From Candidatus Cloacimonadota bacterium (GTDB lineage Bacteria; Cloacimonadota; Cloacimonadia; Cloacimonadales; Cloacimonadaceae): a stretch of DNA of 64,000 bases. A program made the translations under genes and the position numbers. Below, piece by piece: positions 1 to 64,000 of this stretch. Position 1 is the first letter of the stretch. Each line of letters starts with the position of its first letter. The stretch is taken from assembly GCA_018433885.1 (NCBI GenBank), contig JAHDQK010000014.1, positions 1-64,000 on the forward strand, in the 5' to 3' direction. Below the pieces are notes generated by a model. That model was not told the origin of the DNA. It did no database searches and saw only the letters and a list, made by a program, of their open reading frames with translations.

Positions 1-57
1 GCTGTGATTATCTTTGTTCTCGGCTGGCTGCTCATTAACGCCCATGTTTTGTACTAA
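1..57 (+). CDS. C-terminal end of a membrane protein (truncated by window edge)
   Basis: Frame 1 is open from the first base to a TAA at 55-57 and encodes 18 residues, a hydrophobic stretch (IIFVLGWLLI) followed by NAHVLY. It looks like the last transmembrane segment of an integral membrane protein. The stop lies 10 nt before the surE start, so the two genes are probably co-transcribed. The family cannot be recognised from so short a piece. Confidence 0.6.
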   Translation, partial: AVIIFVLGWLLINAHVLY

Positions 58-67
58 GGAGAAAGTT

Positions 68-838
68 TTGAGAATACTACTTGTAAACGACGATGGGATC
101 AACGCTCCCGGGATCCGCTCACTGCAAAAAGCCCTCACCTCTGCCGGGCATAAGGTGATCATGGTTGCGCCGGACAGCGAACGCAGCGCCGCATCGCATT
201 CCATCTCATTGCGTAAAGATATTCAAGCCACCCGCATCGCTGAAGATGAATGGGCTATTAGCGGAACTCCCGTTGATTGCGTGGTCATCGCATTGCAAAA
301 AATCATCACAGAAAAGATAGATTTGGTAGTCTCCGGGATAAATGCCGGGCAAAACATGGGCGAGGACGTCCTCTATTCCGGAACTGTGGCAGCCGCGATG
401 GAAGCGGCAATGTTTGGTTACCCGGCGATCGCGCTATCGATCAACGCCTATCGGGATCAACTGTTTGCATCTGCTACAGATTGGTTCATGAAGCTGATCC
501 GCACTGGCTTGGATACTCTGGCAAAGCCCCGGGAAGTTCTCAACATCAACTTCCCCAACATTCTCTTTGAAGAAGTCAAGGGTGTGCGCCTTACCCGCAC
601 CGGACACCGTAAGTACTACAACTTTATTACGATCATCAATGAAGAAGAGGATAGCTTCAGCTATCGCATAGGTGGAGACGTTCCCCAATGGGATTTTGAA
701 GCCGGGACAGATTCGGAAGCCATCAGCGAGGGTTATATCTCGATCACCCCGCTTGGTTTTGAACTAACGCGGGCGGAAACCTTCCCTCAGATTCTAAGTT
801 GGATCGAACAGCACAAATTGTTGGAGCTCGATAGATAA
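68..838 (+). CDS. surE: 5'/3'-nucleotidase SurE
   Basis: SurE is a metal-dependent 5'- and 3'-nucleoside monophosphatase. The protein begins MRILLVNDDG when the TTG at 68 is taken as start. This matches the usual SurE N-terminus and has an AAGGAG site at 56-61. An upstream in-frame ATG at 14 would add 18 residues lying inside the previous gene and is rejected. Visible family residues are the Asp pair D8/D9, S40 in SERSAAS, N92 in SGINAGQN and the SGTVAAAMEA segment. Length is 256 aa, normal for SurE. It is followed after 2 nt by pcm; surE-pcm pairing is common in bacteria and is linked to stationary-phase repair and salvage. Confidence 0.95.
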   Translation: MRILLVNDDGINAPGIRSLQKALTSAGHKVIMVAPDSERSAASHSISLRKDIQATRIAEDEWAISGTPVDCVVIALQKIITEKIDLVVSGINAGQNMGEDVLYSGTVAAAMEAAMFGYPAIALSINAYRDQLFASATDWFMKLIRTGLDTLAKPREVLNINFPNILFEEVKGVRLTRTGHRKYYNFITIINEEEDSFSYRIGGDVPQWDFEAGTDSEAISEGYISITPLGFELTRAETFPQILSWIEQHKLLELDR

Positions 839-840
839 CA

Positions 841-1482
841 ATGCGTTTTGAAGATCAGCGGCTGAAACTGGTGGAAACCCTGAAGACCGGCGGAATATCC
901 GACCCCTTGGTACTGGAAGCCTTTCGGCGCGTTCCTAGGGAAGACTATGTTCTTCAGGAATACCGTGAATATGCATATCGAAACCAGCCTTTACCGATCC
1001 TGGAAGCGCAAACTATATCTCAACCCCTGATGATCGCGATTATGCTAAGCCATCTAAAACTGGAGCCTACGGACATCGTTTTAGAGATCGGAACCGGCAG
1101 TGGTTATCAGACAGCCCTTCTTGCCGGGATTGTGCAAGAAGTATGTTCGGTGGAGCTGATCGACACCCTTTCTTTGAGAGCCCAGAAGACACTGAAAAGA
1201 GCCGGCTTCAAGAACATCTGGTTTCGCATCGGAGACGGATGGCAGGGTTGGAAACAAGCATATCCTCCCTACAAGGAGTTTAACAAAATAGTGGTATCTG
1301 CCGCAGCGGAAGAGATCCCGGAAGAACTCTGTGCCCAGCTTGCTGAGGGTGGTATCATGGCAATTCCGGTAGGAAAAAACACCAGCCAAAGCTTGTTCAT
1401 AATTCAACGCGAAAATGGAGAGTTGAAGTACAGAGAAGATACTCCCTGCGCTTTTGTCCCCTTGGTAAAGGATAAAAAATGA
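841..1482 (+). CDS. pcm: Protein-L-isoaspartate O-methyltransferase
   Basis: This SAM-dependent methyltransferase starts the repair of isoaspartyl residues in aged proteins. The 213-aa protein has the PCMT signature AQTISQPLMIAIML around residues 57-70 and the SAM-binding motif I VLEIGTGSGYQTALL at about 80-94. It follows surE with a 2-nt gap. Its stop overlaps the next start as ATGA (1479-1482), so translation of the three genes is probably coupled. Confidence 0.95.
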   Translation: MRFEDQRLKLVETLKTGGISDPLVLEAFRRVPREDYVLQEYREYAYRNQPLPILEAQTISQPLMIAIMLSHLKLEPTDIVLEIGTGSGYQTALLAGIVQEVCSVELIDTLSLRAQKTLKRAGFKNIWFRIGDGWQGWKQAYPPYKEFNKIVVSAAAEEIPEELCAQLAEGGIMAIPVGKNTSQSLFIIQRENGELKYREDTPCAFVPLVKDKK

Positions 1483-1949
1483 AACATGGCATATTTGATT
1501 GGATCAAAAGCATTTTTCGCGGTCCCCAAGAATATCTGATACTTAGGGAATACTCCATATTCAGCGAGTTAAACTCCTATGATCTTTTTTTGCTATACGA
1601 ACTTGTGCACACCCGTGAGTTCAAGCCCGGAGAAGTAATATTCGAATCCGGCTATCCGTTGGAAGTGATATATCTTATTCACAGCGGAGAAATCGAATTA
1701 CGGGGCGAGCACCATGCCAACACCGGCAAGGTTTTGGGTCAGGGCGAACACTTGGGCATCCTTGATCTATACTACAATGGTCAACGCAACAGTACTGCAA
1801 CGGCTAAAAGCAAGGTCACAGCCCATGCCATCTCCCGCACTGATCTGAAGGGATTCATTGAGTCGCGTCCGCACATGGGCATAAAAATTTTGGGAGCCAT
1901 CAACAGAGATCTCTGCAACTTGTTGCACTCTGATATCAAGGAAATCTGA
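1479..1949 (+). CDS. Cyclic nucleotide-binding (cupin-like) domain protein
   Basis: A 156-aa protein consisting almost only of a cNMP-binding-type beta barrel: FSELNSYDLFLLYELVHTRE, then FKPGEVIFESGYPLEVIYLIHSGEIEL, then a second half around LGILDLYYNGQRNSTATAKS. No DNA-binding helix-turn-helix follows, so it is not a CRP/FNR regulator. The phosphate-binding cassette is poorly conserved and the ligand is unknown. It sits between pcm and a transporter with 4-nt and 1-nt junctions. A regulatory or sensory role is inferred from the fold only. Confidence 0.7.
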   Translation: MKHGIFDWIKSIFRGPQEYLILREYSIFSELNSYDLFLLYELVHTREFKPGEVIFESGYPLEVIYLIHSGEIELRGEHHANTGKVLGQGEHLGILDLYYNGQRNSTATAKSKVTAHAISRTDLKGFIESRPHMGIKILGAINRDLCNLLHSDIKEI

Positions 1950-1950
1950 G

Positions 1951-3012
1951 ATGAACTGGACCAAGCTGATCTTCTACACCGTTCTAATAATCGTTCTTTT
2001 GGCGGGAGTGATATTCTATCGGTGGGTATTCAGCTATCTTATCGCGGCAGTAATATTTACATACATTTTAGACCCCGCTGTGAGCTGGCTTGAGCATCGG
2101 AGACTACCTCGGTGGTTGGCTGTAGTGTTTTTGTATCTTGGGATAATCGGAGTAATTGCCTGGCTAAGTAGCAGGTTGATCCCAGAGCTGATCACCCAGG
2201 GCAATAGTTTGTTGGAGATCTTGGGACACGAACAAACCATGAGTGCAGACTTTTTGATGCAGATCCCTTTTATCAGCGGAATTTACGAGTATGCGGCAAA
2301 TCTCGATTCCCAGATACCGGGTTTGGATCTCACGATTAGGTTTACTGAAATCTTGGACAACGCCACAGATTTTCTGGCAAGGTTACCCAAGTTTCTCATA
2401 GACAACTATTCCAGCATAATTGGGGCTATTTCCTTTGTCGGAATGGTTCCTCTGATCAGCTTTTTCCTGCTGAAGGACAAGCACTTGATCCGAAAGAGCA
2501 TTTTCAGGCTTAGCTCAAACCGCTATTTTGAACTGATGATCATCATCATGGGCAAGATCGATAGCACTGTGGGCACCTATCTGAGGGCAATGTTATTCGA
2601 AGTAATTGCCGTTAGCATCATGGCTTCCACAGCACTCACCATTGTGGGTGTCAGCAATCCTGTGTTAATTGGAGTATCTGCCGGGTTTGCCAACATCATT
2701 CCGTACTTTGGTCCTTTTTTTGGTGGGGCTTTGGCAGTTTTCACAATCTTCTTTGACGGTGGTCCCTTCATCACCATGGCATATGCGGCTTTGGCAATGT
2801 ATCTGGTTCAAGTGATCGACAACAATATAGTTTACCCCGTAGTAGTGGGAACCACGATCAACATGCACCCCCTGTTGGTGTTGCTTACGGTTCTCGCTGG
2901 AGGATGGTATGGCGGCATCCTTTGGATGCTGATCTCAGTACCCATGGTGTATCTGATCTACAGCCTGATCAGCGTGACGTATACAAACCTTAAAGAATAC
3001 AGAATAATATAG
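1951..3012 (+). CDS. AI-2E family transporter (PerM/YdiK/TqsA type)
   Basis: A 353-aa integral membrane protein with hydrophobic segments near the N-terminus (residues 6-40 and 55-75), a less hydrophobic central part, and a cluster of C-terminal helices including the family-typical GVSAGFANIIPYFGPFFGG at about 235-255 and VVVGTTINMHPLLVLLTVLAGG. The family includes the autoinducer-2 exporter TqsA and several cation/H+ antiporters, so the substrate cannot be assigned. Start ATG follows the previous stop after 1 nt. Confidence 0.85.
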   Translation: MNWTKLIFYTVLIIVLLAGVIFYRWVFSYLIAAVIFTYILDPAVSWLEHRRLPRWLAVVFLYLGIIGVIAWLSSRLIPELITQGNSLLEILGHEQTMSADFLMQIPFISGIYEYAANLDSQIPGLDLTIRFTEILDNATDFLARLPKFLIDNYSSIIGAISFVGMVPLISFFLLKDKHLIRKSIFRLSSNRYFELMIIIMGKIDSTVGTYLRAMLFEVIAVSIMASTALTIVGVSNPVLIGVSAGFANIIPYFGPFFGGALAVFTIFFDGGPFITMAYAALAMYLVQVIDNNIVYPVVVGTTINMHPLLVLLTVLAGGWYGGILWMLISVPMVYLIYSLISVTYTNLKEYRII

Positions 3013-3023
3013 AAGAGGAAGTG

Positions 3024-4202
3024 ATGAGCATAATTGATAAATGTCTCAACTACATGGATGCCCGGAACGCAATGGCACTGGGCTATTACCCATATTTCCG
3101 CGAGATTTCTTCGGAACAGGATACCTGGGTGATATGTAATGGTAAAAAAATGCTGATGATGGGCTCCAATAGTTATCTTGGCCTCACTACTCACCCGAAA
3201 GTGAAAGCAGCTGGCATCGCCGCCATGAAGAAATATGGCAGTGGATGTGCCGGATCACGCTTTTTGAACGGAACGCTGGATATCCATCTGGAACTGGAAT
3301 CTGAGCTGGCAAACCTGGTAGGCAAAGAAGCCGCATTAGCCTTCCCCACCGGATATCAAGCAAACGTAGGTTGCATCTCTGCCATGGTCGCCAAAAATGA
3401 ATACATTATCACGGACAAATACGACCACGCTTCCATCATCGACGGCTGCAAGCTCTCTGAAGGTACCATGTTGCGCTATAACCACAACGATATGAAATCC
3501 CTGGAACGCACCTTGCAGAAACTTGAAGGCAAGCCAGCCTTGATAGTTGTGGACGGCATCTTTTCCATGGAAGGAGATATCGCGGATCTTCCCGCAATAT
3601 CAGCGCTAGCAGAGAAGTATGGCGCGAATTTGATGGTGGATGAAGCTCACTCGCTGGGCGTTTTGGGCGATAACGGCGCGGGTGCGGCAGCGCATTTCGG
3701 GCTTACTCCCAAAACAGACCTGATCATGGGTACCTTCAGCAAATCCCTCGCTTCCGTGGGCGGATTCATCGCGGCGGATGAACCTCTGATACATTATCTG
3801 AAGCACAAATCCCGCGCGCTTATCTTTAGCGCATCTTTACCCCCTGCCTCCACCGCAAGCGTATTGGCTGCCATCCAGATCATGAGAGAAGAGCCGGAAC
3901 GCATCGCGAATCTATGGGAAAACACCCATTATATGATGAATGAGTTCAAAGGCATGGGCTACAACACCGGCACCAGCTGCACCCCCGTGATCCCACTGCA
4001 TGTGGGCGATATGATGCGCGCCTTCCATATGTGGGCACGCCTGGGCGAAGAAGGTGTGTTTATCAACCCGGTAATACCTCCCGCGGTTCCGCCAAACGGA
4101 TGCTTGATCCGCACTTCATTTATGGCTACCCATACTCGCGATCAGCTTGATATGGCACTGGAGAAATTCAGAGTTATCGGAAAAGAACTGGGAATCATCT
4201 GA
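3024..4202 (+). CDS. Alpha-oxoamine synthase, serine palmitoyltransferase-like
   Basis: A PLP enzyme of the family that includes serine palmitoyltransferase (SPT), KBL and BioF, which condense an amino acid with an acyl-CoA and release CO2. The ATG at 3024 is chosen because GAGG at 3015-3018 is well spaced; a GTG one codon upstream is possible. Visible features are H135 in KYDHASIIDG (stacks on PLP), DEAHSLGVLG (PLP aspartate and histidine) and the Schiff-base lysine K240 in GTFSKSLASVGGF. The GTFSKSLASVGGF wording and the approximately 392-aa length resemble Bacteroidota SPT more than BioF or Kbl. No bioF, bioA, bioD or tdh is nearby. SPT is the best guess, with acyl-CoA choice unproven. Confidence 0.75.
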   Translation: MSIIDKCLNYMDARNAMALGYYPYFREISSEQDTWVICNGKKMLMMGSNSYLGLTTHPKVKAAGIAAMKKYGSGCAGSRFLNGTLDIHLELESELANLVGKEAALAFPTGYQANVGCISAMVAKNEYIITDKYDHASIIDGCKLSEGTMLRYNHNDMKSLERTLQKLEGKPALIVVDGIFSMEGDIADLPAISALAEKYGANLMVDEAHSLGVLGDNGAGAAAHFGLTPKTDLIMGTFSKSLASVGGFIAADEPLIHYLKHKSRALIFSASLPPASTASVLAAIQIMREEPERIANLWENTHYMMNEFKGMGYNTGTSCTPVIPLHVGDMMRAFHMWARLGEEGVFINPVIPPAVPPNGCLIRTSFMATHTRDQLDMALEKFRVIGKELGII

Positions 4203-4210
4203 ATCTCTGC

Positions 4211-4239
4211 TTGACAAGAAAGCTTAAAGTTTTTAAGTG
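4211..4239 (+). promoter_or_regulatory. Possible promoter of pckA
   Basis: A perfect TTGACA at 4211-4216 is followed after 17 nt by TAAGTG at 4234-4239. The -35 match is perfect and the -10 is weak. It is the only such element in the 86-nt gap before pckA, whose start has GGAGG at 4280-4284. Confidence 0.35.
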
Positions 4240-4288
4240 CCAATCACTTGATCTTTGATCCCAAAAATCAGCCATAGATGGAGGAATA

Positions 4289-6013
4289 ATGGCAAGCAAG
4301 AGTAGTGCTGAGTTTTACAGCGATCTCAAAGCTATGTCCCCGATTCGCGCAATCGCGGAGACATTGATGAACAACCACCTCGTGCGCAAAATCGACATTC
4401 GCGAAGCCTATGAAATGGCTAAGAACCAACCTGGTGTAACCATCACAGACATTCCCATGTATCCGGAGTTTGCGAAACTCCACGGTCTCCCTGCGGATGC
4501 CAAAGTGTTGAACGATTGCCATGGAAACATTATCGGGCGTACCGCCAAAGCCCGCCGTTTTTACCATCGCCTGGACGCCAGCAAGAAGAACAAGCTGGAG
4601 GGCGATTTCCGCGAGGCTATCTGGCAGATGCAACACTATCCTTTGATCAAAGCAGAAGCCGTTCTTGGGATGGACCAAGATTTGATGATCAAAGCCACTT
4701 TCATTACCACCGAAAGCGACGTGGCAAACGTTTACAACTGGCTTTTGAACTTTGCTCCTTACGAATCTGTAGCAGAGAAATACGCCCAAAGTCCCGAGCT
4801 TCCCATCCAGGATATCATCCTCATCGCTTTTAATGAATGGACCTGTGACGATCCCTTTTACAACAATGTGGGAGCTCCACAGCTCGCCTTGGTGGATGAG
4901 AAGCACAATGTGATCGTAAACTTGGGTATGAGATACTTTGGTGAACGCAAGAAAGGCACTCTTACCCTTGCCTGGACCTCCGGAATTCGCATCGGCATGG
5001 CTGCTTGCCATGGCGGGATCAAAGAGATCGATTTTGCTACCTGTAAAGATGCCAAATACCATAAATTCGGTAAACGCTCCATCGCTTTCTACGGGCTTTC
5101 CGGAACCGGAAAATCCAGCCACACCAATTCACATGATAATGCCGGAACCCTCCCCGAAGGATTTTCCAAAGTTGTGCTCCACGACGATGCCTTCCAGATT
5201 GATCTGGAAAACAAGGTCTGCAGGGCTTGGGAACCCACTCTGTTCGATAAAACAGACTCCCGCCCCATCGACCATCCGGATTGGAAGTGTGCCCTGGCAT
5301 TGATGAACCACGCCGTCCTGAATATCGATGGCAAACGCATCCCCGTAGGTCAGGATCTACGAAACCAGAACGGCCGCGCACTTTTGGATCGTAGCTTATT
5401 AGGAAACTATGTAAACCGGTGCGCTTTCCCCAAAGCCCTAGTTTGGTTGATGAAAGATAGCGTACTCCCCCCTGTGTTGAAACTAAAGGACAAACATCTC
5501 GCCATCGCGATGGGTGCCGCATTGATGACCCAACGCAACCGGGCGGAAAACGTTACCGAAGAGGAACTTAATAAGCTGGTGTTTGAACCTTTTGCCAATC
5601 CCTTCCGCGTCTATGAGCTATATCGTGATGTAGAAGCCTTCCTGCATGTTGCAGAGAGCGGAGCCGATTTCTATTGCTTCAATTCTCGCGGCTATTGGAA
5701 GAACTCCGATAGCGATCTGGAAGCAATTCCGCTAAAGACATCATTGACTCTTCAAACCGCAGTTCTGACTGATCAGATTGAATGGGAGCCCTGGGATATC
5801 TTACCCGCGGCGATGATTCCCACCCGTGAATCGATTGAGATGATCCTGCCCGGATACTATGATAAATACGATCCCAAAAAACGCGGCAACATGGATGCCT
5901 ATCTGCAGCTCTTGAAAGATAGGTTCTTGCAAAGAAAGAACTTCCTTGCAGAAAGCGACCTCAAGGAACGCCCCGAAACCCAAGCTGCACTCCTCAAGGT
6001 TTTGGAGATATAA
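4289..6013 (+). CDS. pckA: Phosphoenolpyruvate carboxykinase (ATP-type)
   Basis: PEPCK interconverts oxaloacetate and PEP with ATP/ADP. The 574-aa protein carries the kinase-1 P-loop GLSGTGKSS at residues 269-277, an upstream TLAWTSGIRIGMAACHGG region and a downstream metal-binding VVLHDDAF. IPVGQDLRNQNGRALLDRS stands where classical enzymes have the NTRYSYP-type nucleotide segment. It is longer and clearly diverged from the approximately 540-aa E. coli enzyme, so it represents a distinct branch. In amino-acid fermenters it links C4 acids from Glu/Asp/Pro to PEP. It appears to be a single-gene unit with its own promoter and a strong terminator. Confidence 0.85.
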   Translation: MASKSSAEFYSDLKAMSPIRAIAETLMNNHLVRKIDIREAYEMAKNQPGVTITDIPMYPEFAKLHGLPADAKVLNDCHGNIIGRTAKARRFYHRLDASKKNKLEGDFREAIWQMQHYPLIKAEAVLGMDQDLMIKATFITTESDVANVYNWLLNFAPYESVAEKYAQSPELPIQDIILIAFNEWTCDDPFYNNVGAPQLALVDEKHNVIVNLGMRYFGERKKGTLTLAWTSGIRIGMAACHGGIKEIDFATCKDAKYHKFGKRSIAFYGLSGTGKSSHTNSHDNAGTLPEGFSKVVLHDDAFQIDLENKVCRAWEPTLFDKTDSRPIDHPDWKCALALMNHAVLNIDGKRIPVGQDLRNQNGRALLDRSLLGNYVNRCAFPKALVWLMKDSVLPPVLKLKDKHLAIAMGAALMTQRNRAENVTEEELNKLVFEPFANPFRVYELYRDVEAFLHVAESGADFYCFNSRGYWKNSDSDLEAIPLKTSLTLQTAVLTDQIEWEPWDILPAAMIPTRESIEMILPGYYDKYDPKKRGNMDAYLQLLKDRFLQRKNFLAESDLKERPETQAALLKVLEI

Positions 6014-6033
6014 CTTAGAATATTCAATGTGTT

Positions 6034-6064
6034 ACGGGTACCCTTGTGGTACCCGTTTCTTTAT
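6034..6064 (+). terminator. Rho-independent terminator after pckA
   Basis: Perfect 9-bp stem ACGGGTACC (6034-6042) / GGTACCCGT (6048-6056) with loop CTTGT, followed by TTCTTTATT. Confidence 0.85.
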
Positions 6065-6154
6065 TACAATCTCACCTTGAATCGCTGCCATTGGAGATGA
6101 ACGATATTTTTTCATCGATCTCCACAGGTATTCTCGGCACTTGCCAATATCACG

Positions 6155-6245
6155 CCCATTGCTTGAAGCAATGCCGAAGCCGTGACCAAGCAACGGGCAC
6201 CCCATGAGAGAGCCTTGGCAATAGCTTTGACCAATGGGGATGAAA
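6155..6245. repeat. Structured intergenic repeat, copy A
   Basis: Lies in the 420-nt gap between pckA and pgsB. It starts with CCCATTGC (6155-6162) and ends with CAATGGGGATGAA. The outer ends are complementary (CCCATTG 6155-6161 with CAATGGG 6232-6238). Just inside the left end is a hairpin CATTGC-TTGAA-GCAATG (6157-6173). The right third (CTTGGCAATAGCTT...AATGGGGATGA) matches copies B-D. The GATGCAGT core seen in B-D is not present. I see no gene in the rest of the gap (6065-6154 and 6246-6433). Confidence 0.6.
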
Positions 6246-6433
6246 CTCGCAGGATGGTGGATCCAATAATTGAAGCCGTGCTAAAATACCTGATTTTCTA
6301 CAATAATCCACAAGCAAAGCCATTTTTAGCATTTACTGGAATGGATATTGCATATACTCTCTTTCGTGGATTTAGCTTGTAAGACGAGTGTGTCCGCATT
6401 GAATGTAATATTTTATAAATCATGAGGAAATAG

Positions 6434-7627
6434 ATGACGATATTGATAATCGCGACTCTGATCCTGATAATCCATTGGGCTTTGGAGTATCGCAGACACA
6501 GCCGAAATGTGGCGGAGATCCCCATCCGCATACATGTAAATGGCACCAGGGGGAAATCCAGCGTCACGCGATTGATCGCTGCCGGTTTGCGCGCCGGTGG
6601 CAAGAAAACCATTGCAAAAATCACCGGAACTCTACCCCGAGTAGTATTGTCAGATGGTAGAGAAGCGGCAATCATCCGTTTACAAGGCGCAAACATAATC
6701 GAGCAGAAATACATCTTCCGCTATGCGGCAAAAGAGAAGCCGGACGCGATTGTGATCGAATGTATGGCGGTAAACCCGGTATTCCAATGGATTACCGAGC
6801 GCAAATTTATCAAAAGTACCATTTCCGTGATCACGAACAGCCGTCCGGATCATCTGGATTTGATGGGCAGCACCGTGCAAAGCGTAACCATGAGCTTGGC
6901 TAATTCCATCCCCGCCGGGGGCGTGTGTTATACAGCCGAGGTGCAACAATTCCCCATCCTGAAAAAGGTCGCAGATGCCAGAAAGACCCGGATCCATAAA
7001 ATTGTGCCGACGGATGTTACCGACGAGGAGATGAGCAAGTTTCGCTATATCGAGCACAAAGATAACGTGCAGCTTGCGCTTGCTGTTTGTGCAGAAGCGG
7101 GAGTTGCCAGAGATAAAGCTCTGGCAGGAATGCAAGCTGCCCACCCGGATCCCGGCGCACTGAAGAAGTACTTGGTGGAAGACCGCCAGAAGAGCATCCA
7201 TTTCTACAATGTATTTGCCGCCAACGATCCCGAATCCACCGTGTACATCATCAATATGGTTACGGGAAAGCTTAGTGGAGTGGAAAAGATCATCATCCTA
7301 AACTCCCGCGCGGATCGTTTGTTCCGTTCCCAACAGCTGATAGATGCTTTGGCAAGGGTGAAGTACGACTACCTGCTATTGACCGGAGAAATCCCGGAAA
7401 AAGTGGCAGATTATGCCATCAGCAAAGGCATCCCCAAAGATCGCTTCTTCGCGATGGGTCAGCCCCTCACAGAAGAGATTTATCAAAAGGTCTGGCAGCT
7501 CACCAAGAAGGAATCCCACGTGTTGGGAATCGGGAACATCGCAGGTGAATTCAAATATGGCGCTCAGATAGTAGCACATTTTAAACATAAAATACCAAAA
7601 GCAAATAAAGGAGCTGGTCGTGGTTGA
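6434..7627 (+). CDS. pgsB: Poly-gamma-glutamate synthase subunit PgsB/CapB
   Basis: An ATP-dependent amide ligase of the Mur-ligase superfamily that polymerises glutamate through the gamma-carboxyl. The 397-aa protein has an N-terminal membrane helix (about residues 2-15), the ATP-binding loop VNGTRGKSS at 35-43, and ITNSRPDHLDLMG around 137-149, which are family hallmarks. The start has a GAGGAAAT site. It overlaps pgsC by 8 nt. Adjacent pgsC and pgsW-like genes support the assignment. No capA/pgsA homologue is seen in the window, and the stereochemistry of the polymer cannot be inferred. Confidence 0.92.
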   Translation: MTILIIATLILIIHWALEYRRHSRNVAEIPIRIHVNGTRGKSSVTRLIAAGLRAGGKKTIAKITGTLPRVVLSDGREAAIIRLQGANIIEQKYIFRYAAKEKPDAIVIECMAVNPVFQWITERKFIKSTISVITNSRPDHLDLMGSTVQSVTMSLANSIPAGGVCYTAEVQQFPILKKVADARKTRIHKIVPTDVTDEEMSKFRYIEHKDNVQLALAVCAEAGVARDKALAGMQAAHPDPGALKKYLVEDRQKSIHFYNVFAANDPESTVYIINMVTGKLSGVEKIIILNSRADRLFRSQQLIDALARVKYDYLLLTGEIPEKVADYAISKGIPKDRFFAMGQPLTEEIYQKVWQLTKKESHVLGIGNIAGEFKYGAQIVAHFKHKIPKANKGAGRG

Positions 7628-8075
7628 TGCAGTAGTACAAGCCGCAGTAGGACTCGGCGTTATCATCAGTTTGATCTTTTCGGAATTATTGGGAGCTTCC
7701 GCAGGTGGAATCGTAGTACCCGGCTATATCGCTCTACATCTGGACAAGCCAATGCAAATCCTAGGAACCCTGATCATCAGCTTGCTCACATGGGGCATCA
7801 TCCGCCTTGTAGGGCAGTTCACGCTGCTATTTGGCAAGCGCAGAATGGTGCTTAGCATCCTGATCGGTTTCATCTTGGGATGGGCATCCCGGCTTTTGGT
7901 GTTCCACGATCTTACCGTCCATCAACTCCAAATGCAATCCATTGGATACATCATCCCCGGCTTGATCGCAAACTGGTTTGAGCGGCAAGGTTTTTGGAAG
8001 ACCCTTTCCACAATGAGCATCGCAGCCATCTTGGTGAAACTGATGCTGATGGTGATTTTTGGCGGGGAGGTGTAA
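7620..8075 (+). CDS. pgsC: Poly-gamma-glutamate biosynthesis membrane protein PgsC/CapC
   Basis: A 151-aa membrane protein with four to five hydrophobic segments. It carries the PgsC-type N-terminal half GVIISLIFSELLGASAGGIVVPGYIALHLD followed by TLIISLLTWGIIRLV and SILIGFILGWA. It forms the membrane part of the synthase with PgsB. The start is GTG at 7620, with AGGAG at 7609-7613 inside the end of pgsB. Confidence 0.92.
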   Translation: MVDAVVQAAVGLGVIISLIFSELLGASAGGIVVPGYIALHLDKPMQILGTLIISLLTWGIIRLVGQFTLLFGKRRMVLSILIGFILGWASRLLVFHDLTVHQLQMQSIGYIIPGLIANWFERQGFWKTLSTMSIAAILVKLMLMVIFGGEV

Positions 8076-8076
8076 G

Positions 8077-9204
8077 ATGCTAAGAGGAATGTATCGTCCC
8101 AACCTCAAATCCGGCAGATCCCTGATCTCGCTTTTCATCCTATCGGTAATCTTATATCTGATCGCTTCAAACAACTTTGTGGAGATTCGAACTGCCAACT
8201 ACGACGAGAAACTTGCTGCAGTGAATTTGATGCAGACATATCTGGATACACTGCAATCTGAGATCATCGCTCGAGGCATCGAGATCGATCCCATTAATGA
8301 TCCCTTCCAGAGCGGGTTGATCGGGCAAAGACTTTCTTCGATCACTACGGACAGAGGTTTGTTATCCGAAAAACAAGCTTCCATAAACCCGAATATTGCC
8401 GCCATCTTCGTGGAAGAACTATCCAGAGCCAAAGAAGGCGAAAAAATCGCAGTAGGCATCACAGGAAGTAATCCTGCCGTAAACCTGGCTCTCTATGCAG
8501 CCATGACGGTGCTGAAGCTGGATCCCCAGATCATCGTATCGCTTTCCTCGGCATCATACGGTGCAAATCGGGAAGAGCTTACCTGGCTGGATATGGAAGC
8601 AATTCTTAGAACCAAAGGACTTTTGAACTTCGGAAGCAAATATGCCTCGTTAGGAGGAAGTGAAGACCGCGGAGTTGGCCTGAGTGATTTCGGCATCCAA
8701 TCCCTGCGTGAAGCCATGAGCCGTAACGCTGTCCCGCTACTATTGGGTGCAAGCTTAAACGAAAATGTGGACCTGCGTATGGCAGCCTATCAGGATATGT
8801 TGGGCGATTCAAACCGCTATAGGATGTTTGTGAACATCGGTGGTGGCTTGGCAAACGTAGGCAGTGAACCAAATGCTCGCTTGATCCCCGAAGGGCTGAA
8901 TACCAAACTCGCCGAACGTAATTTTGAACAGGAAGGCGTGATGATGAAGATGGCAAAAATGAACGTTCCCGTGCTTCACATCCGGCGTATCCTGCGGTGG
9001 GCAAACCGCTACGACCTGAGCCTCTCTTTGGAAACCAAACCGATTCCCGGAGAAGGTAGTGTCTTTAAGACCACTATCCACAATGTAACCATCGCCTCAA
9101 TCTGTCTGGCAATTCTAATCCTCGCCATTATCGCGGTCATCGTCTTCGATCGTCACGATCGTCGCTTTATGGCAAACATCGTGGATCCAGACGACGAATT
9201 ATAG
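8077..9204 (+). CDS. Poly-gamma-glutamate system protein (PgsW-like)
   Basis: A 375-aa protein with an N-terminal hydrophobic segment (LISLFILSVILYLIAS, about residues 16-31), a long soluble domain and a C-terminal membrane helix (ICLAILILAIIAVIVF). It sits directly after pgsC, which fits the 'poly-gamma-glutamate system protein' family known from spirochaetes and Cloacimonadota. The ATG at 8077 is chosen because GGGGAGG (8064-8070) is well placed; an upstream TTG overlapping pgsC is less likely. The soluble domain contains KIAVGITGSNPAVNLALYAA and LLLGASLNENVDLR, without motifs I can tie to a known reaction. Role in polymer handling is inferred from context. Confidence 0.75.
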   Translation: MLRGMYRPNLKSGRSLISLFILSVILYLIASNNFVEIRTANYDEKLAAVNLMQTYLDTLQSEIIARGIEIDPINDPFQSGLIGQRLSSITTDRGLLSEKQASINPNIAAIFVEELSRAKEGEKIAVGITGSNPAVNLALYAAMTVLKLDPQIIVSLSSASYGANREELTWLDMEAILRTKGLLNFGSKYASLGGSEDRGVGLSDFGIQSLREAMSRNAVPLLLGASLNENVDLRMAAYQDMLGDSNRYRMFVNIGGGLANVGSEPNARLIPEGLNTKLAERNFEQEGVMMKMAKMNVPVLHIRRILRWANRYDLSLSLETKPIPGEGSVFKTTIHNVTIASICLAILILAIIAVIVFDRHDRRFMANIVDPDDEL

Positions 9205-9219
9205 GAGACATTCAGATAA

Positions 9220-10044
9220 ATGACAAAGAAACTAAGCCTCATGATCCTGCTATGCCTTATTGCATTTGGCGCTTTCGCACAGAATTATAAAACCAGAATC
9301 ATGGATTTTGAAAACCCCGGCAGTCGCAGAATTCGCCAGACCGACAGCGGAAATCACTGGTACTACCGAAGCCTTCCGGAAAAGACCATGACCCTGAATA
9401 CCGAAGGTGTGGAACGCATCCAGATTCGTAGCTTCGACATCGAGAGATTGCGCAAGCCCCAGATCCATATCTTAATCAACAAAGAACGCACAACTTTTGA
9501 TCTCAAATTGGCAGAACGCCTGAACGGATACTATCTCTATGAAGATATTGAGTTTGATGTTCCCGCCGGAACCAAAAGCTTGGAAGTGCTCTGCTATCAA
9601 CGTAGCACATACATGCGCGCCTATGAAATGGAAAAGATCATCCCCAAAGTGAAACCGATAAGAATCCCCAACCGTCAGATCCATGCCCACGCGGGAATCA
9701 TCGATCTTACTCATAATTCCAGTAGTAGCGAATACTACACATTCAACCCCAGCCAAGCATTCCGGTTTTCTCATAACAATGCCAAGAACGGCGTTGTATA
9801 TATTCGTGCCAGACTCACAGACCGCACTTTACCCGTCTTCAGCTTGTGGCACAATGGTACGAAAGTGGATCAATACGAGTTTAGTCTTGCCCGAAGCACC
9901 AAGTATAGCGCGCAAGGCATCCGGTATCTTACCGTAGGCATGCGTCTTGAACTTCCGGAAAATCTTAACAGTAGCGAGTATGAGTTGCGCGCGGAATCCG
10001 ACCATCTTTTCCTTGCCAGACCGGTGATCCTCTTGGATAGGTAA
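9220..10044 (+). CDS. Exported protein of unknown function in the pgs cluster
   Basis: 274 aa with a clear Sec signal peptide (KKLSLMILLCLIAFGAFAQ, predicted cleavage after about residue 20). The mature part is rich in beta-strand-like, Tyr/Arg-containing segments. I recognise no catalytic motif. It lies 15 nt after the PgsW-like gene and 3 nt or 99 nt before the barrel gene, depending on that gene's start. A periplasmic or cell-surface role tied to the polymer is inferred from position alone. Confidence 0.65.
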   Translation: MTKKLSLMILLCLIAFGAFAQNYKTRIMDFENPGSRRIRQTDSGNHWYYRSLPEKTMTLNTEGVERIQIRSFDIERLRKPQIHILINKERTTFDLKLAERLNGYYLYEDIEFDVPAGTKSLEVLCYQRSTYMRAYEMEKIIPKVKPIRIPNRQIHAHAGIIDLTHNSSSSEYYTFNPSQAFRFSHNNAKNGVVYIRARLTDRTLPVFSLWHNGTKVDQYEFSLARSTKYSAQGIRYLTVGMRLELPENLNSSEYELRAESDHLFLARPVILLDR

Positions 10045-10143
10045 AGCATGCAAGATCAGCAAGAAATCAACTTAGAAGCCAAAGTGAACCGGGAAATCTA
10101 CCCGGATCTTCAGGAAGAATTAAAAACTCCGGAGGAAAAGAAA

Positions 10144-11184
10144 GTGCGTAACAATAGAAATTTGACCCGCAAGAAAAACTTCCGGCCGATAATCCTTTGC
10201 TTGGCCTTGTTCTTAATATCATTTACCCTGGCACATGCCCAGTTAGAGGGTGAAATTACTTTGGGAGCCACCTATTCTGATAATCTGTTTCAATTTTCGG
10301 ATAGCGACCTCAGCCGTTGGGAAAACGGTAGCAACGGCTTGGCTTGGGCTAAGACTACGGACGACTTGAACCTGACTACTACGATAGATCTCGCCTATCC
10401 CATTCCTTATCGCTGGTGGACATTCACTCCTTCCGTTACAGGTACGATCAGCCAAACTGTAAAAAATACAGACAAATACCGTAGCGACACAATTCTGAGA
10501 TTCCGGGCGGATCGCCACTATTGGAGCGCTAGCGTTCTATATGGCTATTATCCTCACATCTATTACCGAAATTACAGCGACAGCGATGGTACCGGCAATC
10601 CAGAGAAATATTGCTACGAACGCAATCTGTATCGCGCGGATGTAATCCTGAGACCGATCAGTAAACTTAGTGCTTTCGGCAATATCCGGTATGAAGATCT
10701 TTACTACAACGAATACTTTACCGAATCCGACGGTAACCGTTTGACCACCGAATTTGGCGCGCGCTACAGCTTCCCCAGCTTTACCCTGCAAGGCTCTTAT
10801 GCCTATCGCAGCTACGACAACAGCGGATACAAAGATATGGCAGACGATGATGGTAGCTACGATAGCAATATATATCGCGGTGTGATGCGACTCAAACCGA
10901 TGCCACTTAGTGGAGAAAGCACTAGCAGGCAAAGCTGGCAACCGTATCTGGAGCTTAGCAAAGAAGATCGATTTTATCAGGGAAACAGTGCTTGGTTTGG
11001 GGGTCGAGAATATGCTATCTACAATACTAAAGCGGGTTTGAATATCAAACTGCATCCGGATTGGAATTTATCTCTTGACTACTTGCATATCTTCAGGAAT
11101 GTAGAATCTCCGAATGAGAGTGTTCTCCGGCTCAAAGAGTTTAATGAGAACCGCCTCTCCGCTGCGGTAAGCTACAAATTCTAA
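10144..11184 (+). CDS. Outer-membrane beta-barrel protein in the pgs cluster
   Basis: The GTG at 10144 is chosen: GGAGG lies at 10131-10135, and the product then begins with a normal signal peptide ending in SFTLAHAQ. An ATG at 10048 is also in frame but would put 32 charged residues in front. The 346-aa product starts mature LEGEITLGATYSDNLF and has many alternating aromatic strands (YWSASVLYGYYPHIYYRNYSD, TLQGSYAYRSYDNSG). It ends LSAAVSYKF, with the terminal Phe typical of BAM substrates. It could be the outer-membrane exit or anchor for poly-gamma-glutamate, an inference from operon position. Confidence 0.7.
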   Translation: MRNNRNLTRKKNFRPIILCLALFLISFTLAHAQLEGEITLGATYSDNLFQFSDSDLSRWENGSNGLAWAKTTDDLNLTTTIDLAYPIPYRWWTFTPSVTGTISQTVKNTDKYRSDTILRFRADRHYWSASVLYGYYPHIYYRNYSDSDGTGNPEKYCYERNLYRADVILRPISKLSAFGNIRYEDLYYNEYFTESDGNRLTTEFGARYSFPSFTLQGSYAYRSYDNSGYKDMADDDGSYDSNIYRGVMRLKPMPLSGESTSRQSWQPYLELSKEDRFYQGNSAWFGGREYAIYNTKAGLNIKLHPDWNLSLDYLHIFRNVESPNESVLRLKEFNENRLSAAVSYKF

Positions 11185-11198
11185 GCTGCGAGGTACAA

Positions 11199-11513
11199 AT
11201 GGAATTCCGTAAGGAAACAGATCGCAAGAAGATTAAAGAGTTCCTTGATCTGGTAGAAAACCACAAGGTGGAACTACGCCACTTCAAAAACCCGGTATTG
11301 GTTTGGACAAACTTCGACGGGGTCTGTCACTATACATTCTGGGAAGAAGAAACCCTTCTCCGCTTTGGTTTTACCAATGTGGACGGTTGGGACTACGAGG
11401 AAGACCTCCTGTTTTGCCCAGATTGGGTAGCCGAAGACGAAGATGACGACGATTTTGACGATGATGAGGACGACGAGGAACTGATCACTTTTTGTGAAAC
11501 AATCCCCAAATGA
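11199..11513 (+). CDS. Small protein with highly acidic tail
   Basis: 104 aa and no signal peptide. The N-terminal part is mixed charged with several Trp residues (VWTNFDGVCHYTFWEEE). Residues about 78-93 are nearly all Asp/Glu (EDEDDDDFDDDEDDEE). An SD GCGAGG precedes the ATG. The stop overlaps the gpsA start (ATGA, 11510-11513), so translation is coupled. I do not recognise the family. Confidence 0.7.
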   Translation: MEFRKETDRKKIKEFLDLVENHKVELRHFKNPVLVWTNFDGVCHYTFWEEETLLRFGFTNVDGWDYEEDLLFCPDWVAEDEDDDDFDDDEDDEELITFCETIPK

Positions 11514-12532
11514 AGATTAGTATAATCGGTGGCGGAGGCTGGGGGCTTGCCCTGGCGAAGCTACTTTCCGAAAACAGACACGATGTTCTTGTCTGGGAGT
11601 ATAACCCCGCTTTTCTGGATTCTCTGAAAAAAAACCATGCTAATCCTGCCCTACTAAAAGGTATTACGCTTCCTTCCGAGATCAGGTATACAGATTCATT
11701 TCAGATGGTTGCAGACTTTGCCAGCGATATACTCCTGCTTGCTACTCCGTCCCAGTTTATCCGCTCCACTCTGCGGATGATCCCGGAGGATATCGCAAGA
11801 AAGCTATGGGGTTCAGAGACCTTGTTGGCGATTGTCAATGTAGCAAAAGGCATCGAAGAACAGAGCCTGAAAACCATCGACAAGATACTTTTTGATGAGC
11901 TTCCCCAAAAGCTTCACTCAAAGATCTGCGCGCTATCCGGACCCAGTCACGCGGAAGAAGTAGCCCGCCAGATCCCTACTACTGTGGTGATTGCCGGAAC
12001 GAATGAGGAGCTGCTAAAGACCCTGCAGGAAGTATTCTCAAACGATTATTTCCGGGTATATCGCAGTGCGGATTTGGTAGGAGTGGAGATCGGCGGAGCC
12101 ATCAAAAACATCATAGCTATTGCAGCAGGAATCGTAAGCGGATTGGGTTTTGGCGACAACACCATGGGTGCGCTTCTGACCCGCGGAATAGTGGAAATCA
12201 GCCGTTTTGGCGAAAGCATGGATGCCCTTCCCGAGACCTTTTTAGGGTTATCTGGGATCGGAGACCTGATTACTACCGCGATCAGTCCCAACAGCCGGAA
12301 TCGCTATGTGGGATATGAACTTGGAAAAGGCAAAAAACTCAAGGAAATCCAAGCCTCCATGCAGATGGTGGCTGAGGGTGTGGCAAGCACACGTAGTGTA
12401 TATCAACTATCACAAAGGCTCGGCGTAGATATGCCAATAACCACTGAAGTCTATAAAATCCTCTACGAAGATAAAGAGCCATTGTTGGCAATGCGTGACC
12501 TCATGAAGCGCGAACTTAAAGCAGAGTTCTAA
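11510..12532 (+). CDS. gpsA: NAD(P)H-dependent glycerol-3-phosphate dehydrogenase
   Basis: Makes sn-glycerol-3-phosphate from DHAP for phospholipid synthesis. The 340-aa protein has an N-terminal Rossmann motif IIGGGGWGLALAKLL (residues 4-18) and the substrate-domain signature GGAIKNIIAIAAGIVSGLGFGDNTMGALLTRG (about 195-226), whose lysine is catalytic in the family. It is the last gene of the unit starting at pgsB and is followed by a strong terminator. Confidence 0.95.
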   Translation: MKISIIGGGGWGLALAKLLSENRHDVLVWEYNPAFLDSLKKNHANPALLKGITLPSEIRYTDSFQMVADFASDILLLATPSQFIRSTLRMIPEDIARKLWGSETLLAIVNVAKGIEEQSLKTIDKILFDELPQKLHSKICALSGPSHAEEVARQIPTTVVIAGTNEELLKTLQEVFSNDYFRVYRSADLVGVEIGGAIKNIIAIAAGIVSGLGFGDNTMGALLTRGIVEISRFGESMDALPETFLGLSGIGDLITTAISPNSRNRYVGYELGKGKKLKEIQASMQMVAEGVASTRSVYQLSQRLGVDMPITTEVYKILYEDKEPLLAMRDLMKRELKAEF

Positions 12533-12551
12533 TCTTTTTATGTTAAAAATT

Positions 12552-12580
12552 ATGGGACCGGATTAACCGGTCCCATTTGT
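12552..12580. terminator. Bidirectional Rho-independent terminator
   Basis: Perfect 10-bp stem ATGGGACCGG (12552-12561) / CCGGTCCCAT (12567-12576) with loop ATTAA. It is followed by TTGTTTATA on the plus strand and by AATTTTTAA on the minus strand. It separates the convergent gpsA and the 12.6-13.9 kb gene. Confidence 0.9.
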
Positions 12581-12592
12581 TTATATTGAGTG

Positions 12593-13936
12593 TTACTTCT
12601 GTAGAATCATCTTGCGGGATACCGCTCCCTCCGAGCTCTGCATCCTTACAAAATAGATCCCGGAGCTGAGGTCGCGACCACGATCGTCTTTGCCATCAAA
12701 GATGATGGAATGGTTACCAGGAAGCATTTGTCCCACATAAAGATTTCTTACTTGCTGACCCTTTACATTGAACACACTAAGGCTTAACAAAGTAGGGCTA
12801 TTCAATTCGAAGGCAATGTTAGTCTCAGGGTTAAAGGGATTTGGATAGATCCGGATGGCCATTGGAAATGCCGGGCTCATGTCATCCTGGATCGAAGTAA
12901 GCTCGTTATAGGTATTCAGCTGGCGCCACCATGGCACAAGTTCAGAACCTTGCATTTCAGCGGCAGTCCAGCTAAGCGGATTACCATGATCGTCATAGGT
13001 ATAATCTTCCTCTTCCTGGAGTACCCAATCCATGCCATCATAGAACAGATACTGAGAGTTGATCATATTGGAATCATTATCGTAGTTATAGACGTATTTT
13101 CCAATAATATCCCATTCCATTTCTTCACTCAGCTCAAATTCTTGTTCTTCATGGAGCAGAATCTGAGAATGCATATGATAAATATCATGGTCGCCGAAGG
13201 TAACTTGCTTGATCATGAAGTTGTAATAGGTATTGTAATTGCTGGTATCCTGGGGCAAATAGCTGATCAGCGTCTTGGTGAAAGGCATCCAGTCTTCTCC
13301 AAACAATAGCTCGGAGACAACTTCCTGTGCCCTCCCCTGATCGTCCCACGCGAATGAGACACGCATATCAAAGAAGCGATCCCAGTCTGAATATGTATTT
13401 ACTACGTTGCTTAATCTGTTGGTCTCACTATCGTAGAAATAGTTCTGTTCCAGAATCAATGAGGGTTCTTCGGTGTAGTAAGCCCAATGTTGAACATTTT
13501 GGAGGAAGTTACCGTCCCAGCTGTAATCTACTCTTCCATCCATTATCCATTGACTTCCGTCCCACCACTGTTTTACTATTTCAGAGACCTTTCCGTCCTG
13601 TCCGTAAATAGCAGTTTCCTGAATGCTATCGTACCAAATCTCATCTACGGCATCCCAACTTTGGGTAACAAGCATGGTTGGTCTTTGGTAACTGTCGTAT
13701 TCTAGGGTTACCTTGCTGTTGTTGATCCAGTTTCCAAAGTATTCTTGGCTGATATACTCTGTTAGAGCCATTGCCCTTTTGGTAGCAGGAGCTCCGACTG
13801 TTGGGATCAAGCGCCGAATCTCAGCCCGGGCTGTAACTTCCCATTTAGACCCTGAATAATTCTCATGAGCGGCGAACAGCATCGAACTCAGGCTTAGCAG
13901 CAACATGAATGATAGAATGATAGATACTCTCTTCAT
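12593..13936 (-). CDS. Secreted protein with T9SS-type C-terminal sorting domain
   Basis: 447 aa from the ATG at 13936, which gives MKRVSIILSFMLLLSLSSMLFAA, a clear signal peptide, with GAGGAAA upstream. The middle contains repeated Trp/Tyr-rich units of the type YDSxQRP...W...W.Y (about residues 60-350), resembling YD/RHS-like beta repeats. The last 85 residues (IRIYPNPFNPETNIAFEL ... SSGIYFVRMQ) are a FlgD-like Ig domain of the Por/type IX sorting type. It is likely exported and surface-attached or released through the PorU/PorV machinery encoded at 39-45 kb. TTGACA occurs upstream at 14038-14043 (minus). Biological function is unknown. Confidence 0.75.
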   Translation of the reverse strand: MKRVSIILSFMLLLSLSSMLFAAHENYSGSKWEVTARAEIRRLIPTVGAPATKRAMALTEYISQEYFGNWINNSKVTLEYDSYQRPTMLVTQSWDAVDEIWYDSIQETAIYGQDGKVSEIVKQWWDGSQWIMDGRVDYSWDGNFLQNVQHWAYYTEEPSLILEQNYFYDSETNRLSNVVNTYSDWDRFFDMRVSFAWDDQGRAQEVVSELLFGEDWMPFTKTLISYLPQDTSNYNTYYNFMIKQVTFGDHDIYHMHSQILLHEEQEFELSEEMEWDIIGKYVYNYDNDSNMINSQYLFYDGMDWVLQEEEDYTYDDHGNPLSWTAAEMQGSELVPWWRQLNTYNELTSIQDDMSPAFPMAIRIYPNPFNPETNIAFELNSPTLLSLSVFNVKGQQVRNLYVGQMLPGNHSIIFDGKDDRGRDLSSGIYFVRMQSSEGAVSRKMILQK

Positions 13937-14272
13937 GGTTTCCTCTTTCCCTTTCTTTGTTGTAAGCACTCTTGTATCGCCTTGAAAAACAAGGCATGTT
14001 AAACATCCTGATCCCAAACATTTCCGACAGGGATTTCTGTCAAGCCAAAAAGCAAATATGAAACAATTTTAATCCCACGCCAGAGATGTTACTTGTTCCA
14101 CAAAACCTACTTTAAAGTCTCTAAGCCAATATTACTCTTCAGAAACAATATACAGATCATCCTTCAAACGTTCTGTTGAGTATCAAGCAGCTGGCAGGAA
14201 ACATAAGAAAATCTAAGGAGAAAAGACTGCTTGACGGAAAACAGCACTTGGGCATCGTGGTTATGTCACCGA

Positions 14273-14430
14273 GTGGATGGACCTAAACTGCCGAATAGAG
14301 CATGGCCATTCCACCGATAGGGTGCATCCGGAAACAGATGTGCCTTCCAGTGCGAAAAGGTGAATCCACTAGCTTGCGGCATTAGTGCGCTGTATGCTAG
14401 CGTTTCCTTTTCGCATCAACGAAAAGGAGA
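14273..14430 (+). promoter_or_regulatory. Structured 5' leader of P5C dehydrogenase with alternative pairing around the SD
   Basis: Several helices can be drawn: GTGGATGG (14273-14280) with CCATTCCAC (14306-14314); GGTGCATC (14321-14328) with GATGTGCC (14337-14344); CTAGC (14369-14373) with GCTAG (14396-14400). CCTTTTCG (14406-14413) can pair with CGAAAAGG (14420-14427), which contains the SD AAAAGGAG. Alternatively CCTTTTCGCA (14406-14415) pairs over 10 bp with TGCGAAAAGG (14351-14360), freeing the SD. This is the architecture of a translational riboswitch or thermosensor; the ligand is unknown and it matches no class I know. The other part of the 419-nt gap (14018-14272) shows no gene. Confidence 0.5.
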
Positions 14431-14436
14431 TACAAA

Positions 14437-16056
14437 ATGTTCTTTAGCGTACCCGTGCCCAAAAACGAGCCGATCCAAAGTTATGTGCCCGGCTCAACTG
14501 AGCGTAAACTTCTAGAGCAAGAGCTTCAGAAACTCTATGATCAACAGATCGAAATCCCGGCGATAATCGGTGGGAAGGAGATCTTTAGCGGATCCACCGA
14601 AAACTGCATCTGCCCCCACGACCATCAACACATACTTGGCCACTATCACAAAGTGGGTCATTCCGAGATCAGCCAAGCAATCGCTGCCACTAATCAGGTA
14701 AAGAAAGACTGGTCTGAAATGCCATTCTACCATCGATCCGCAATCTTCTTGAAAGCTGCGGAACTACTCTCTACAAAATATCGATTTCTTCTGAACGCAG
14801 CTACCATGCTGGGGCAAAGCAAAAACGTGTATCAGGCAGAAATTGATTCCGCTTGCGAATTGATCGATTTCTGGCGATTCAATGTGTACTTTGCTGAGAA
14901 GATATATGAACAACAACCTCTGATCTCTCCCAAAGGTGAATGGAACTTCAGCGAATATAGAGCCTTGGAAGGCTTTATCTTTGCTGTTACACCTTTCAAT
15001 TTTACCGCTATCGCCGGGAACCTGCCAACCGCCCCTGCCCTGATGGGTAACACAGTAGTTTGGAAACCCTCCGGAACCGCAGTTTATAGTGGCTACTATA
15101 TCATGAAGATCTTGCAGGAATCCGGGCTCCCGGATGGCGTAATCAATTTCATCCCCGGATCAGGCGCACAAATCGGAGACAGTGTATTGGATTCTCCAGA
15201 TCTAGCGGGAGTCCATTTTACCGGTAGCACGGGAGTCTTCAACCAAATCTGGAAACGAACAGCTAACAACATCAACCTCTATAAATCATATCCCAGAATA
15301 GTGGGTGAAACCGGTGGCAAGGATTTCATCGTGGCACACAAATCCGCCGATGTAAGAGCTCTTGCTGTGGCATCCCTGCGCGGAGCATTTGAGTATCAAG
15401 GCCAGAAATGCAGCGCGCTATCCCGGTTGTATATCCCAGACTCACTCTATCCCGCATGGCTGGATCACATGACTGAGATGCTAAGCAGAGTAAAGATGGG
15501 TGATGTCCGTGATTTTGGGAACCTGATAAATGCGGTGATAGACAAAAAGAGCTTTGATAATATCAAGCAATACATCGATTTCGCAAAATCTGCCAGCGAT
15601 GCAGAGATCCTCTGGGGCGGTAACTGCGACGACAGCCAGGGCTATTTCGTAGAACCCACTATCATCAAAACCAATAATCCCAACTTTAAAACGATGCATG
15701 AAGAGATCTTCGGCCCGGTTCTAACGGTGCTCACCTATCCAGAAAATAAGTTCGAGGAGATCCTTTCTGTGTGCGATTCCACTTCTCCCTATGGACTCAC
15801 GGGATCTATCTTTGCCCAAGATCGCAATGCTATCTGCATGGCTTATAACGAGCTAAGACACAGTGCGGGTAATTTCTACATCAACGATAAACCTACCGGC
15901 GCGGTAGTGGGGCAACAACCCTTCGGTGGCTCCAGATCTTCCGGAACAAACGATAAAGCTGGTTCTGCATTGAACCTCCAGCGCTGGATTTCCGCACGCT
16001 CAATAAAGGAAAACTTCGTTCCCGCTACGGACTTCGAGTATCCATTCATGAGATAA
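14437..16056 (+). CDS. pruA: L-glutamate gamma-semialdehyde (1-pyrroline-5-carboxylate) dehydrogenase
   Basis: Oxidises glutamate semialdehyde/P5C to glutamate with NAD+, the last step of proline, ornithine and arginine catabolism. The 539-aa protein is of the long ALDH4-like group: FAVTPFNFTAIAGNLPTAPAL (oxyanion Asn), VHFTGSTGVF (NAD site), general base E291 in VGETGGKD, catalytic C325 in YQGQKCSALSR, and C-terminal GQQPFGGSRSSGTNDKAG. It stands alone, without PutA proline dehydrogenase fused or adjacent. Translation start is ATG with AAAAGGAG 7 nt upstream, inside the alternative hairpin described above. Confidence 0.92.
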   Translation: MFFSVPVPKNEPIQSYVPGSTERKLLEQELQKLYDQQIEIPAIIGGKEIFSGSTENCICPHDHQHILGHYHKVGHSEISQAIAATNQVKKDWSEMPFYHRSAIFLKAAELLSTKYRFLLNAATMLGQSKNVYQAEIDSACELIDFWRFNVYFAEKIYEQQPLISPKGEWNFSEYRALEGFIFAVTPFNFTAIAGNLPTAPALMGNTVVWKPSGTAVYSGYYIMKILQESGLPDGVINFIPGSGAQIGDSVLDSPDLAGVHFTGSTGVFNQIWKRTANNINLYKSYPRIVGETGGKDFIVAHKSADVRALAVASLRGAFEYQGQKCSALSRLYIPDSLYPAWLDHMTEMLSRVKMGDVRDFGNLINAVIDKKSFDNIKQYIDFAKSASDAEILWGGNCDDSQGYFVEPTIIKTNNPNFKTMHEEIFGPVLTVLTYPENKFEEILSVCDSTSPYGLTGSIFAQDRNAICMAYNELRHSAGNFYINDKPTGAVVGQQPFGGSRSSGTNDKAGSALNLQRWISARSIKENFVPATDFEYPFMR

Positions 16057-16082
16057 ACATTCACTCAACACTGAACGCTGAA

Positions 16083-16122
16083 GGGAGAGGAAGTGCTTCA
16101 ACCGCTTTCTCTCCCGCTCCTT
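16083..16122 (+). terminator. Probable terminator after P5C dehydrogenase
   Basis: 11-bp stem GGGAGAGGAAG (16083-16093) / CTTTCTCTCCC (16105-16115) with one G-T pair and an 11-nt loop. The T-tract is poor (GCTCCTTATT), so it may be only partly efficient. Confidence 0.55.
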
Positions 16123-16385
16123 ATTCAGAAACGGCATCCCTTATAAGTGAGCCAATTCAAAACTAAAAAAGAGATCAATTAATATTGATGTGAAAGGGCA
16201 AATCCTTGGGTCGATACATTCCCTCTATTGACCATAGGCACAAAGCACGAAATGAATGGTTGTAAGCCTTCCTTAAGCGGGTTTATCTATATGAAACCTG
16301 AAACCGCGCAAAGCAGGATGTACTGCGTAGCATGAACTTGTTTTACAAATTGGCAGTTAACCATCAGAAGCCCGGAAACGAATAC

Positions 16386-16414
16386 TTGACAAATATCATG
16401 GCCTCAAATACAAA
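16386..16414 (+). promoter_or_regulatory. Possible promoter of the acyP operon
   Basis: TTGACA (16386-16391), a 17-nt spacer and TACAAA (16409-16414) lie 27 nt before the acyP ATG. The preceding 16123-16385 is AT-rich and I see no gene or strong structure in it. Confidence 0.45.
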
Positions 16415-16440
16415 GAACCGAAAGAAAAAGGTGAGTAGAT

Positions 16441-16710
16441 ATGCCTCTATTCGAGATACATGTACGAGGGCGGGTCCAAGGAGTCGGCTTTCGTTACCTT
16501 GCGAAGGAAGCTGCTCTGCGTCATGGAGTTACGGGCTTTGTACGCAATCTGGCGGATCGCAGTGTATATATCATAGCTCAAGCAGAGGAATCAATAATCG
16601 AAAGCTTTTGCGATGAACTGAAATCCGGGAATGGATTTTCCCGGGTGGATGAGCTTCGCTTGGAACAAATAGAATCAGAAAACAGGTATCATGATTTTGA
16701 AATTAGATAG
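16441..16710 (+). CDS. acyP: Acylphosphatase
   Basis: 89 aa. Hydrolyses carboxyl-phosphate bonds of acyl phosphates. It has the family signature GRVQGVGFRY with catalytic R18, and GFVRNLADRSV with N36. Its stop lies inside the next gene, a 20-nt overlap. In an organism that also has ptb (acyl phosphates) downstream, it may limit acetyl- or butyryl-phosphate, but that link is only positional. Confidence 0.93.
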   Translation: MPLFEIHVRGRVQGVGFRYLAKEAALRHGVTGFVRNLADRSVYIIAQAEESIIESFCDELKSGNGFSRVDELRLEQIESENRYHDFEIR

Positions 16711-17881
16711 ATTACGCTGCCTTGCGCTTGTCATACTTCTATTTCCGGTGATGGCGATGGCACAAGTGCAGAACCACATAGTCAAGCGCGGCGACACTCT
16801 TTATAGCATTGGAAAACGCTATGGCATGAGTGTAAGAGAGATTCAGGAATTGAACAGCCTGGAAACTACCAATCTGTCCATAGGTCAGATACTGAAGGTG
16901 AAGGAAGCTACCCGTGCTCAGGCTGAAACCCCTCCCCCGCAGGAAACTCCCAGGCAGACCCCTGCTCCGGAACCAACTCCCGACCGCGTTCCAGCTACGG
17001 AAGTCCCTCCCCGCAGGATCCAACGATCATCCTTGCCCGCCGAGCATTTCTACCAGGTTCAAAGAGGTGACAACCTCTTTAGGATTGCCAAGAACAACAA
17101 CATCACTCTGGCAGAGCTTCTTGAATGGAATGGCTTCGATAACGCTGATGTATCCATTTACCCAAGTCAGAGATTGATCATCAAAGATCCTTATGGGGTC
17201 GCGGAAACTTTGGCTCCTGCTACATCCACTCCGCCAGCCTCCGTGAATCCGGAGCTTCCGGTGATCAGTTCTGCACCTCCGGATACTGTTGTTATCGAAA
17301 AAGTCTATGTAGTTCAACCCAAGGATACCCTGTTTAAAATTGCCAGAGAAAACAACATGACGGTGGACGAGCTGAAGCGGTTAAACTCACTAACATCGAA
17401 CGACATCAAAGTAGGCCAAAAGATTTATCTGGCGGGAAGCCCCCGTCCACAAAGCAGCAAACCCGGAACCGTAAACATCACGGAAGAAGAACTCTTGAAG
17501 AAGGATAGAATCCGGGACGACCTCGTTTCTCCCGTAGAAGGCAGAGTACTCTCAGAATATGGCCTGCGAAACGGCAGACCGCATAAAGGAATAGATCTTG
17601 GGGCAAAGACGGGAACTCCAATCTATGCAGTTTTGGACGGAACAGTTGTCTATTCCGGGGTGCAAGGAGCTTATGGCAATGTAATCGTTCTGGAACATCC
17701 GGATTTTGTGATGACAGTGTATGCCCATAACGAGAAAAACCTCGTTGCAGTAGGCGATAAAGTTCAGAAAGGTCAGCAGATAGCCACAGTAGGCGCTACC
17801 GGAAATGCTACCGGTTCACACCTGCATTTCGAGTATAGAATCAAGGGAAAAGCGATCAACCCCCGCAAAGTCTTGCCATAG
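16691..17881 (+). CDS. LysM-repeat M23 family metallopeptidase (NlpD/EnvC-like)
   Basis: 396 aa with a signal peptide (LALVILLFPVMAMAQ). Three LysM domains follow at about residues 27-70 (HIVKRGDTLYSIGKRYG), 117-163 (FYQVQRGDNLFRIAKNNN) and 206-249 (VYVVQPKDTLFKIARENN), separated by Pro/Thr-rich linkers. A C-terminal M23 (LytM) domain has HKGIDLGA and HLHFEY zinc motifs. The key His/Asp positions are present, so it may be an active peptidoglycan endopeptidase rather than a degenerate amidase activator. It acts in the periplasm on the cell wall. Confidence 0.9.
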   Translation: MILKLDRLRCLALVILLFPVMAMAQVQNHIVKRGDTLYSIGKRYGMSVREIQELNSLETTNLSIGQILKVKEATRAQAETPPPQETPRQTPAPEPTPDRVPATEVPPRRIQRSSLPAEHFYQVQRGDNLFRIAKNNNITLAELLEWNGFDNADVSIYPSQRLIIKDPYGVAETLAPATSTPPASVNPELPVISSAPPDTVVIEKVYVVQPKDTLFKIARENNMTVDELKRLNSLTSNDIKVGQKIYLAGSPRPQSSKPGTVNITEEELLKKDRIRDDLVSPVEGRVLSEYGLRNGRPHKGIDLGAKTGTPIYAVLDGTVVYSGVQGAYGNVIVLEHPDFVMTVYAHNEKNLVAVGDKVQKGQQIATVGATGNATGSHLHFEYRIKGKAINPRKVLP

Positions 17882-17896
17882 ATAAAGGTTTATAAT

Positions 17897-18784
17897 ATGC
17901 CAAAAGGAATGAAACGAGAAAGCGTGTTTGCCGATAAGGCTTTGCAAAACTATCTGAACGAGATATCAAAGTTCAAGACTCTCTCCCGCGAGGAAGAGCA
18001 CGAACTGGGCATCAAAGCCCGAGCGGGAGATGCCGATGCCATGAATCGTCTGATCCAAGCCAATCTGAAGTTTGTGGTTAAGATTGCAGCTCGCTACCAG
18101 AATAGAGGTCTATCGCTTTCAGAATTGATCAGCGAGGGCAACATCGGGCTAATCAAAGCCATCGAGAAGTTTGATCCTGATAAGGATATCAAGCTGATCT
18201 CCTATGCGATATGGTGGATCAAGCAGAGGATCATGCTTGCAGTTTCCGAAAAATCGTCCCTGATAAGAGTTCCATTGGCGAAATCCAGCACTGCGCATAG
18301 GATAAAAGCCACTCAGGAACGCTTGTTTGCCGAAACCGGGGAAAAAGCAAGTAGTGAAGAGATAGCAGAACGCCTGAACATTACAGAGAAATCCATCGAC
18401 CTACTAAAGGAGCAAATGCCGGAAACATCCTCCTACGACGAAGTTATGCAGACCACGGATTTCCAGGATTTCTCCACCCGGGATATGCTGGAGGACAGGG
18501 ATACTCTGGATCCCCAACAATTGTATCATCAGGACAGATTGAACAGCAGAATCCACCGCGCCATCAACAAACTGGAAAATAGAGAAGCGGAAATCATCCG
18601 CACCTACTTTGGCCTAAACGACAATCATGAGACCAAGAACTTCGCCCAAATCGCAGAAGTTATGGGGCTATCCCGGGAACGCGTGCGGCAGATCCAAAAA
18701 GAAGCTCTAAAGAAGATTCTCGTTGAGTTAAAACCCGACGAAGATGGATTTGTGGATGAATTCTTTGAACGTTACGACTATTAA
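17897..18784 (+). CDS. rpoD: RNA polymerase primary-type sigma factor (short, Bacteroidota-like)
   Basis: 295 aa. Region 1.2 is at about residues 14-50 (LQNYLNEISKFKTLSREEEHELG), region 2 at 55-125 (NLKFVVKIAARYQNRGLSLSELISEGNIGLIKAIEKFDPD ... ISYAIWWIKQRIM), then region 3. Region 4 ends with AEVMGLSRERVRQIQKEALKKI. It lacks region 1.1 and the long non-conserved insert of proteobacterial RpoD, as in Bacteroidota sigma-A. Length and region 4 are of group 1/2 type, so it could be the housekeeping factor or a close paralogue. No strong SD precedes the ATG. Confidence 0.85.
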   Translation: MPKGMKRESVFADKALQNYLNEISKFKTLSREEEHELGIKARAGDADAMNRLIQANLKFVVKIAARYQNRGLSLSELISEGNIGLIKAIEKFDPDKDIKLISYAIWWIKQRIMLAVSEKSSLIRVPLAKSSTAHRIKATQERLFAETGEKASSEEIAERLNITEKSIDLLKEQMPETSSYDEVMQTTDFQDFSTRDMLEDRDTLDPQQLYHQDRLNSRIHRAINKLENREAEIIRTYFGLNDNHETKNFAQIAEVMGLSRERVRQIQKEALKKILVELKPDEDGFVDEFFERYDY

Positions 18785-18801
18785 CCAGCAAGGAGCCAGG
18801 A

Positions 18802-19704
18802 ATGATAAAAGACTTTAACGAACTGATTCAAAAAGTGAAAGAAGCCAAACGCGGAACAGTAGTAATCGCAGCCGCCCAGACCGAAAGCGTTTTAGACGCG
18901 GCCATACTAGCAAAGCAGGAAAACCTGGCAGAAAGCATTCTTGTGGGCGATGCCCCGGCAATACGCGAGTTACTTCAGAAAATGGCTCCGGAACATCTAC
19001 AGAGTTTCGAGATCATCGACACCGGAAAGGACCTCAATCTCGCAGCCAAAAAAGCTGTGGAATTTGCCCGTGAAGACCGGGCGAACATCATCCTGAAAGG
19101 CAAGACCGATACCTCGATGTTGCTCAAGGCGGTTCTGGATAAAGAGCTCGGCTTGCGCACCAGCGAAGTTATTTCCGATGTGCTCGCTTATGAACATCCA
19201 GATAGAATCAAGCTGATGACTGATGGCGGCATCAATATCCTTCCTACTCTCTCTGAAAAGATCGCGATTATCAAAAACGCCGTCGAAGTTGCTCATAATC
19301 TGGGCAACCCAAACCCCAAAGTCGCAGTACTCTCCGCCATTGAAATGGTGAATCCCAAGATGCCATCAACCATGGATGCTGCTTTAATTTCCAAAATGAA
19401 CGAACGAAAACAGATTCCCGGTTGCATCATCGAAGGCCCCCTGGCGTTCGACAACGCTGTGGATCCTGCCGCTGCTGCCACCAAAGGGATCACCAGCCCT
19501 GTAGGGGGAACCGCAGATATCATGGTGGTTCCCAATATCGAAGCCGGCAATATATACGGCAAAATGCTTACCTACTACTGCAAATACCGGGTGGCTCATG
19601 TGGTGATGGGTACCAAAGTGCCGATCCTGATCCCATCCCGGGCAGATGACGGCGAGACAAAAATGCTCTGCATGGCTCTTGGCCTCGCGTCTCAGATCAA
19701 CTAA
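18802..19704 (+). CDS. ptb: Phosphate butyryltransferase (phosphate acyltransferase)
   Basis: 300 aa, PTA/PTB family: transfers an acyl group between CoA and phosphate, feeding a kinase that makes ATP. Recognisable parts are TVVIAAAQTESVLDAAILA near the N-terminus, NIILKGKTDTSMLLKAVLDKE at about 94-114 and EGPLAFDNAVDPAAAATKGI at about 211-230. The short single-domain length and the ILKGKTDT segment fit Ptb rather than full Pta. No buk lies next to it. Substrate range (butyryl, isovaleryl or acetyl) is not determinable here. Confidence 0.88.
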   Translation: MIKDFNELIQKVKEAKRGTVVIAAAQTESVLDAAILAKQENLAESILVGDAPAIRELLQKMAPEHLQSFEIIDTGKDLNLAAKKAVEFAREDRANIILKGKTDTSMLLKAVLDKELGLRTSEVISDVLAYEHPDRIKLMTDGGINILPTLSEKIAIIKNAVEVAHNLGNPNPKVAVLSAIEMVNPKMPSTMDAALISKMNERKQIPGCIIEGPLAFDNAVDPAAAATKGITSPVGGTADIMVVPNIEAGNIYGKMLTYYCKYRVAHVVMGTKVPILIPSRADDGETKMLCMALGLASQIN

Positions 19705-19710
19705 GCTCCC

Positions 19711-20178
19711 ATGAATATCCGTATCATCCAGCTTGGTAAAGACAAAGACAGCTGGCTGAAGGAAGCCATCGCGGAGTATCAAAAACGTCTGAGACCATTC
19801 TGTAAACTGGAGATCCTGGAGCTTGCCGATGTAAGCATCAGGGATGCAGGAACAACAGAGCAGGTAATTGATAGGGAAGCGAAAGCGGTGCTTGCCAAGA
19901 TTGATCCCTCAGACTACCTGATCCTCCTTGATGAAAAGGGATCCGAAAAAAGCTCGCTTGAATTTTCCGGTTTTTTGACTAGTATATCCGGTATGAAGAG
20001 AATTGTCTTTGTAATCGGTGGTGTTTTTGGTAGCAGTGATAAGCTCAAACAAAGCGCAGACACCTGCCTGAGCTTATCCCGCATGACATTTACCCACCGC
20101 ATGAGCCGCCTGATTCTGATTGAACAGATATATCGGGCAATGATGATCCAAAGCGGACGTCAGTACCACGTTGAGTAA
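19711..20178 (+). CDS. rlmH: 23S rRNA (pseudouridine1915-N3)-methyltransferase RlmH
   Basis: 155-aa SPOUT methyltransferase. It starts MNIRIIQLGKDKDSWLKEAI and has LILLDEKGSEKSSLEFSGFL, the knot region FVIGGVFGSSDKL, and the C-terminal RMTFTHRMSRLILIEQIYRAMMIQSGRQYH that is diagnostic for RlmH. It methylates helix 69 of 23S rRNA on the 70S ribosome. Confidence 0.95.
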   Translation: MNIRIIQLGKDKDSWLKEAIAEYQKRLRPFCKLEILELADVSIRDAGTTEQVIDREAKAVLAKIDPSDYLILLDEKGSEKSSLEFSGFLTSISGMKRIVFVIGGVFGSSDKLKQSADTCLSLSRMTFTHRMSRLILIEQIYRAMMIQSGRQYHVE

Positions 20179-20193
20179 TAAAGGATAATTTAA

Positions 20194-20346
20194 ATGATAC
20201 AGCTACTTTTGACACGCATGGAGACAGTGCAATACGCGCTCTGGATGATGGGCCAGGGAATGCTGGGGATATTTCTATTTACTGGAATATTCTACCTGCT
20301 AATATATGGTTTGGAGAAGATATTTAACCCTAAGAGCGAAAAATGA
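20194..20346 (+). CDS. 50-aa single-span membrane protein (OadG-like topology)
   Basis: Encodes 50 residues starting MIQLLLTRMETVQYALWMMG; the segment GMLGIFLFTGIFYLLIYGLE is a single transmembrane helix followed by a short basic tail. The Gly-containing GQGMLGIF start and one-helix layout recall the gamma subunit of oxaloacetate decarboxylase-type pumps, but the alpha and beta subunits are not nearby. AAGGAT lies 7 nt upstream of the start. The stop overlaps the next start as ATGA (20343-20346), coupling it to the C25-family gene. A small accessory of that secreted protein is another possibility. Confidence 0.6.
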   Translation: MIQLLLTRMETVQYALWMMGQGMLGIFLFTGIFYLLIYGLEKIFNPKSEK

Positions 20347-23300
20347 AGCGCCTGCTACTGATTCCCTTGCTGCTCGCATTTACCATGATCGCCAATGCCG
20401 GCATCAATGTGATATCTCAGACCCCCACCGAGATAGAACTGGAATTTGTGTTGGATTCCTACTCGGTGGAGAATGCAAACGGATTCTCCGTTATTCGCGT
20501 GGAAGGTGCCGGTTATCCCGAGACCATCGGAGCTCCATCTCTCCCGATGCTGGAATTTAAAGCCGGAATCCCACCTTATGGTTTTGCTTCTGCCACAATC
20601 CTTACCCTCAACGAAGAAAACCAAACCCTAACGCAAAGAATCCGCCCCGTTCCTCTTCCCTACGACAACCAAGGTATCTCTGATTATCGTTATGACATAG
20701 CTGAGGAGCATTACCGCAAGCCCCCACAGGATTATCTTATTCAGCTGGAAAAACAGTCCTTTCGGGAACACCCTTACATCCCATTTGTGATAAACCCCAT
20801 CCTTTATGATGGTCAATATGGCATCCGCATCCTCAGATATGCCAGAATACTACTTAAGATAAGTGGCGATACCTCCCAGAAATCCGGGTTAAGAACCGAT
20901 CCCATGGCAGAACATCTTTTATCCCAACTGGTGAACCCGGAGAACGCCAGAACCTGGCGGGAATCTACCCGCAGCACAATCAATTTTGCGGATTTCAATA
21001 GATCCCCCTGGTGGGCAAGGATCGAAACAGACAAACCCGGGATCTACCGGATAAACTTCGCCCAACTTTCCGGTTTTCCCAGAGACTTGATCGACCCCCG
21101 AACTTTCAGACTTTTTGCCACCTCCGGAGCTCCGCTCAATCAAAATGCGATCAGCCCCGGAGATGCGTTTACGGAAATCCCTATCCAAGTAATTGGTGAG
21201 GATGATGGTGTTTTTGACCCCTCCGATTACATAGTTTTTTATGGAACAGACCGCAGTGGATACTCCAAAAACAATATTTACCAAAACTCAGACCAAAGTG
21301 TTTATTACAATCCATATTCAGAAAACTCTGTTTATTGGCTCACTTTCGCGGGAGACTTCGCCGGCCCACCCTACAGGATCCCCTACGACGCTACCATAAT
21401 TGGCCATAATACCAGCAGGGAGAGCCACAGAGCAGTTGTGCATGTGGAAGAGGAAATTCATCGCCGGAACATTACCGGATTCAATTGGTATATGACCCGG
21501 ATGTTTGGCAGCTCCACTCAGGATTATTCTTTCGACATCAATCTCCCGGATCTGGATTCCACAGAGCCTCAAAAGCTGGAAATGCGCTTCCGACAGGAAA
21601 ATACAGCCGCCAATACGCAGCACCGCATCCAGATATATGTAAACGGCGTGATAGTCCCCAGTAACGGCCCAGATACCTCGGTTCATACATGGATCGGGAA
21701 TACAGTGTTCCTCTTGGCAGCGGAAACTACAAGCTTTAGCTCCGGCTCAAACCGCATTACGATCCGCGCTCTCAGAAGCCAGCCAGATAACTTCTTTTTG
21801 GATTACTACCGCATAACCTATTCTCAGAAACTCATTAAGTCAAACTCTCAATATTCTGTGAACGCATATCAAGGTGCAAACACCCAGGGAGTTCGCTACC
21901 TATTCGCGGGATCTTCTGCTGAAGTCCAGGTCTATAAATCCACGTCCCCCGGCCAGATCACCCGCATCCCCTTGTTTGACGAGGCTGGAGCTTTTTATTT
22001 TACCGGCACAGGCAATGCGGAAACCAGATTTATAGTCAGCAAACCCACAGAGATGTACAGCCCGGCTTTGATCAATGTCCTCCAGCCCACTGATCTTTCT
22101 GTAATGGATTCCCCGATCCAAAGCGTGATCGTTACTCCTGCAGAGTTTCTCACTCAGGCAAACGAACTGGCGGAACTTTACAATCAAAACTGGGGACTCT
22201 CCACTAAAGTGGTATTACAAAGCGATATCTTTGACCAATTTAACGGTGGCTATCCGGATCCGATGGCTATCCGCCAGTATCTGCGTTACGTGTATCACAA
22301 CGCTCCGGAGCCCAAACTAACTTCACTCACGCTCTTGGGTATGGGAACCATCGATTGGCGAAACTTCTCTGGTGAAGCGGCGGAAAGCAACCGCGTGATG
22401 ATCTTTCAGCATCACTCAAACTACATTACTGCAGACGACTATTTTGGAATGCTTACCAGCCTCAGCCATCCGGAGATAGCTATCGGAAGATATCCGGTAA
22501 ACAACACAAACGAGCTGAATACCATGCTCCGAAATCTAAGAAACTACACTCAGAAACCCATGCCCGGTTTATGGAGAAACAATGTACTCCTGCTGGCAGA
22601 TGACAATGTAAACGGCGATGTAACAAACGACTGGCAACACACGCGGGATATGGAATCGCTCTCCAAAATAATCAATCCCTCCGTGTTGATGAACAAAATC
22701 TTCGCCGCGGATTACGAGACAGACGAGTTCCTGAATAAACCCCGTGTAAGGGACGAGATGTTCAGCAACATCAACGACGGTCAGTTGATCTGGTACTACG
22801 TTGGCCACGGTGCTTTCGACACATTGGCTATGCAGAATTATTTTACCGGTTCCACGGATATGGGAAGATTCAACAATCCGGATATGCTGCCTCTCTTCAT
22901 CGCTGCATCCTGCGAAGTAAGTTCGTTTGACCATTGGGCTTACAACAGCCTGGGACAAAGAACTGTGCTCTTGGAAAACCGCGGCGCGATAGCCTCCGTG
23001 GGTGCTACCCGTAAGAGTTTCCCGGATCCCAATCACGAACTGATGAGGCGATTTGTTCCCAATATGACCAACGACCGGATGCCAGTGGGAATTGCCCTCA
23101 CCGCTGCCAAAATCAGCTTCACTCAAAGCGTGAATAACGACGCCATGTATGTGATCCTGGGAGATCCAAACATCCATATCGTACCCCCGCTTCACAGCCC
23201 CAGCGTGTTTGCCAACATAGATTCAGATACAGAACCCACAATGGAAGATGTAACTTTCCACAGCCGCAATCTTGCCAGATTCACTGGTTCCTTTGCTTCT

Positions 23301-24221
23301 ACGGGCATCGCCGGCACCGCCCAGATATTGGCTCTTGATCCCGGTTACAGCTATTCCATAAGTGGCAACTTGGTAAGTAAACCCGGTAAGCACATCTTTC
23401 GTGGAAATGTAAGCGTGGAAAACTCCAGCTTCAACACCTCTTTTTTGATTCCAGACGACGTCACTCCCGGCGCCAACGGTCTCGTTTTGGCTTATATTTG
23501 GGATCCACTTACTAAAAAGGATTTCAGCAGCTATTATCATCCCCTGAAGCTATCCGACGAAGTGCTTCCGGATGCTCCGGGCAATGCCTCTCCTCCCCAG
23601 ATCGAGATATTCCTGGGTTCCTACGACTTCCGCCCCGGTGATACCGTGAATACTTCACCGATCCTGTATGCCAAAATCTCTGACGAAAACGGAATCAACC
23701 TTACGGGTAGCGCGGGGCACAACATCCTGTTGGTGATCAACAACTCTCTGCAACCCATCCCGGTTACAGAGTATTTCAGCTATGATGCCGATTCCTACAG
23801 CGCTGGTACATTGATTTACCAGCTACCGGAACTCAAAGAAGGACCAAACAGCATCCAGCTCATCGCTTTCGACAATTTTAACCTGCCGGAAGTAGCCAGC
23901 ACCCATTTTATTGCTAAGAAGAGCGGCGATATCTCTTTGGAAAACCTGCTCGTTTACCCGAATCCCATCCGGAACTCCGGCCACATCACCTTTATCATAT
24001 CCGAAAATGCAGATTATACTCTGGATATCTTCAGTATGAACGGAAAACGTCTCAAACGAATGGAAGGCATCGCCACTCAGGGTTTTAACAAGATCCCCTT
24101 TGACGGCAAAGACCAATTTGGGGATGCCTTGGCAAACAACACATACTTTGTGAGAATCCGCGCTAAAACGCCCGATGGGAAGAGCATAGAAAAACGCGAG
24201 CGCTTGGTCATTTATAAATAA
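20343..24221 (+). CDS. Gingipain-family (C25) secreted protein with T9SS C-terminal domain
   Basis: 1292 aa with a signal peptide (KRLLLIPLLLAFTMIANA). An N-terminal propeptide-like part (GFSVIRVEGAGYPETIGAPSLPMLEF) is followed by a C25 caspase-like domain with putative catalytic H822 (YYVGHGAFD) and C857 (IAASCEVSSFDHW). Ig-like domains and a terminal FlgD-like sorting domain (LLVYPNPIRNSG ... NNTYFVRIRA) complete it. It is shorter than, and paralogous in layout to, the 1672-aa PorU-like protein at 40.5-45.5 kb. It may be either a second PorU-type sortase or a secreted protease cargo. Neighbouring cysS and rlmH give no functional clue. Confidence 0.8.
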   Translation: MKRLLLIPLLLAFTMIANAGINVISQTPTEIELEFVLDSYSVENANGFSVIRVEGAGYPETIGAPSLPMLEFKAGIPPYGFASATILTLNEENQTLTQRIRPVPLPYDNQGISDYRYDIAEEHYRKPPQDYLIQLEKQSFREHPYIPFVINPILYDGQYGIRILRYARILLKISGDTSQKSGLRTDPMAEHLLSQLVNPENARTWRESTRSTINFADFNRSPWWARIETDKPGIYRINFAQLSGFPRDLIDPRTFRLFATSGAPLNQNAISPGDAFTEIPIQVIGEDDGVFDPSDYIVFYGTDRSGYSKNNIYQNSDQSVYYNPYSENSVYWLTFAGDFAGPPYRIPYDATIIGHNTSRESHRAVVHVEEEIHRRNITGFNWYMTRMFGSSTQDYSFDINLPDLDSTEPQKLEMRFRQENTAANTQHRIQIYVNGVIVPSNGPDTSVHTWIGNTVFLLAAETTSFSSGSNRITIRALRSQPDNFFLDYYRITYSQKLIKSNSQYSVNAYQGANTQGVRYLFAGSSAEVQVYKSTSPGQITRIPLFDEAGAFYFTGTGNAETRFIVSKPTEMYSPALINVLQPTDLSVMDSPIQSVIVTPAEFLTQANELAELYNQNWGLSTKVVLQSDIFDQFNGGYPDPMAIRQYLRYVYHNAPEPKLTSLTLLGMGTIDWRNFSGEAAESNRVMIFQHHSNYITADDYFGMLTSLSHPEIAIGRYPVNNTNELNTMLRNLRNYTQKPMPGLWRNNVLLLADDNVNGDVTNDWQHTRDMESLSKIINPSVLMNKIFAADYETDEFLNKPRVRDEMFSNINDGQLIWYYVGHGAFDTLAMQNYFTGSTDMGRFNNPDMLPLFIAASCEVSSFDHWAYNSLGQRTVLLENRGAIASVGATRKSFPDPNHELMRRFVPNMTNDRMPVGIALTAAKISFTQSVNNDAMYVILGDPNIHIVPPLHSPSVFANIDSDTEPTMEDVTFHSRNLARFTGSFASTGIAGTAQILALDPGYSYSISGNLVSKPGKHIFRGNVSVENSSFNTSFLIPDDVTPGANGLVLAYIWDPLTKKDFSSYYHPLKLSDEVLPDAPGNASPPQIEIFLGSYDFRPGDTVNTSPILYAKISDENGINLTGSAGHNILLVINNSLQPIPVTEYFSYDADSYSAGTLIYQLPELKEGPNSIQLIAFDNFNLPEVASTHFIAKKSGDISLENLLVYPNPIRNSGHITFIISENADYTLDIFSMNGKRLKRMEGIATQGFNKIPFDGKDQFGDALANNTYFVRIRAKTPDGKSIEKRERLVIYK

Positions 24222-24231
24222 CGGAGCATAC

Positions 24232-25617
24232 ATGAAACTCTACAATACCAAAAGCCGTAGCAAAGAGGAGTTTATCCCCCTCAATGAGGGTAAACTCAAG
24301 CTCTATGCATGCGGTCCTACCGTCTATAACTATTTTCACATCGGAAACGCCCGGGCGTTCATCTTTTTCGATGTGGTTCGCCGCTATTTCGAATACCTCG
24401 GTTATGAGGTTACTTATGTGCAAAATATTACGGATATCGACGATAAAATCATCGAACAGGCGATAGCTGAAGAGCAACCATTTCATAAAATTGCCGCGAA
24501 ATATGCCAACGCCTTTTTGGAAGATTGCCATGCTTTGGGCATCAAAAAACCCCACCATCAACCCAAAGCCACCGATACCATGCCCCAGATCATCGAGCTG
24601 ATTAAGACCCTGGTGGACAAAGGCAATGCCTACGAAGTAGAGGGTGATGTATATTTCGACACTGCTTCCTTGCCCGAATATGGCAGCCTTTCCGGTAAGC
24701 AGATCGAAGACCAAATTACCGGGGCTAGAGTAGCTGAAAATCTCTCCAAAAAGCACCCAGCGGATTTTACCTTATGGAAAAAGAGCAAGCCCGGAGAACC
24801 TTGGTGGGAAAGCCCCTGGGGTAATGGAAGACCCGGGTGGCACACGGAATGTGTGGTGATGAGCCAACACTATCTGGGAGATAGTTTCGACATCCATGGT
24901 GGAGGTATTGATCTTGTGTTTCCTCACCACGAAAATGAGAATGCCCAGGCAATAGCCCTCACCGGCAAGCCCCTGGCAAGATATTGGATGCACAATGGCT
25001 TCCTGAACATCGATGGTGAAAAAATGAGCAAGAGCCTGAAGAACTTTTTCACCGCCCGCGATATCCTGCAGGAATACGATGCCGATGCTATCCGCCATTT
25101 CTTCCTGTCCAAACACTATCGTTCCCCCATCGATTTTACCCGCGAGTTGATCGAGGAATCTCACAAAGCCATGCAAAATTTCTACAAAGCCATAGATGCT
25201 TTTGATCCTAAACTACTGGAAGATATTGCCGGCAAGGAAGCCACCATGGATCAAGCGGAGTTAGATTTTCAGGATGCTATGAACGACGACTTCAATACCG
25301 CAAAAGCGATAGCCATCCTCTTTGATCTGGCTCACAAATCCAAAAAAGCTCCAGATCAAATCGAGAGAGGCCGGGCGGCTGCTACTCTGCTACGTTTGGG
25401 CAAAACTCTAGGTTTCTTTCAAAACATGCAAAGCCGCTCTGCGAGGGAAATGCCAGATCTTTCAAAATCCCTTATTGAACTTATCCTTGGTTATAGGTCA
25501 GATGCCAGACAGAATAAAAACTGGGTTTTGTCGGATAAAATTCGCGATGATCTCCTTGCTATAGGGATCGAAATCAAAGACAGCCCCGCAGGAACAAACT
25601 GGAATTTGAGGAAATAA
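24232..25617 (+). CDS. cysS: Cysteinyl-tRNA synthetase
   Basis: 461-aa class I synthetase. Zn-ligand Cys in YACGPTVYNY, HIGN at residues 36-39, the Zn-site segment GRPGWHTECVVM, and KMSKS at 264-268 are all present. SD GGAG precedes the ATG by 7 nt. The stop overlaps the next start (TAATG). Confidence 0.96.
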   Translation: MKLYNTKSRSKEEFIPLNEGKLKLYACGPTVYNYFHIGNARAFIFFDVVRRYFEYLGYEVTYVQNITDIDDKIIEQAIAEEQPFHKIAAKYANAFLEDCHALGIKKPHHQPKATDTMPQIIELIKTLVDKGNAYEVEGDVYFDTASLPEYGSLSGKQIEDQITGARVAENLSKKHPADFTLWKKSKPGEPWWESPWGNGRPGWHTECVVMSQHYLGDSFDIHGGGIDLVFPHHENENAQAIALTGKPLARYWMHNGFLNIDGEKMSKSLKNFFTARDILQEYDADAIRHFFLSKHYRSPIDFTRELIEESHKAMQNFYKAIDAFDPKLLEDIAGKEATMDQAELDFQDAMNDDFNTAKAIAILFDLAHKSKKAPDQIERGRAAATLLRLGKTLGFFQNMQSRSAREMPDLSKSLIELILGYRSDARQNKNWVLSDKIRDDLLAIGIEIKDSPAGTNWNLRK

Positions 25618-26438
25618 TGAAAAAGAAAATATCTCTGATAGCGATCATCATAGTGCTTTTGATAGTAGCCTATTTCTGGATTCTTCCCTTGTTTGGCAAT
25701 AACAGTAAATTGAACAAACCGGAAAGCGTAGCGTGGGATGCGGCAAACAACCGCTTCCTGATCTCAAATATGGGTAACGGCAGCATTATCGCCATGGATG
25801 AGGATGGAAACTTCAGTCCGTTCATGAACCGCCAATTCGAAGCCCCCAAGGGAATCATCACTTTGGGTGACATTCTTTATGTTACGGATCCCACCAGCAT
25901 CCACGAGGTGAGCCTTGGTGAAGCCAAGATCCTGAACAGCCATCCGATTCCGGAAGCTGTGGGCTTAAACGACATCGCCATCGGTGAAAATGGCAAACTC
26001 TATATTACCGATATGGCAGGCAATGCGATTCATCTCTTTGATCCAGCTACCAAATCCCACGAGAAGCTGCAAAGCCCTCTTCTGAACGCTCCCAATGGCA
26101 TTGTTTACGACCGTCCGCGCCGGCAAATGTTTGTGGTGAATAACAGCGAACACTCCCCCATTCTAAGCCTGAACGTAGTGGATAACGGAATCAGCATCTT
26201 TATGGATACTGTCTATTCCAATCTGGATGGAATCGCCATCGATGATCTGGGCAGAATCTTCTTCAGCTCTTGGGCAGAAGAAGCGATCATCCAGATTCCT
26301 CAAGAACAAAATCGCTTCATCACGGATCTCAAAGGATACGATGGGGCTGCAGATATCTTCTATCACCTGCCCACAAATGAGCTGATCGTACCGATGTTGC
26401 GCTCAAATAAGATCGAAAGGATTTCTTTGAATAAATGA
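25617..26438 (+). CDS. Membrane-anchored NHL/SMP-30-like beta-propeller protein
   Basis: 273 aa with an N-terminal signal-anchor (ISLIAIIIVLLIVAYFWILPLF). Repeated propeller-like strands follow: PESVAWDAANNRFLISNMGNGSI, GLNDIAIGENGKLYITDMAGN, APNGIVYDRPRRQMFVVNN, LDGIAIDDLGRIFFSSWAEE. The fold resembles gluconolactonase/SMP-30 and NHL proteins. No catalytic assignment is possible. It overlaps both neighbours by 1-4 nt. Confidence 0.75.
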   Translation: MKKKISLIAIIIVLLIVAYFWILPLFGNNSKLNKPESVAWDAANNRFLISNMGNGSIIAMDEDGNFSPFMNRQFEAPKGIITLGDILYVTDPTSIHEVSLGEAKILNSHPIPEAVGLNDIAIGENGKLYITDMAGNAIHLFDPATKSHEKLQSPLLNAPNGIVYDRPRRQMFVVNNSEHSPILSLNVVDNGISIFMDTVYSNLDGIAIDDLGRIFFSSWAEEAIIQIPQEQNRFITDLKGYDGAADIFYHLPTNELIVPMLRSNKIERISLNK

Positions 26439-27055
26439 ACGAAAAACCCCACTTGGTGATTTACCCTACGGTGATCACCAAACTTTTTGATGATTTTGAA
26501 CAATACCAAAATGAGCTGAAGGTTTATAGCCTGAACATCCCCCATGTTCCCAGAATGCTCAGCCATGGCGAAGCGAATGGCTTTGACGGTGGAATCTGGA
26601 CCATAACCACCAATCGCGTAAAGGGGAAACCGTATCTGGACGATCCCAGCTTTGATGCTTCGCGCTTGGCAACTTCCCTTGCAGAATTCCACAGCTTCAG
26701 CTTATCCAAGGGTAAGTGTCTGTGTCATATGGATAATCAACCCAAAAACATCCTACTAAGCGGCAACGAGTTCTTTTTTGTGGATTTCTCAGATAGCCGA
26801 GTGGATTATCCCGAAACCGATGTATCCCATTTGTTACTGTTTTGGGCAGAAGAATTTACCTATATGGAATTCATTGCTATCGCCGGATGCTTCTTGAACA
26901 GCTACCAACAAATCATCGCGCTGGATTCCAAGCGCTGGACAAAACAACTGAAACTGAGCATTTACCGCTTCGATTTCCGCCGTACCATGTTTTATAAAAA
27001 ACACCCTTCTGCAGATAGCCCCAGAAACCGTAATTGGCTAGAAGCAGTAGTATAG
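26435..27055 (+). CDS. Minimal protein-kinase-like fold (APH/Kdo-kinase-like) protein
   Basis: 206 aa. It contains a kinase catalytic loop H98-M-D100-NQPK-N105 (CHMDNQPKNILL) and a metal-binding D117-F-S corresponding to DFG (FFVDFSDS), typical of the aminoglycoside phosphotransferase/choline kinase/Kdo kinase group. The N-lobe is short and I see no clear glycine loop, although a lysine in TNRVKGKPYL could serve ATP binding. The substrate is unknown. It is the last gene of the unit starting at cysS. Confidence 0.65.
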   Translation: MNEKPHLVIYPTVITKLFDDFEQYQNELKVYSLNIPHVPRMLSHGEANGFDGGIWTITTNRVKGKPYLDDPSFDASRLATSLAEFHSFSLSKGKCLCHMDNQPKNILLSGNEFFFVDFSDSRVDYPETDVSHLLLFWAEEFTYMEFIAIAGCFLNSYQQIIALDSKRWTKQLKLSIYRFDFRRTMFYKKHPSADSPRNRNWLEAVV

Positions 27056-27093
27056 CTGGTAAGCTCCCACAACCTTGCTTTTGTTTTAGCTAT

Positions 27094-27204
27094 CCCATCG
27101 CTCCCCCTTTGCTCACAGCTATCCAGTAGCTGATCCCAAGCATCTTCGATGCAGTATCGACTGCTGATTGACGCCTTGGCGATTGCTTCAATGAATGGGG
27201 ATGG
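27094..27204. repeat. Structured intergenic repeat, copy B
   Basis: Lies between the convergent mini-kinase gene and ffh. Starts CCCATCG (27094), ends AATGGGGATGG (27204). Internal hairpins are CAGCTA-TCCAG-TAGCTG (27116-27132), GCATC-TTC-GATGC (27140-27152) and CAGT-ATCG-ACTG. It carries the GATGCAGT core (27148-27155). The right end (CTTGGCGATTGCTT...AATGGGGATG) matches copy A closely. The rest of the 339-nt gap (27205-27394) holds no recognisable gene, only a weak TCTGCA/TGCAGA inverted repeat. Confidence 0.6.
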
Positions 27205-27394
27205 TGCGGAGATTCGATTAACCGATATGGTATAGGGTGCGTGGGAACTTTGTATGGTGCAGGCACAATCCCAATGCTATGTGTCGCACAGAGCTCTGGA
27301 GGGAGTGTGTTATTGATCTGGCTGCAGAGGAGGACGTCTGCAATCTTGGAGTTACCTGCAGATAGACAAGCGGCTAATACGGGTCAGCCGGGTT

Positions 27395-28726
27395 CTATTG
27401 TTGCCCTTTCATCATGGATTCCAGTTGTTTCATTCCCTTGGGGCTACTCATCTTCTTCATCATCTTCTTCATGTCCTCAAATTGGCGCATCAGGCGATTA
27501 ACTTCCATTACGGGGCGTCCGCAGCCTTTGGAGATTCTCAAGCGGCGGCTGCCATTAAGTAGTTCCGGCTTTTCCCGCTCTTTTTGGGTCATAGATTGGA
27601 TGATTGCTTCCACATGTTTGAGCGCGTTATCATCAATCTTGAGGTCGGCAGGTAGTTTCGAGCCAATCCCGGGGATCATCTTGATGATAGATTCCAGCGG
27701 TCCCATCTTTTTAATGCTCTGCAGTTGTTTTAGAAAATCGTTCAGGTCGAACTGGTTCTTCATCATCCGGCGGGCAAGTTTCTCTTCTTCTTCCGCATTA
27801 AGGCTCTCTTCCGCTTTTTCGATGAGGCTTAGTACATCGCCCATACCGAGGATTCTGGAAGCCATGCGATCTGCATAAAAAACTTCCAAATCCGGGATCT
27901 TTTCGCCGGTTCCCACATAAGCGAGAGGGCGTCCGGTAACGGCTTTGATGGAGAGCGCGGCACCTCCGCGGGCGTCGCCATCCATCTTGGTGAGAATAAC
28001 GGCGTCGAACTCCAGTTTTTTATAGAACTCACTGGCTACGGTAACCGCGTCCTGACCTGTCATGGAATCTGCGACGAAGAAGATGTAATCCGGCTTCACA
28101 TGGGTTTTCAATCTGGCTACCTCATCCATCATATCGGCATCGATGTGCAGACGTCCCGCAGTATCAAATATCAGTAAATTTGTAAATGCGGAATAAGCCT
28201 GTTTGAGGGCGGATTCAGCGATGGTGACTACATCTTTGGTGTCTTCTGTTACCACAGGGATATCGATCTGGCGGCCCAGGACTTTCAGCTGTTCAATCGC
28301 AGCGGGACGATAGACATCGCAAGCCACCATCATCGGTTTGATGCCTTTCTTGCGGTACATGGCTGCCAGTTTGGCGCAGGCGGTTGTCTTTCCGGAACCT
28401 TGTAAACCCACCATCATGATCTTGGTAAGTTTGTTGTTATAGACCTTCATCTCGAAGCCCTCGGTATCCATCAGTGCGATGAGTTGTTCGTGCACGATCT
28501 TCACGATCTGCTGTCCGGGACTAAGCGATTTCATCACTTCCGCGCCAATCGCGCGTTTTTCCACTTCAGCGATGAAGTTCTTTACTATCTTGAAGTTAAC
28601 ATCCGCTTCCAGCAATGCCAAACGTATCTCACGTATGCTATCTTTGATATTCTGTTCGGTAAGATATCCGCTGCCCTTGAGGTTGCGGAAAATGGAATCT
28701 AGGCGTTCAGAAAGGCTATTGAACAT
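27395..28726 (-). CDS. ffh: Signal recognition particle protein Ffh
   Basis: 443-aa SRP54 GTPase. N domain at about 1-90, then G domain with GLQGSGKTTACAKLA (about 109-123), DTAGRLHID, TKMDGDARGGAAL, and the Met-rich M domain with MGPLESIIKMIPG and SRRLRISKGCGRPVMEVNRLMRQFEDMKKMMKKM that binds 4.5S RNA and signal peptides. Its start lies inside the end of rpe (11-nt overlap). No SRP RNA gene was found in the window. Confidence 0.96.
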   Translation of the reverse strand: MFNSLSERLDSIFRNLKGSGYLTEQNIKDSIREIRLALLEADVNFKIVKNFIAEVEKRAIGAEVMKSLSPGQQIVKIVHEQLIALMDTEGFEMKVYNNKLTKIMMVGLQGSGKTTACAKLAAMYRKKGIKPMMVACDVYRPAAIEQLKVLGRQIDIPVVTEDTKDVVTIAESALKQAYSAFTNLLIFDTAGRLHIDADMMDEVARLKTHVKPDYIFFVADSMTGQDAVTVASEFYKKLEFDAVILTKMDGDARGGAALSIKAVTGRPLAYVGTGEKIPDLEVFYADRMASRILGMGDVLSLIEKAEESLNAEEEEKLARRMMKNQFDLNDFLKQLQSIKKMGPLESIIKMIPGIGSKLPADLKIDDNALKHVEAIIQSMTQKEREKPELLNGSRRLRISKGCGRPVMEVNRLMRQFEDMKKMMKKMSSPKGMKQLESMMKGQQ

Positions 28727-29366
28727 TGATACCTCTAAGTTTGTTGATGGAATTGCTATAGTTTGCGGACGAAAAGATGTAAGAAGCGGAAACTAGGATG
28801 TCTGCTCCTGCTGAGATCAGATCTTTACAGTTGGAATCATTCACTCCGCCATCCACTTCAATCTTGAGCTGCGGGTAATCCGCCTTAAGCGAGCTAAGCT
28901 GCCTGATTTTCGCAATTGCTCCCGGGATGAACTTCTGCGCGGAATATCCCGGATTCACGCTCATCACCAGCACAAAATCCAGCTCGGGAAGAATATCATG
29001 CAAAGTAGAAACGGGGGTGGCGGGATTGAGCGCAATCCCGGCTTTGACACCTAATGATTTGATCTTTTGTACTAAACGATGGCTGTGGAACACCGTTTCT
29101 TGGTGAAACGAAATCCAACCCACACCAAGCTCTGCTAGGGCATCAACGTAATCCTGGGGATTGGTGACCATTAGATGCGCATCCAGAGGTTTGTCGCTTA
29201 TTCTGTGGACGGTGGATACGATGGGAAAGCCGAAGCTGAGATTGGGCACATAATGGCCATCCATCAAATCAAGATGGAGGATATCTGCAGAATCCAGCGC
29301 ATCTATTTCTTCTTTAAGGCGCGAAAAATCTGCGGAGAGGACGGATGCAGCGATCTGAACACTCAT
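28716..29366 (-). CDS. rpe: Ribulose-phosphate 3-epimerase
   Basis: 216-aa TIM barrel that interconverts ribulose-5-P and xylulose-5-P. Begins VQIAASVLSADFSRLKEEI and has HLDLMDGHYVPNLSFGFPIV (metal-binding His and Asp), DAHLMV and EVDGGVN. It overlaps the dciA-like gene by 4 nt (ATGA) and ffh by 11 nt. Confidence 0.95.
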   Translation of the reverse strand: MSVQIAASVLSADFSRLKEEIDALDSADILHLDLMDGHYVPNLSFGFPIVSTVHRISDKPLDAHLMVTNPQDYVDALAELGVGWISFHQETVFHSHRLVQKIKSLGVKAGIALNPATPVSTLHDILPELDFVLVMSVNPGYSAQKFIPGAIAKIRQLSSLKADYPQLKIEVDGGVNDSNCKDLISAGADILVSASYIFSSANYSNSINKLRGINVQ

Positions 29367-29665
29367 TTCTTTCTCTTTTTGGGGCTGTTTATGATGAAGA
29401 TGATATCGTCAAGTTCTTCGCCATATTGACGGTACTTGGCAAGAATATCCTGTTTGAGCAGAACCAGCTCTTGCATCCAAGTGCTATTCTGAACCCCCAC
29501 GAAGAGAACTTTGTTTTCCAGCTTGAGCGGATATGATCGCTCTGCCAATAGTTCTCCCACTATGCGTTTCCAGCTCAGGCAAACACTTACAAAGCGGGAA
29601 TACTTCTCCCCTGCCAACCTGTAAATGAGGTTCTGAAAGCAGTTGTCCGCCAGGATAAATGCCAT
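29363..29665 (-). CDS. DUF721/DciA-like protein
   Basis: 100 aa. The pattern FVSVCLSWKRIVGELLAERSYPLKLENKVLFVGVQNSTWMQELVLLKQDIL matches the DUF721/DciA domain (W-x-x-I/V-V-G ... L-x-V-x-V-x-x-S-x-W-x-x-E-L). DciA is the ancestral loader of replicative helicase DnaB, so that role is possible. It is the first gene of the dciA-rpe-ffh unit and follows a terminator. Confidence 0.75.
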   Translation of the reverse strand: MAFILADNCFQNLIYRLAGEKYSRFVSVCLSWKRIVGELLAERSYPLKLENKVLFVGVQNSTWMQELVLLKQDILAKYRQYGEELDDIIFIINSPKKRKK

Positions 29666-29677
29666 TTACAAAGAAAA

Positions 29678-29716
29678 CGCGGGAACATCGCCCAAATATG
29701 GCAACAAGCTCCCGCG
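29678..29716 (-). terminator. Terminator downstream of the ribosomal-protein unit
   Basis: On the minus strand a 7-bp CGCGGGA/TCCCGCG stem (arms at plus 29710-29716 and 29678-29684) is followed by TTTTCTTTG. It separates the upstream ispE-to-membrane-protein unit from dciA-rpe-ffh. Confidence 0.65.
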
Positions 29717-29726
29717 TGATATATGT

Positions 29727-30302
29727 CTATTCTTGGTTGAAGAAAAGGCCAAAGGCGTTGTATGCCAAGATCAACACTGCCATCGCAACATAGTAAACGG
29801 AACCAATTCCCATGGTCGTGCTATCCACTTGGGAGGTAAGCAAACCGGGAATCATCGAAGCTACGATGAACACTATGTACCCAATGGCACGGTTGGCAAA
29901 GGTGTTTCCTTTGCGATTGATCAGAACCACAGTAGCCAAAACCATCGCGATGAAAAGAACGCTTAGCCCCAGCATCATGGGAACAACAAGGCCGATACTC
30001 ATTTCATCCGGCAAATTGATCACATTGGAACGCAACGCAATAAACAGCGGTGCGACTATTGCCAAAAGCATCAAAACCGCTGCCAATACCTTTCTGAATA
30101 TTGTGTTAGAACTCCGTGTAACTTCGAAGTGACGCTGGTTGTTTCTCAGAGTGAGATACACTACCAAGCTAATCACCAAGAAGAATACGGCATAGGCAAG
30201 CATCATCACAGGGCGTCCGGTGATCATCCCCATCGTGGAAAGAATCGCGATGAAGAACACCAGCCCGGCTATCTGCTTGATCTTGAATAAAGTATCATGC
30301 AT
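29727..30302 (-). CDS. Multi-spanning membrane protein of unknown function
   Basis: 191 aa with about six hydrophobic segments in three pairs (GLVFFIAILSTMGMI, VMMLAYAVFFLVISLVVYLTL, VLAAVLMLLAIVAPLFIAL, GLVVPMMLGLSVLFIAMVLATVVLI, AIGYIVFIVASMIPGLL, YYVAMAVLILAYNAFGLFF). There are no recognisable motifs. It lies 17 nt after rplI at the end of the operon. Confidence 0.7.
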   Translation of the reverse strand: MHDTLFKIKQIAGLVFFIAILSTMGMITGRPVMMLAYAVFFLVISLVVYLTLRNNQRHFEVTRSSNTIFRKVLAAVLMLLAIVAPLFIALRSNVINLPDEMSIGLVVPMMLGLSVLFIAMVLATVVLINRKGNTFANRAIGYIVFIVASMIPGLLTSQVDSTTMGIGSVYYVAMAVLILAYNAFGLFFNQE

Positions 30303-30319
30303 GGGAACCTCCCGGAAAT

Positions 30320-30769
30320 TTATTCAGCTTCTGCCTGTACCACAAAGTTCACTGAAGTGGCTACATCTTTGTATAGCCGGATCGGAACGCTGTGTTCTCC
30401 CAATTCCTTGATATGATGTTCCATTTGCACGGTGGAACGATGAATATCAACTCCCATTTCCTTGAGAGCGTGAACGATATCGTTCTCCGAAACTGAGCCG
30501 AACATGCTTTGGTTTTCATCCACTTTGCGGACGAAGGTCAGATTAATAGAAGCGATTTTTTCGGCAAGGACTTTTAATTCAGCTACTTTCTTTTCTTCGG
30601 CTACTTTCAGTTCTTCCTGGATGTTGCCGAGGCGTTTCATGTTGTATGGGGTGGCGTATAGCGCGTAATCGCGGGGGATCAGATAGTTTCTGGCATAGCC
30701 CCGTTTTACGTTTACCACTTCGCCTCTGTTGCCCAATTTGTCTATGTTTTCGAGCAAAATTACTTTCAT
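30320..30769 (-). CDS. rplI: 50S ribosomal protein L9
   Basis: 149 aa beginning MKVILLENIDKLGNRGEVVNVKRGYARNYL, the universal L9 N-terminus. The start at 30769 has a GGAGGAAA site; an in-frame ATG 13 codons upstream lies within the previous gene. The second domain (HIKELGEHSVPIRLYKDV) is present. Confidence 0.97.
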   Translation of the reverse strand: MKVILLENIDKLGNRGEVVNVKRGYARNYLIPRDYALYATPYNMKRLGNIQEELKVAEEKKVAELKVLAEKIASINLTFVRKVDENQSMFGSVSENDIVHALKEMGVDIHRSTVQMEHHIKELGEHSVPIRLYKDVATSVNFVVQAEAE

Positions 30770-31602
30770 GCGGTATTTCCTCCACGCGTTTTGGTGCTGC
30801 TCATCCAACTATCGGCAAAACCGATCAAGGTGAGCGGAATAAAAGCATAAATCGATACAATTAGCATGATGATGCTTTTGATGATATTGTTACTTACTAC
30901 TCTGGAAAGTAGCTCCCAAGCTAGGAAAAAACCCTGGATCAAGGGAACCGTACAGAGCAGAAATAGTGTGTTGACAAAGATAATCCTAGTGTGTTCAAAT
31001 AAATACAAAGGCAATGACGCCAAGATCAACAGGTTGTAGAATACAGAGAACTTGATGTTCGCCGCTTCCAGAGGAATGTGGATCGTCCGATGGAAGATCA
31101 CGAAGCCCAAGAACAGGGCAAAGATCTGTCCAATCCCCCAAAAAGCAGGCATCACAAGCTGCCATAAACGGGAAGTGATCTGCATGTATTCTTCATCTAT
31201 GAAACCCGGCATCTGCGTCTGTATCATTGCCATACCTTCCTCATAAGCGGCCTTCAACGCTGGCTGATAGATATACATCCTCGCCAGCGAATAGGCGATT
31301 ATCACCAATATCCCAGCTAGCAAGGCTTCACTGAGAACTTGGTTGCGCCTTAGCGTGAGCAAGAACACATAGGCAACAAGACCCACTCCAAAGATGGCAT
31401 CACTTGCCAAGAGTGCGGTATTGCCGCGTTGTCCATCGATCAGCAGAACGGTTATCGGCATCACAAAGAAGAGAAATAAAACTCTTTGCGGAGATACCAA
31501 TGCCGGCCCTAACGCTTTGGCACTGAAATACATCACCATCAACATGCCCAAGAACGGACTCAATATCGATAGTGTGCCGCTCAGGAAAGGCAAAATGAAC
31601 AT
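30766..31602 (-). CDS. YybS-like (DUF2232) membrane protein
   Basis: 278 aa with about eight hydrophobic helices and a polar loop around residues 118-145 (QPALKAAYEEGMAMIQTQMPGFIDEEY). Its position between rpsR and rplI is exactly that of yybS in many Bacillota, and the overall layout fits the DUF2232 family. Function is unknown. It overlaps the rplI start by 4 nt. Confidence 0.7.
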   Translation of the reverse strand: MFILPFLSGTLSILSPFLGMLMVMYFSAKALGPALVSPQRVLFLFFVMPITVLLIDGQRGNTALLASDAIFGVGLVAYVFLLTLRRNQVLSEALLAGILVIIAYSLARMYIYQPALKAAYEEGMAMIQTQMPGFIDEEYMQITSRLWQLVMPAFWGIGQIFALFLGFVIFHRTIHIPLEAANIKFSVFYNLLILASLPLYLFEHTRIIFVNTLFLLCTVPLIQGFFLAWELLSRVVSNNIIKSIIMLIVSIYAFIPLTLIGFADSWMSSTKTRGGNTA

Positions 31603-31605
31603 AGA

Positions 31606-31842
31606 CTATTCTACGACGTAAGGGATCAGGGCCATCTGACGGGCGCGTTTGATCTCGGTGGTAAGCTTGCGCTGGTGTTTTGCGCAGGTACCGGTGAGTC
31701 TTGCGGCTTCGATCTTGCCCACATCCGAGGTGTATTGACGCATCAGGTCGAGATTCTTGTAGTCTATTACAAGGTCGGAATTGGCACAGAACTTACAGTA
31801 TTTCCGGCGGGTGAACTTTTTCTTTCTATCGCTGAAATTCAT
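31606..31842 (-). CDS. rpsR: 30S ribosomal protein S18
   Basis: 78 aa. It contains [64 protein letters not shown], typical of S18. The Cys-x2-Cys and a third Cys suggest the zinc-binding form. It lies 10 nt after ssb. Confidence 0.97.
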
Positions 31843-31851
31843 TGGTTTCTC

Positions 31852-32298
31852 CTAAAATGGGACATCGTCATTGGTAGATTTTGCCATCGGTGCATGCTCT
31901 TCCGGGGGAAGCGGCACATCAGAATCGTGGCGGGGAGCTTCGCCGTCGCGAGGCGGCCATTCTAAAAAATGCACTTGTTCAATATTGACTTCGGTGCTCT
32001 TACGGTTTTGATTGTTCTGATCAGTCCAGTTTCTGGTATCCAGACGACCTTCAATAAGGATCGCAGAGCCTTTGTGAGCAGTATTGGCAATCACTTCGGC
32101 GGTCTTATTCCACGCTACGCAATCGATCCAACTGGTCACAGTCTGCCATTGATCGGAATCATCTTTATAAGACCTATCCGAAGCCAACGTAAGCCTTAAC
32201 ACTGGAGTACCTTTGGGGGTGAATTTAAGCTCCAGCTCGTTCGCTATCCGCCCTGTGCAGATGAACTTATTGAATCTGGGTAACTTTAAATCTGCCAT
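31852..32298 (-). CDS. ssb: Single-stranded DNA-binding protein
   Basis: 148 aa. The N-terminal OB fold (FNKFICTGRIANELELKFTPKGTPVLRLTLASDR, then DCVAWNKTAEVIANTAHKGSAILIEGRLDTRNW) occupies about residues 8-110. The acidic tail ends DDVPF, the conserved partner-binding tip. It sits in the rpsF-ssb-rpsR arrangement. Confidence 0.97.
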   Translation of the reverse strand: MADLKLPRFNKFICTGRIANELELKFTPKGTPVLRLTLASDRSYKDDSDQWQTVTSWIDCVAWNKTAEVIANTAHKGSAILIEGRLDTRNWTDQNNQNRKSTEVNIEQVHFLEWPPRDGEAPRHDSDVPLPPEEHAPMAKSTNDDVPF

Positions 32299-32307
32299 TG
32301 ATCCCTC

Positions 32308-32601
32308 CTATTTCTCGTCGCGAGCGACGAACATGTGGCGGATCATGTTTTCATTGATGTTGAACAGCTGTTTAACGGCTTTCACTGAGAGGCTATCCAT
32401 CTTCATGTAGTTCACGTAGTAATACGCTTCCAGGTGCTTGTCGATGGGATACGCAAGCAGGCGTTTTCCCCAAGCATCTGTCTTGATGATTTCAGCACCT
32501 GCTTCGCGCAGAGTATTCAGAATCGCCTCATTGGCAGCATCTGCTTTGTCTGCAACAAGCTTGGGGGTGAACATCACCATGAGTTCGTAATCCTTAATCA
32601 T
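32308..32601 (-). CDS. rpsF: 30S ribosomal protein S6
   Basis: 97 aa from the ATG at 32601, giving MIKDYELMVMFTPK; GGAGGAAA precedes it. A further upstream start would extend into pth and is rejected. Contains AWGKRLLAYPIDKHLEAYYYVNY, the S6 signature. Confidence 0.97.
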   Translation of the reverse strand: MIKDYELMVMFTPKLVADKADAANEAILNTLREAGAEIIKTDAWGKRLLAYPIDKHLEAYYYVNYMKMDSLSVKAVKQLFNINENMIRHMFVARDEK

Positions 32602-33197
32602 CCTTTTTCCTCCTTTGGACTTGTGATTCCGATGTTCTTGCCATCGGAATAGGATTTTTTCCATGTACTGTATTCGTTTAAAACTGTCTTGAAATCTGAT
32701 CGGACAAAAGCATCAACAAAGCGGCATACTAGATCAAGGGTATCATCGTATTCGGTAAATTCATCTGGCTCAAACTCGTCTAGTACATACTTCTCTGCGG
32801 GAAACACAGGGTGTCTGCCGATCCCAATGCGGATACGCTTGATATCTGCAGGAGGCAAAACCTCGAAGAGAGATTTCAATCCATTGTGCCCTCCATCTCC
32901 CCCGCCAGACCGCACTCTCAGTTGAGCACGAGGCAGTTCGATGTCGTCGTGTAACACCATGGTTTCTTCTATCTTCCATTTCAGCATAGCCGCTTTTAAA
33001 GCATTTCCGGATAGATTCATATATGTCCTGGGCTTGATCGCGACAGCCTGACGAAACACACAATAATCAAAGAACTCACTGCGGCTAAAGTTCAGATTAT
33101 GGCACTCTGCCCATCTGTCCATAGCGATGAATCCTATGTTGTGTCTCGTTTTCAGATAGCGCGGGGGATAATTCCCCAAAGCCAGGATTAGTTTCAT
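32598..33197 (-). CDS. pth: Peptidyl-tRNA hydrolase
   Basis: 199 aa; recycles peptidyl-tRNA. MKLILALGNYPPRYLKTRHNIGFIAMDRWA includes the catalytic His of the TRHNIG motif (an unusual GNYPPRY replaces the common GNPGxxY), FRQAVAIKPRTYMNLSGNAL, and the second signature LHDDIELPRAQLRVRSGGGDGGHNGLKS. The start overlaps no other gene and rplY precedes it, the classical rplY-pth pair. Confidence 0.94.
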   Translation of the reverse strand: MKLILALGNYPPRYLKTRHNIGFIAMDRWAECHNLNFSRSEFFDYCVFRQAVAIKPRTYMNLSGNALKAAMLKWKIEETMVLHDDIELPRAQLRVRSGGGDGGHNGLKSLFEVLPPADIKRIRIGIGRHPVFPAEKYVLDEFEPDEFTEYDDTLDLVCRFVDAFVRSDFKTVLNEYSTWKKSYSDGKNIGITSPKEEKG

Positions 33198-33207
33198 TTA
33201 CAGTTTT

Positions 33208-33807
33208 CTATGCTTCTTCTTTTTCGGCAGAAGCTTCTGCAGGAGTCTCAGGCGCAGCGGTGCTCTTTGCATGCATTACGACCAGCGCGACTTCATCGGC
33301 ATCTTTGTAACTCCAGGAACCCTGTGGGAGATCCTTGATGTGCTTGGTATCGCCAACTTTAAGGTCGGTAACGTCCAATTCCAAACCATCGGGAATATCT
33401 GTGGTTTTACAGACAACTTTCACGGTACGCTGTATGATATCCATGAAACCACCTTCTTTGAGGCCGCTGGCTTCGCCGACGTAGTTCACCGGAATATCAA
33501 GTTCGATGGTACTATCTTTATCCAGAACCATGAAATCCAGATGCAGGAAGTTTCTGCGAACGGGATGGATCTGTTTGTCTTTCAAGACAGTGTGATACTT
33601 TTTGCCTTCCAGATTTATCTCGTAGAAGGCCAGTTCCTTGAAACTCTGCTTATAGCATTTCAAGAATTCATTGGAATTGACGGACAGCTTTTGAGCTTCC
33701 ATTCCGCCACCATAGATAACCGCCGGAATCAGACCCGAGTTACGGAGCTGAGTGAGGTCGCTTTTCTTCTTGGTATTTCTGGGTTCTGTGTTTAGAGTAA
33801 ATATCAT
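33208..33807 (-). CDS. rplY: 50S ribosomal protein L25/general stress protein Ctc
   Basis: 199 aa. Two-domain CTC-type L25: LNTEPRNTKKKSDLTQLRNSGLIPAVIYGGG (5S rRNA-binding domain) then an L25 beta domain with IPVNYVGEASGLKEGG. The tail is Ala/Glu-rich. It lies between prs and pth, as in many bacteria. Confidence 0.94.
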   Translation of the reverse strand: MIFTLNTEPRNTKKKSDLTQLRNSGLIPAVIYGGGMEAQKLSVNSNEFLKCYKQSFKELAFYEINLEGKKYHTVLKDKQIHPVRRNFLHLDFMVLDKDSTIELDIPVNYVGEASGLKEGGFMDIIQRTVKVVCKTTDIPDGLELDVTDLKVGDTKHIKDLPQGSWSYKDADEVALVVMHAKSTAAPETPAEASAEKEEA

Positions 33808-33826
33808 TTATTCCTCCATTTATTTA

Positions 33827-34774
33827 CTATCTGAATAACAGGCTGATGGACTCTCCAATGTGGATTTTCTTGATGGCGATAGCCAGCATTTCCGCGATGG
33901 AGAGTTGCACGATCTTCTTACAAGATCTTTTTTCTTCGTTCAACATAATCGTATTGGTAACAAACAGCTTTTCGATGGGTGATGCTTCCAAAGAGCTTAC
34001 CGCTTTACCGGAAAGAACTCCGTGAGTGCAAGCAGCGAATATCTTCTTTGCACCTTGTTCTTGCAATACCTTAGCCACCTTGATCAGGCTACCGCCGGTA
34101 TCTATAATGTCGTCGTACAGGATGGCGGTTTTTCCGCAGACATCTCCGATGATATTGAGAAGTTCGGTCTGATCATTGTTCCCGCTACGACGTTTATCTC
34201 CAATAGCCAGGGAGCAATTGAGTCTTTTTGCCAGAGCTCTGGCGCGGTTGGCACCTCCGGAATCCGGCGAGACCACAACGATATCTTCCATCTGCATGAT
34301 GCTTTTAAAATAGCGTGCGAAAGACGGGATCGCATAAAGGTGATCCACTGGAATATTGAAGAAACCCTGGATCTGGTCTGCATGAAGATCCACCGTCACT
34401 ACTCTGTCTGCACCTGCGACAGTGATCAGATCTGCCACCAGCTTGGCCGTGATCGGCACTCTGGGTTGATCTTTCTTATCGCTACGGGCATAGGCGTAAT
34501 ATGGTATCACACAATTGATGCGATGCGCACTCGCCCGTTTAAGGGCATCGATCATGATCAACAGATCCATGAGGTTATCATTTACGGGATAACTCGTGGG
34601 TTGAATGATGAACACATCCGCGTCGCGCACATTATCGTTTATCTTCACGAAGGATTCGTCGTTCGAAAACTTGAACAGGTCGATATCGCCCAGCGGGATG
34701 CCTGCATGTCTTGCCACTTCCTCTGCCAAAGGTCGGTTGGCATTCCCTGTGATGATCTTCAATTTGGAAAACAT
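33827..34774 (-). CDS. prs: Ribose-phosphate pyrophosphokinase
   Basis: 315 aa; makes PRPP from ribose-5-P and ATP. Visible are FSNDESFVKINDNVRDADVFIIQ, PYYAYARSDKK, VDLHADQIQGFFNIPVDHLYA and the PRPP loop AILYDDIIDTGGSL. It overlaps the end of ispE by 16 nt. Confidence 0.96.
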   Translation of the reverse strand: MFSKLKIITGNANRPLAEEVARHAGIPLGDIDLFKFSNDESFVKINDNVRDADVFIIQPTSYPVNDNLMDLLIMIDALKRASAHRINCVIPYYAYARSDKKDQPRVPITAKLVADLITVAGADRVVTVDLHADQIQGFFNIPVDHLYAIPSFARYFKSIMQMEDIVVVSPDSGGANRARALAKRLNCSLAIGDKRRSGNNDQTELLNIIGDVCGKTAILYDDIIDTGGSLIKVAKVLQEQGAKKIFAACTHGVLSGKAVSSLEASPIEKLFVTNTIMLNEEKRSCKKIVQLSIAEMLAIAIKKIHIGESISLLFR

Positions 34775-35604
34775 CTTTGGTACTCTCTTCGTGATATTGT
34801 TCTGGTGTGATGGGTGTAGAAACCCGTTTTTACAAAGTATGCTTCAGCTTCCGAAGCACTCTTTGCGTTATCAAAAATTCCAAAGCAGGTGGATCCACTA
34901 CCGCTTAACATACTTTTCATTGCACCCAGTTCATCAAGTTTTGAAAGCAGACGGTCCACTTCGGGATACATTGCTCTCACTGCATGCTCAAGTCTGTTAA
35001 ACATCGTAGCAACAGGGTTTTGGGGATCAAATCGCTTTGACTCGCCTGGAGCCGGGAGCTCCAAAGCGCCGTAAGCTGATCCGGCAGATATTGCTATGCC
35101 GGGGTTCACCAACAAGATGTTATCTATCAGGATATCATCCATTGGCGAGATCCTTTCGCCTCTGTTTTCACCAAGGGCAGTACCACCGGTTAGAAAGAAA
35201 TTGATATCGCTACCGAACATGGCGGCGATACGTTCTCTCTCCGGCGGGTCCAGATTCAGTTGCCAAAGCTTATCCAGGGCTACGATCGCATTCGCGGCGT
35301 TAGAGCTACCTCCACCTAACCCAGCTGCAATGGGGATTCTCTTATCCAGATAAATCTCCACTCCCGCCTGTGCCTCATATTCGTTTTGCAAATAATTGGC
35401 AATTCGGTAGATAAGGTTAGCTTGCCCACTTAAAGCGGCAACTGAGGACCACACTATTATGCGCCCCTTTTCTGTCAAAGCATATTTGATCTCATCAAAA
35501 AGGTCAATACCGCTAAGTACGGTATTGACCTGATGATATCCGCCGGGAAGGCGACCCAGCACCTCAAGAAAGAGATTTATTTTTGCGTAGGAAGCGATTA
35601 ACAT
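34759..35604 (-). CDS. ispE: 4-diphosphocytidyl-2-C-methyl-D-erythritol kinase
   Basis: 281-aa GHMP kinase of the MEP isoprenoid pathway. MLIASYAKINLFLEVLGRLPGGYHQVNTVL is the typical N-terminus, so the ATG at 35604 is chosen over one 11 codons upstream. The ATP loop is PIAAGLGGGSSNAANAI, and the C-terminal MLSGSGSTCFGIFD motif is present. The first 41 nt overlap the end of the BY-kinase gene in another frame. Confidence 0.94.
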   Translation of the reverse strand: MLIASYAKINLFLEVLGRLPGGYHQVNTVLSGIDLFDEIKYALTEKGRIIVWSSVAALSGQANLIYRIANYLQNEYEAQAGVEIYLDKRIPIAAGLGGGSSNAANAIVALDKLWQLNLDPPERERIAAMFGSDINFFLTGGTALGENRGERISPMDDILIDNILLVNPGIAISAGSAYGALELPAPGESKRFDPQNPVATMFNRLEHAVRAMYPEVDRLLSKLDELGAMKSMLSGSGSTCFGIFDNAKSASEAEAYFVKTGFYTHHTRTISRREYQRCFPN

Positions 35605-37852
35605 TCTTCTTCTGCTTTTTGGGTACCTCATCACCATAATAGTAATAGTAATAGTAGTAATAGTAATAGTAGTTCTGTTTATTGTAATACTTCTGGATAT
35701 AGATACCGTTCACGATGATACCGTCGATTCTGGCGTCGATGTTTTCCATCAGTTCTTTGGTACGCTTGATAATGCCCTTTTCAGTAAAGCCACAACGTAC
35801 CACCACAAAGGTCATATCAACCTTCTTGGTAAGGATCAGAGCGTCCGTCACCGCGATTACGGGAGGAGTATCGAACAGGATATAGTCGTAGGTTTTCTTC
35901 AGTTCCGTAATCAACTGATCAAAGCGTTGAGAAGCGATCAATTCCGAAGGATTAGGCGGTACAAATCCGCTGGTGATCACGTCCAGATTCGGAATACCGG
36001 AGTGTTTTACAACCTGTTCCACGGTTACGTCTGGATCGATCAGGTAATCGCTGGAACCGTTTTCTTTTTCCAGCCCCAGTTTTGTGTGAATGGTGGGACG
36101 TCTCATGTCCATATCCACCAATACTACGCGAGCGTTCATCTGAGCCAGAGTAATGGCGAGGTTGGCAATCGAGGTGGATTTACCTTCTTTAGGACCAGAT
36201 GAAGTTACCAATAAAGTAGTGCTACCCTCGGCTTTACGAGCCAGAATATTGGTACGCAGCGTTCTATAAGACTCTGCTATCGGAGATTTGGGGGCATAGT
36301 GCGAGATCAACTGTTGCAACACGAAATGCATGGAACGAGTTAGCTGCTCTCTGGTTTCACCCTCGCTTTTCTCGATCATATCGTTGAATTCCGCGATCTT
36401 GCCTTCAGCTTCGCGAATCATCGGGATAGTTCCTACGATCGGTAATCTCACAAAGCCTTCCATATCTTCCAAAGTACGCAGTTTAGTATCCATAGAATGT
36501 ACTACAAAAGCTACGCCTACTCCAAGACCCAGACCCAAGATAATACCCACCAGGATATTCATGGATACTCTAGGTTTGATCGGCACAGTGGGACGGGTGG
36601 CATAGTCGATGATTCGAACGTTACCTACTTTTGCTTGCTCCGCGATCTTGGCGTCCTCGTATTTCTCCATCATTATACCATGTATCTTGCTGTCCAGCAT
36701 CATGTTCCGGGTAAGACGGGCAAGCTCCAATTCTGTATTGGGCAACGAGATGATGCGCTGCTCGTACATCTCTTTGGTTTGTTCTAGGCCGTTAACCCGG
36801 GTACGTGCAAGTTCGAGATCTACATTTGATTGGATCAGACGATTTACCAAATCACCTCTGGTAGATAACGGATCTGCAGAAATGGACACATTTACCAGTT
36901 TACGTGTTTCACGGTCCAAGGTCTCGCGGGTATTTTGCAATTCGCGGTTCAAGAGTAGTATTTGGGGGTGATCTAAGGGATATTCATTTTTCGTGATCAA
37001 TTTAGTAATCAAAGCTTGGGTTTCCACCACTTGTTTTCTCAGCTCAGAAATATATGGAGTTTTGATCATGTTATCGATGTTCACTAAAAGTGAATCCTGA
37101 TTGATAAGCTGCTGAGTAAGCAGATCAACGCTTTTTGCCTTCACAGCCATATCAGTGAGGGAGTTTTCCAGCTCGGCTTCCAGCTCTGAAGATTGCTCGA
37201 TCAGTTTTGAAGTTTCCGCACTCAGCTCGGTAAGCCGATTCAAATTCTTGAACTCTCTCAAATCGTTCTCAGATGCCTGCAATCTTCTACTGATCGCATC
37301 CAATTGGGTTTCCAAGAACTCCCGGATGGTTGTGAATTCCAGACGGGCAAACTGGGTGTTTTGCTGTTGAATTGCTTCGGCGATGGCATTGACCGCAGCT
37401 TGGGCTTCCACTGGGCTGGTCGATTCAATGCTGATGGTCAAAAGATCCGTCTCGCGTTTGGATTCTACCTTCACCTTCCCCAGTCCAGCAGAAGGGCTTG
37501 CCAGAGATGCCATGGGAAACAGATCCCAATCCGGATATTTCTTCATGATTTCCCAAGCTAATGCCAGAGTAGGTTTACTCTTGATCAGCTCAATCTGGTT
37601 GTTGATACTGTTTTTACCCATGCCAGGCGTACTGAGCAGCATCAGGCCGGTGTTGTTGTTTTGATCTTCCAGAAGAATGCGTGAAGAAGCCGCGTAGATT
37701 TTGGGTTGACGCGCTGTATAGAAGATTGTTCCCGCCATTGTGACCACAAAAACCAGCACGATCAGATAGCGGTATTGCAGGATTATCCGCAAATAATCCG
37801 AAAGTTTGATCTCGTCTTGGACGGGTTGTTGATTCAAGTTTTGATTATCCAC
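35564..37852 (-). CDS. Wzc-like polysaccharide co-polymerase/BY-kinase with poly-Tyr tail
   Basis: 762 aa. N-terminal Wzz domain with a first transmembrane helix (YLIVLVFVVTMAGTIFY, about 29-45), coiled-coil periplasmic part, second helix with RVSMNILVGIILGLGLGVGVAFVV (about 435-458), then a cytoplasmic bacterial tyrosine kinase domain. The Walker A is SSGPKEGKSTS with K558, Walker A' is VVLVDMDMRRPTIH and Walker B is YDYILFDTPPV. The C-terminus has 12 consecutive tyrosines (728-739), the presumed autophosphorylation cluster. With the adjacent SLBB protein it suggests surface-polysaccharide export controlled by Tyr phosphorylation. Confidence 0.92.
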   Translation of the reverse strand: MDNQNLNQQPVQDEIKLSDYLRIILQYRYLIVLVFVVTMAGTIFYTARQPKIYAASSRILLEDQNNNTGLMLLSTPGMGKNSINNQIELIKSKPTLALAWEIMKKYPDWDLFPMASLASPSAGLGKVKVESKRETDLLTISIESTSPVEAQAAVNAIAEAIQQQNTQFARLEFTTIREFLETQLDAISRRLQASENDLREFKNLNRLTELSAETSKLIEQSSELEAELENSLTDMAVKAKSVDLLTQQLINQDSLLVNIDNMIKTPYISELRKQVVETQALITKLITKNEYPLDHPQILLLNRELQNTRETLDRETRKLVNVSISADPLSTRGDLVNRLIQSNVDLELARTRVNGLEQTKEMYEQRIISLPNTELELARLTRNMMLDSKIHGIMMEKYEDAKIAEQAKVGNVRIIDYATRPTVPIKPRVSMNILVGIILGLGLGVGVAFVVHSMDTKLRTLEDMEGFVRLPIVGTIPMIREAEGKIAEFNDMIEKSEGETREQLTRSMHFVLQQLISHYAPKSPIAESYRTLRTNILARKAEGSTTLLVTSSGPKEGKSTSIANLAITLAQMNARVVLVDMDMRRPTIHTKLGLEKENGSSDYLIDPDVTVEQVVKHSGIPNLDVITSGFVPPNPSELIASQRFDQLITELKKTYDYILFDTPPVIAVTDALILTKKVDMTFVVVRCGFTEKGIIKRTKELMENIDARIDGIIVNGIYIQKYYNKQNYYYYYYYYYYYYGDEVPKKQKKNVNRFLRKNKSLS
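35636..35671 (-). repeat. TAT/TAC codon run encoding 12 tyrosines
   Basis: Twelve uninterrupted Tyr codons, a mixture of TAC and TAT, near the 3' end of the BY-kinase gene. The trinucleotide nature makes it a possible slippage site that could change tail length by whole codons without a frameshift. Confidence 0.9.
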
Positions 37853-37866
37853 TTATGCCTTCCTTA

Positions 37867-38349
37867 TTATAATCCGCTCACAAGATTGTAAACACTCAGC
37901 GCAATTGCCATTTTTGAGAGGAAATCTGCAACCCTGGAGAAGGCGTAGAATATTGTGCCGGAGACTACTATGGTATCTCCCGGCTTCATTTCAGGGATCA
38001 AACTAGGATCTCCAGTCTCCAGATATTTTTTAAAATTCACCCAGATTACTTTGTCCCCCTCTTCAGATGGGCGTACAATGCGAATCTTGGAGAGTTTGGC
38101 ATCCTCACGAGGACCTCCCGCAAGGGCCATCAGAGTAAGAAAATCCGTATCGTCTGGAACTACATATAGCCCAGGCTTGGCAACCTGACCCAGAATATAT
38201 GTGTTCATTTTCAGCTTTTCTACTCCACTCCGAATGCCATCGAAAGTGTATGCCGAGATATTACTCGACGGGGTAAAGGTCATAGTAGCCTGACCAAATA
38301 ATGTTAAACTAATACAGATCAATAAGATCGCAAACAGAATCTTCTTCAC
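37867..38349 (-). CDS. SLBB-domain exported protein
   Basis: 160 aa with a signal peptide (KKILFAILLICISLTLFGQ). The SLBB fold is at about 50-140: NTYILGQVAKPGLYVVPDDTDFLTLMALAGGPREDAKLSKIRIVR ... MKPGDTIVVSG. A hydrophobic C-terminal segment (FLSKMAIALSVYNLVSGL) follows. The polysaccharide export (Poly_export) domain of full Wza proteins is missing, so it is a reduced version. It lies 14 nt upstream of the BY-kinase gene, implying a joint role in polysaccharide export. Confidence 0.8.
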   Translation of the reverse strand: MKKILFAILLICISLTLFGQATMTFTPSSNISAYTFDGIRSGVEKLKMNTYILGQVAKPGLYVVPDDTDFLTLMALAGGPREDAKLSKIRIVRPSEEGDKVIWVNFKKYLETGDPSLIPEMKPGDTIVVSGTIFYAFSRVADFLSKMAIALSVYNLVSGL

Positions 38350-38462
38350 AATTTCCTCTTATACAGTTTACGTAAAAATCCTGAGTGTATCTTTCCAGTC
38401 AAGATTTTTCTTGAATTTTCCATACGACTTGGCCTGATTATAATCCAAATCTCTAGTATCTC

Positions 38463-38578
38463 CCCCATTGCCATAAGAAATGGCAAAGCTGTGCCCAAGG
38501 AGTTTTGATGCAGTGTGTACTGCTTGGAAACTCCTTGGACACTGCTTGCGCATTACTCGAAGTAATGAGGATGAATGG
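38463..38578. repeat. Structured intergenic repeat, copy C
   Basis: The best-folded copy, in the 325-nt gap between the SLBB gene and the FN3 lipoprotein gene. Three hairpins in a row: TTGCCAT-AAGAA-ATGGCAA (38468-38486); an 11-bp CCAAGGAGTTT (38495-38505) / AAACTCCTTGG (38528-38538) stem enclosing GCAGT-GTGT-ACTGC (38510-38523); and CATTACT-CGA-AGTAATG (38551-38567). It carries the GATGCAGT core (38507-38514) and ends AATGAGGATGAATGG. A separate small hairpin CTTTCTG-AAC-CAGAAAG lies at 38609-38625. No gene is seen in the gap. Confidence 0.65.
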
Positions 38579-38674
38579 AGTATTATCTTGCGCGAATAGC
38601 ACGAACCACTTTCTGAACCAGAAAGACCTGGTGCGTAGTTTGAAACACTATTCCGCATGTTCATCGGTGATTAC

Positions 38675-39439
38675 TCAAATGGTTGTAAATATTCGTTCTT
38701 CGGATTCCGAGCCCATGTACATCTGGTGCTCTTCACTCCAATCAAAATAATCCACTCGCCAGCGCAGGGTTCTTCCCACAGGAATCGGAGGTGTAAGAAT
38801 TGGCAATTGCAACCAGAGTGGATCGTCTTCAGTAGCCAGATATTTATCACCATGCCAAAGTAACTCGTTACTTTCATTCCAGAGCAAAACCCTGTAAAAA
38901 CCCACTCTGTCGTCCGCCCGGTTCCAATAGAAACGCAAGTTATCAGTGCTAACAAAGGCTCCATCGACCGGAGCTATCAGGGACGCTTTTGCCAATAGCG
39001 AGTAAGTAACAGTATCCGAGACAGCGCTATTTCCGCTGGTATCAAATAGTTCCACGAAATAGGAATACCATTCTCGTTCTACCAAAGGACCATTATCGGT
39101 ATATTGAGTGGTGTTGGGTTGAATATTGGCAATCTCGACTACAGTGGTATCTACATCCGAAAACCGGAATATTTTCAGATGACTGAGGTCGGTATCGATA
39201 AACGGTTCCCACATGAGTCTCAGTTTGTGGCCATCAGGCACGGCGTCCAATCCGTTGTTATCGTCAGTAATCTCCATCATGACATTTTCGTCTATCACAA
39301 TAGGCGCGTCACCTGTATCTCCCAGATGAGGTATCAACACAGGCTTTGAGGGTGGTGTTTTATCTTTGAAAGCGTCGTCTTCTCCAGAGCAAGCGCCCAA
39401 AAGAAGAAGAATCAGAGCCAAATGCAGTATGTATCTCAT
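38675..39439 (-). CDS. Lipoprotein with fibronectin type III-like domain
   Basis: 254 aa with lipobox LLLLGACSG (Cys about 17). One to two Ig/FN3-like domains follow: HKLRLMWEPFIDTDLSHLKIFRFSDVD and NLRFYWNRADDRVGFYRVLLWNE. It is the last gene of the proS-cinA-purD-porU-porV run. It is probably outer-membrane anchored, and its role in the T9SS neighbourhood is unproven. Confidence 0.75.
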   Translation of the reverse strand: MRYILHLALILLLLGACSGEDDAFKDKTPPSKPVLIPHLGDTGDAPIVIDENVMMEITDDNNGLDAVPDGHKLRLMWEPFIDTDLSHLKIFRFSDVDTTVVEIANIQPNTTQYTDNGPLVEREWYSYFVELFDTSGNSAVSDTVTYSLLAKASLIAPVDGAFVSTDNLRFYWNRADDRVGFYRVLLWNESNELLWHGDKYLATEDDPLWLQLPILTPPIPVGRTLRWRVDYFDWSEEHQMYMGSESEERIFTTI

Positions 39440-39448
39440 GTTAACTCC

Positions 39449-40459
39449 TTAGAAACGGACTCTTAAACCCAGTCTATTCGTGATGCCGATCGGGTTTGTA
39501 ACCAAAGCGTAATCCAAAAACACGCCATAAACCTTCAGACTGGCACCGCAGCTGAAGTTTGTATCGTAATATCCCAATCTGAGATTCGCCCGGTTGTCAT
39601 AATTCCAATCTGCGCCGTAGTGGCTGGTTCCTTGATAAACATAGTCGTAATCATAAGCCAGAGCGATCTCACTCTTCAAAGAAGGGATAGGTTGCACCAA
39701 TGCCACACCGGCTTTGGTGTTGAAAAGCACTTCGTCTCTCATTTCGCTGTAAGTATCCCAAGTGATTGTGGTGCCGGCTACATCCTGGAAGTTCAATCCA
39801 ATCAGAAGATCGCCTAGGGAATCCTCATCGAAGATCACAGCCATGTCGGTTCGCAATTTAAGTCCGATATCAAACCCGGTGCCAGAACCGAGATTATCCA
39901 TGATCTGCCGTTGGATAAACTTAATATTGCCACCCATACCGAGTTCAAAAGGAATTTCAAAGAACTGCCAGCCCATGTTTGCTCCGAACTTGATCGTCTT
40001 CGAGAAAGAGAACTGGTAGAGATCATCTGTGGAACGAAACTTCCCATCTGGTATGCCAGTAAGCTGAAGTCCAAGATCACTCATTCGTTCATCAACATTC
40101 GTACCTACTAAATGCCTTTCATCGAAATAGGGGATGTCGTTAACGGTCAAACGGGTGAGGTTGAAACCAATGGACACATCGTTTGGCAACGGTTGCACAT
40201 AGCTGATGAAATCATAGCTGGCGAGATCGCCGTAGAGAAACGCATGCATGGCTTGCACTTCCGATTCGCGGATTTGGGATAAACCTCCGCTATTCCAGTA
40301 GATTGCGGAACCATCATTTGCCAAAGCTGAGAATGCACCGCCCATGCCGAGCGCGCGCACTCCCGCGCCAATCATCATAAAATCCCCTGCATATCTACCG
40401 GCAAAAGCGGGCACACAAAGCAAGAGGCTGAGGAGGCTGAGTATTAATATCTTCTTCAT
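39449..40459 (-). CDS. porV: PorV/PorQ-family outer-membrane protein
   Basis: 336 aa with a signal peptide (KKILILSLLSLLLCVPAFA). The family start is MMIGAGVRALGMGGAFSALANDGSAIYWNSGGL, shared by PorV/PorQ/UPF0164 and FadL-like barrels. The protein ends NRLGLRVRF with terminal Phe. Directly downstream (10 nt) of the PorU-like C25 protein gene, the same order as porU-porV in Bacteroidota, which favours PorV (the shuttle that presents cargo to the PorU sortase) over other barrels. Confidence 0.8.
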   Translation of the reverse strand: MKKILILSLLSLLLCVPAFAGRYAGDFMMIGAGVRALGMGGAFSALANDGSAIYWNSGGLSQIRESEVQAMHAFLYGDLASYDFISYVQPLPNDVSIGFNLTRLTVNDIPYFDERHLVGTNVDERMSDLGLQLTGIPDGKFRSTDDLYQFSFSKTIKFGANMGWQFFEIPFELGMGGNIKFIQRQIMDNLGSGTGFDIGLKLRTDMAVIFDEDSLGDLLIGLNFQDVAGTTITWDTYSEMRDEVLFNTKAGVALVQPIPSLKSEIALAYDYDYVYQGTSHYGADWNYDNRANLRLGYYDTNFSCGASLKVYGVFLDYALVTNPIGITNRLGLRVRF

Positions 40460-40469
40460 TATTCCCTTC

Positions 40470-43400
40470 TTAGCGCAAAATTGCCATCTTCATGGTTTTC
40501 TCGATCTTTTTGCCGCCTTTACGGGCGACAATGCGATAGAAATAGGTGCCATTGGCAAGAGGATAGCCCTGATCATCCTTACAATCCCAGGCATAAACGG
40601 TTCGGGGATACTCGTGGTAACCCACACCCACAGGCAGGTCTCGGAAGGTCTTCACTAATCTGCCGCTGATGGTGTAAATCTTGATATATACTTCATCTGC
40701 GGTATCCGTAAGCACATAGGTAAAACGCGTACGTCCATCGTTTTTGGGATCTTGAGCGTGTCCCATTACTGGGTTTGGATAGTTTGCTATGTTCTTGATC
40801 TCAAAGGTGTCGTTTACAATGAACTGCACTTCACGAGTCATAAAATTCCCATTCAAGTCCCTACAGTCCACTTTAAGTTCGTGGTTACCTTTTTTCAAGT
40901 TCAATTGGTGTTTGATCGGCACTTGATTGATGTTCTCTTTATTGATGCTTATCACAAAGTCCGTCGCAGGAACTTCGGTGCCATTCAAGAAGAGCCGGAT
41001 AGAGTTGTCAATCACGTCTATCCCGTTGGCGTCGCTGAGAAGAAGCGAGATCACCCCATTTCCTGCAACATATCCACCCAGGGTAAATTCTTGATCCTGC
41101 ACGTTCACATCTACAGATGGAGCTTTGGCATCTAAGTTTCTGAAGAGAGTGTAGATACCTTCCCGTGTAATTTCGAAGTTCACTGAGTTTGTAGCTGCGG
41201 TTACGTGTCCTCCAACAAGGATCCACTTGGAATACTCCTCGTTGTAACGATAGATTTTGTAGCGGTTTTCGTTTTCATATGCCTGAGTCTCAGGATCTGT
41301 GGAGCTATAAAGAAAGGTAAGCTCCATCCGTTTACCGCCAATGAAATAACCCAGGGAATCCACCAACGTGCTGTCCAATAACTTGATTTGGTATGCAGGA
41401 GACATCTGTGGTATAGAGTCCACTAGCGTGTTTTCCAACATCACACGTCTGATATCAGGCTGATTCAAGATATCAATTTCTGCAAGATTGTTTACAGAGA
41501 TCCCAGCACTCCCAGAGCTGATGAAACCCGCCGGGACATCGCAGATGAGATTCCCATCCAGGCTGCTGAGTGAAGCACCAGAGCTATCGATTGTGAAGTA
41601 ATTCACCGGGACTTCAATCGATATGTAGTTGTTCGTATTCACAAAGAAATGCCATTCTTGGAATGCTGCGGTTGTATTTACTCGCGCTTCCAAAAGGAGA
41701 TTTCCATTGGGTACGTTGTCCAGGGGAATAATTTCCCAGCGTTCTTCATTCACATCCAGAGGCAGAAAGTCCTGGGATGAAAGCAAGAACGCTTGTATGC
41801 CCTGGCGGCGGAATAAACGCAGATCAGTCACAAGCGATGGCGCATTACCAATATTGGTGGATTTAATCATCAACCTTGGGCTGCCTCCATTGGGGTCCAG
41901 GACAATCTCTTTAAGAAACAGATCCGGACCTGCCACCTGGAAAGTGTAAACAGGCGATTCGTAGGTATTGGAATCATTATCCGTCATGTAGTACTTAAAG
42001 GGATATTCCCTGGCTGTGTGCATCTTGCGGAGTTTACTTGTGCTAATCCATAGAGTGTTGTCTTCCGGGTCAGGGCTCATCGGAAAATCCTCCCAGATAA
42101 TGCTCCAGCCGCTTTGTACACTATATGTGCTATCTGTTCTAACCGATACATACATGTTCGTGATTCCGTTTGGGCTAAAGACCCTGGCGATGAACCCCGT
42201 GGAATCCGTATATACAGGTTGAGCGGGGATATGCGCATGATGCGAAATCGCCGGTCTGCCAACACCATAACTGCTCATCCCAACGTATGTTTTGGTGGGA
42301 GAATAACCTGCCACCATGATGCGGTTCATGTAATTACTGCTGTTGCTCGGAACATTGTGAGTAGCAGTAAAACTTCCCTGATTCACATTGATATCAAACG
42401 GCACGTTGATCACTTTCTCGTTCTGGTTCATTATATATAGCCTAGCGCGCATGACATCGGCAGGGAATTCAGCGTTTACTACCAGCACTTCACCGGGATC
42501 TGGATTGGGGTTTTCTGCACTAACTGATCCAACTGTTTCGGGTTTGTTGAAACGAATCAAGGGATCTCCCAAGTAAGCAGATCCATGAGTAAGTGCATAA
42601 CGTGCAGCGGCACTGGTGGTAGTGGTAAAGAACCTCGCCAGGGCAAAGGCATATGCCTCTCCCAAAGTGGGAAAGTCGTGCATAAAAGCTGCTTCATTGA
42701 AAGCCAAGCCCCAGCCTTCATCCTGATCCAGATAACCAAGCCCGGCAAACCCCAACGTGGCAATCGCTCCCTTGTTTGGAGTGGTGACCAACGCTTCGGA
42801 GATTGAGGCGGCTCCATTGGTGTCGAAAGCAGAGGCGTAGCATGCCAGCGATAAAAATACCGGATACACTTGGTTGTTCAAAGTCGCAACATCGTTGAAA
42901 TTGAATAAGTTGTAGTCTGCCCAAACGCGTCCGCCCCCGTGGCCCATAAACTGAACAAATTGGCTTCCGCTGTTGATGGCATCCTTCAAGTTGAATGTAC
43001 CACCAAAATACTCTGGACTGACTGTCTGGGTGTTTGTGTACACTCTTGTAACACGGTAGTGAGAGGGGATTGATTTGCGGCGGATACGCTCTGATTGCTG
43101 AGCAAAGATGTCCCCGTCATCGGAAATCTTACCTCCGGCAGTCAACGTGATATGATTGTTCCACATTCTGTTTGTCTGTAGATTAGATCTGTAGGAACTC
43201 GCTTTCATGGCGTAATCCAAAATCTGCTGCTCGGTCCAGACGTTAATCCGGGCTAAGCTGATATCTGGCACGGAGTCTTCACCCACAAGGCAGGCATACC
43301 AGTTGTCGCTGGCAGTAGCCCCGTGTTTATAGGTCCAGGTCTTTTTAACAGGAATCAGATTGTACTTCCGACTGGGACTGTTATCGCGAGTATCGTCGAT

Positions 43401-45488
43401 GCCCTCTCCCAGAAGAATTACATGACTCAGGCGGGGAGCACTCCAATAGTGATAAGCATGCTTCAAGAAGTCTTTGATCGACTCAGCGGAGACTATTCCG
43501 TGGTTAAATTCATCATATATATCCTGGATATCTACTTTCTTTACTGTGTAACCATCATTCTCCCAAAGCCCTGTGAGCATCTGAGTGCCATCTGATTCCA
43601 AGAACTCATAGGGAGTGATCAAGATCACGTCAGCTGAGTTCTGCGGATTCTTCAGGTCTGAGGATATATTCAATCGCATCAGCTTGACCCTCTTTTTCGC
43701 GCTTTCCTCCACCGCGAAATAACGAACAGCCTGAGAGCTTACGCTATCCTGAATGCTAACCGTCCAAGGAGCTGTTCCATCCACTGTGAAGGGCTCTATC
43801 TGCATACTGTTGAATACACTGGATCCAATCTTATAAACAGATACATTCGGGGATGAGAATCCTTCTATATTGAATTGATAGAGGCCGTTGGGGCGATCGT
43901 TGGGTTTGGTAAACTTAATGTAATTCAGATCCGTTTTGTATTGACGCCAATAGTCGATTGTGATGTTATCCAACAGAACCTGTTCCCTACTCCCGGAAGC
44001 TGTATTGCCGGATAGACTTATATATGCTTGGTTGGTGCCATGCCTGAGAAAGGAATTGGGGATCTCTGCCTGGTTTTCGAAGACTTGCTCGGTTTGACCT
44101 ATCCAAGTATGTGTATTAACCATAGCCGAGTTGAGACGAATCGTAGCCTCGTGATCGTACTCTCCCTCAGCCAGATCTTCCTTGTAGGTAAGCCCCTGAA
44201 GCACAAAGCGGGCACTTGCCTTGCGGATGCTACTTTCTATGGGATACTGTAACTCTATGGGCACAATCTCCAGATTGGGAGCGTTGATCTTCTTCCAGAA
44301 CCATACGTCCTCGCGATAGAATTGTTGATTCCCCGTTGTCCAGCCCCTGCCGAGCTTGTCGCTTACCAATTGCTGCTCAAAATGAACCGTCTCCCTGTAT
44401 GCATCAGCCATATAGAACTTGCTAGGATCGCTTACAACCAATCCTCCGTTCTCCACCACCATACGAGCTCCGTACCTATCCATCAGGCGTAGCGTATATA
44501 CATTTTCCGCCGTGAAATCGTCGTAGTAGTAATCGTCGCCGTAATGACGGTCGCCGAAGAATTCAAAGTAATCTCCGGGATCAAAGCTACCGTCTTCTTC
44601 GCCATGGAAGTGGATGGGGATTTGCCCAAACTCATCCTGAAGCTCAAGCCTGCGGGGATCAATCTGATCGATATTCCAGCTCATTTCTTGCCCCAAGAGC
44701 TCACTTCTTTCGGTGATAAATGCTTTCAGCTCCGCATAAGTTACCTTGTAGATCCCCTCTGTATCCACGATCAACTGTAGCTCGGAGATCTCACCGGCAA
44801 CGCTTTTTTGGTTGGTATGGCTATAATCCGCCTTTCGGGGTAAGCGCCAGGTCTTCGAGGTAGCATTGTTAATGAAGAAGGCATCGGCAGCGGCATCCAC
44901 AGGACTCTTCCCCATTTGCCAATCGACTGATGCGGATTTATTGCCTAGAATGGTTACTGCAATCTCCAGCCGGGTGTGAATAATGAGTTCCTGGCGACTG
45001 GCACTATACTGGAATGGGTAGATTCTGAGAGAAACGAAACGCCTATCACCCACAAAAGCTGGTTCCGATATCTCCAGGATGCTCTCGGGATAGAGAGTTG
45101 ATCTGCTAAAGGCAGCATTATTTCGATGCATTTCGTATTCTCTATCTTCACCGTTCAGAAGTAACGTTGGTACTGGGCGTAGAGCTACAGATCGCTGTGT
45201 ATCAGATGATACCGCCGTAACTCTGGCAATTGCCGAGCCATCTACTGGGATTGCGATAGGAATGCTGAACATTCTCAGTTCCGGATACCCTTCATCCGAG
45301 GTCGGCATACCTTCATCCATTACTATTCTTACAAAACTCTGACCCTTAACGTTTTCGTCTTTCAGCTGGTACTCTGGCAGAGTAAATACCAGGTTCAGAT
45401 TATCGCTGGTCTGGCTTATCAGATCGATGCTTCCCGCTCCGAGAACAACGGGCAGAAAGATCAGTATCCATAAAATGTATCTATTCAT
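40470..45488 (-). CDS. porU: PorU-like C25-family protein (T9SS sortase candidate)
   Basis: 1672 aa from the ATG at 45488 (GGGAG 5 nt upstream); a GTG four codons earlier is possible. Signal peptide (RYILWILIFLPVVLGAG). The propeptide-like part has YPELRMFSIPIAIPVDG, followed by a C25 domain with putative H850 (FMGHGGGRVWADYN) and C883 (LSLACYASAFDTNGAAS). Long Ig-like and other beta domains and a C-terminal FlgD-like domain (ANYPNPVMG ... LANGTYFYRIVARKGG) complete it. Adjacent to PorV, it is the best candidate for the type IX gamma-carboxyl transfer sortase, although it is longer than P. gingivalis PorU. Confidence 0.8.
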   Translation of the reverse strand: MNRYILWILIFLPVVLGAGSIDLISQTSDNLNLVFTLPEYQLKDENVKGQSFVRIVMDEGMPTSDEGYPELRMFSIPIAIPVDGSAIARVTAVSSDTQRSVALRPVPTLLLNGEDREYEMHRNNAAFSRSTLYPESILEISEPAFVGDRRFVSLRIYPFQYSASRQELIIHTRLEIAVTILGNKSASVDWQMGKSPVDAAADAFFINNATSKTWRLPRKADYSHTNQKSVAGEISELQLIVDTEGIYKVTYAELKAFITERSELLGQEMSWNIDQIDPRRLELQDEFGQIPIHFHGEEDGSFDPGDYFEFFGDRHYGDDYYYDDFTAENVYTLRLMDRYGARMVVENGGLVVSDPSKFYMADAYRETVHFEQQLVSDKLGRGWTTGNQQFYREDVWFWKKINAPNLEIVPIELQYPIESSIRKASARFVLQGLTYKEDLAEGEYDHEATIRLNSAMVNTHTWIGQTEQVFENQAEIPNSFLRHGTNQAYISLSGNTASGSREQVLLDNITIDYWRQYKTDLNYIKFTKPNDRPNGLYQFNIEGFSSPNVSVYKIGSSVFNSMQIEPFTVDGTAPWTVSIQDSVSSQAVRYFAVEESAKKRVKLMRLNISSDLKNPQNSADVILITPYEFLESDGTQMLTGLWENDGYTVKKVDIQDIYDEFNHGIVSAESIKDFLKHAYHYWSAPRLSHVILLGEGIDDTRDNSPSRKYNLIPVKKTWTYKHGATASDNWYACLVGEDSVPDISLARINVWTEQQILDYAMKASSYRSNLQTNRMWNNHITLTAGGKISDDGDIFAQQSERIRRKSIPSHYRVTRVYTNTQTVSPEYFGGTFNLKDAINSGSQFVQFMGHGGGRVWADYNLFNFNDVATLNNQVYPVFLSLACYASAFDTNGAASISEALVTTPNKGAIATLGFAGLGYLDQDEGWGLAFNEAAFMHDFPTLGEAYAFALARFFTTTTSAAARYALTHGSAYLGDPLIRFNKPETVGSVSAENPNPDPGEVLVVNAEFPADVMRARLYIMNQNEKVINVPFDINVNQGSFTATHNVPSNSSNYMNRIMVAGYSPTKTYVGMSSYGVGRPAISHHAHIPAQPVYTDSTGFIARVFSPNGITNMYVSVRTDSTYSVQSGWSIIWEDFPMSPDPEDNTLWISTSKLRKMHTAREYPFKYYMTDNDSNTYESPVYTFQVAGPDLFLKEIVLDPNGGSPRLMIKSTNIGNAPSLVTDLRLFRRQGIQAFLLSSQDFLPLDVNEERWEIIPLDNVPNGNLLLEARVNTTAAFQEWHFFVNTNNYISIEVPVNYFTIDSSGASLSSLDGNLICDVPAGFISSGSAGISVNNLAEIDILNQPDIRRVMLENTLVDSIPQMSPAYQIKLLDSTLVDSLGYFIGGKRMELTFLYSSTDPETQAYENENRYKIYRYNEEYSKWILVGGHVTAATNSVNFEITREGIYTLFRNLDAKAPSVDVNVQDQEFTLGGYVAGNGVISLLLSDANGIDVIDNSIRLFLNGTEVPATDFVISINKENINQVPIKHQLNLKKGNHELKVDCRDLNGNFMTREVQFIVNDTFEIKNIANYPNPVMGHAQDPKNDGRTRFTYVLTDTADEVYIKIYTISGRLVKTFRDLPVGVGYHEYPRTVYAWDCKDDQGYPLANGTYFYRIVARKGGKKIEKTMKMAILR

Positions 45489-45503
45489 GAGTACTCCCAC
45501 ATG

Positions 45504-46742
45504 TCAAAGTTGATTTGTTCTTCTTCCAATGTCCCTACGACACTGCGCTTGGGGAAAATCTATCTTCTCAATATCACGATAGACTGCAGATCTAGCCGAT
45601 TCCAATTCGTCTGCCTGGGCGACAACGCACAATACTCTGCCGCCAGAGCTCAACCAAGCCGATTCACCTCGCTTAACCCCTGCAAAATAAACTTTGGCTT
45701 CCAGTTGGGGGATTTTAATGGGTAGGTTTTTGGGGTAGTTGCCGGGATATCCAGGGGCTGCCAGTACTACCGCAACCGCACTTCCAGAATCCCATTCAAG
45801 AACAAGTTCGTTCACCCGTATCTGAGTGACTGCCAGGCAGATATCCATGATATCCGTCTTTAGCAAAGGCAGTACCGCCTCGGTCTCGGGATCTCCCAAT
45901 CGACAGTTAAACTCTATTACTTTGGGACCATTCTTTGTGATCATCAAGCCCACATAGAGAACGCCGGCATAGGGGCATCCCTCTGCTTGCATGGCTTCTA
46001 GAACGGGTCCTATTATTTTATCTTCTATCTCCTGGCGATAGGGCTCTGCTTCCAAAACCGGACAATAGGCACCCATTCCACCAGTGTTTGGCCCTACATC
46101 GCCATCAAAGAGCTGTTTATGATCCTGCGCGAACTGAGTAGTGCAGAAGTTTCTGCCATCGCTGATAGCAAAAAGTGAAACTTCCCATCCTTCCAGATAC
46201 TCCTCCGCGAGAACTCCCGTACTACCGAACTGTTGATTTAGCAATTCCCGACAAACATCTTCCGCTTCCTGAGGATTGTGGGTAATCACCACGCCTTTGC
46301 CGGCGGCAAGTCCATCCGCCTTCAATACTACTGGCATCGAAAACCCGGATATCACTTCATGTATCTCGGAAGAATTATTGATCATTTGGTGCCTGGCGGT
46401 GGGGATGTGGTATCTATTCATGATATCTTTGGCAAAAGCTTTGGAACTCTCCAAACGGGCTGCTGCCTGAGATGGGGCAAATACGGGTATCGCAGCATCC
46501 TTCAGAAAGTCCGACACTCCATCGGCAATCGGCTGTTCCGGGCCGATAAATACCATGTCGATATGCTCTTTCTGGCAAAAATCAAGAATCGCTTGCCGAT
46601 CGGGAAGATCAAGACACTTATATTCTTGCGCGATACCTTCATTACCGGGGCACACATACATTGTGTCGGTCTTTTGACTACGGGAGAAGGCATCTGCGAT
46701 CGCATGTTCTCTTGCTCCGCTGCCCAATATTAGTACTTTCAA
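45504..46742 (-). CDS. purD: Phosphoribosylamine-glycine ligase
   Basis: 412-aa ATP-grasp enzyme (GARS) of purine synthesis. MKVLILGSGAREHAIADAF, KADGLAAGKGVVI, EEYLEGWEVSLFAISDG, GGMGAYCPV and EFNCRLGDPETEAVLPLL are all typical. It lies 15 nt before the porU start and 1 nt after cinA. Confidence 0.96.
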   Translation of the reverse strand: MKVLILGSGAREHAIADAFSRSQKTDTMYVCPGNEGIAQEYKCLDLPDRQAILDFCQKEHIDMVFIGPEQPIADGVSDFLKDAAIPVFAPSQAAARLESSKAFAKDIMNRYHIPTARHQMINNSSEIHEVISGFSMPVVLKADGLAAGKGVVITHNPQEAEDVCRELLNQQFGSTGVLAEEYLEGWEVSLFAISDGRNFCTTQFAQDHKQLFDGDVGPNTGGMGAYCPVLEAEPYRQEIEDKIIGPVLEAMQAEGCPYAGVLYVGLMITKNGPKVIEFNCRLGDPETEAVLPLLKTDIMDICLAVTQIRVNELVLEWDSGSAVAVVLAAPGYPGNYPKNLPIKIPQLEAKVYFAGVKRGESAWLSSGGRVLCVVAQADELESARSAVYRDIEKIDFPQAQCRRDIGRRTNQL

Positions 46743-46743
46743 A

Positions 46744-47970
46744 TTATATCTCCCCCAAACATCTCGCCAGCTCTAGAATAGCAGCTTCTGCAGCCTTGTG
46801 ACGTATGCTTTCACGATCACCATTGAATATCTTGTGCACGGCAAACTCGCGGTCAATTATGCGGAAAGCATAGTACACAGTGCCCACCGGTTTATCAGGA
46901 GAACCGCCATCTGGTCCCGCAATGCCAGTAACCGCGATCGAAACATTTGATTCACAGAGTTTTTGCACACCCAGAGCCATTGCCCGGGCACATTCCGCAC
47001 TTACCGCCCCATGCTTTTCCAGAACTTGTTGCGGAACCCCCAGAGCCTTTACTTTTACACTATTGGCATAGCTCACCACTCCCCCCATAAGGGTTGCTGA
47101 AGCCCCCGGAATATCAGTGAGATAGCGTTGAACCAAGCCTCCAGTACAGGATTCCGCGACGGATAGTGTAAGAGCTTTATTTTTCATAAGATTCAGTAGA
47201 TAGCACGCAGGTTCATCCTCGTCGTAGCCCCAGATATGTTCCTTTGCCAGATGCTCCACGTAACTACCCGCTTTTGCTACTGCCTGAGAATCCTCACCAT
47301 ACAAACGAAGATCCACGCGTCCGGTCTGTGGTAGCCATGCCAAAGACACTCCCGCGGGGATCATCGCGCTATCGATCTTCTCCGCCAAGGCGGATTCACC
47401 GATACCATATGTGTGAATATTCAACACTGTAAGGCTTTGTGCTTCTTTGTAGCTTTGTTTTAAGATCCCACGGATATGGGTATTGAAGATGTAACGCATT
47501 TCCAGCGGGACACCCTGCAGGGCGAAGAACTGCTTTCCAGAATCACTGAAATGCAATCCCGGAGCTGTTCCACGATCGTTTTTCAGCACCCGGAAACCAT
47601 TGGGTACCATTGCCTGGCAGCGATTGGATTCCGGCATGGGAGTGTTGCGATGTGCAAACATTCTGCAGATATGCAACCAGATTTCTTCATCATAACGCAA
47701 AGGCGCTGCGAAGTATTTGGCGATTGACTCTCTGGTGATGTCGTCTTGGGTGGGACCCAGCCCGCCAGTCGTGATCACCACATCGTATCTTTTCCAGCAG
47801 TAATCCAATGCTTCAATGATAGCCTCGGGGTCATCCGGAATAGTTTCGCTATAATGCACCGGGATACCCAGATCCGCCAAGTTCTTTCCCAACCAAGCAA
47901 GGTTGCTGTTCAGAGTTCTGCCCAACAACAACTCGTTGCCGATGCTGATAATCGCGCTGCTAAATACCAT
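46744..47970 (-). CDS. cinA: CinA-family nicotinamide-nucleotide amidohydrolase
   Basis: 408 aa. N-terminal MoCF-like (COG1058) domain with SIGNELLLGRTLNSNLAWLGKNLADLGIPV and ITTGGLGPTQDDITRE. C-terminal PncC domain (about 250-405) with LSVAESCTGGLVQRYLTDIPGAS and AVTGIAGPDGGSPDKPVGTVYYA. Deamidates NMN for NAD recycling. It is 1 nt downstream of proS. Confidence 0.94.
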   Translation of the reverse strand: MVFSSAIISIGNELLLGRTLNSNLAWLGKNLADLGIPVHYSETIPDDPEAIIEALDYCWKRYDVVITTGGLGPTQDDITRESIAKYFAAPLRYDEEIWLHICRMFAHRNTPMPESNRCQAMVPNGFRVLKNDRGTAPGLHFSDSGKQFFALQGVPLEMRYIFNTHIRGILKQSYKEAQSLTVLNIHTYGIGESALAEKIDSAMIPAGVSLAWLPQTGRVDLRLYGEDSQAVAKAGSYVEHLAKEHIWGYDEDEPACYLLNLMKNKALTLSVAESCTGGLVQRYLTDIPGASATLMGGVVSYANSVKVKALGVPQQVLEKHGAVSAECARAMALGVQKLCESNVSIAVTGIAGPDGGSPDKPVGTVYYAFRIIDREFAVHKIFNGDRESIRHKAAEAAILELARCLGEI

Positions 47971-47971
47971 A

Positions 47972-49495
47972 TCAATAAGATTTTGCGAAAATCACACGCT
48001 TATCTGACGCTTTACCACAACAGATACAAGAGCCTTCTTCCGGCTCGGCGTCGAAGGGGATACAGCGAATCGTGACCTTGAGATCATCTTTTATCTTTTC
48101 TTCGCACGCGGTGTCTCCGCACCAATGAGAGTGCGCGAAACCACCATGAATCTCAGGTTGCGCCTCGTTTTTGGGGCTGAAGAACTTATAGAATTTTTTG
48201 TTATCGTCGATCTTTACAGTATGCTCTTGCCGGAAATCCAGCGCGCGCTGATAATAGCTATCCTGAATACCGCGAAGACTGGAAAGCACATATGCCTTGA
48301 TGTTGTCTAAATGGACACTTTCTTTTTCTCTGGGTTCCTTATCGCGTCTGGAAATCATCACGGCATTCGCTGCCACGTCGCGGGGGCCAATCTCGATGCG
48401 GATCGGGATACCCTTTTTGATCCAGTACCAATTACGTTCACTACCGGTGAGATCCCGATCGTCCAGTTCGGTGTAAATCCGGATATCTTCAAACATGGCT
48501 CCGGCAAATTCTTGCCGAATCTTCTTACAATACTCCAGCACGCTTACTCTCTCTTCCTCATTACGGAATATGGGAATCAGAGCAATATGGGAAGGTGCAA
48601 TCTTAGGTGGCAATGCTAAACCATTATCATCGCTATGAGCCATTATCAACGCTCCGATCAAGCGGGTGGAGACTCCCCACGAAGTAGTCCAAGCATATTC
48701 AAACTCGCCATTTCTACCCTGGAACTTGATGTTGGAAGCTTTAGCAAAATTCTGGCCCAGGAAGTGTGAGGTACCGGCTTGCAGGGCTTTACGATCCTGC
48801 ATCATCGCCTCTATGCAATAAGTATTTACTGCTCCTGGGAACTTCTCGCCCTCGGTTTTTTCACCTTGAATCACAGGAATAGCCAAGTATTCAGCGGCAA
48901 ACTTGGCATATACATCCAGCATTTTCCGGGTTTCTTCCATTGCGTCTTCACTGCTTTCATGAACGGTATGCCCCTCTTGCCAGAGGAATTCTGCGGTTCG
49001 TAGAAACAGCCGGGTACGCATCTCCCAACGGACGATGTTAGCCCATTGGTTTATGAGAAGCGGCAGATCCCGGTAGGAATTTACCCATTTGGCAAAGGAC
49101 GCGCCGATGATGGTTTCGCTGGTGGGTCTCACGATCAGGGGTTCGGTAAGTTCGCCTGCAACTTTAAGTCCACCCTCGCCATTATCTTCCAAACGGGAGT
49201 GGGTGACCACCGCGCATTCCTTGGCAAAACCTTCCACATGCTCGGCTTCCTTCTCGAAATAGCTTTTCGGGATGAATAGGGGGAAGTATGCATTGCGATG
49301 GCCGGTTTCCCGAAACATCACATCCAAAGTGCGTTGGATATTTTCCCAAATGGCATAGCCCCAAGGCTTGATCACCATACAGCCGCGCACATCGCTGTTC
49401 TCTGCCAGATCCGCATTTTTTATTACTTGTTGATACCACTCCGCATAATTCTGCTCGCGAGTCGGTTCAATTGCTGTCCTGTTCTGTTTACTCAT
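47972..49495 (-). CDS. proS: Prolyl-tRNA synthetase (short, archaeal/eukaryal-type)
   Basis: 507 aa from the ATG at 49495 with GGAG 6 nt upstream; earlier in-frame starts add a tail without a site. Contains RPTSETIIGASFAKWVNSYRDLPLLINQWANIVRWE, FLWQEGHTVHES (motif 2), and GLALPPKIAPSHIALIPI (anticodon domain start). It lacks the YbaK-type editing insert and has the extended Zn-binding C-terminal part (CIPFDAEPEEGSCICCGKASDK), so it is the type 3 enzyme. The upstream region 49496-49897 shows no gene. Confidence 0.95.
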   Translation of the reverse strand: MSKQNRTAIEPTREQNYAEWYQQVIKNADLAENSDVRGCMVIKPWGYAIWENIQRTLDVMFRETGHRNAYFPLFIPKSYFEKEAEHVEGFAKECAVVTHSRLEDNGEGGLKVAGELTEPLIVRPTSETIIGASFAKWVNSYRDLPLLINQWANIVRWEMRTRLFLRTAEFLWQEGHTVHESSEDAMEETRKMLDVYAKFAAEYLAIPVIQGEKTEGEKFPGAVNTYCIEAMMQDRKALQAGTSHFLGQNFAKASNIKFQGRNGEFEYAWTTSWGVSTRLIGALIMAHSDDNGLALPPKIAPSHIALIPIFRNEEERVSVLEYCKKIRQEFAGAMFEDIRIYTELDDRDLTGSERNWYWIKKGIPIRIEIGPRDVAANAVMISRRDKEPREKESVHLDNIKAYVLSSLRGIQDSYYQRALDFRQEHTVKIDDNKKFYKFFSPKNEAQPEIHGGFAHSHWCGDTACEEKIKDDLKVTIRCIPFDAEPEEGSCICCGKASDKRVIFAKSY

Positions 49496-49897
49496 TGTGT
49501 CTCCATTGAATTTTTGCCTAGATACCACAATCGCCATCACAGCCTTTCTGTCAATGATCTTTAGGTTATACAACATCATTGGAGCCTTTCGTAGTGCGGT
49601 AGTGTGCAATTCTGACCCTTCCAGACTATTACATTGTGTTGAATATCAGTGAGTTATCTGCATAAAGAGCTGTTGAGATTTTTCCATCGGACATCTGCTG
49701 CCAAGAGCTTGAGTAGCTTCACACTATATTTAGTTACACAATGTCCCCATTTGTTTATTTTCGATTAATCCGCTTAATCCAAAACTAATTCTGGAATAGA
49801 GAGGTAGATATTTTGAAACGAGACTTATAATGAACTACCGTTGTTCCTAAAGAATCATCCCATCTTCTGTGGAAAAGTATCAATACCTCTTTCCACG

Positions 49898-49990
49898 CCC
49901 ATTGCCCGAATGAGTCGGCATGCAGTCTTGATGCAGTGGAGACTGCATGATCACAGCTTGGAAACAGCTTGCAGTAATGGGGATGAATGG
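49898..49990. repeat. Structured intergenic repeat, copy D
   Basis: Starts CCCATTGC (49898-49905), preceded by the same CACG seen before copy A, and ends AATGGGGATGAATGG (49976-49990). A perfect 9-bp inverted repeat ATGCAGTCT (49920-49928) / AGACTGCAT (49940-49948) encloses the GATGCAGT core (49930-49937). CCCATT and AATGGG at the two ends can pair. Confidence 0.65.
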
Positions 49991-50017
49991 TCTTGTAGAT
50001 TAGTTTCCCCATAATAC

Positions 50018-50046
50018 AAGAGACCGGCTGTTCAGACCGGTCTCTT
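50018..50046 (-). terminator. Terminator after the large lipoprotein gene
   Basis: Perfect 10-bp stem AAGAGACCGG (50018-50027) / CCGGTCTCTT (50037-50046) with a 9-nt loop, 22 nt past the stop of the minus-strand gene. The plus-strand side has TTTTTA; the minus-strand T-tract is weaker (TGTATT). Confidence 0.7.
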
Positions 50047-50068
50047 TTTATTATCGATGTTTGGGATA

Positions 50069-52522
50069 TTAGAGGAGTTCGTTCCAGATCTTGGTAATCA
50101 TTGCTTTGGTATCCGCATCTTTCATATAAGAAAGCGGGAAAGTAAACAGATACGCTCTGGAATTCAAACTTGAAGCAGGGTTAACTTTTCTGATGCCAAT
50201 GGTCTTACCATTCAGGGCATCGTACTGGGTTTGTGTGGGTGAGTAGGCATCTTGTCCCACTGTTTTCAGTTGCATTGTGTAGAGATCCTCACCATTATGC
50301 AGAGGCACATTGTTCGAGTTCACGGGGAAATAGGAAACCGCAGAAAGTCCCATTCTACCCTCAACTATCGGGCTGAAGCTGGGTGGGTCAACCAATTGCA
50401 AGTTTACATCAGGGAATGCCATATTACCCGCGGCTTTCACCATGAACGGGTTACTAAGCAAGGAGTTACCCAGAATCTCAAGTTGTGGTCTATCTGGTAA
50501 TCCCAAGTGGTTTATCAGCGTGGTACGTTGTCCACTTTTGGACATTGCCGTGGCGATGGAGCTGAACTTCATCGTGTGAGAAACCACTAAGTTTCCGCCC
50601 TTTTGCATGTATAACGAGAAGGCATCGATTTCTCTGAGTAAGTTGCCATCGCTGGTGGGGTTATCGCTATGGTAAATCACCATTTTGTAGCCTTGCAACA
50701 ATCCGTATGAAATATGGCGCAAGCGGTTATCCGCCATGGTGCCATTTGCACCTGAAGCACCGTATTTGATTACCTTTATCTGGTCATTATTGAGACCCAA
50801 TCCGGAAACCATGTTCATATACTTTGCATCTACAACATCATCCGGAGAAACACCAGCATTATTCTGGTCGTCATCGATGATGAGAATGCCTTCACGGTTT
50901 GCAGGCTGTGTAGCGGGATGCACTACGAATTCCAGAACTGCGGGCTCGAGGGAATATTTTTCCTGCATATCTTCGCAACGGACTTCAAACTTGTGGCGTC
51001 TGCCGGGTTCAAGTTGGTCGGAAGTAAGCACGATGGATTGCAACAGCGGTGATGATACCGGCACACGCAACCATACTTTACCATTTTCATCCGGAGCAGT
51101 ATTGTATTCTGAAGGAGGGAACGGCGGGAACTCGAATGGAGCGTCGTCGTAGCGAATATGGAAGTGAGTGATCTCGCTATAATAGTTTACAGGTACGCTA
51201 GGGGAGTGTTCACTGAGAACCACATCTACTTTCTTTTCATAGGGATCGTCCAGAGGATAACCGCTGCCATCCTGCTTTTCGTATTCACCCCACCAACCCC
51301 AACGGACATAGACTTTCAGGTTTTCGCTGTAAACGGTAGAAAATACTCCATCGGGATCTCTGAACAGGGAGGTTGCATAACGCTGTCTGCCTCCACTAAG
51401 GCTAAAGGGAACAGCTTCTTGGTTATAATCATCACCCCAGTCTTCGTAATGGTTATCGCCCAGAGCAAGTATCTTTCTGCTATAGAGCAGGGTGCGAGGA
51501 CGGAAACCGGGTTTCACTTTGAAGGTGATCACGGCAGAGCTATCGGGAGCTGCTCCGGGAGCCAAAGACACAGCCCCAGCCATATCGGTAGCACGAGCTA
51601 CAATCCGGGTAGTGGTTCCCAGCGAAGTGCCGTTCTCGTCGTAGTCGTAAATCAAAGGCGGATTTGTGTTTGCAGTCAGCCTAAATTCATCGATCTTCTC
51701 TTCATTTTCGCTACTGATCCAGTCCGTTTCGCTTCCTGGAATAATCGCACCGGAAGCATCGTTTACTTTCATCATCCGGAATTCGAATTTATAGGGAACG
51801 GGAAGAATGAAAGGATCGCTATCATGCATGGTGAATTTAAGACGGATACCGCTACCGACATCTCTGCCGTTAGGATTACCCTTGGTAGTATCCAAAATGC
51901 AGGTAGGGCGAGGTGAACTGGTGCGGAATCTGCGCCATGCGGATTCTCCCACGATGTCTCCCCTATTATCCACAGCGATCACTTCGAAGTGGGAAATTGT
52001 AGGAGCTGGATTGCCAAATTCGTCCGCCGCAGGGAAGTTTATCACAGCATATTTCTGGGATGTCCAGATCGTGCGATCTGCTTCAGGATCATCCAAAGGG
52101 ATAGTTTGATCGGCACTGGGTAGATAGTGATATGCCCAACCCTCTCTGGAAGTACCCAGGAGATTGGGATTGTTTAAAATTACATTCGGGATCAAGCCAT
52201 CAGCACCTCTGCTGATAATCGAGTAACCGGGGGTAGGGATAGGTTCGTAATTCTCGTCTAACACGCGAAATGCGTATCCTACTATCACTCCATCCGGGTC
52301 GTAAGCATTCCAGAATATTCTCTGTTGGAACGCATATTCGTGAGTAAGCGTATCCACAACCGCAGGTACGCTATCTTCAGTCCAGCCTTCATATGAGGTT
52401 ATGCTGATCACCGGCTTCTGGTTATCAAATCTGCTGCCGGACTTTCCACAACCAGTAATCAACAAAGCTGTGACCGTAAGTAACAAGATGACTGCCAAGA
52501 GCTTAAAACTCTTAATATTCAT
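50069..52522 (-). CDS. Large lipoprotein of unknown function
   Basis: 817 aa from the ATG at 52522 (GGGAGG upstream). Signal peptide with lipobox TALLITGCGKS. The first about 330 residues look like Ig/FN3-type beta domains (YEFQQRIFWNAYDPDGVIVGYAFRVLDENY; ISHFEVIAVDNRGDIVGE). The C-terminal part (about 555-817) starts GILIIDDDQNNAGVSPDDVVDAKYMNMVSG and contains KMVIYHSDNPTSDGNLLREIDAFSLYMQKGGNLVVSH, reminiscent of glutamine-amidotransferase-like/DUF folds in surface proteins. It is likely outer-membrane anchored, with no enzymatic assignment. Confidence 0.7.
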   Translation of the reverse strand: MNIKSFKLLAVILLLTVTALLITGCGKSGSRFDNQKPVISITSYEGWTEDSVPAVVDTLTHEYAFQQRIFWNAYDPDGVIVGYAFRVLDENYEPIPTPGYSIISRGADGLIPNVILNNPNLLGTSREGWAYHYLPSADQTIPLDDPEADRTIWTSQKYAVINFPAADEFGNPAPTISHFEVIAVDNRGDIVGESAWRRFRTSSPRPTCILDTTKGNPNGRDVGSGIRLKFTMHDSDPFILPVPYKFEFRMMKVNDASGAIIPGSETDWISSENEEKIDEFRLTANTNPPLIYDYDENGTSLGTTTRIVARATDMAGAVSLAPGAAPDSSAVITFKVKPGFRPRTLLYSRKILALGDNHYEDWGDDYNQEAVPFSLSGGRQRYATSLFRDPDGVFSTVYSENLKVYVRWGWWGEYEKQDGSGYPLDDPYEKKVDVVLSEHSPSVPVNYYSEITHFHIRYDDAPFEFPPFPPSEYNTAPDENGKVWLRVPVSSPLLQSIVLTSDQLEPGRRHKFEVRCEDMQEKYSLEPAVLEFVVHPATQPANREGILIIDDDQNNAGVSPDDVVDAKYMNMVSGLGLNNDQIKVIKYGASGANGTMADNRLRHISYGLLQGYKMVIYHSDNPTSDGNLLREIDAFSLYMQKGGNLVVSHTMKFSSIATAMSKSGQRTTLINHLGLPDRPQLEILGNSLLSNPFMVKAAGNMAFPDVNLQLVDPPSFSPIVEGRMGLSAVSYFPVNSNNVPLHNGEDLYTMQLKTVGQDAYSPTQTQYDALNGKTIGIRKVNPASSLNSRAYLFTFPLSYMKDADTKAMITKIWNELL

Positions 52523-52542
52523 CGATCCTCCCAAACATCAGG

Positions 52543-53466
52543 TTATAATTTCTTTTGGTTTTCATTAAAAATGACATCTATATATTCGTCAACTACTTTA
52601 TTTTGTCCTGCTGCCATCAGACACGCTTTCACCAAGTTAAGATACAAAACACTGGTAGTGATCCTGCCGATTCCACCTGGCACCGGAGTTATCGCTGCTG
52701 CCTTTTCCTTGCAGGCATCGAACAAGATATCGCCAACATAAGTCGAACCGCCATCCGGCTTGCTAATCTCGTTTATCCCAACATCAATCAGCACCGAACC
52801 TGTCGCCACCATATCTGCTGTGACGAAGTTTGGCTTGCCGATCGCGGCGATCAAGATATCGGCATTCTGGCAGATTTCCGCCAGATTAGCAGTTTGACTG
52901 TGGCAGACGGTAACCGTTGCATTAGCAAAGGCACGTTTCCATAACAGGATGTTTGCCAAGGGTTTGCCCACGACGTTAGAACGCCCAAGGATCACAGTTT
53001 TCTTGCCTTTGGGATCTATTCCGTAGTACTTTAAAGTGTAGTACACTGCCGCGGGAGTACAGGGTAGAAACACCTCGTTCTCCATCAGTATTTTTCCGAG
53101 GTTAATGGGGTGCAAAGCGTCTAGGTCTTTATCGGGATTCACACTTAGATTGATCAAAGAGTCGTCTATACCCTTTGGTAATGGCTTCTGGATCATGATC
53201 CCGTGGATCGTGGGGTCGCTGTTTGCCTGAAGAACAATCTCCAGGAGTTTCGTTTGACCACAGTCACTTTCCAGGGTTAACAACTCAGCCTCGCAACCCA
53301 GCTTGGGTGCGGTGTTCACGATGCTTTGCACATAGTATGAACTGGCGGGGTCTTCACCTACTTGAATAAGTAACATTTTGGGCTTTATCCCATGATCGGC
53401 TATTATGCTTCTGGATGCTTTGTTAATCGCCAGCGCTATCGCTTTGCCAGAGAGTTCTGTGTACAT
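52543..53466 (-). CDS. folD: Methylenetetrahydrofolate dehydrogenase/cyclohydrolase FolD
   Basis: 307 aa. Contains VGEDPASSYYVQSIVNTAPKLGCEAE (substrate-site Tyr and Lys region), IMIQKPLPKGID, the Rossmann signature VILGRSNVVGKPLANIL and VTPVPGGIGRITTSVLYLN. The catalytic Lys of the usual YxxxK motif is replaced (YYVQSI), so the cyclohydrolase step may be altered; this should be compared with relatives. It is adjacent to ymdB, 0-nt gap. Confidence 0.92.
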   Translation of the reverse strand: MYTELSGKAIALAINKASRSIIADHGIKPKMLLIQVGEDPASSYYVQSIVNTAPKLGCEAELLTLESDCGQTKLLEIVLQANSDPTIHGIMIQKPLPKGIDDSLINLSVNPDKDLDALHPINLGKILMENEVFLPCTPAAVYYTLKYYGIDPKGKKTVILGRSNVVGKPLANILLWKRAFANATVTVCHSQTANLAEICQNADILIAAIGKPNFVTADMVATGSVLIDVGINEISKPDGGSTYVGDILFDACKEKAAAITPVPGGIGRITTSVLYLNLVKACLMAAGQNKVVDEYIDVIFNENQKKL

Positions 53467-54246
53467 TTAAACCTCTACTTTGTAACGTAGTCTTTCTATG
53501 GATACCGCTTGCCCGGAATCTGGATTGGCTTCTACAATAATCGCGTTCACCATCAATCCCAGGTCCGAAGTCTCGAACCTGCGTGGTACTGAAGTGGTGA
53601 GTTTTTCCAGGATGATCTCCTTGCGAACTCCGATCACACTGTCGTGAGAACCGGTCATACCGACATCGGTAATGTAAGCCGTGCCGCCCGGCAGGATTTC
53701 TTCATCCGCGGTCTGGATATGCGTATGAGTACCAGCCATCAGAGTAGCCTTGCCATCCACAAACCAACCCATAGCACGCTTCTCGGAGCTCGATTCTGCG
53801 TGCATGTCCAAAAAAAGTGGCCGGGATTCGATTCTGGTGGTCAGAAACCCTTCAAATGCCTCAAATGGCGAGTTGCAGGGGGGCATAAATATCTGTCCAC
53901 AAATGCTGATGACATCCAATTCGAAGCCATTCTTGCGGATTGTATATACTTCATGTCCCGGCGCAGATTTGGGGTAGTTCAAGGGTTTTACGATTCTTGG
54001 TTCCCGGCAGATAAAATCGTGAGATTCTTCCCTATCCCAAAGGTGATTCCCTCCGGTAACGGCATCTACACCCGCGGCAAACAAGGGTTTCAGTGTCTTC
54101 TCAGTCAACCCCTTACCATCGGCTAGATTCTCTGCGTTGGCAATCACAAAATCCGCTTTAGTGCTGGCGACAATATCCCGCAAATGAGTCAGGAGTATCA
54201 TCCTGCCCGGCTTGCCGAAGATATCGCCAAAGAAGAGGATTCGCAT
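53467..54246 (-). CDS. ymdB: YmdB-family metallophosphoesterase
   Basis: 259 aa. MRILFFGDIFGKPGR, VIANAENLADGKGLTEKTL, VTGGNHLWDREE, FLDMHAESSSEKRAMGWFVDGKATLMAGTHTHIQTADEEILPGG and TDVGMTGSHDSVIGV are signature segments of YmdB/DUF1385-type phosphodiesterases (2',3'-cNMP or cAMP). It sits immediately downstream of rny, the usual rny-ymdB pair. Confidence 0.9.
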   Translation of the reverse strand: MRILFFGDIFGKPGRMILLTHLRDIVASTKADFVIANAENLADGKGLTEKTLKPLFAAGVDAVTGGNHLWDREESHDFICREPRIVKPLNYPKSAPGHEVYTIRKNGFELDVISICGQIFMPPCNSPFEAFEGFLTTRIESRPLFLDMHAESSSEKRAMGWFVDGKATLMAGTHTHIQTADEEILPGGTAYITDVGMTGSHDSVIGVRKEIILEKLTTSVPRRFETSDLGLMVNAIIVEANPDSGQAVSIERLRYKVEV

Positions 54247-55812
54247 CTATTTTGCCATCGCGATCTGTCTGGTTTCGCGAATCACAGTCACCTTTATCTG
54301 TCCAGGATATTGAACCTGCTTTTCTATAGTGGCGGCTATCTCCGAAGCTAAAAGCGGAGTCTGGCTTTCTTCCACAACTGCGGGTTCCACGATTATGCGC
54401 AATTCTCTTCCAGCTTGAATGGCGTAGGATTTGTTCACGCCCTCTACGGAATTTGCGATCTCTTCTAGCTTGGATAGGCGTTGCATATAGGTTTCCAGCA
54501 TTTCGCGGCGAGCACCGGGGCGCGCGCCTGAAATCGCGTCTGAAGCCTGGACAAGAGCAGCGTAGACAGATAGCGCTTCCACCTCTTCATGGTGAGCCTC
54601 TATCGCATTTACTATCAGCTTGCCCTCTCCGTTCTTGCGCGCCAGGTTAGCGCCGATGATGGCATGAGTTCCGTCAAATTCGTGATCCACAGCCTTGCCA
54701 ATATCATGCAAAAGACCTGCGCGGCGTGCCACTTCCTGATCCAGGTTGAGCTCTGCGGCAAGAATCCCGCATATCCACGCGGCTTCGATGGAATGTTGTA
54801 ACACATTTTGTCCGTATGACGTGCGGTAATTCAAGCGCCCCAGAACCTTGATCAAATTGGGCGAGATGTTGTGGATATTGGTTTCCAGAACGGCTTTTTC
54901 CCCAATCTTGATCAGGGTTTCATCCATTTCCTTGGTAGTTTTTGCGATTACTTCCTCAATCCTGCCGGGGTGAATACGCCCGTCCGAGATGAGTTTCTCC
55001 AAGGATAAACGTGCGATTTCGCGGCGAACGGGGTCGAAGCAAGAAAGCACAACAGCTTCTGGGGTGTCGTCGATGATCAGGTCAACTCCGGAGGCTTTCT
55101 CGAAAGTACGGATATTGCGACCCTCGCGGCCAATAATGCGTCCCTTCATTTCGTCAGATGGAAGCGAAACTACCGAAACCGTAGTTTCGGATACATGATC
55201 CACAGCCATGCGCTGGATGGCGGTGGAAAGAATCTCGGTCGCTTTTTTGGAAGCATCGAGTTTGATCTGCTCTATGCTGATCTTGGCATCGTTTGCTGCC
55301 ACCTGTCTGGCAGTGGAAATCAATTCGAGCCGGAGACGCTCAAGAGCTTCCTCTCTGGATAGACCCGCTACTTCTGAAAGCTTGGCTTTCTGCTCAGTAA
55401 GGATCTCTTCATATTCGGTCTTTTTCTGATGAAGCTCATCCTCTTTGATCTTCAGCTTGCGTTCTTGTTCACTCAAGCTGTTTTCCTTTTTATCCAGGGA
55501 GTCCAGTCGTTTGTCGAGGCTACCGAGGCGTTCGTTGTACTTCTTTTCTTGTGCCCGGAGTTCTCTTTGGCGCTCCTTTACTTCCTCATCGAGGATGCGT
55601 TTTTGTTTGAACCACTCTTCCCTGGCTTCCAAGAGAGCGGATTTCTTCTGGTTTTCGGCATCGATCTGGGCATCTTTTTTGATGTTCTCAGCGATCTCAG
55701 TAGCCTGCGAAACGAGCTTAAACGCAGAAGCTCGTTTGATCAGATATATTACCAAGGCTACCACAAATCCCAATACCAGCCCTATGGCTAGCGCGATGTA
55801 TGGACTAAACAT
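54247..55812 (-). CDS. rny: Ribonuclease Y
   Basis: 521 aa. N-terminal membrane anchor (SPYIALAIGLVLGFVVALVIYLI), a charged coiled coil (about 35-190), KH domain with MKGRIIGREGRNIRTFEKASGVDLIIDDTPEAVVLS (about 215-250), and HD domain with ARRAGLLHDIGKAVDHEFDGTHAIIG. It initiates mRNA decay at the membrane and is followed directly by ymdB. Confidence 0.95.
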   Translation of the reverse strand: MFSPYIALAIGLVLGFVVALVIYLIKRASAFKLVSQATEIAENIKKDAQIDAENQKKSALLEAREEWFKQKRILDEEVKERQRELRAQEKKYNERLGSLDKRLDSLDKKENSLSEQERKLKIKEDELHQKKTEYEEILTEQKAKLSEVAGLSREEALERLRLELISTARQVAANDAKISIEQIKLDASKKATEILSTAIQRMAVDHVSETTVSVVSLPSDEMKGRIIGREGRNIRTFEKASGVDLIIDDTPEAVVLSCFDPVRREIARLSLEKLISDGRIHPGRIEEVIAKTTKEMDETLIKIGEKAVLETNIHNISPNLIKVLGRLNYRTSYGQNVLQHSIEAAWICGILAAELNLDQEVARRAGLLHDIGKAVDHEFDGTHAIIGANLARKNGEGKLIVNAIEAHHEEVEALSVYAALVQASDAISGARPGARREMLETYMQRLSKLEEIANSVEGVNKSYAIQAGRELRIIVEPAVVEESQTPLLASEIAATIEKQVQYPGQIKVTVIRETRQIAMAK

Positions 55813-55876
55813 AATTAACTTTCCTTCGATCTATTTACGTTCTCCGGGAACCCGGAGAATCGGAATTAAAGATAAA

Positions 55877-56044
55877 GCCCGCGTGAACCGTGTATGCTTG
55901 ACTTTATACAAAGCCAGCTTGCAGGTGGGAATCTACCTTGTGAGCTTTATGTATCCGGAACCAGCCGGCACGCACGCCACTCATGGCTCGACTCCCTTAT
56001 AAGTGATTGGCTTTTATGCAATCCATATCACGAATTCCGCAGGC
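55877..56044 (-). ncRNA. ssrS: Probable 6S RNA (ssrS)
   Basis: A non-coding gap of 237 nt between zapA and rny, the usual place of 6S RNA in several phyla (zapA-ssrS). On the minus strand the ends pair: GCCTGCGG at 56044 with CGCGGGC at 55877, extended by TTCGTG/CACGG after an internal loop. GCCGGCT and AGCTGGC form an inner stem, leaving a large open middle, as expected for 6S. Length is about 168 nt. A hairpin at 55840-55859 (TTCTCCGGG/CCCGGAGAA) lies beyond the 3' end, before rny. The fold was drawn by hand, so the assignment is tentative. Confidence 0.5.
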
Positions 56045-56049
56045 AAAGA

Positions 56050-56316
56050 CTATACAGACATAATTTTCTCGATCATCTGGTTTACCCTGTTCAGTTCAGA
56101 TTTCAGGGTATTGTTTTCTTCAAGTGCTTTCTGCAGGTTTTCTTCGCGTTGAAAGCAAGCCAGTAGCAAGAGCTTGGCAAAATCCAGATGTTCGTAGGTT
56201 TCATACAATTCTGTAAGTTGTTGCGACAATTCCGCCGCGATCTGTTCCGTGCGGGTGGGGTTGTCACTTCTCAGGCGAAATCGACGCCCGAAGATCTCCA
56301 CCTCTACTGATTGCAT
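56050..56316 (-). CDS. zapA: Cell division protein ZapA
   Basis: 88 aa. SVEVEIFGRRFRLRSDNPTRTEQIAAELSQQLTELYETYEHLDFAKLLLLACFQREENLQKALEEN matches ZapA (N-terminal V-x-I-x-G-x-x-Y/F-x-x-R, then a coiled coil). It promotes FtsZ bundling and is co-encoded with the coiled-coil protein upstream. Confidence 0.85.
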   Translation of the reverse strand: MQSVEVEIFGRRFRLRSDNPTRTEQIAAELSQQLTELYETYEHLDFAKLLLLACFQREENLQKALEENNTLKSELNRVNQMIEKIMSV

Positions 56317-56643
56317 TTATTGCTCACTTTCCTCGAGCTTGGGGAAAATGTCGTCGATTTTCTTGATCGCATCATCGGCAAAGCTCTCGATACCAAAGAG
56401 CATGTTTTGCATCTCTTTATGAGTATTCTGAAGCTGCTCGTATTCTGATTTCAGATTCTTGTAGCCTGCTTCGGTTTCTTGGAGTAATTTGGCATAATCT
56501 TCGATCTGAGACATCAATTGAAGGTTTTCATCTTTCAGCTGAGCGTACTGACGAGTTAGCTCTTCCATTGCCTTTTTATCTGCGGTATATTGATCAATCA
56601 GTTTTTGCAATCTTTCTTGCAAGTTAAGTATCGGGCTTTCCAT
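56317..56643 (-). CDS. Coiled-coil protein (ZapB-like)
   Basis: 108 aa, almost entirely heptad-type helix (LQERLQKLIDQYTADKKAMEELTRQYAQLKDENLQLMSQIEDYAKLLQE). There is no signal peptide. Location between pheT and zapA, 0-nt from zapA, resembles ZapB-like or 'DUF904' partners of ZapA; function is inferred from position and composition. Confidence 0.65.
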   Translation of the reverse strand: MESPILNLQERLQKLIDQYTADKKAMEELTRQYAQLKDENLQLMSQIEDYAKLLQETEAGYKNLKSEYEQLQNTHKEMQNMLFGIESFADDAIKKIDDIFPKLEESEQ

Positions 56644-56645
56644 TC

Positions 56646-59153
56646 TTACCTCATTGTAATCTCATATTTTTGGGATAGTGTTTTTTGCACTGATGCCATC
56701 AGAGCGTCAACGCGTTCATCTGTCAATGTTTTTTCTTGATCCTGCAGCACGATGTGCAAACTCAGGCTGCGATAGCCCTCGGGGATTTGCTTGGTGCGAT
56801 ATTCATCGAAGACCTGAACTCTTTGAACCAGAGCAGGATCCAAAGCCAAGATAGTTTCCTGGATTTCGCCATAACGATATTTGTCTGAAAGCAAAAAGGA
56901 CAGATCCCTAGTGACCGCGGGGAATTTGGGTATGTTTGTGTAAGTAGTAGCCAAATTCCGGCAGATTTCCACGATATCGTCCAGAAGCCAGTTCATCAAC
57001 CAGACCTCCTGCTTCAGATTAGTGGAATCCACGCCCCAGGCTTCCAGAACCCGGGCAGTTACTCTACCGTAAAAGCCCAGCATGATATCTTGATAAAAGT
57101 AAGCATATGCTTCACCTTCTGCTAGATACGGCGTTTGATAAGGACTCATGGAGCTTACAATTCCCAGCGAGCTAAGCAATCCCTCGAAGCACCCCTTTGC
57201 CCATGAATAGTCCAGCAATTGGCTTGGTTTCTTGAAGTGTTCGGGATAAACTCTACCGGTGCATATCGCGCCTAAATGCTTTGGTTCAGTATGGGCTGAA
57301 GAGGTTTTATGATAGACCTTACCCAGCTCGAACAACCGGATGTCTCGTTCGGCATGGTTTAAGTTGTATGCCAGGTTCGTAAGCAATTGGGGTATCAGCG
57401 ACACCCTCATTACACTTTGATTCATGCTCTGAGGATTAAGAAGTTGGATATAGGGCAGTTCAGACTCGTTAAAACCCAATGCTTCCATCTGAGCAGGATC
57501 TGTAAAGCTATAATTGAGAGTCTCGTAAGCTCCCCAAGAAACCATCCACTCCGCCGCTTTTTTCTGGATACGGTAGGCATGGCGGTCCATGATCTGCTGC
57601 ATGAGAGTGATCTTGGGCACCTTGTCGTAACCAATCAACCGTGCTAGTTCTTCCAAAATATCTGCTTCGCGGCTGATATCCTTTCGATAACCGGGAATCC
57701 GATAGTATTGGGCGATTGTTCGGGGATCATCCAGAGGGCTAGCCATCTGCAGGTTCAGGATATCCTTGACGATACCCGGCTTATACTGGGCATCCTGAAG
57801 GTAGCAAAATCCTAGTTTTTCAAGGGTTTCCCGCATCTTCTCCGCTGAGATAGGAAATCCGATCAGATGTTCAAAGCGGGAAGTCCTAACTCCCAAGATA
57901 ATTTCTTCTTCTTCTTTAGGATAATTATCCAGCAATTCTCCCATTCCCTTAGCATCCGCCAAAAGCATAATCAAACCCGCTGCCCGGTCGCTAATCTCTT
58001 TTGCATAGCGGGCAGAAAGGTGCCGCTCGAAACGATAGGAGGAATCCGAGCTTAGCTTTAGATTATAAGATGTGCGGCGTATGTTGCCGGGGTGGAAGGC
58101 AGCGCTTTCCAACACGATATTTCTGGTCTGTCCCGTAATACCGGAATGTTTGGAGCCCATAACTCCCGCCAAGGCGGATGCTTTTTTACCGTCCGCAATC
58201 ACCAAGTTGGCGTCGCCAAGTACCATGTTCTTACCGTCCAGAGTTACCAAGGTTTCGTTAGCAAATGCTTTTCGCACCACGATATCCGGATAATCTTGCT
58301 GAATGTCTCTACTCTCCAACTGGTCATAGTCGAAAGCATGTAGTGGATGACCCAGCTCCAGCATTACAAAGTTAGTGATATCCACGACATTGTTGACCGG
58401 CCTCAATCCACTCTTGATGAGGGCTGTTTTCAGCCACAAAGGAGATTCCTGAATCTTCACATTTTCGAAGACTCTCGCGGTATATCGAGGGCAGAGCTCA
58501 GGCTCTTCGTTGATCAGCCCCAGCTTCAGAGAAGAATTTGCAGCCGGCAAGGCATTCGCTTCCGGGGGAATCAATGCTAAGCCAAGCCGGGCAGAGAGAT
58601 CCCGGGCAATACCTATATAACCCAGAAGATCGCTGCGATTGGGCGTGATCTCTAGTTCAAAGATAGTATCCGGCAAACTGAAAAGCTGATCCGCCAGAGT
58701 ACCAATAGCGGTATCTTCCGGAAGGTGAATGATCCCGGCATGGTTTTCCGAGAGCCCAAGCTCGCGTTCTGAACACAGCATACCATGTGAATGGATACCC
58801 CGAATCTTTGCTTTGGCGATGGTGATCTCTTTCAGAGCAGTTCCCGGCAATGCCAGCACAGCCATCATCCCTGCCTCGCAGTTGGGTGCGCCACAGATCA
58901 CCTGGATCTGGTTATTCTCATCCTTTTCGGCGTATTCGGTAGCACCGATATCTACCACACAGAGCTTGAGATGATCGGTCTTGGGGACGGGTTCCGCGCT
59001 GATCACTTTAGCGGCGACTACTGTATGCCCCAATGCTTTAAGTTCTTCGATGCCTTCTACTTCGATGCCCGCAAAGGTTAGGTGATCTGCAAGCCCGGCT
59101 TCGTACGGGGACACTGGCAAATAGCGTTTGAGCCAAGATAATGCGATTCTCAT
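56646..59153 (-). CDS. pheT: Phenylalanyl-tRNA synthetase beta subunit
   Basis: 835 aa. N-terminal EMAP-like tRNA-binding domain (about 40-150: VVAAKVISAEPVPKTDHLKLCVVDIG, GAPNCEAGMMAVLALPGTAL). B3/4 editing region with RPVNNVVDITNFVMLELGHPLHAFDYDQL, B5 domain, class-II-like core with LLNPQSMNQSVMRVSLIPQLL, and C-terminal FDX-ACB anticodon domain (KFPAVTRDLSFLLSDKYRYGEI). Its ATG overlaps the pheS stop (TAATG). Confidence 0.96.
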   Translation of the reverse strand: MRIALSWLKRYLPVSPYEAGLADHLTFAGIEVEGIEELKALGHTVVAAKVISAEPVPKTDHLKLCVVDIGATEYAEKDENNQIQVICGAPNCEAGMMAVLALPGTALKEITIAKAKIRGIHSHGMLCSERELGLSENHAGIIHLPEDTAIGTLADQLFSLPDTIFELEITPNRSDLLGYIGIARDLSARLGLALIPPEANALPAANSSLKLGLINEEPELCPRYTARVFENVKIQESPLWLKTALIKSGLRPVNNVVDITNFVMLELGHPLHAFDYDQLESRDIQQDYPDIVVRKAFANETLVTLDGKNMVLGDANLVIADGKKASALAGVMGSKHSGITGQTRNIVLESAAFHPGNIRRTSYNLKLSSDSSYRFERHLSARYAKEISDRAAGLIMLLADAKGMGELLDNYPKEEEEIILGVRTSRFEHLIGFPISAEKMRETLEKLGFCYLQDAQYKPGIVKDILNLQMASPLDDPRTIAQYYRIPGYRKDISREADILEELARLIGYDKVPKITLMQQIMDRHAYRIQKKAAEWMVSWGAYETLNYSFTDPAQMEALGFNESELPYIQLLNPQSMNQSVMRVSLIPQLLTNLAYNLNHAERDIRLFELGKVYHKTSSAHTEPKHLGAICTGRVYPEHFKKPSQLLDYSWAKGCFEGLLSSLGIVSSMSPYQTPYLAEGEAYAYFYQDIMLGFYGRVTARVLEAWGVDSTNLKQEVWLMNWLLDDIVEICRNLATTYTNIPKFPAVTRDLSFLLSDKYRYGEIQETILALDPALVQRVQVFDEYRTKQIPEGYRSLSLHIVLQDQEKTLTDERVDALMASVQKTLSQKYEITMR

Positions 59154-60178
59154 TACATCTCTCCTTTGAACTGGCGAAGCATTCTAAGATCATTCTCGAA
59201 CAGGATCCGCATATCCGGGATATTGTATTTGAGCATAGCTATCCGCTCGATACCAAGCCCAAAAGCGAAACCGGTATATATCTCCGAATCTATGCCCAGA
59301 ATATCGAATACAGCAGGATCCACCATCCCAGCGCCGCCCATCTCCAACCATCCGCTCTGTTTACACACACGACATCCGCTACCCCCACACACTACGCAGG
59401 AGATATCCATTTCTGCGGAAGGTTCCGTGAAGGGAAAGAAATGCGGCCGGATCCGGCTTTTTACATTGGGACCAAACATGATGGCGGCGAAGTTTTGCAG
59501 AGTATCCTGCAGATCACTCATGCTGATGCCTTTATCCACTACCAAGGCTTCTACCTGATGAAACACAGGGGAGTGAGAAGGGTCTGGTTTGTCGTTGCGA
59601 TAGCAGCGTCCCGGAGAGATGATCCGAATCGGAGGTTTATAGGATTCCATTACTCTGATCTGCACGGTGGAAGTCTGGGTTCTTAAGAGCTTGCCGCCTT
59701 CCACATAGAAGGTATCCGCCAGGTTGCGTGAAGGATGATCCTGCGGGGTATTTAGAGCATCGAAATTGTGAAACTCGTCTTCGATATCAAATGCTTCGGC
59801 GATTTCAAAACCCATACTGAGAAACACTTCATCTATCTCGCGGCGAACGATGCTTAGCGGATGGTAACCACCCCGGTCCAGGGGCATGCCCGGCATGGAA
59901 GAATCGAAAACTACTGCCTTTTTTGCCCAGGAGGCTTCCTTGATCGCGTTTCCCCGTTCCGTGATTAAACTTTCAATTCTTGCCCGAACCAGGTTCAACT
60001 GGTTTCCAAAAGCGGGGCGTTCTTCAGCGCTCAGCTCTTTCATCCGCGAATACAAGCTGTTCAACGCGCTCTTTTTGCCAAGATACTTGGCTTTGGTATT
60101 CAGAATATCGTTGGGATTTGAACACAGGGCAATCTCTTGCTCTGCTTCCTTCAACATTAGTTCCAACTGATCTTTCAC
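59153..60178 (-). CDS. pheS: Phenylalanyl-tRNA synthetase alpha subunit
   Basis: 341 aa from the GTG at 60178 (GAGG 7 nt upstream); an upstream ATG would add 53 residues including a nonstandard start. Motif 2 and 3 regions: HPLSIVRREIDEVFLSMGFEIAEAFDIEDEFHNFDALNTPQDHPSRNL, LLRTQTSTVQIRVM, HQVEALVVDKGISMSDL, and GFAFGLGIERIAMLKY. Class II catalytic core typical of PheS. Confidence 0.95.
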   Translation of the reverse strand: MKDQLELMLKEAEQEIALCSNPNDILNTKAKYLGKKSALNSLYSRMKELSAEERPAFGNQLNLVRARIESLITERGNAIKEASWAKKAVVFDSSMPGMPLDRGGYHPLSIVRREIDEVFLSMGFEIAEAFDIEDEFHNFDALNTPQDHPSRNLADTFYVEGGKLLRTQTSTVQIRVMESYKPPIRIISPGRCYRNDKPDPSHSPVFHQVEALVVDKGISMSDLQDTLQNFAAIMFGPNVKSRIRPHFFPFTEPSAEMDISCVVCGGSGCRVCKQSGWLEMGGAGMVDPAVFDILGIDSEIYTGFAFGLGIERIAMLKYNIPDMRILFENDLRMLRQFKGEM

Positions 60179-60260
60179 GATAAAACCTCGGTGATTCTTG
60201 TGCGACCATCCTGATTGCCTATATTCTCCGGCGCAGAAATTCAGGTTAATCGCCATTATG

Positions 60261-60293
60261 CGAAAAAGCGGTTTGAAATCCAAAACCGCTTTC
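60261..60293 (-). terminator. Terminator/attenuator between rplT and pheS
   Basis: On the minus strand the 10-bp stem AAAGCGGTTT (60283-60292) / AAACCGCTTT (60265-60274) is followed by TTTTTC. It ends the infC-rpmI-rplT unit or attenuates read-through into pheST. Confidence 0.8.
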
Positions 60294-60346
60294 CCATACT
60301 GTCTATATGCGACGCTCAAGCGAGCATCAAATATCAATCATATTGC

Positions 60347-60697
60347 TTATGCGTTTTTGGCGATTTCCACGAGACGGGCAAAAGCGCCGGCATCGTGCCA
60401 TGCCAAATGGGCGAGGGTTTTGCGGTTGATTTCGATATTGGACTTATGAAGTCCGTTGATAAATCGGCTGTAACTCATATCGTTCAATCTGCAGGCAGCA
60501 TTGATGCGAGTAATCCACAGGCTGCGGAACTGGCGTTTTTTAAGCTTGCGATGAGCAAAGGAGAACGCCATGGCACGTTCGACTGTTTGACGCGCTACAC
60601 GATAGGTCTTGCTCCGGCGGCCAAAATAGCCTCTGGCGGCAAGCATATATTTTTTTCTTCTGCGATGGGCTGCTACGTTGTTTGTAATTCTCGGCAT
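60347..60697 (-). CDS. rplT: 50S ribosomal protein L20
   Basis: 116 aa. PRITNNVAAHRRRKKYMLAARGYFGRRSKTYRVARQTVERAMAFSFAHRKLKKRQFRSLWITRINAACR matches L20, with the RNA-binding basic N-terminus. L20 acts as translational or attenuation regulator of its own operon in several bacteria. Confidence 0.97.
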   Translation of the reverse strand: MPRITNNVAAHRRRKKYMLAARGYFGRRSKTYRVARQTVERAMAFSFAHRKLKKRQFRSLWITRINAACRLNDMSYSRFINGLHKSNIEINRKTLAHLAWHDAGAFARLVEIAKNA

Positions 60698-60709
60698 TTT
60701 TATTCTCCT

Positions 60710-60904
60710 CTACATTCCCAGCATTCTGTAAACTCTTTTCTCATCGGATTTCACAACGATGGCGCTGGTGCGAAGGTTACGTTTAAGTTTAGGGGATTTC
60801 TTGGTCTTAATATGTGCGGCTTTGGCATGGTGGCGCACAATCTTTCCGGTGCCGGTAAGCTTGAAGCGCTTGGCGGCAGAACGATTGGTTTTGATCTTCG
60901 GCAT
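60710..60904 (-). CDS. rpmI: 50S ribosomal protein L35
   Basis: 64 aa: MPKIKTNRSAAKRFKLTGTGKIVRHHAKAAHIKTKKSPKLKRNLR, typical of L35. It lies 12 nt before rplT, in the infC-rpmI-rplT order. Confidence 0.97.
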   Translation of the reverse strand: MPKIKTNRSAAKRFKLTGTGKIVRHHAKAAHIKTKKSPKLKRNLRTSAIVVKSDEKRVYRMLGM

Positions 60905-60962
60905 TTTATGTTCTCCTTAAATTAATCTATGTAATGGCTCTTTTCTTAAAGAGCTGGGACTT

Positions 60963-61601
60963 CTACTCGGTTTCCGGAGCCTGCGGCACTTCCGGTTGGG
61001 AATCTGTGGCAGGTTGCTCGGTGGATTTGCTATCAGTAGCCACAATGCGGTCTATATCCTTCTTAGGTGATACGATGATCGAAAGCAGGTTGCGATCCGA
61101 TACGGCTTCCTGATCCACATCGGCGATGTAAGCCAGATCTTCTTTGAGTTTTTCCAACACCCGATATCCGAGATCCTTGTGCGCCATCTGACGTCCGCGG
61201 AAACGAACCGTGAATTTTACCTTGTTGTGTTGTTTCAAAAACTTGATCGCATTGTTCTTCTTGAAGTTATAGTCGTGTTCTTCGGTGTTCGGACCAAATT
61301 TGATCTCTTTGACCTCCACTTCGTGCTGCTTTTTCTTGGCTTCCTTGGCTTTCTTCTCTTTCTGGAAATAGTATTTGCTAAAATCCAGGATGCGGCAAAC
61401 CGGAGGCTCGGCGGTGGGAGATATCTCCACCAGGTCCATTTCTGCCTCGCTGGCTCTGCGTAGAGCTTCAGAGATTGATACCACACCAATCTGTTTGCCA
61501 TCGGCTCCGATCAGGCGAACCTTATCCACATTGATCTGATGGTTGATCCGCTCTTTGGGCACCACTTCGTTGGTCTTAGACTTGAAACGCTTAATCCGGA
61601 T
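60963..61601 (-). CDS. infC: Translation initiation factor IF-3, probably starting at a non-AUG codon
   Basis: IF-3 prevents 50S joining and checks the start codon. The core RINHQINVDKVRLIGADGKQIGVVSISEALRRASEAEMDLVEISPTAEPPVCRILDFSKYYFQKEK matches IF-3 N and C domains, with a Ser/Thr/Gln/Pro-rich tail. No ATG lies close to a site. A GTG at 61565 has no SD, whereas a perfect AAGGAGG (61616-61610) is 5 nt from ATA (61604) or 8 nt from ATC (61601) in the same frame. ATT follows at 61595, 14 nt from the site. The ATC is given as the start. A non-AUG start is the classic IF-3 self-regulation device. Confidence 0.85.
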   Translation of the reverse strand: MRIKRFKSKTNEVVPKERINHQINVDKVRLIGADGKQIGVVSISEALRRASEAEMDLVEISPTAEPPVCRILDFSKYYFQKEKKAKEAKKKQHEVEVKEIKFGPNTEEHDYNFKKNNAIKFLKQHNKVKFTVRFRGRQMAHKDLGYRVLEKLKEDLAYIADVDQEAVSDRNLLSIIVSPKKDIDRIVATDSKSTEQPATDSQPEVPQAPETE

Positions 61602-61633
61602 TATAAGAACCTCCTTCTTACCGGAAAATGAAA

Positions 61634-61665
61634 CAGGCGAAATCTCCGTTGGGAAATTCCGCCTG
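61634..61665 (-). promoter_or_regulatory. Leader hairpin upstream of infC (attenuator candidate)
   Basis: On the minus strand CAGGCGGAATTT pairs with AGATTTCGCCTG (12 bp with two G-T pairs) and is followed by TTTCATTTTCC. It sits between the likely promoter and the IF-3 start. L20- or IF-3-linked attenuation of infC operons is known in other phyla. Confidence 0.6.
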
Positions 61666-61870
61666 CTTCACAGTAATAATATGTATATAATTCTTCATGT
61701 TATCTGCAAGCCCTACACACACTTAAAGGCAGTAAGGCAGAAGCTGGCGGCTTCATTTGCAACCAAATTCTCATACCGCCGCTTCCTGTCAACGAAAATA
61801 TATCCGAAAACAGAATTTCTACTCCTTCTACGTTGGAGCACGCATACAACTAACATGTTTCAATATCCTT

Positions 61871-61950
61871 CCCCTTGCACCTAAAAGGTCCCGATGCAGT
61901 GCTTGAGCTTCTTTCATGCAGTCGGACTGCACAGAAGCGGCTTAGCCAAT
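61871..61950. repeat. Diverged structured intergenic element, copy E
   Basis: In the gap between divergent infC and hydE. It shares the GATGCAGT core (61893-61900) and a GCAGT-CGG-ACTGC hairpin (61918-61930) enclosed by GCTTCT/AGAAGC (61907-61912, 61933-61938). It lacks the AATGGGGATGAATGG end. Related to copies B-D only by the core and the hairpin style. The rest of the gap (61666-61870, 61951-62047) contains a poly-T run at 61990-62000 but no gene. Confidence 0.35.
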
Positions 61951-62047
61951 GTTTCGCGTTTGCTTACGAAATAGAGAGAGCATGCTATAGGGATGGCAAG
62001 GATTCTTGTTTTTTTTTGGGAATTTGTCCAAAATATCCAGACCTGCC

Positions 62048-62075
62048 TTGCAAACTCCGATCAAAAGAATATAAT
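62048..62075 (+). promoter_or_regulatory. Promoter of hydE
   Basis: TTGCAA (62048-62053), 16-nt spacer, TATAAT (62070-62075). It lies 19 nt before the ATG, so the transcript start would be close to the SD AAGAGGTG at 62082-62089. Confidence 0.6.
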
Positions 62076-62094
62076 ATTGGCAAGAGGTGAATAA

Positions 62095-63141
62095 ATGCGT
62101 CCAGATAAAAATGAACTAGTTCGTATGCTCAGCATTACAAAAGATGATGAGCTGCAGGAGCTTTACAATCAAGCCTACGAGGTGAAAAAAAAGTATGTGG
62201 GCACCAAAGTGTATTTTCGCGGTATTATCGAGCTAAGTAATATCTGCACAAAGAATTGTTACTATTGTGGCATTCGCAAGAGTAATCTGGACTTCCAACG
62301 CTATACTATCACAATGGAAGAAGCTTTGGCGGAGGCTAAATGGTGCTACGAACAGCGTTATGGCAGTCTGGTGATCCAAGCAGGCGAGCGCATAGACCCA
62401 GATTGGGTGGATTTCATCGAAGAACTGATCCGGGGTGTCAAAAGAGTTTCGGATGGCAAGCTAGGCATCACGCTCTCTTTGGGAGAACAGAGCGAGGATG
62501 TCTATCGCCGCTGGTTTGAAGCAGGAGCACATCGTTACCTTCTGCGAGTGGAGACCACCAACCCTGAGCTTTACAAATCTCTGCATCCGGCGGATCATGA
62601 CTTTGAGTATCGCAAGAGCTGCTTGGATCTTCTGAGAAAAACCGGATACCAGGTAGGAACCGGCGTGATGGTGGGGCTTCCCGGCCAAACCATCGAAGAT
62701 ATCGCAGAGGATATTTTGTTCTTCTATGATAAGGATGTAGATATGCTGGGAATGGGACCTTACATCCCCCATCACGGAACCCCGCTGGGGCACTTGGAAA
62801 AGAGCTTTGAGCCAGATAATGCACTTAAGATGGGGCTAAAGATGATCGCTACCTGCAGGATTACCTTGAAAGATGTAAATATTGCCACCACGACCGCGTT
62901 GCAAGCACTGCATCCGGAAGGTAGAGAGATGGGGCTTTTGGCAGGCGCAAATGTGCTGATGCCCAATATCACTGACACAAAATACCGCGAGGGTTACCAA
63001 CTTTACGAAGGCAAACCATGTATGGACGAAAATGCCAACCAATGTGTGGGATGCCTTTCGCGCAGGATAGCGTCGATAGGCGAGACAATCGGATTTGATG
63101 AATGGGGAGATTCCCGGCATTTTGAAGCGCGTAAAAGCTAA
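62095..63141 (+). CDS. hydE: [FeFe]-hydrogenase maturation radical SAM protein HydE
   Basis: 348 aa. Radical SAM motif C51-TKN-C55-YY-C58 (IICTKNCYYCGIRKSN), GSLVIQAGERIDPDWVDFI, GITLSLGEQSEDVYRRWFEAGAHRYLLRVET, and VGTGVMVGLPGQTIEDIAEDILF. This pattern fits HydE and the related BioB-like group; YYCGIRKSN is HydE-typical. It makes part of the H-cluster dithiolate ligand. No HydF, HydG or hydrogenase gene is in the window. Confidence 0.9.
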   Translation: MRPDKNELVRMLSITKDDELQELYNQAYEVKKKYVGTKVYFRGIIELSNICTKNCYYCGIRKSNLDFQRYTITMEEALAEAKWCYEQRYGSLVIQAGERIDPDWVDFIEELIRGVKRVSDGKLGITLSLGEQSEDVYRRWFEAGAHRYLLRVETTNPELYKSLHPADHDFEYRKSCLDLLRKTGYQVGTGVMVGLPGQTIEDIAEDILFFYDKDVDMLGMGPYIPHHGTPLGHLEKSFEPDNALKMGLKMIATCRITLKDVNIATTTALQALHPEGREMGLLAGANVLMPNITDTKYREGYQLYEGKPCMDENANQCVGCLSRRIASIGETIGFDEWGDSRHFEARKS

Positions 63142-63158
63142 TAGGACTTTGCATTAAC

Positions 63159-63194
63159 TTGCCCGGGATCTTGTTTTTAATGGATTCCGGGCAA
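63159..63194 (+). terminator. Terminator-like hairpin after hydE
   Basis: 12-bp stem TTGCCCGGGATC (63159-63170) / GATTCCGGGCAA (63183-63194) with one G-T pair and a 12-nt T-rich loop. No T-tract follows, so its efficiency is uncertain. Confidence 0.55.
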
Positions 63195-63283
63195 TTCATG
63201 TATCACTTTCGGGATGGTTCGGAACGCTTCTTGCAAGCATTAAGAGCATGGAATTTATGTTTACAGATTATAAAGGAGATGTG

Positions 63284-64000
63284 ATGTCGAGAAAGATCTA
63301 TTTATTGCTGGCACTGGTGATTGTGATCGCGATAGCCGGTTGTGCCAAACGCAATACAGCATTTGAGGATACTCAGAAGCTGACCCGCCTTGCGCAGGTG
63401 CCTGTGGTGGGACTACCATCTGAACTTGATACTGATGCCACTCATGCCTATGTCGCCTTGGATCAGGGTGGTATGGCTACAATTAATATGGACACTTATG
63501 AATTGTTCTGGTACCCAGATATGCTTTCTCAGGACGGTTCAGTTACAGATTTTTGGCGCACGCGCAAGCTTTCTGTCGCGTCCAAATATAACCGGGTGTT
63601 CCTTAACGAGATTCAGTTTACAGATCGGATTCACATCATCGACAGCAGCGATCCCGAAAACCTGAGAGTGATCGATTCTATCACAGGTGGGACTTACGAC
63701 ATCCAGGACATCGCGATCCGCGAGTATGATGAGCCAGTGGAAGGAAACGTCATCGAAGTAGCATTTTGCTCTAATATCAATCTACGATACGGTCTCTACA
63801 TCAACGATTTCTGGATGGGTATCGACCCCATCTATCCTGTTGATGCACCTGCCCTTTTAGGTGGCGTGGAGCTGGACGACAACTATATCTACGGAGCTGC
63901 TCAGCAACGCGGATTGGTTACCTTCCAGAAGAGTACCGGAGCTGTTATCGGGGAGCATGCAGTTCGGGGTGAAGCTCAGAAATTGGTGGTGCGCAATGGT
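63284..64000 (+). CDS. Lipoprotein with LVIVD-like beta-propeller repeats (truncated by window edge)
   Basis: 239 codons are open to the end of the window. ATG at 63284 with AAAGGAG 5 nt upstream. Lipobox AIAGCAKR (Cys at about residue 20). Propeller-like units: HAYVALDQGGMATINMDTY, RIHIIDSSDPENLRVIDSITGG. The pattern RIHIIDSSDPENLRVIDSI resembles LVIVD repeats. Probably a surface or outer-membrane lipoprotein of unknown function; the C-terminus lies outside. Confidence 0.7.
   Translation, partial: MSRKIYLLLALVIVIAIAGCAKRNTAFEDTQKLTRLAQVPVVGLPSELDTDATHAYVALDQGGMATINMDTYELFWYPDMLSQDGSVTDFWRTRKLSVASKYNRVFLNEIQFTDRIHIIDSSDPENLRVIDSITGGTYDIQDIAIREYDEPVEGNVIEVAFCSNINLRYGLYINDFWMGIDPIYPVDAPALLGGVELDDNYIYGAAQQRGLVTFQKSTGAVIGEHAVRGEAQKLVVRNG

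Follow-up and report, generated by a model that had tools for sequence, protein, structure and literature searches.

A poly-gamma-glutamate locus of Cloacimonadota with a predicted periplasmic protein and outer-membrane barrel as candidate export components

The 64,000-nucleotide stretch of DNA analyzed here (the window), which lies within a 2.42-Mb Cloacimonadota draft genome, carries a five-gene locus that probably encodes both the synthesis of poly-gamma-glutamate (PGA) and a secretion apparatus adapted to an envelope with two membranes. The genes pgsB, pgsC, and pgsW are followed in the same unit by genes for an exported protein (Exp) and a beta-barrel (Bar), and all five open reading frames (ORFs) are open at the following coordinates. 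Beyond Bar, the unit also includes a small acidic ORF and gpsA, and a terminator-like hairpin flanks it on each side:

6034..6056, + strand: terminator-like hairpin upstream of the unit
6434..7627, + strand: pgsB, poly-gamma-glutamate synthase, an ATP-dependent amide ligase with a GTRGKSS P-loop (TIGR04012, PF08245)
7620..8075, + strand: pgsC, inner-membrane partner (TIGR04011, PF14102)
8077 or 8089..9204, + strand: pgsW, "poly-gamma-glutamate system protein" (TIGR04332)
9220..10044, + strand: Exp, exported protein with two homologous jelly-roll domains (AF2, hhalign, Foldseek)
10048..11184, + strand: Bar, predicted 14-strand outer-membrane beta-barrel with a C-terminal Phe (AF2, Foldseek, profile search)
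11199..11513, + strand: small acidic ORF of unknown function (genomic context)
11510..12532, + strand: gpsA, glycerol-3-phosphate dehydrogenase, with which the unit ends (Pfam, context)
12552..12576, + strand: terminator-like hairpin downstream of the unit

Spacing within the unit is tight: pgsB and pgsC overlap by 8 bases, pgsC and pgsW abut, and gaps of 15 and 3 bases precede Exp and Bar, respectively. The gene order described in an earlier sequence-only reading, with a PgsW-like gene after pgsB and pgsC and then an exported protein and a barrel ending in Phe, is confirmed (Bar terminates in ...SYKF), as is the absence of capA/pgsA from the cluster. The sole PGA_cap match of the genome, a secreted CapA-domain protein of ~980 residues, is encoded on another contig; it was considered as a possible PgsA and rejected, being unlinked and without the membrane-anchored layout.

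Judged against curated family cut-offs, pgsB, pgsC, and pgsW are genuine. PgsB reaches 403.5 bits with the TIGR04012 equivalog model (cut-off 222.7) and also matches the Mur ligase middle domain (PF08245); its closest relative among named records, from Cloacimonetes bacterium UBA5210, is 90% identical. PgsC, whose gene adjoins pgsB, scores 129.1 bits with TIGR04011 (cut-off 96) and 127.6 bits with PF14102 (CapC). PgsW scores 304.6 bits with TIGR04332 (curated cut-off 100) and has a hydrophobic segment at either end of a large intervening part; its family alignment begins at M[FY]xPS, and a profile search against the PDB returned nothing meaningful for it. The locus thus contains both mandatory components, CapB and CapC, of a published PGA synthesis model (PMC5542703). 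It does not qualify as a classical Bacillus-type pgsBCA operon, since its third gene encodes a TIGR04332 PgsW rather than PgsA/CapA, and PgsW occupies the position that capA/pgsA has in monoderms. In Francisella, a gene named capA likewise carries the annotation "poly-gamma-glutamate system protein" (PMC5362203), and PgsW may therefore pass as "CapA" elsewhere too. A PgsB-PgsC fusion suspected in one further locus (L073) turned out to be masked sequence.

PGA genes as such are not new to this phylum. CapBC of Antarctic Cloacimonadota was reported in 2021 (PMC8542988), and a three-gene CapB-CapC-CapA operon, described as having the typical Gram-positive organization, was reported in 2026 for Ca. 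Digestoria delfossei, together with a DAPI-stained matrix around cells in a Cloacimonas enrichment that was read as PGA (PMC13082233). The main text of that study mentions no barrel, porin, or periplasm. These published loci are almost certainly the same locus as the one in the window. What is new is the envelope part, Exp and Bar: we found no paper naming either protein, and no outer-membrane step for PGA, in a literature search that excluded subscription papers, preprints, and supplements. The earlier view that classical PGA clusters come from Gram-positive bacteria needs qualification, as pgsBC was already known from diderms, including Cloacimonadota (PMC5542703, PMC8542988, PMC13082233). 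Capsule typing treats CapB and CapC as mandatory and CapA and CapE as accessory, and the same scheme points out that crossing the outer membrane of a diderm takes one or more additional proteins, while its PGA model, based on Bacillus CapABCDE, names none (PMC5542703).

Across 118 Cloacimonadota genomes, PgsW was found in 102. Single-sequence searches detected Bar in 93 genomes and Exp in 56, and a profile search raised the number for Bar to 103; in part of the phylum, Exp has diverged too far for the single-sequence search and makes up a separate profile group. Bar immediately follows pgsW, in the same orientation, in 96 of 106 matches, a count that includes partial pieces of broken genes. 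Nine of the other 10 matches sit at or near contig breaks (G011, G031, G035, G055, G062, G065, G076, G100, and G112), leaving a single true relocation, in G027, which retains pgsBCW. In the three genomes with PgsW and without Bar, the contig ends before the Bar position, and no Bar was found in a genome demonstrably lacking pgsBCW. The complete order pgsB-pgsC-pgsW-Exp-Bar is seen in regions from about 50 Cloacimonadota genomes, and five lineages (G034, G095, G104, G025, and G066) have Bar with no recognizable Exp between it and pgsW. No recognizable Exp follows pgsW in G027 either; an Exp-like score of the gene in that position arose from the gene's inclusion in its own profile and was gone after its removal.

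A Fisher test of Bar against PgsW presence gave a p value of about 1e-10, which we do not treat as evidence, because neighboring genes on draft contigs vanish together and the genomes are related. Bar and PgsB diverge in parallel (r 0.91), and such tree correlations are mostly a sign of vertical inheritance and no proof of interaction. Exp or Bar occurring without pgsBC in relatives would have refuted the functional link that was initially inferred from gene order and short gaps alone. This was not the case, given that all but 10 Bar matches adjoin pgsW with one true relocation, and the link gains support from the conserved order, from the Exp-Bar fusions described below, and from the absence of any Bar without pgsBCW.

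The arrangement extends well beyond Cloacimonadota. An alignment scan of 84,980 species genomes returned 286 PgsW relatives, and the best 80 of these 286 were examined with Exp and Bar profiles built from Cloacimonadota alone. Among these 80, Exp is present in 68 and Bar in 70 of the 73 loci with room downstream, and the Cloacimonadota-only profiles detect both in 65/73. Still within the best 80, both genes follow in the same order in all 16 Bacteroidota loci with room (all from uncultured metagenome-assembled genomes), in 3/3 loci each of Calditrichota and Zixibacteria, and in single loci of KSB1, TA06, and Eisenbacteria; in Marinimicrobia/Fidelibacterota, Exp and Bar are found in 9/10 loci, or 10/10 with broader profiles. 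In the Fermentibacteria locus the contig stops after Exp. The genes abut, with a median Exp-Bar gap of 4 bases. Exceptions with room downstream are L137, L141, and L160, which have Bar without Exp; L138 (the G027 locus); and, outside Cloacimonadota, L202, with Exp and no Bar, and L209, with neither. Group names were taken from submitters' titles, and two of them, Alphaproteobacteria for L207 and Armatimonadetes for L211, are probably wrong. In a PgsB tree, Bacteroidota, Fidelibacterota, and Calditrichota each form one group, which points to descent rather than recent spread as the origin of this range. Being kept across Cloacimonadota and beyond, the five-gene order is not due to chance.

Whether the order recurs in other diderms had been raised by the sequence-only reading; it does so in at least seven other named FCB groups, but not in the fusobacterium Cetobacterium somerae. 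This diderm has the same pgsB-pgsC-pgsW order (its PgsW is 35% identical over 60% of the query) and lacks Exp and Bar, the neighboring genes encoding a gamma-glutamyltransferase, a TRAP-transporter subunit, and a succinylglutamate desuccinylase. On this one counter-example, the Exp/Bar extension is the mark of a single lineage and not a general trait of diderms.

Exp is predicted by AF2 to be an all-beta protein behind a signal helix (pLDDT 95.5), consisting of tandem jelly-roll domains at about residues 22-145 and 146-274. The two domains are homologous (hhalign probability 99.6), and their mutual orientation is uncertain (pTM 0.66). The Foldseek matches are carbohydrate-binding modules and folds of a similar, lectin-like kind; BcsB, the periplasmic guide for cellulose, comes in at rank 49. 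Pfam, NCBIfam, and PDB profile searches gave matches at chance level only. A single ORF of ~640 residues encodes both Exp and Bar in three Cloacimonadota genomes (G022, G043, and G082, of families f4 and f9), ordered as signal sequence, Exp part, and barrel. This fusion ties the two proteins together. Because the N-terminus of an outer-membrane barrel is periplasmic and Exp is N-terminal in the fusions, Exp is placed on the periplasmic side of the barrel.

The 378-residue Bar, of which the first ~40 codons are possibly untranslated, is modeled by AF2 as a 14-strand barrel (mean pLDDT 88.4, about 98 within the barrel; pTM 0.79), so that the proposed barrel is supported by prediction. Its best Foldseek matches, OmpG and CymA, likewise have 14 strands (E value 1.8e-10, TM score 0.66 by target length), and the barrels of PgaA and BcsC rank lower. 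At 10-15% identity to OmpG and CymA, the resemblance is limited to the fold and we claim no family membership; sequence searches against the PDB gave chance matches only, and neither Bar nor Exp has a curated family. The strands alternate clearly. Across the family, lumen-facing positions hold 19% Arg plus Lys and 14% Asp plus Glu, compared with 4.5% and 6% at lipid-facing positions, and 59 of 64 homologs have a lumen with a net positive charge (median +5 over the 64). Such a lumen would be suited to a polyanion, although the bias is modest and no comparison was made with unrelated barrels.

Conservation of Bar is highest in the predicted outward loops (2.1 bits per position), followed by the strands (1.6) and the periplasmic turns (1.2), with the sides assigned from strand order and hydrophobicity and not from coordinates; the conserved loop residues include N79, S84, D105, E226, D228, R320, and K363. 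In most barrels it is the outer loops that vary most. This unusual pattern in the model suggests that the outer rim of Bar does something specific.

Glutamate polymerization at the inner membrane is established for the PgsB and PgsC families, and we propose that the two proteins would act in the same way here. PgsW, in the place of PgsA, would then deliver the chain to the periplasm together with PgsB and PgsC, Exp would receive it there and guide it across, and Bar would release it through the outer membrane, its conserved rim possibly binding or gating the emerging chain. Delivery, contact between Exp and the chain, and passage through Bar are inferred. We also consider it rather likely that Exp and Bar represent a periplasmic guide and a dedicated outer-membrane exit for a poly-amino-acid polymer, as opposed to a polysaccharide. 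In this reading the five genes have been passed down together in the FCB bacteria, among them Cloacimonadota, Marinimicrobia, Calditrichota, and uncultured Bacteroidota, and the exit went unnoticed since PGA loci were interpreted on a monoderm template. No experiment links Exp or Bar to the polymer, and the chemistry of the product is unproven. The existence of loci without recognizable Exp or Bar, and of other diderm PGA systems without both, speaks against an exporter role. Hence the earlier suggestion of a distinct export system is supported by order, fusion, and folds, while export by Exp and Bar remains an inference.

The conservation of the outward loops would also be compatible with Bar acting on PGA outside the cell, where it would anchor, cap, or modify the polymer by holding, trimming, or cross-linking it, the chain itself crossing elsewhere. 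We regard this as unlikely, though not negligibly so: the unit contains no other outer-membrane component, the fusion joins a periplasmic jelly-roll protein straight to the barrel, and the conserved rim could equally be a gate. Still less readily accepted is an ordinary nutrient porin and a periplasmic binding protein that are merely cotranscribed with pgsBCW. The closest folds of Bar are indeed general or sugar porins, but its confinement to pgsBCW genomes among the 118, with the sole relocation in a genome that retains them, and the conservation of gene order in no fewer than seven named groups make this explanation highly improbable.

A different doubt concerns the polymer, which could be a related gamma-glutamyl or other poly-amino-acid product made by the same machine. 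PgsB belongs to the Mur ligase/FolC superfamily, whose members have varied substrates, and for FCB bacteria we found no work that proves the identity of the product chemically, the DAPI staining being indirect (PMC13082233). However, PgsB and PgsC lie far above their equivalog cut-offs here, and the same holds for PgsB in the tested members of other phyla, so that we think a product other than PGA quite unlikely; that the organism makes PGA is nonetheless inferred.

Compared with the Bacillus pgsBCA(E)/capBCA(D)(E) systems, the locus shares adjacent PgsB and PgsC genes above equivalog cut-offs in the same order; it lacks CapA/PgsA, CapE, and CapD, has PgsW, Exp, and Bar, and serves a cell with an outer membrane to cross. 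In its manner of working it resembles the exopolysaccharide exporters PgaA, AlgE, and BcsC with BcsB, in which an inner-membrane synthase, a periplasmic guide, and an outer-membrane barrel are encoded in one operon, yet polymer and synthase differ and no sequence family is shared. Exporters of that type have a 16- or 18-strand barrel, a TPR scaffold protein or domain, and an inner-membrane glycosyltransferase. Bar has 14 predicted strands and no room for a TPR, Exp is all-beta, and PgsB is a Mur-family amide ligase. With these defining features absent, the synthase makes the locus a PGA system, and the envelope part makes it a new arrangement. Weak matches to EpsL and TIGR03016, from PEP-CTERM exopolysaccharide loci, occur in 3 and 1 of 64 Bar relatives (best 1e-5), whereas the Bar of the window is unmatched and the biosynthetic genes are unrelated.

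How polyglutamate crosses the outer membrane is unexplained in the literature searched, and Exp and Bar are candidates for this step. With two concrete candidates that have confident models and conserved residues, the crossing can now be put to the test. The locus also changes how the formation of PGA matrices is to be understood in anaerobic digesters and the sea, the habitats of Cloacimonadota and Marinimicrobia.

Of the two genes beyond Bar, the small acidic ORF follows Bar in a large section of the phylum Cloacimonadota, and does so even at a relocated Bar, and gpsA is a passenger whose linkage is confined to part of the phylum.

Within Bar, the predicted outer-membrane β-barrel of the unit, conservation is highest in the loops predicted to face outward, which is the opposite of the pattern in barrels generally, where the outer loops are usually the most variable part.

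Window 10048-11184, residues 78-105, 140-143, 178-180, 221-228, 268-270, 314-320 and 354-363: predicted outward-facing loops of Bar

These loops contain many Asp, Glu and Asn residues together with Arg and Lys (e.g., N79, S84, D105, E226, D228, R320, and K363). In a large section of the Cloacimonadota, Bar is followed by a small acidic protein with a conserved core (VDGWDxEEDLLFCPDW) and a tail rich in Asp/Glu, to which no family could be assigned.

Window 11199-11513, + strand: small acidic protein
Locus L081, 6258-6539: small acidic protein

It still adjoins Bar in the Cloacimonadota genome G027, although Bar is there separated from pgsBCW. A draft genome, G083, carries two differing pgsBCW-Exp-Bar clusters, on contigs C1 and C76 (L125 and L126), representing either a duplication or a mixed bin.

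In the fusobacterium Cetobacterium somerae (plasmid NZ_CP143320.1, L132), the partner genes of pgsBCW differ from those of the window's unit: γ-glutamyltransferase, DUF6305, a TRAP-transporter subunit, and succinylglutamate desuccinylase, perhaps serving PGA breakdown or uptake. On a plasmid of the cyanobacterium Chroococcidiopsis thermalis (NC_019699.1, L135), the genes downstream of pgsB-pgsC encode a hypothetical protein and an HlyD-type adaptor, an arrangement that may be a different way across the outer membrane.

The window's own genome also encodes a CapA-domain protein without linkage to pgs genes.

Contig C31 (L133), 324-3266: secreted protein of 980 aa carrying a CapA (PGA_cap) domain

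This protein additionally has a PKD-like segment, and its C-terminal tail resembles type IX secretion signals.

Follow-up and report, generated by a model that had tools for sequence, protein, structure and literature searches.

A P3-less molybdenum/tungsten-cofactor riboswitch precedes a P5C dehydrogenase gene in Cloacimonadota and is proposed to repress it as the cofactor-free backup of a tungsten oxidoreductase

The window—i.e., the whole 64 kb stretch of Candidatus Cloacimonadota DNA analysed here—carries a gene for a P5C dehydrogenase (P5CDH) preceded by a structured leader (Table 1). The gene product passes the TIGR01236 equivalog cut-off (815.4 bits vs 613.6) and has 4idm as its best PDB relative (3.6e-187), in line with a preliminary description of the upstream sequence as a P5C dehydrogenase leader. 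Given the terminator-like hairpin that follows it, the gene is probably transcribed singly. Its divergent neighbour (12593-13936, minus strand) encodes a secreted protein that ends in a sorting tail for type IX secretion.

Table 1 Features of the P5CDH leader and gene in the window
Feature	Position	Strand	Basis
Moco/tungsten-cofactor aptamer, RF01055, P3-less subtype	14255..14378	+	cmscan 54.3 bits, alignment
P1 5′ strand TCACC, partner 14359-14363	14266..14270	+	Rfam alignment
Switching arm: aptamer 3′ side including P1 3′ strand 14359-14363; partner of 14402-14416 in the open aptamer	14350..14365	+	ligand-free fold; exact 10-mer complement
Hairpin between P1 and anti-SD, stable in both folds	14369..14400	+	folds
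Anti-SD segment, common to both exclusive helices	14402..14416	+	folds; kept in relatives
Arm with the SD (core AAGGAG, 14424-14429); masked by 14402-14413 while P1 is closed	14420..14431	+	fold
P5C (delta-1-pyrroline-5-carboxylate / glutamate semialdehyde) dehydrogenase, 539 aa, ATG 14437	14437..16056	+	TIGR01236, PDB 4idm
Terminator-like hairpin 3′ of the P5CDH gene	16083..16115	+	consensus scan

A search of Rfam with cmscan identified the leader as a member of RF01055, the Moco/tungsten-cofactor riboswitch, scoring above the gathering threshold of 36 bits over the full model (positions 1-135). The alignment shows stem P2 as well as a GNRA tetraloop together with its receptor, the P4 GAAA tetraloop as CGGAAACAG and the P2 receptor (CCUAA/AUGG) as CCTAAA...CATGG. 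The P3 stem is missing, its positions being deleted in the alignment, which places the leader in the P3-less subtype; a short junction replaces P3 in 16 of 16 P5CDH leaders of the phylum. P3-less members were linked to the tungsten cofactor (Tuco) by Regulski et al. 2008 (PMC2408646), and the window genome (G000) carries two genes of the aldehyde:ferredoxin oxidoreductase (AOR) family, the tungsten-cofactor enzymes expected for this subtype. RNA class and subtype together suggest the ligand to be the tungsten cofactor rather than Moco (PMC2408646). A second RF01055 copy in G000 (contig C79, 31738-31854, minus strand; locus L003) precedes a lipoprotein and a TonB receptor gene. The preliminary description had found no match to a known class and had named proline, ornithine, glutamate or P5C as ligands to probe; the Rfam assignment supplies the class and leaves the amino acids unsupported, as RF01055 senses the molybdenum/tungsten cofactor. 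The interval it had outlined (14273-14430) does contain the switch segments but starts within the aptamer, whose first bases (from 14255) it omits.

Within this leader, TGCGAAAAGG (14351-14360) is the exact complement of CCTTTTCGCA (14406-14415), which is followed by CGAAAAGG (14420-14427), and the order of a 10-mer, its complement and an 8-mer repeat occurs only once in the 64 kb. Folding of the region 3′ of P1 (14368-14448) gave a 12-bp helix, 14402-14413/14420-14431, that hides the Shine-Dalgarno sequence (SD; -30.2 kcal/mol, z -4.7, stability matched by 0 of 200 shuffles). In the whole leader without ligand, 14402-14416 instead pairs with 14350-14365 (-67.2 kcal/mol, z -3.9). Since this ligand-free helix takes up the P1 3′ strand, closure of the aptamer and exposure of the SD are mutually exclusive. 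Equal overlap of both pairings arose in 25 of 20,000 trials with a dinucleotide-shuffled linker. Counting against the model, the SD, once freed, pairs weakly with the first part of the gene when folding is unconstrained. The mutually exclusive pairings first proposed from the letters are thus real, and so is their riboswitch logic: the two pairings are the expression platform of an RF01055 aptamer for the adjacent gene. The arm at 14351-14360 does pair with 14406-14415 as described, yet that it is the 3′ side of the aptamer, including P1, had been missed along with the class.

We then fetched RF01055 loci across a sample of 125 Cloacimonadota genomes (G000-G124, 50 of them from the window's family) and read the genes immediately downstream. 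RF01055 was present in 75 of the 125, at ~104 places: before a lipoprotein and TonB receptor at 54, before an ECF-type transporter operon at 18, before P5CDH at 16 (the window's included) and before a tungsten AOR at 8. The other 15 leader-bearing P5CDHs are 58-83% identical to that of the window. No RF01055 was found before the remaining P5CDH genes of the phylum, even at lax thresholds, save for copies in G118 (C90), G119 (C7) and G121 (C47), where P5CDH lies divergent from an RF01055-led transporter operon and the copies drive that neighbouring operon. In G103 (C31) and G104 (C93), an iron-hydrogenase-like gene lies ~250 bases after RF01055.

The same linker stretch pairs with both the SD and the aptamer arm in 14 of the 16 P5CDH leaders, so that homologous leaders largely keep both alternative arms, as the preliminary description had required; clean exclusive pairing is absent from those of G016 and G017. 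Compared with most relatives, the window leader carries the same base change in all three arms (TGTGAAAAGG to TGCGAAAAGG, with the anti-SD and SD matching). When linkers were swapped between genomes, pairing was stronger with the own aptamer than with those of other genomes (-14.8 vs -12.1 kcal/mol; 0 of 20,000 permutations), indicating that linker and aptamer have co-evolved. With P1 held closed, the SD had a median unpaired probability of 0.03 in P5CDH leaders (shuffled linkers, 0.30) and of 0.00 in those of lipoprotein/TonB genes (shuffled linkers, 0.29). In AOR leaders, by contrast, the SD was not buried (0.61 vs 0.62).

One AOR-family gene in G000 encodes a ~710-aa tungsten aldehyde:ferredoxin oxidoreductase, here termed AOR-B, which we recognised by score band and length rather than by a dedicated model; together with a polyferredoxin gene it lies on contig C37 (3436-5962, minus strand). 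AOR-B comprises the domains AFOR_N (PF02730) and AFOR_C (PF01314), is accompanied by an adjacent small-subunit gene with Fer4 domains and matches no named family; its layout places it in class II of the tungsten oxidoreductases. At L214 (4364-9069), L215 (1403-6122) and in G059 (contig C357), AOR-B comes in two pieces: NuoE/NuoF-like domains are joined to the N-terminal half and a NuoG-like domain to the C-terminal half, the first part in G059 itself forming two genes; this is perhaps an NAD- and ferredoxin-linked form.

Across the phylum, P5CDH was found in 54 and AOR-B in 66 of the 125 genomes, and the two avoid each other (both 16, P5CDH alone 38, AOR-B alone 50, neither 21; p 1e-5), gene absences throughout this study resting on draft genomes and the sensitivity of HMM searches. 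Within the window's family the corresponding counts were 12, 14, 20 and 4, the four genomes with neither gene being 69-86% complete. Where P5CDH does coexist with AOR-B, it carries the leader in 14 of 16 genomes, against 2 of 38 genomes without AOR-B. Among tungsten-using genomes only, the contrast persists (14 of 16 vs 2 of 13, p 1.5e-4). We therefore rejected the leader as a mere marker of tungsten use: P5CDH is leaderless in 11 of the 13 tungsten users lacking AOR-B. The exceptions are G056 and G062, with AOR-B and P5CDH but no leader, and G016 and G019, with the leader but no AOR-B found. The P5CDH tree implies ~6 leader changes; in a tree-corrected test, independent pairs differing in AOR-B either agreed with the leader or showed no difference, so that the direction was as expected, but their number did not suffice for significance (median p 0.125).

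As to the source of glutamate semialdehyde, ornithine aminotransferase scored above cut-off in 44 of the 50 family genomes, the six without a full-scoring match including the AOR-B-bearing G044, while classic proline dehydrogenase (PF01619) was found in 0 of 50. Ornithine is therefore the likely source, and classic proline dehydrogenase was rejected as a source of P5C.

Outside the phylum, AOR-B is widespread among anaerobes. At nine loci from several bacterial groups it ends operons encoding a SoxA/SoxB-like complex and iron-sulfur proteins. The best structural match of the SoxB-like subunit is 1y56 (302.8 bits), deposited as sarcosine oxidase; this Pyrococcus horikoshii complex is a dye-linked L-proline dehydrogenase. 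AOR-B adjoins P5CDH at L257, L292 and L299 and lies near ornithine aminotransferase at L254; no RF01055 was found in Bacteroidota genomes near AOR-B/P5CDH pairs. Co-occurrence and operons together point to glutamate semialdehyde as the probable substrate of AOR-B. Proline, ornithine and semialdehyde all go unmentioned in a 2026 classification paper (PMC13328260), and a literature search combining semialdehyde, tungsten and ferredoxin oxidoreductase found no paper in the library searched.

RNA class, gene, conserved exclusive pairings and genome co-occurrence were computed directly, and the architecture suggests the direction of the switch to be OFF. We consider it fairly probable that 14255-14436 is a P3-less, Moco-class translational OFF switch and P5CDH the cofactor-free backup of AOR-B acting as a tungsten semialdehyde oxidoreductase. 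When the tungsten cofactor is scarce, the linker (14402-14416) would pair with the 3′ side of the aptamer and open it, leaving the SD free for synthesis of the NAD-dependent P5CDH, which would then oxidise glutamate semialdehyde. When the cofactor is plentiful, the aptamer would close and the freed linker would hide the SD; AOR-B, with its polyferredoxin, would now oxidise the ornithine-derived glutamate semialdehyde.

The same OFF switch might instead serve redox economy or report general tungsten status, the NADH/ferredoxin balance shifting when tungsten enzymes run, with AOR-B acting on other aldehydes. Broad substrate ranges are indeed frequent among AOR-family enzymes (PMC13328260), and the 1y56-like complex next to AOR-B in other phyla has sarcosine oxidase among its relatives, an enzyme whose reaction would yield formaldehyde. 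Yet we regard this as rather unlikely: among tungsten users the leader goes with AOR-B (14/16 vs 2/13) rather than with tungsten use as such, P5CDH has been lost where AOR-B is kept, and elsewhere AOR-B adjoins P5CDH or lies near ornithine aminotransferase. Still less likely is an ON switch, with the SD released by the tungsten cofactor and P5CDH made alongside the tungsten enzymes; such a design would be sensible for the eight AOR genes preceded by RF01055, but closing P1 sequesters the SD of P5CDH leaders, unlike that of AOR leaders, and it is the SD-freeing helix that uses the P1 3′ strand.

That the leader is a relic, inherited with the gene after switching was lost, appears improbable. 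The weak alternative pairing in G016 and G017 and the RF01055 score of the G019 leader (43.9 bits) would fit such decay, but covariation ties together linker, aptamer arm and SD in the 14 remaining leaders, and the shared base change of the window leader (TGTGAAAAGG to TGCGAAAAGG) extends to all three arms. The reading offered at the outset, an amino-acid riboswitch of unknown class or an RNA thermometer, had the role of the gene in proline/ornithine breakdown in its favour; it is now very hard to sustain, given a full-model RF01055 match well over threshold and the presence of the same aptamer throughout the phylum before genes for AORs, oxyanion transport and uptake. Nothing points to a thermometer, as the SD helix does not stand alone but has a conserved aptamer domain upstream.

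AOR genes occur in 83 of the 125 phylum genomes despite near-absent molybdopterin synthesis: MoaC was detected in 3, MoeA in 2 and MoaE in 0, and the C-terminal domain of MoaA gave weak matches in 2; among 14 control genomes, 11 scored for each. In G058 and G092, which hold most of the molybdopterin pathway, RF01055 precedes oxyanion transporters; in most other RF01055 genomes it precedes lipoprotein/TonB and ECF-type genes. One protein encoded in the ECF-type operon shows an Oxidored_molyb match in 21 of 22 members, and its structural model matches the pterin-binding PruR (E 1e-8). The model of the G000 lipoprotein at L003 (pLDDT 92) also matches PruR best, with a probability of 1.00 but an E of only 0.04. 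A search for Tup-type tungstate permeases returned a single strong match, the query's own source genome. As modelled, the riboswitch-led TonB receptor, the pterin-binding-fold proteins and the ECF-type transporter may form a cofactor-uptake system through which these genomes import the cofactor, and reliance on such putative uptake would make a cofactor-free backup enzyme useful. More broadly, though on balance we stop just short of favouring it, most Cloacimonadota could be molybdopterin auxotrophs importing finished tungsten cofactor, with the Tuco riboswitch running the uptake route (SUOX/PruR-fold lipoprotein, TonB receptor, second pterin-fold protein and ECF-type transporter) and, in the same genomes, repressing P5CDH as the stand-in for a new glutamate-semialdehyde:ferredoxin oxidoreductase.

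While the RNA class is already known, its target here is new for RF01055: if the proposal is true, a Moco-class riboswitch switches on an enzyme that does without the cofactor. The association also points to a substrate for AOR-B, a widespread, uncharacterised tungsten enzyme clade, at a time when five of 92 such clades have a defined role according to a 2026 survey (PMC13328260). It likewise suggests candidate genes by which bacteria might take up molybdopterin cofactor intact; according to a 2022 paper (PMC9793310), no organism besides C. elegans had been examined for uptake of exogenous Moco or seen to perform it.

The window leader shares the aptamer fold, the conserved core and, as proposed, the translational OFF logic of the E. 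coli moaA leader, which Regulski et al. 2008 showed to be an OFF switch, and lacks stem P3 like the subtype linked to the tungsten cofactor (PMC2408646). In contrast to moaA, where the SD lies within P1, it has a separate anti-SD segment, and its target is an NAD-dependent dehydrogenase that works without molybdopterin. The predicted folds of the riboswitch-controlled lipoprotein and the second extracytoplasmic protein resemble PruR and the sulfite oxidase fold, but unlike those of PruR-type proteins their genes belong to operons for a TonB receptor or an ECF-type transporter, led by a Moco-class riboswitch. Regulation of a backup enzyme is reminiscent of the cobalamin riboswitch on metE, which shuts off the B12-independent methionine synthase, MetE backing up MetH. 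In both cases a cofactor riboswitch would shut off the cofactor-independent isoenzyme in hosts that may scavenge the cofactor, although cofactor, RNA class and pathway all differ. Finally, PfGAPOR (class I) and CbGOR (class II), which stand in for GAPDH (PMC13328260), provide precedent for a tungsten enzyme and ferredoxin in place of an NAD enzyme. CbGOR shares with AOR-B the class II layout of a large subunit and a four-cluster small subunit; AOR-B differs from both in having no named family, in its proposed substrate, glutamate semialdehyde, and in that the replacement is linked to a riboswitch.
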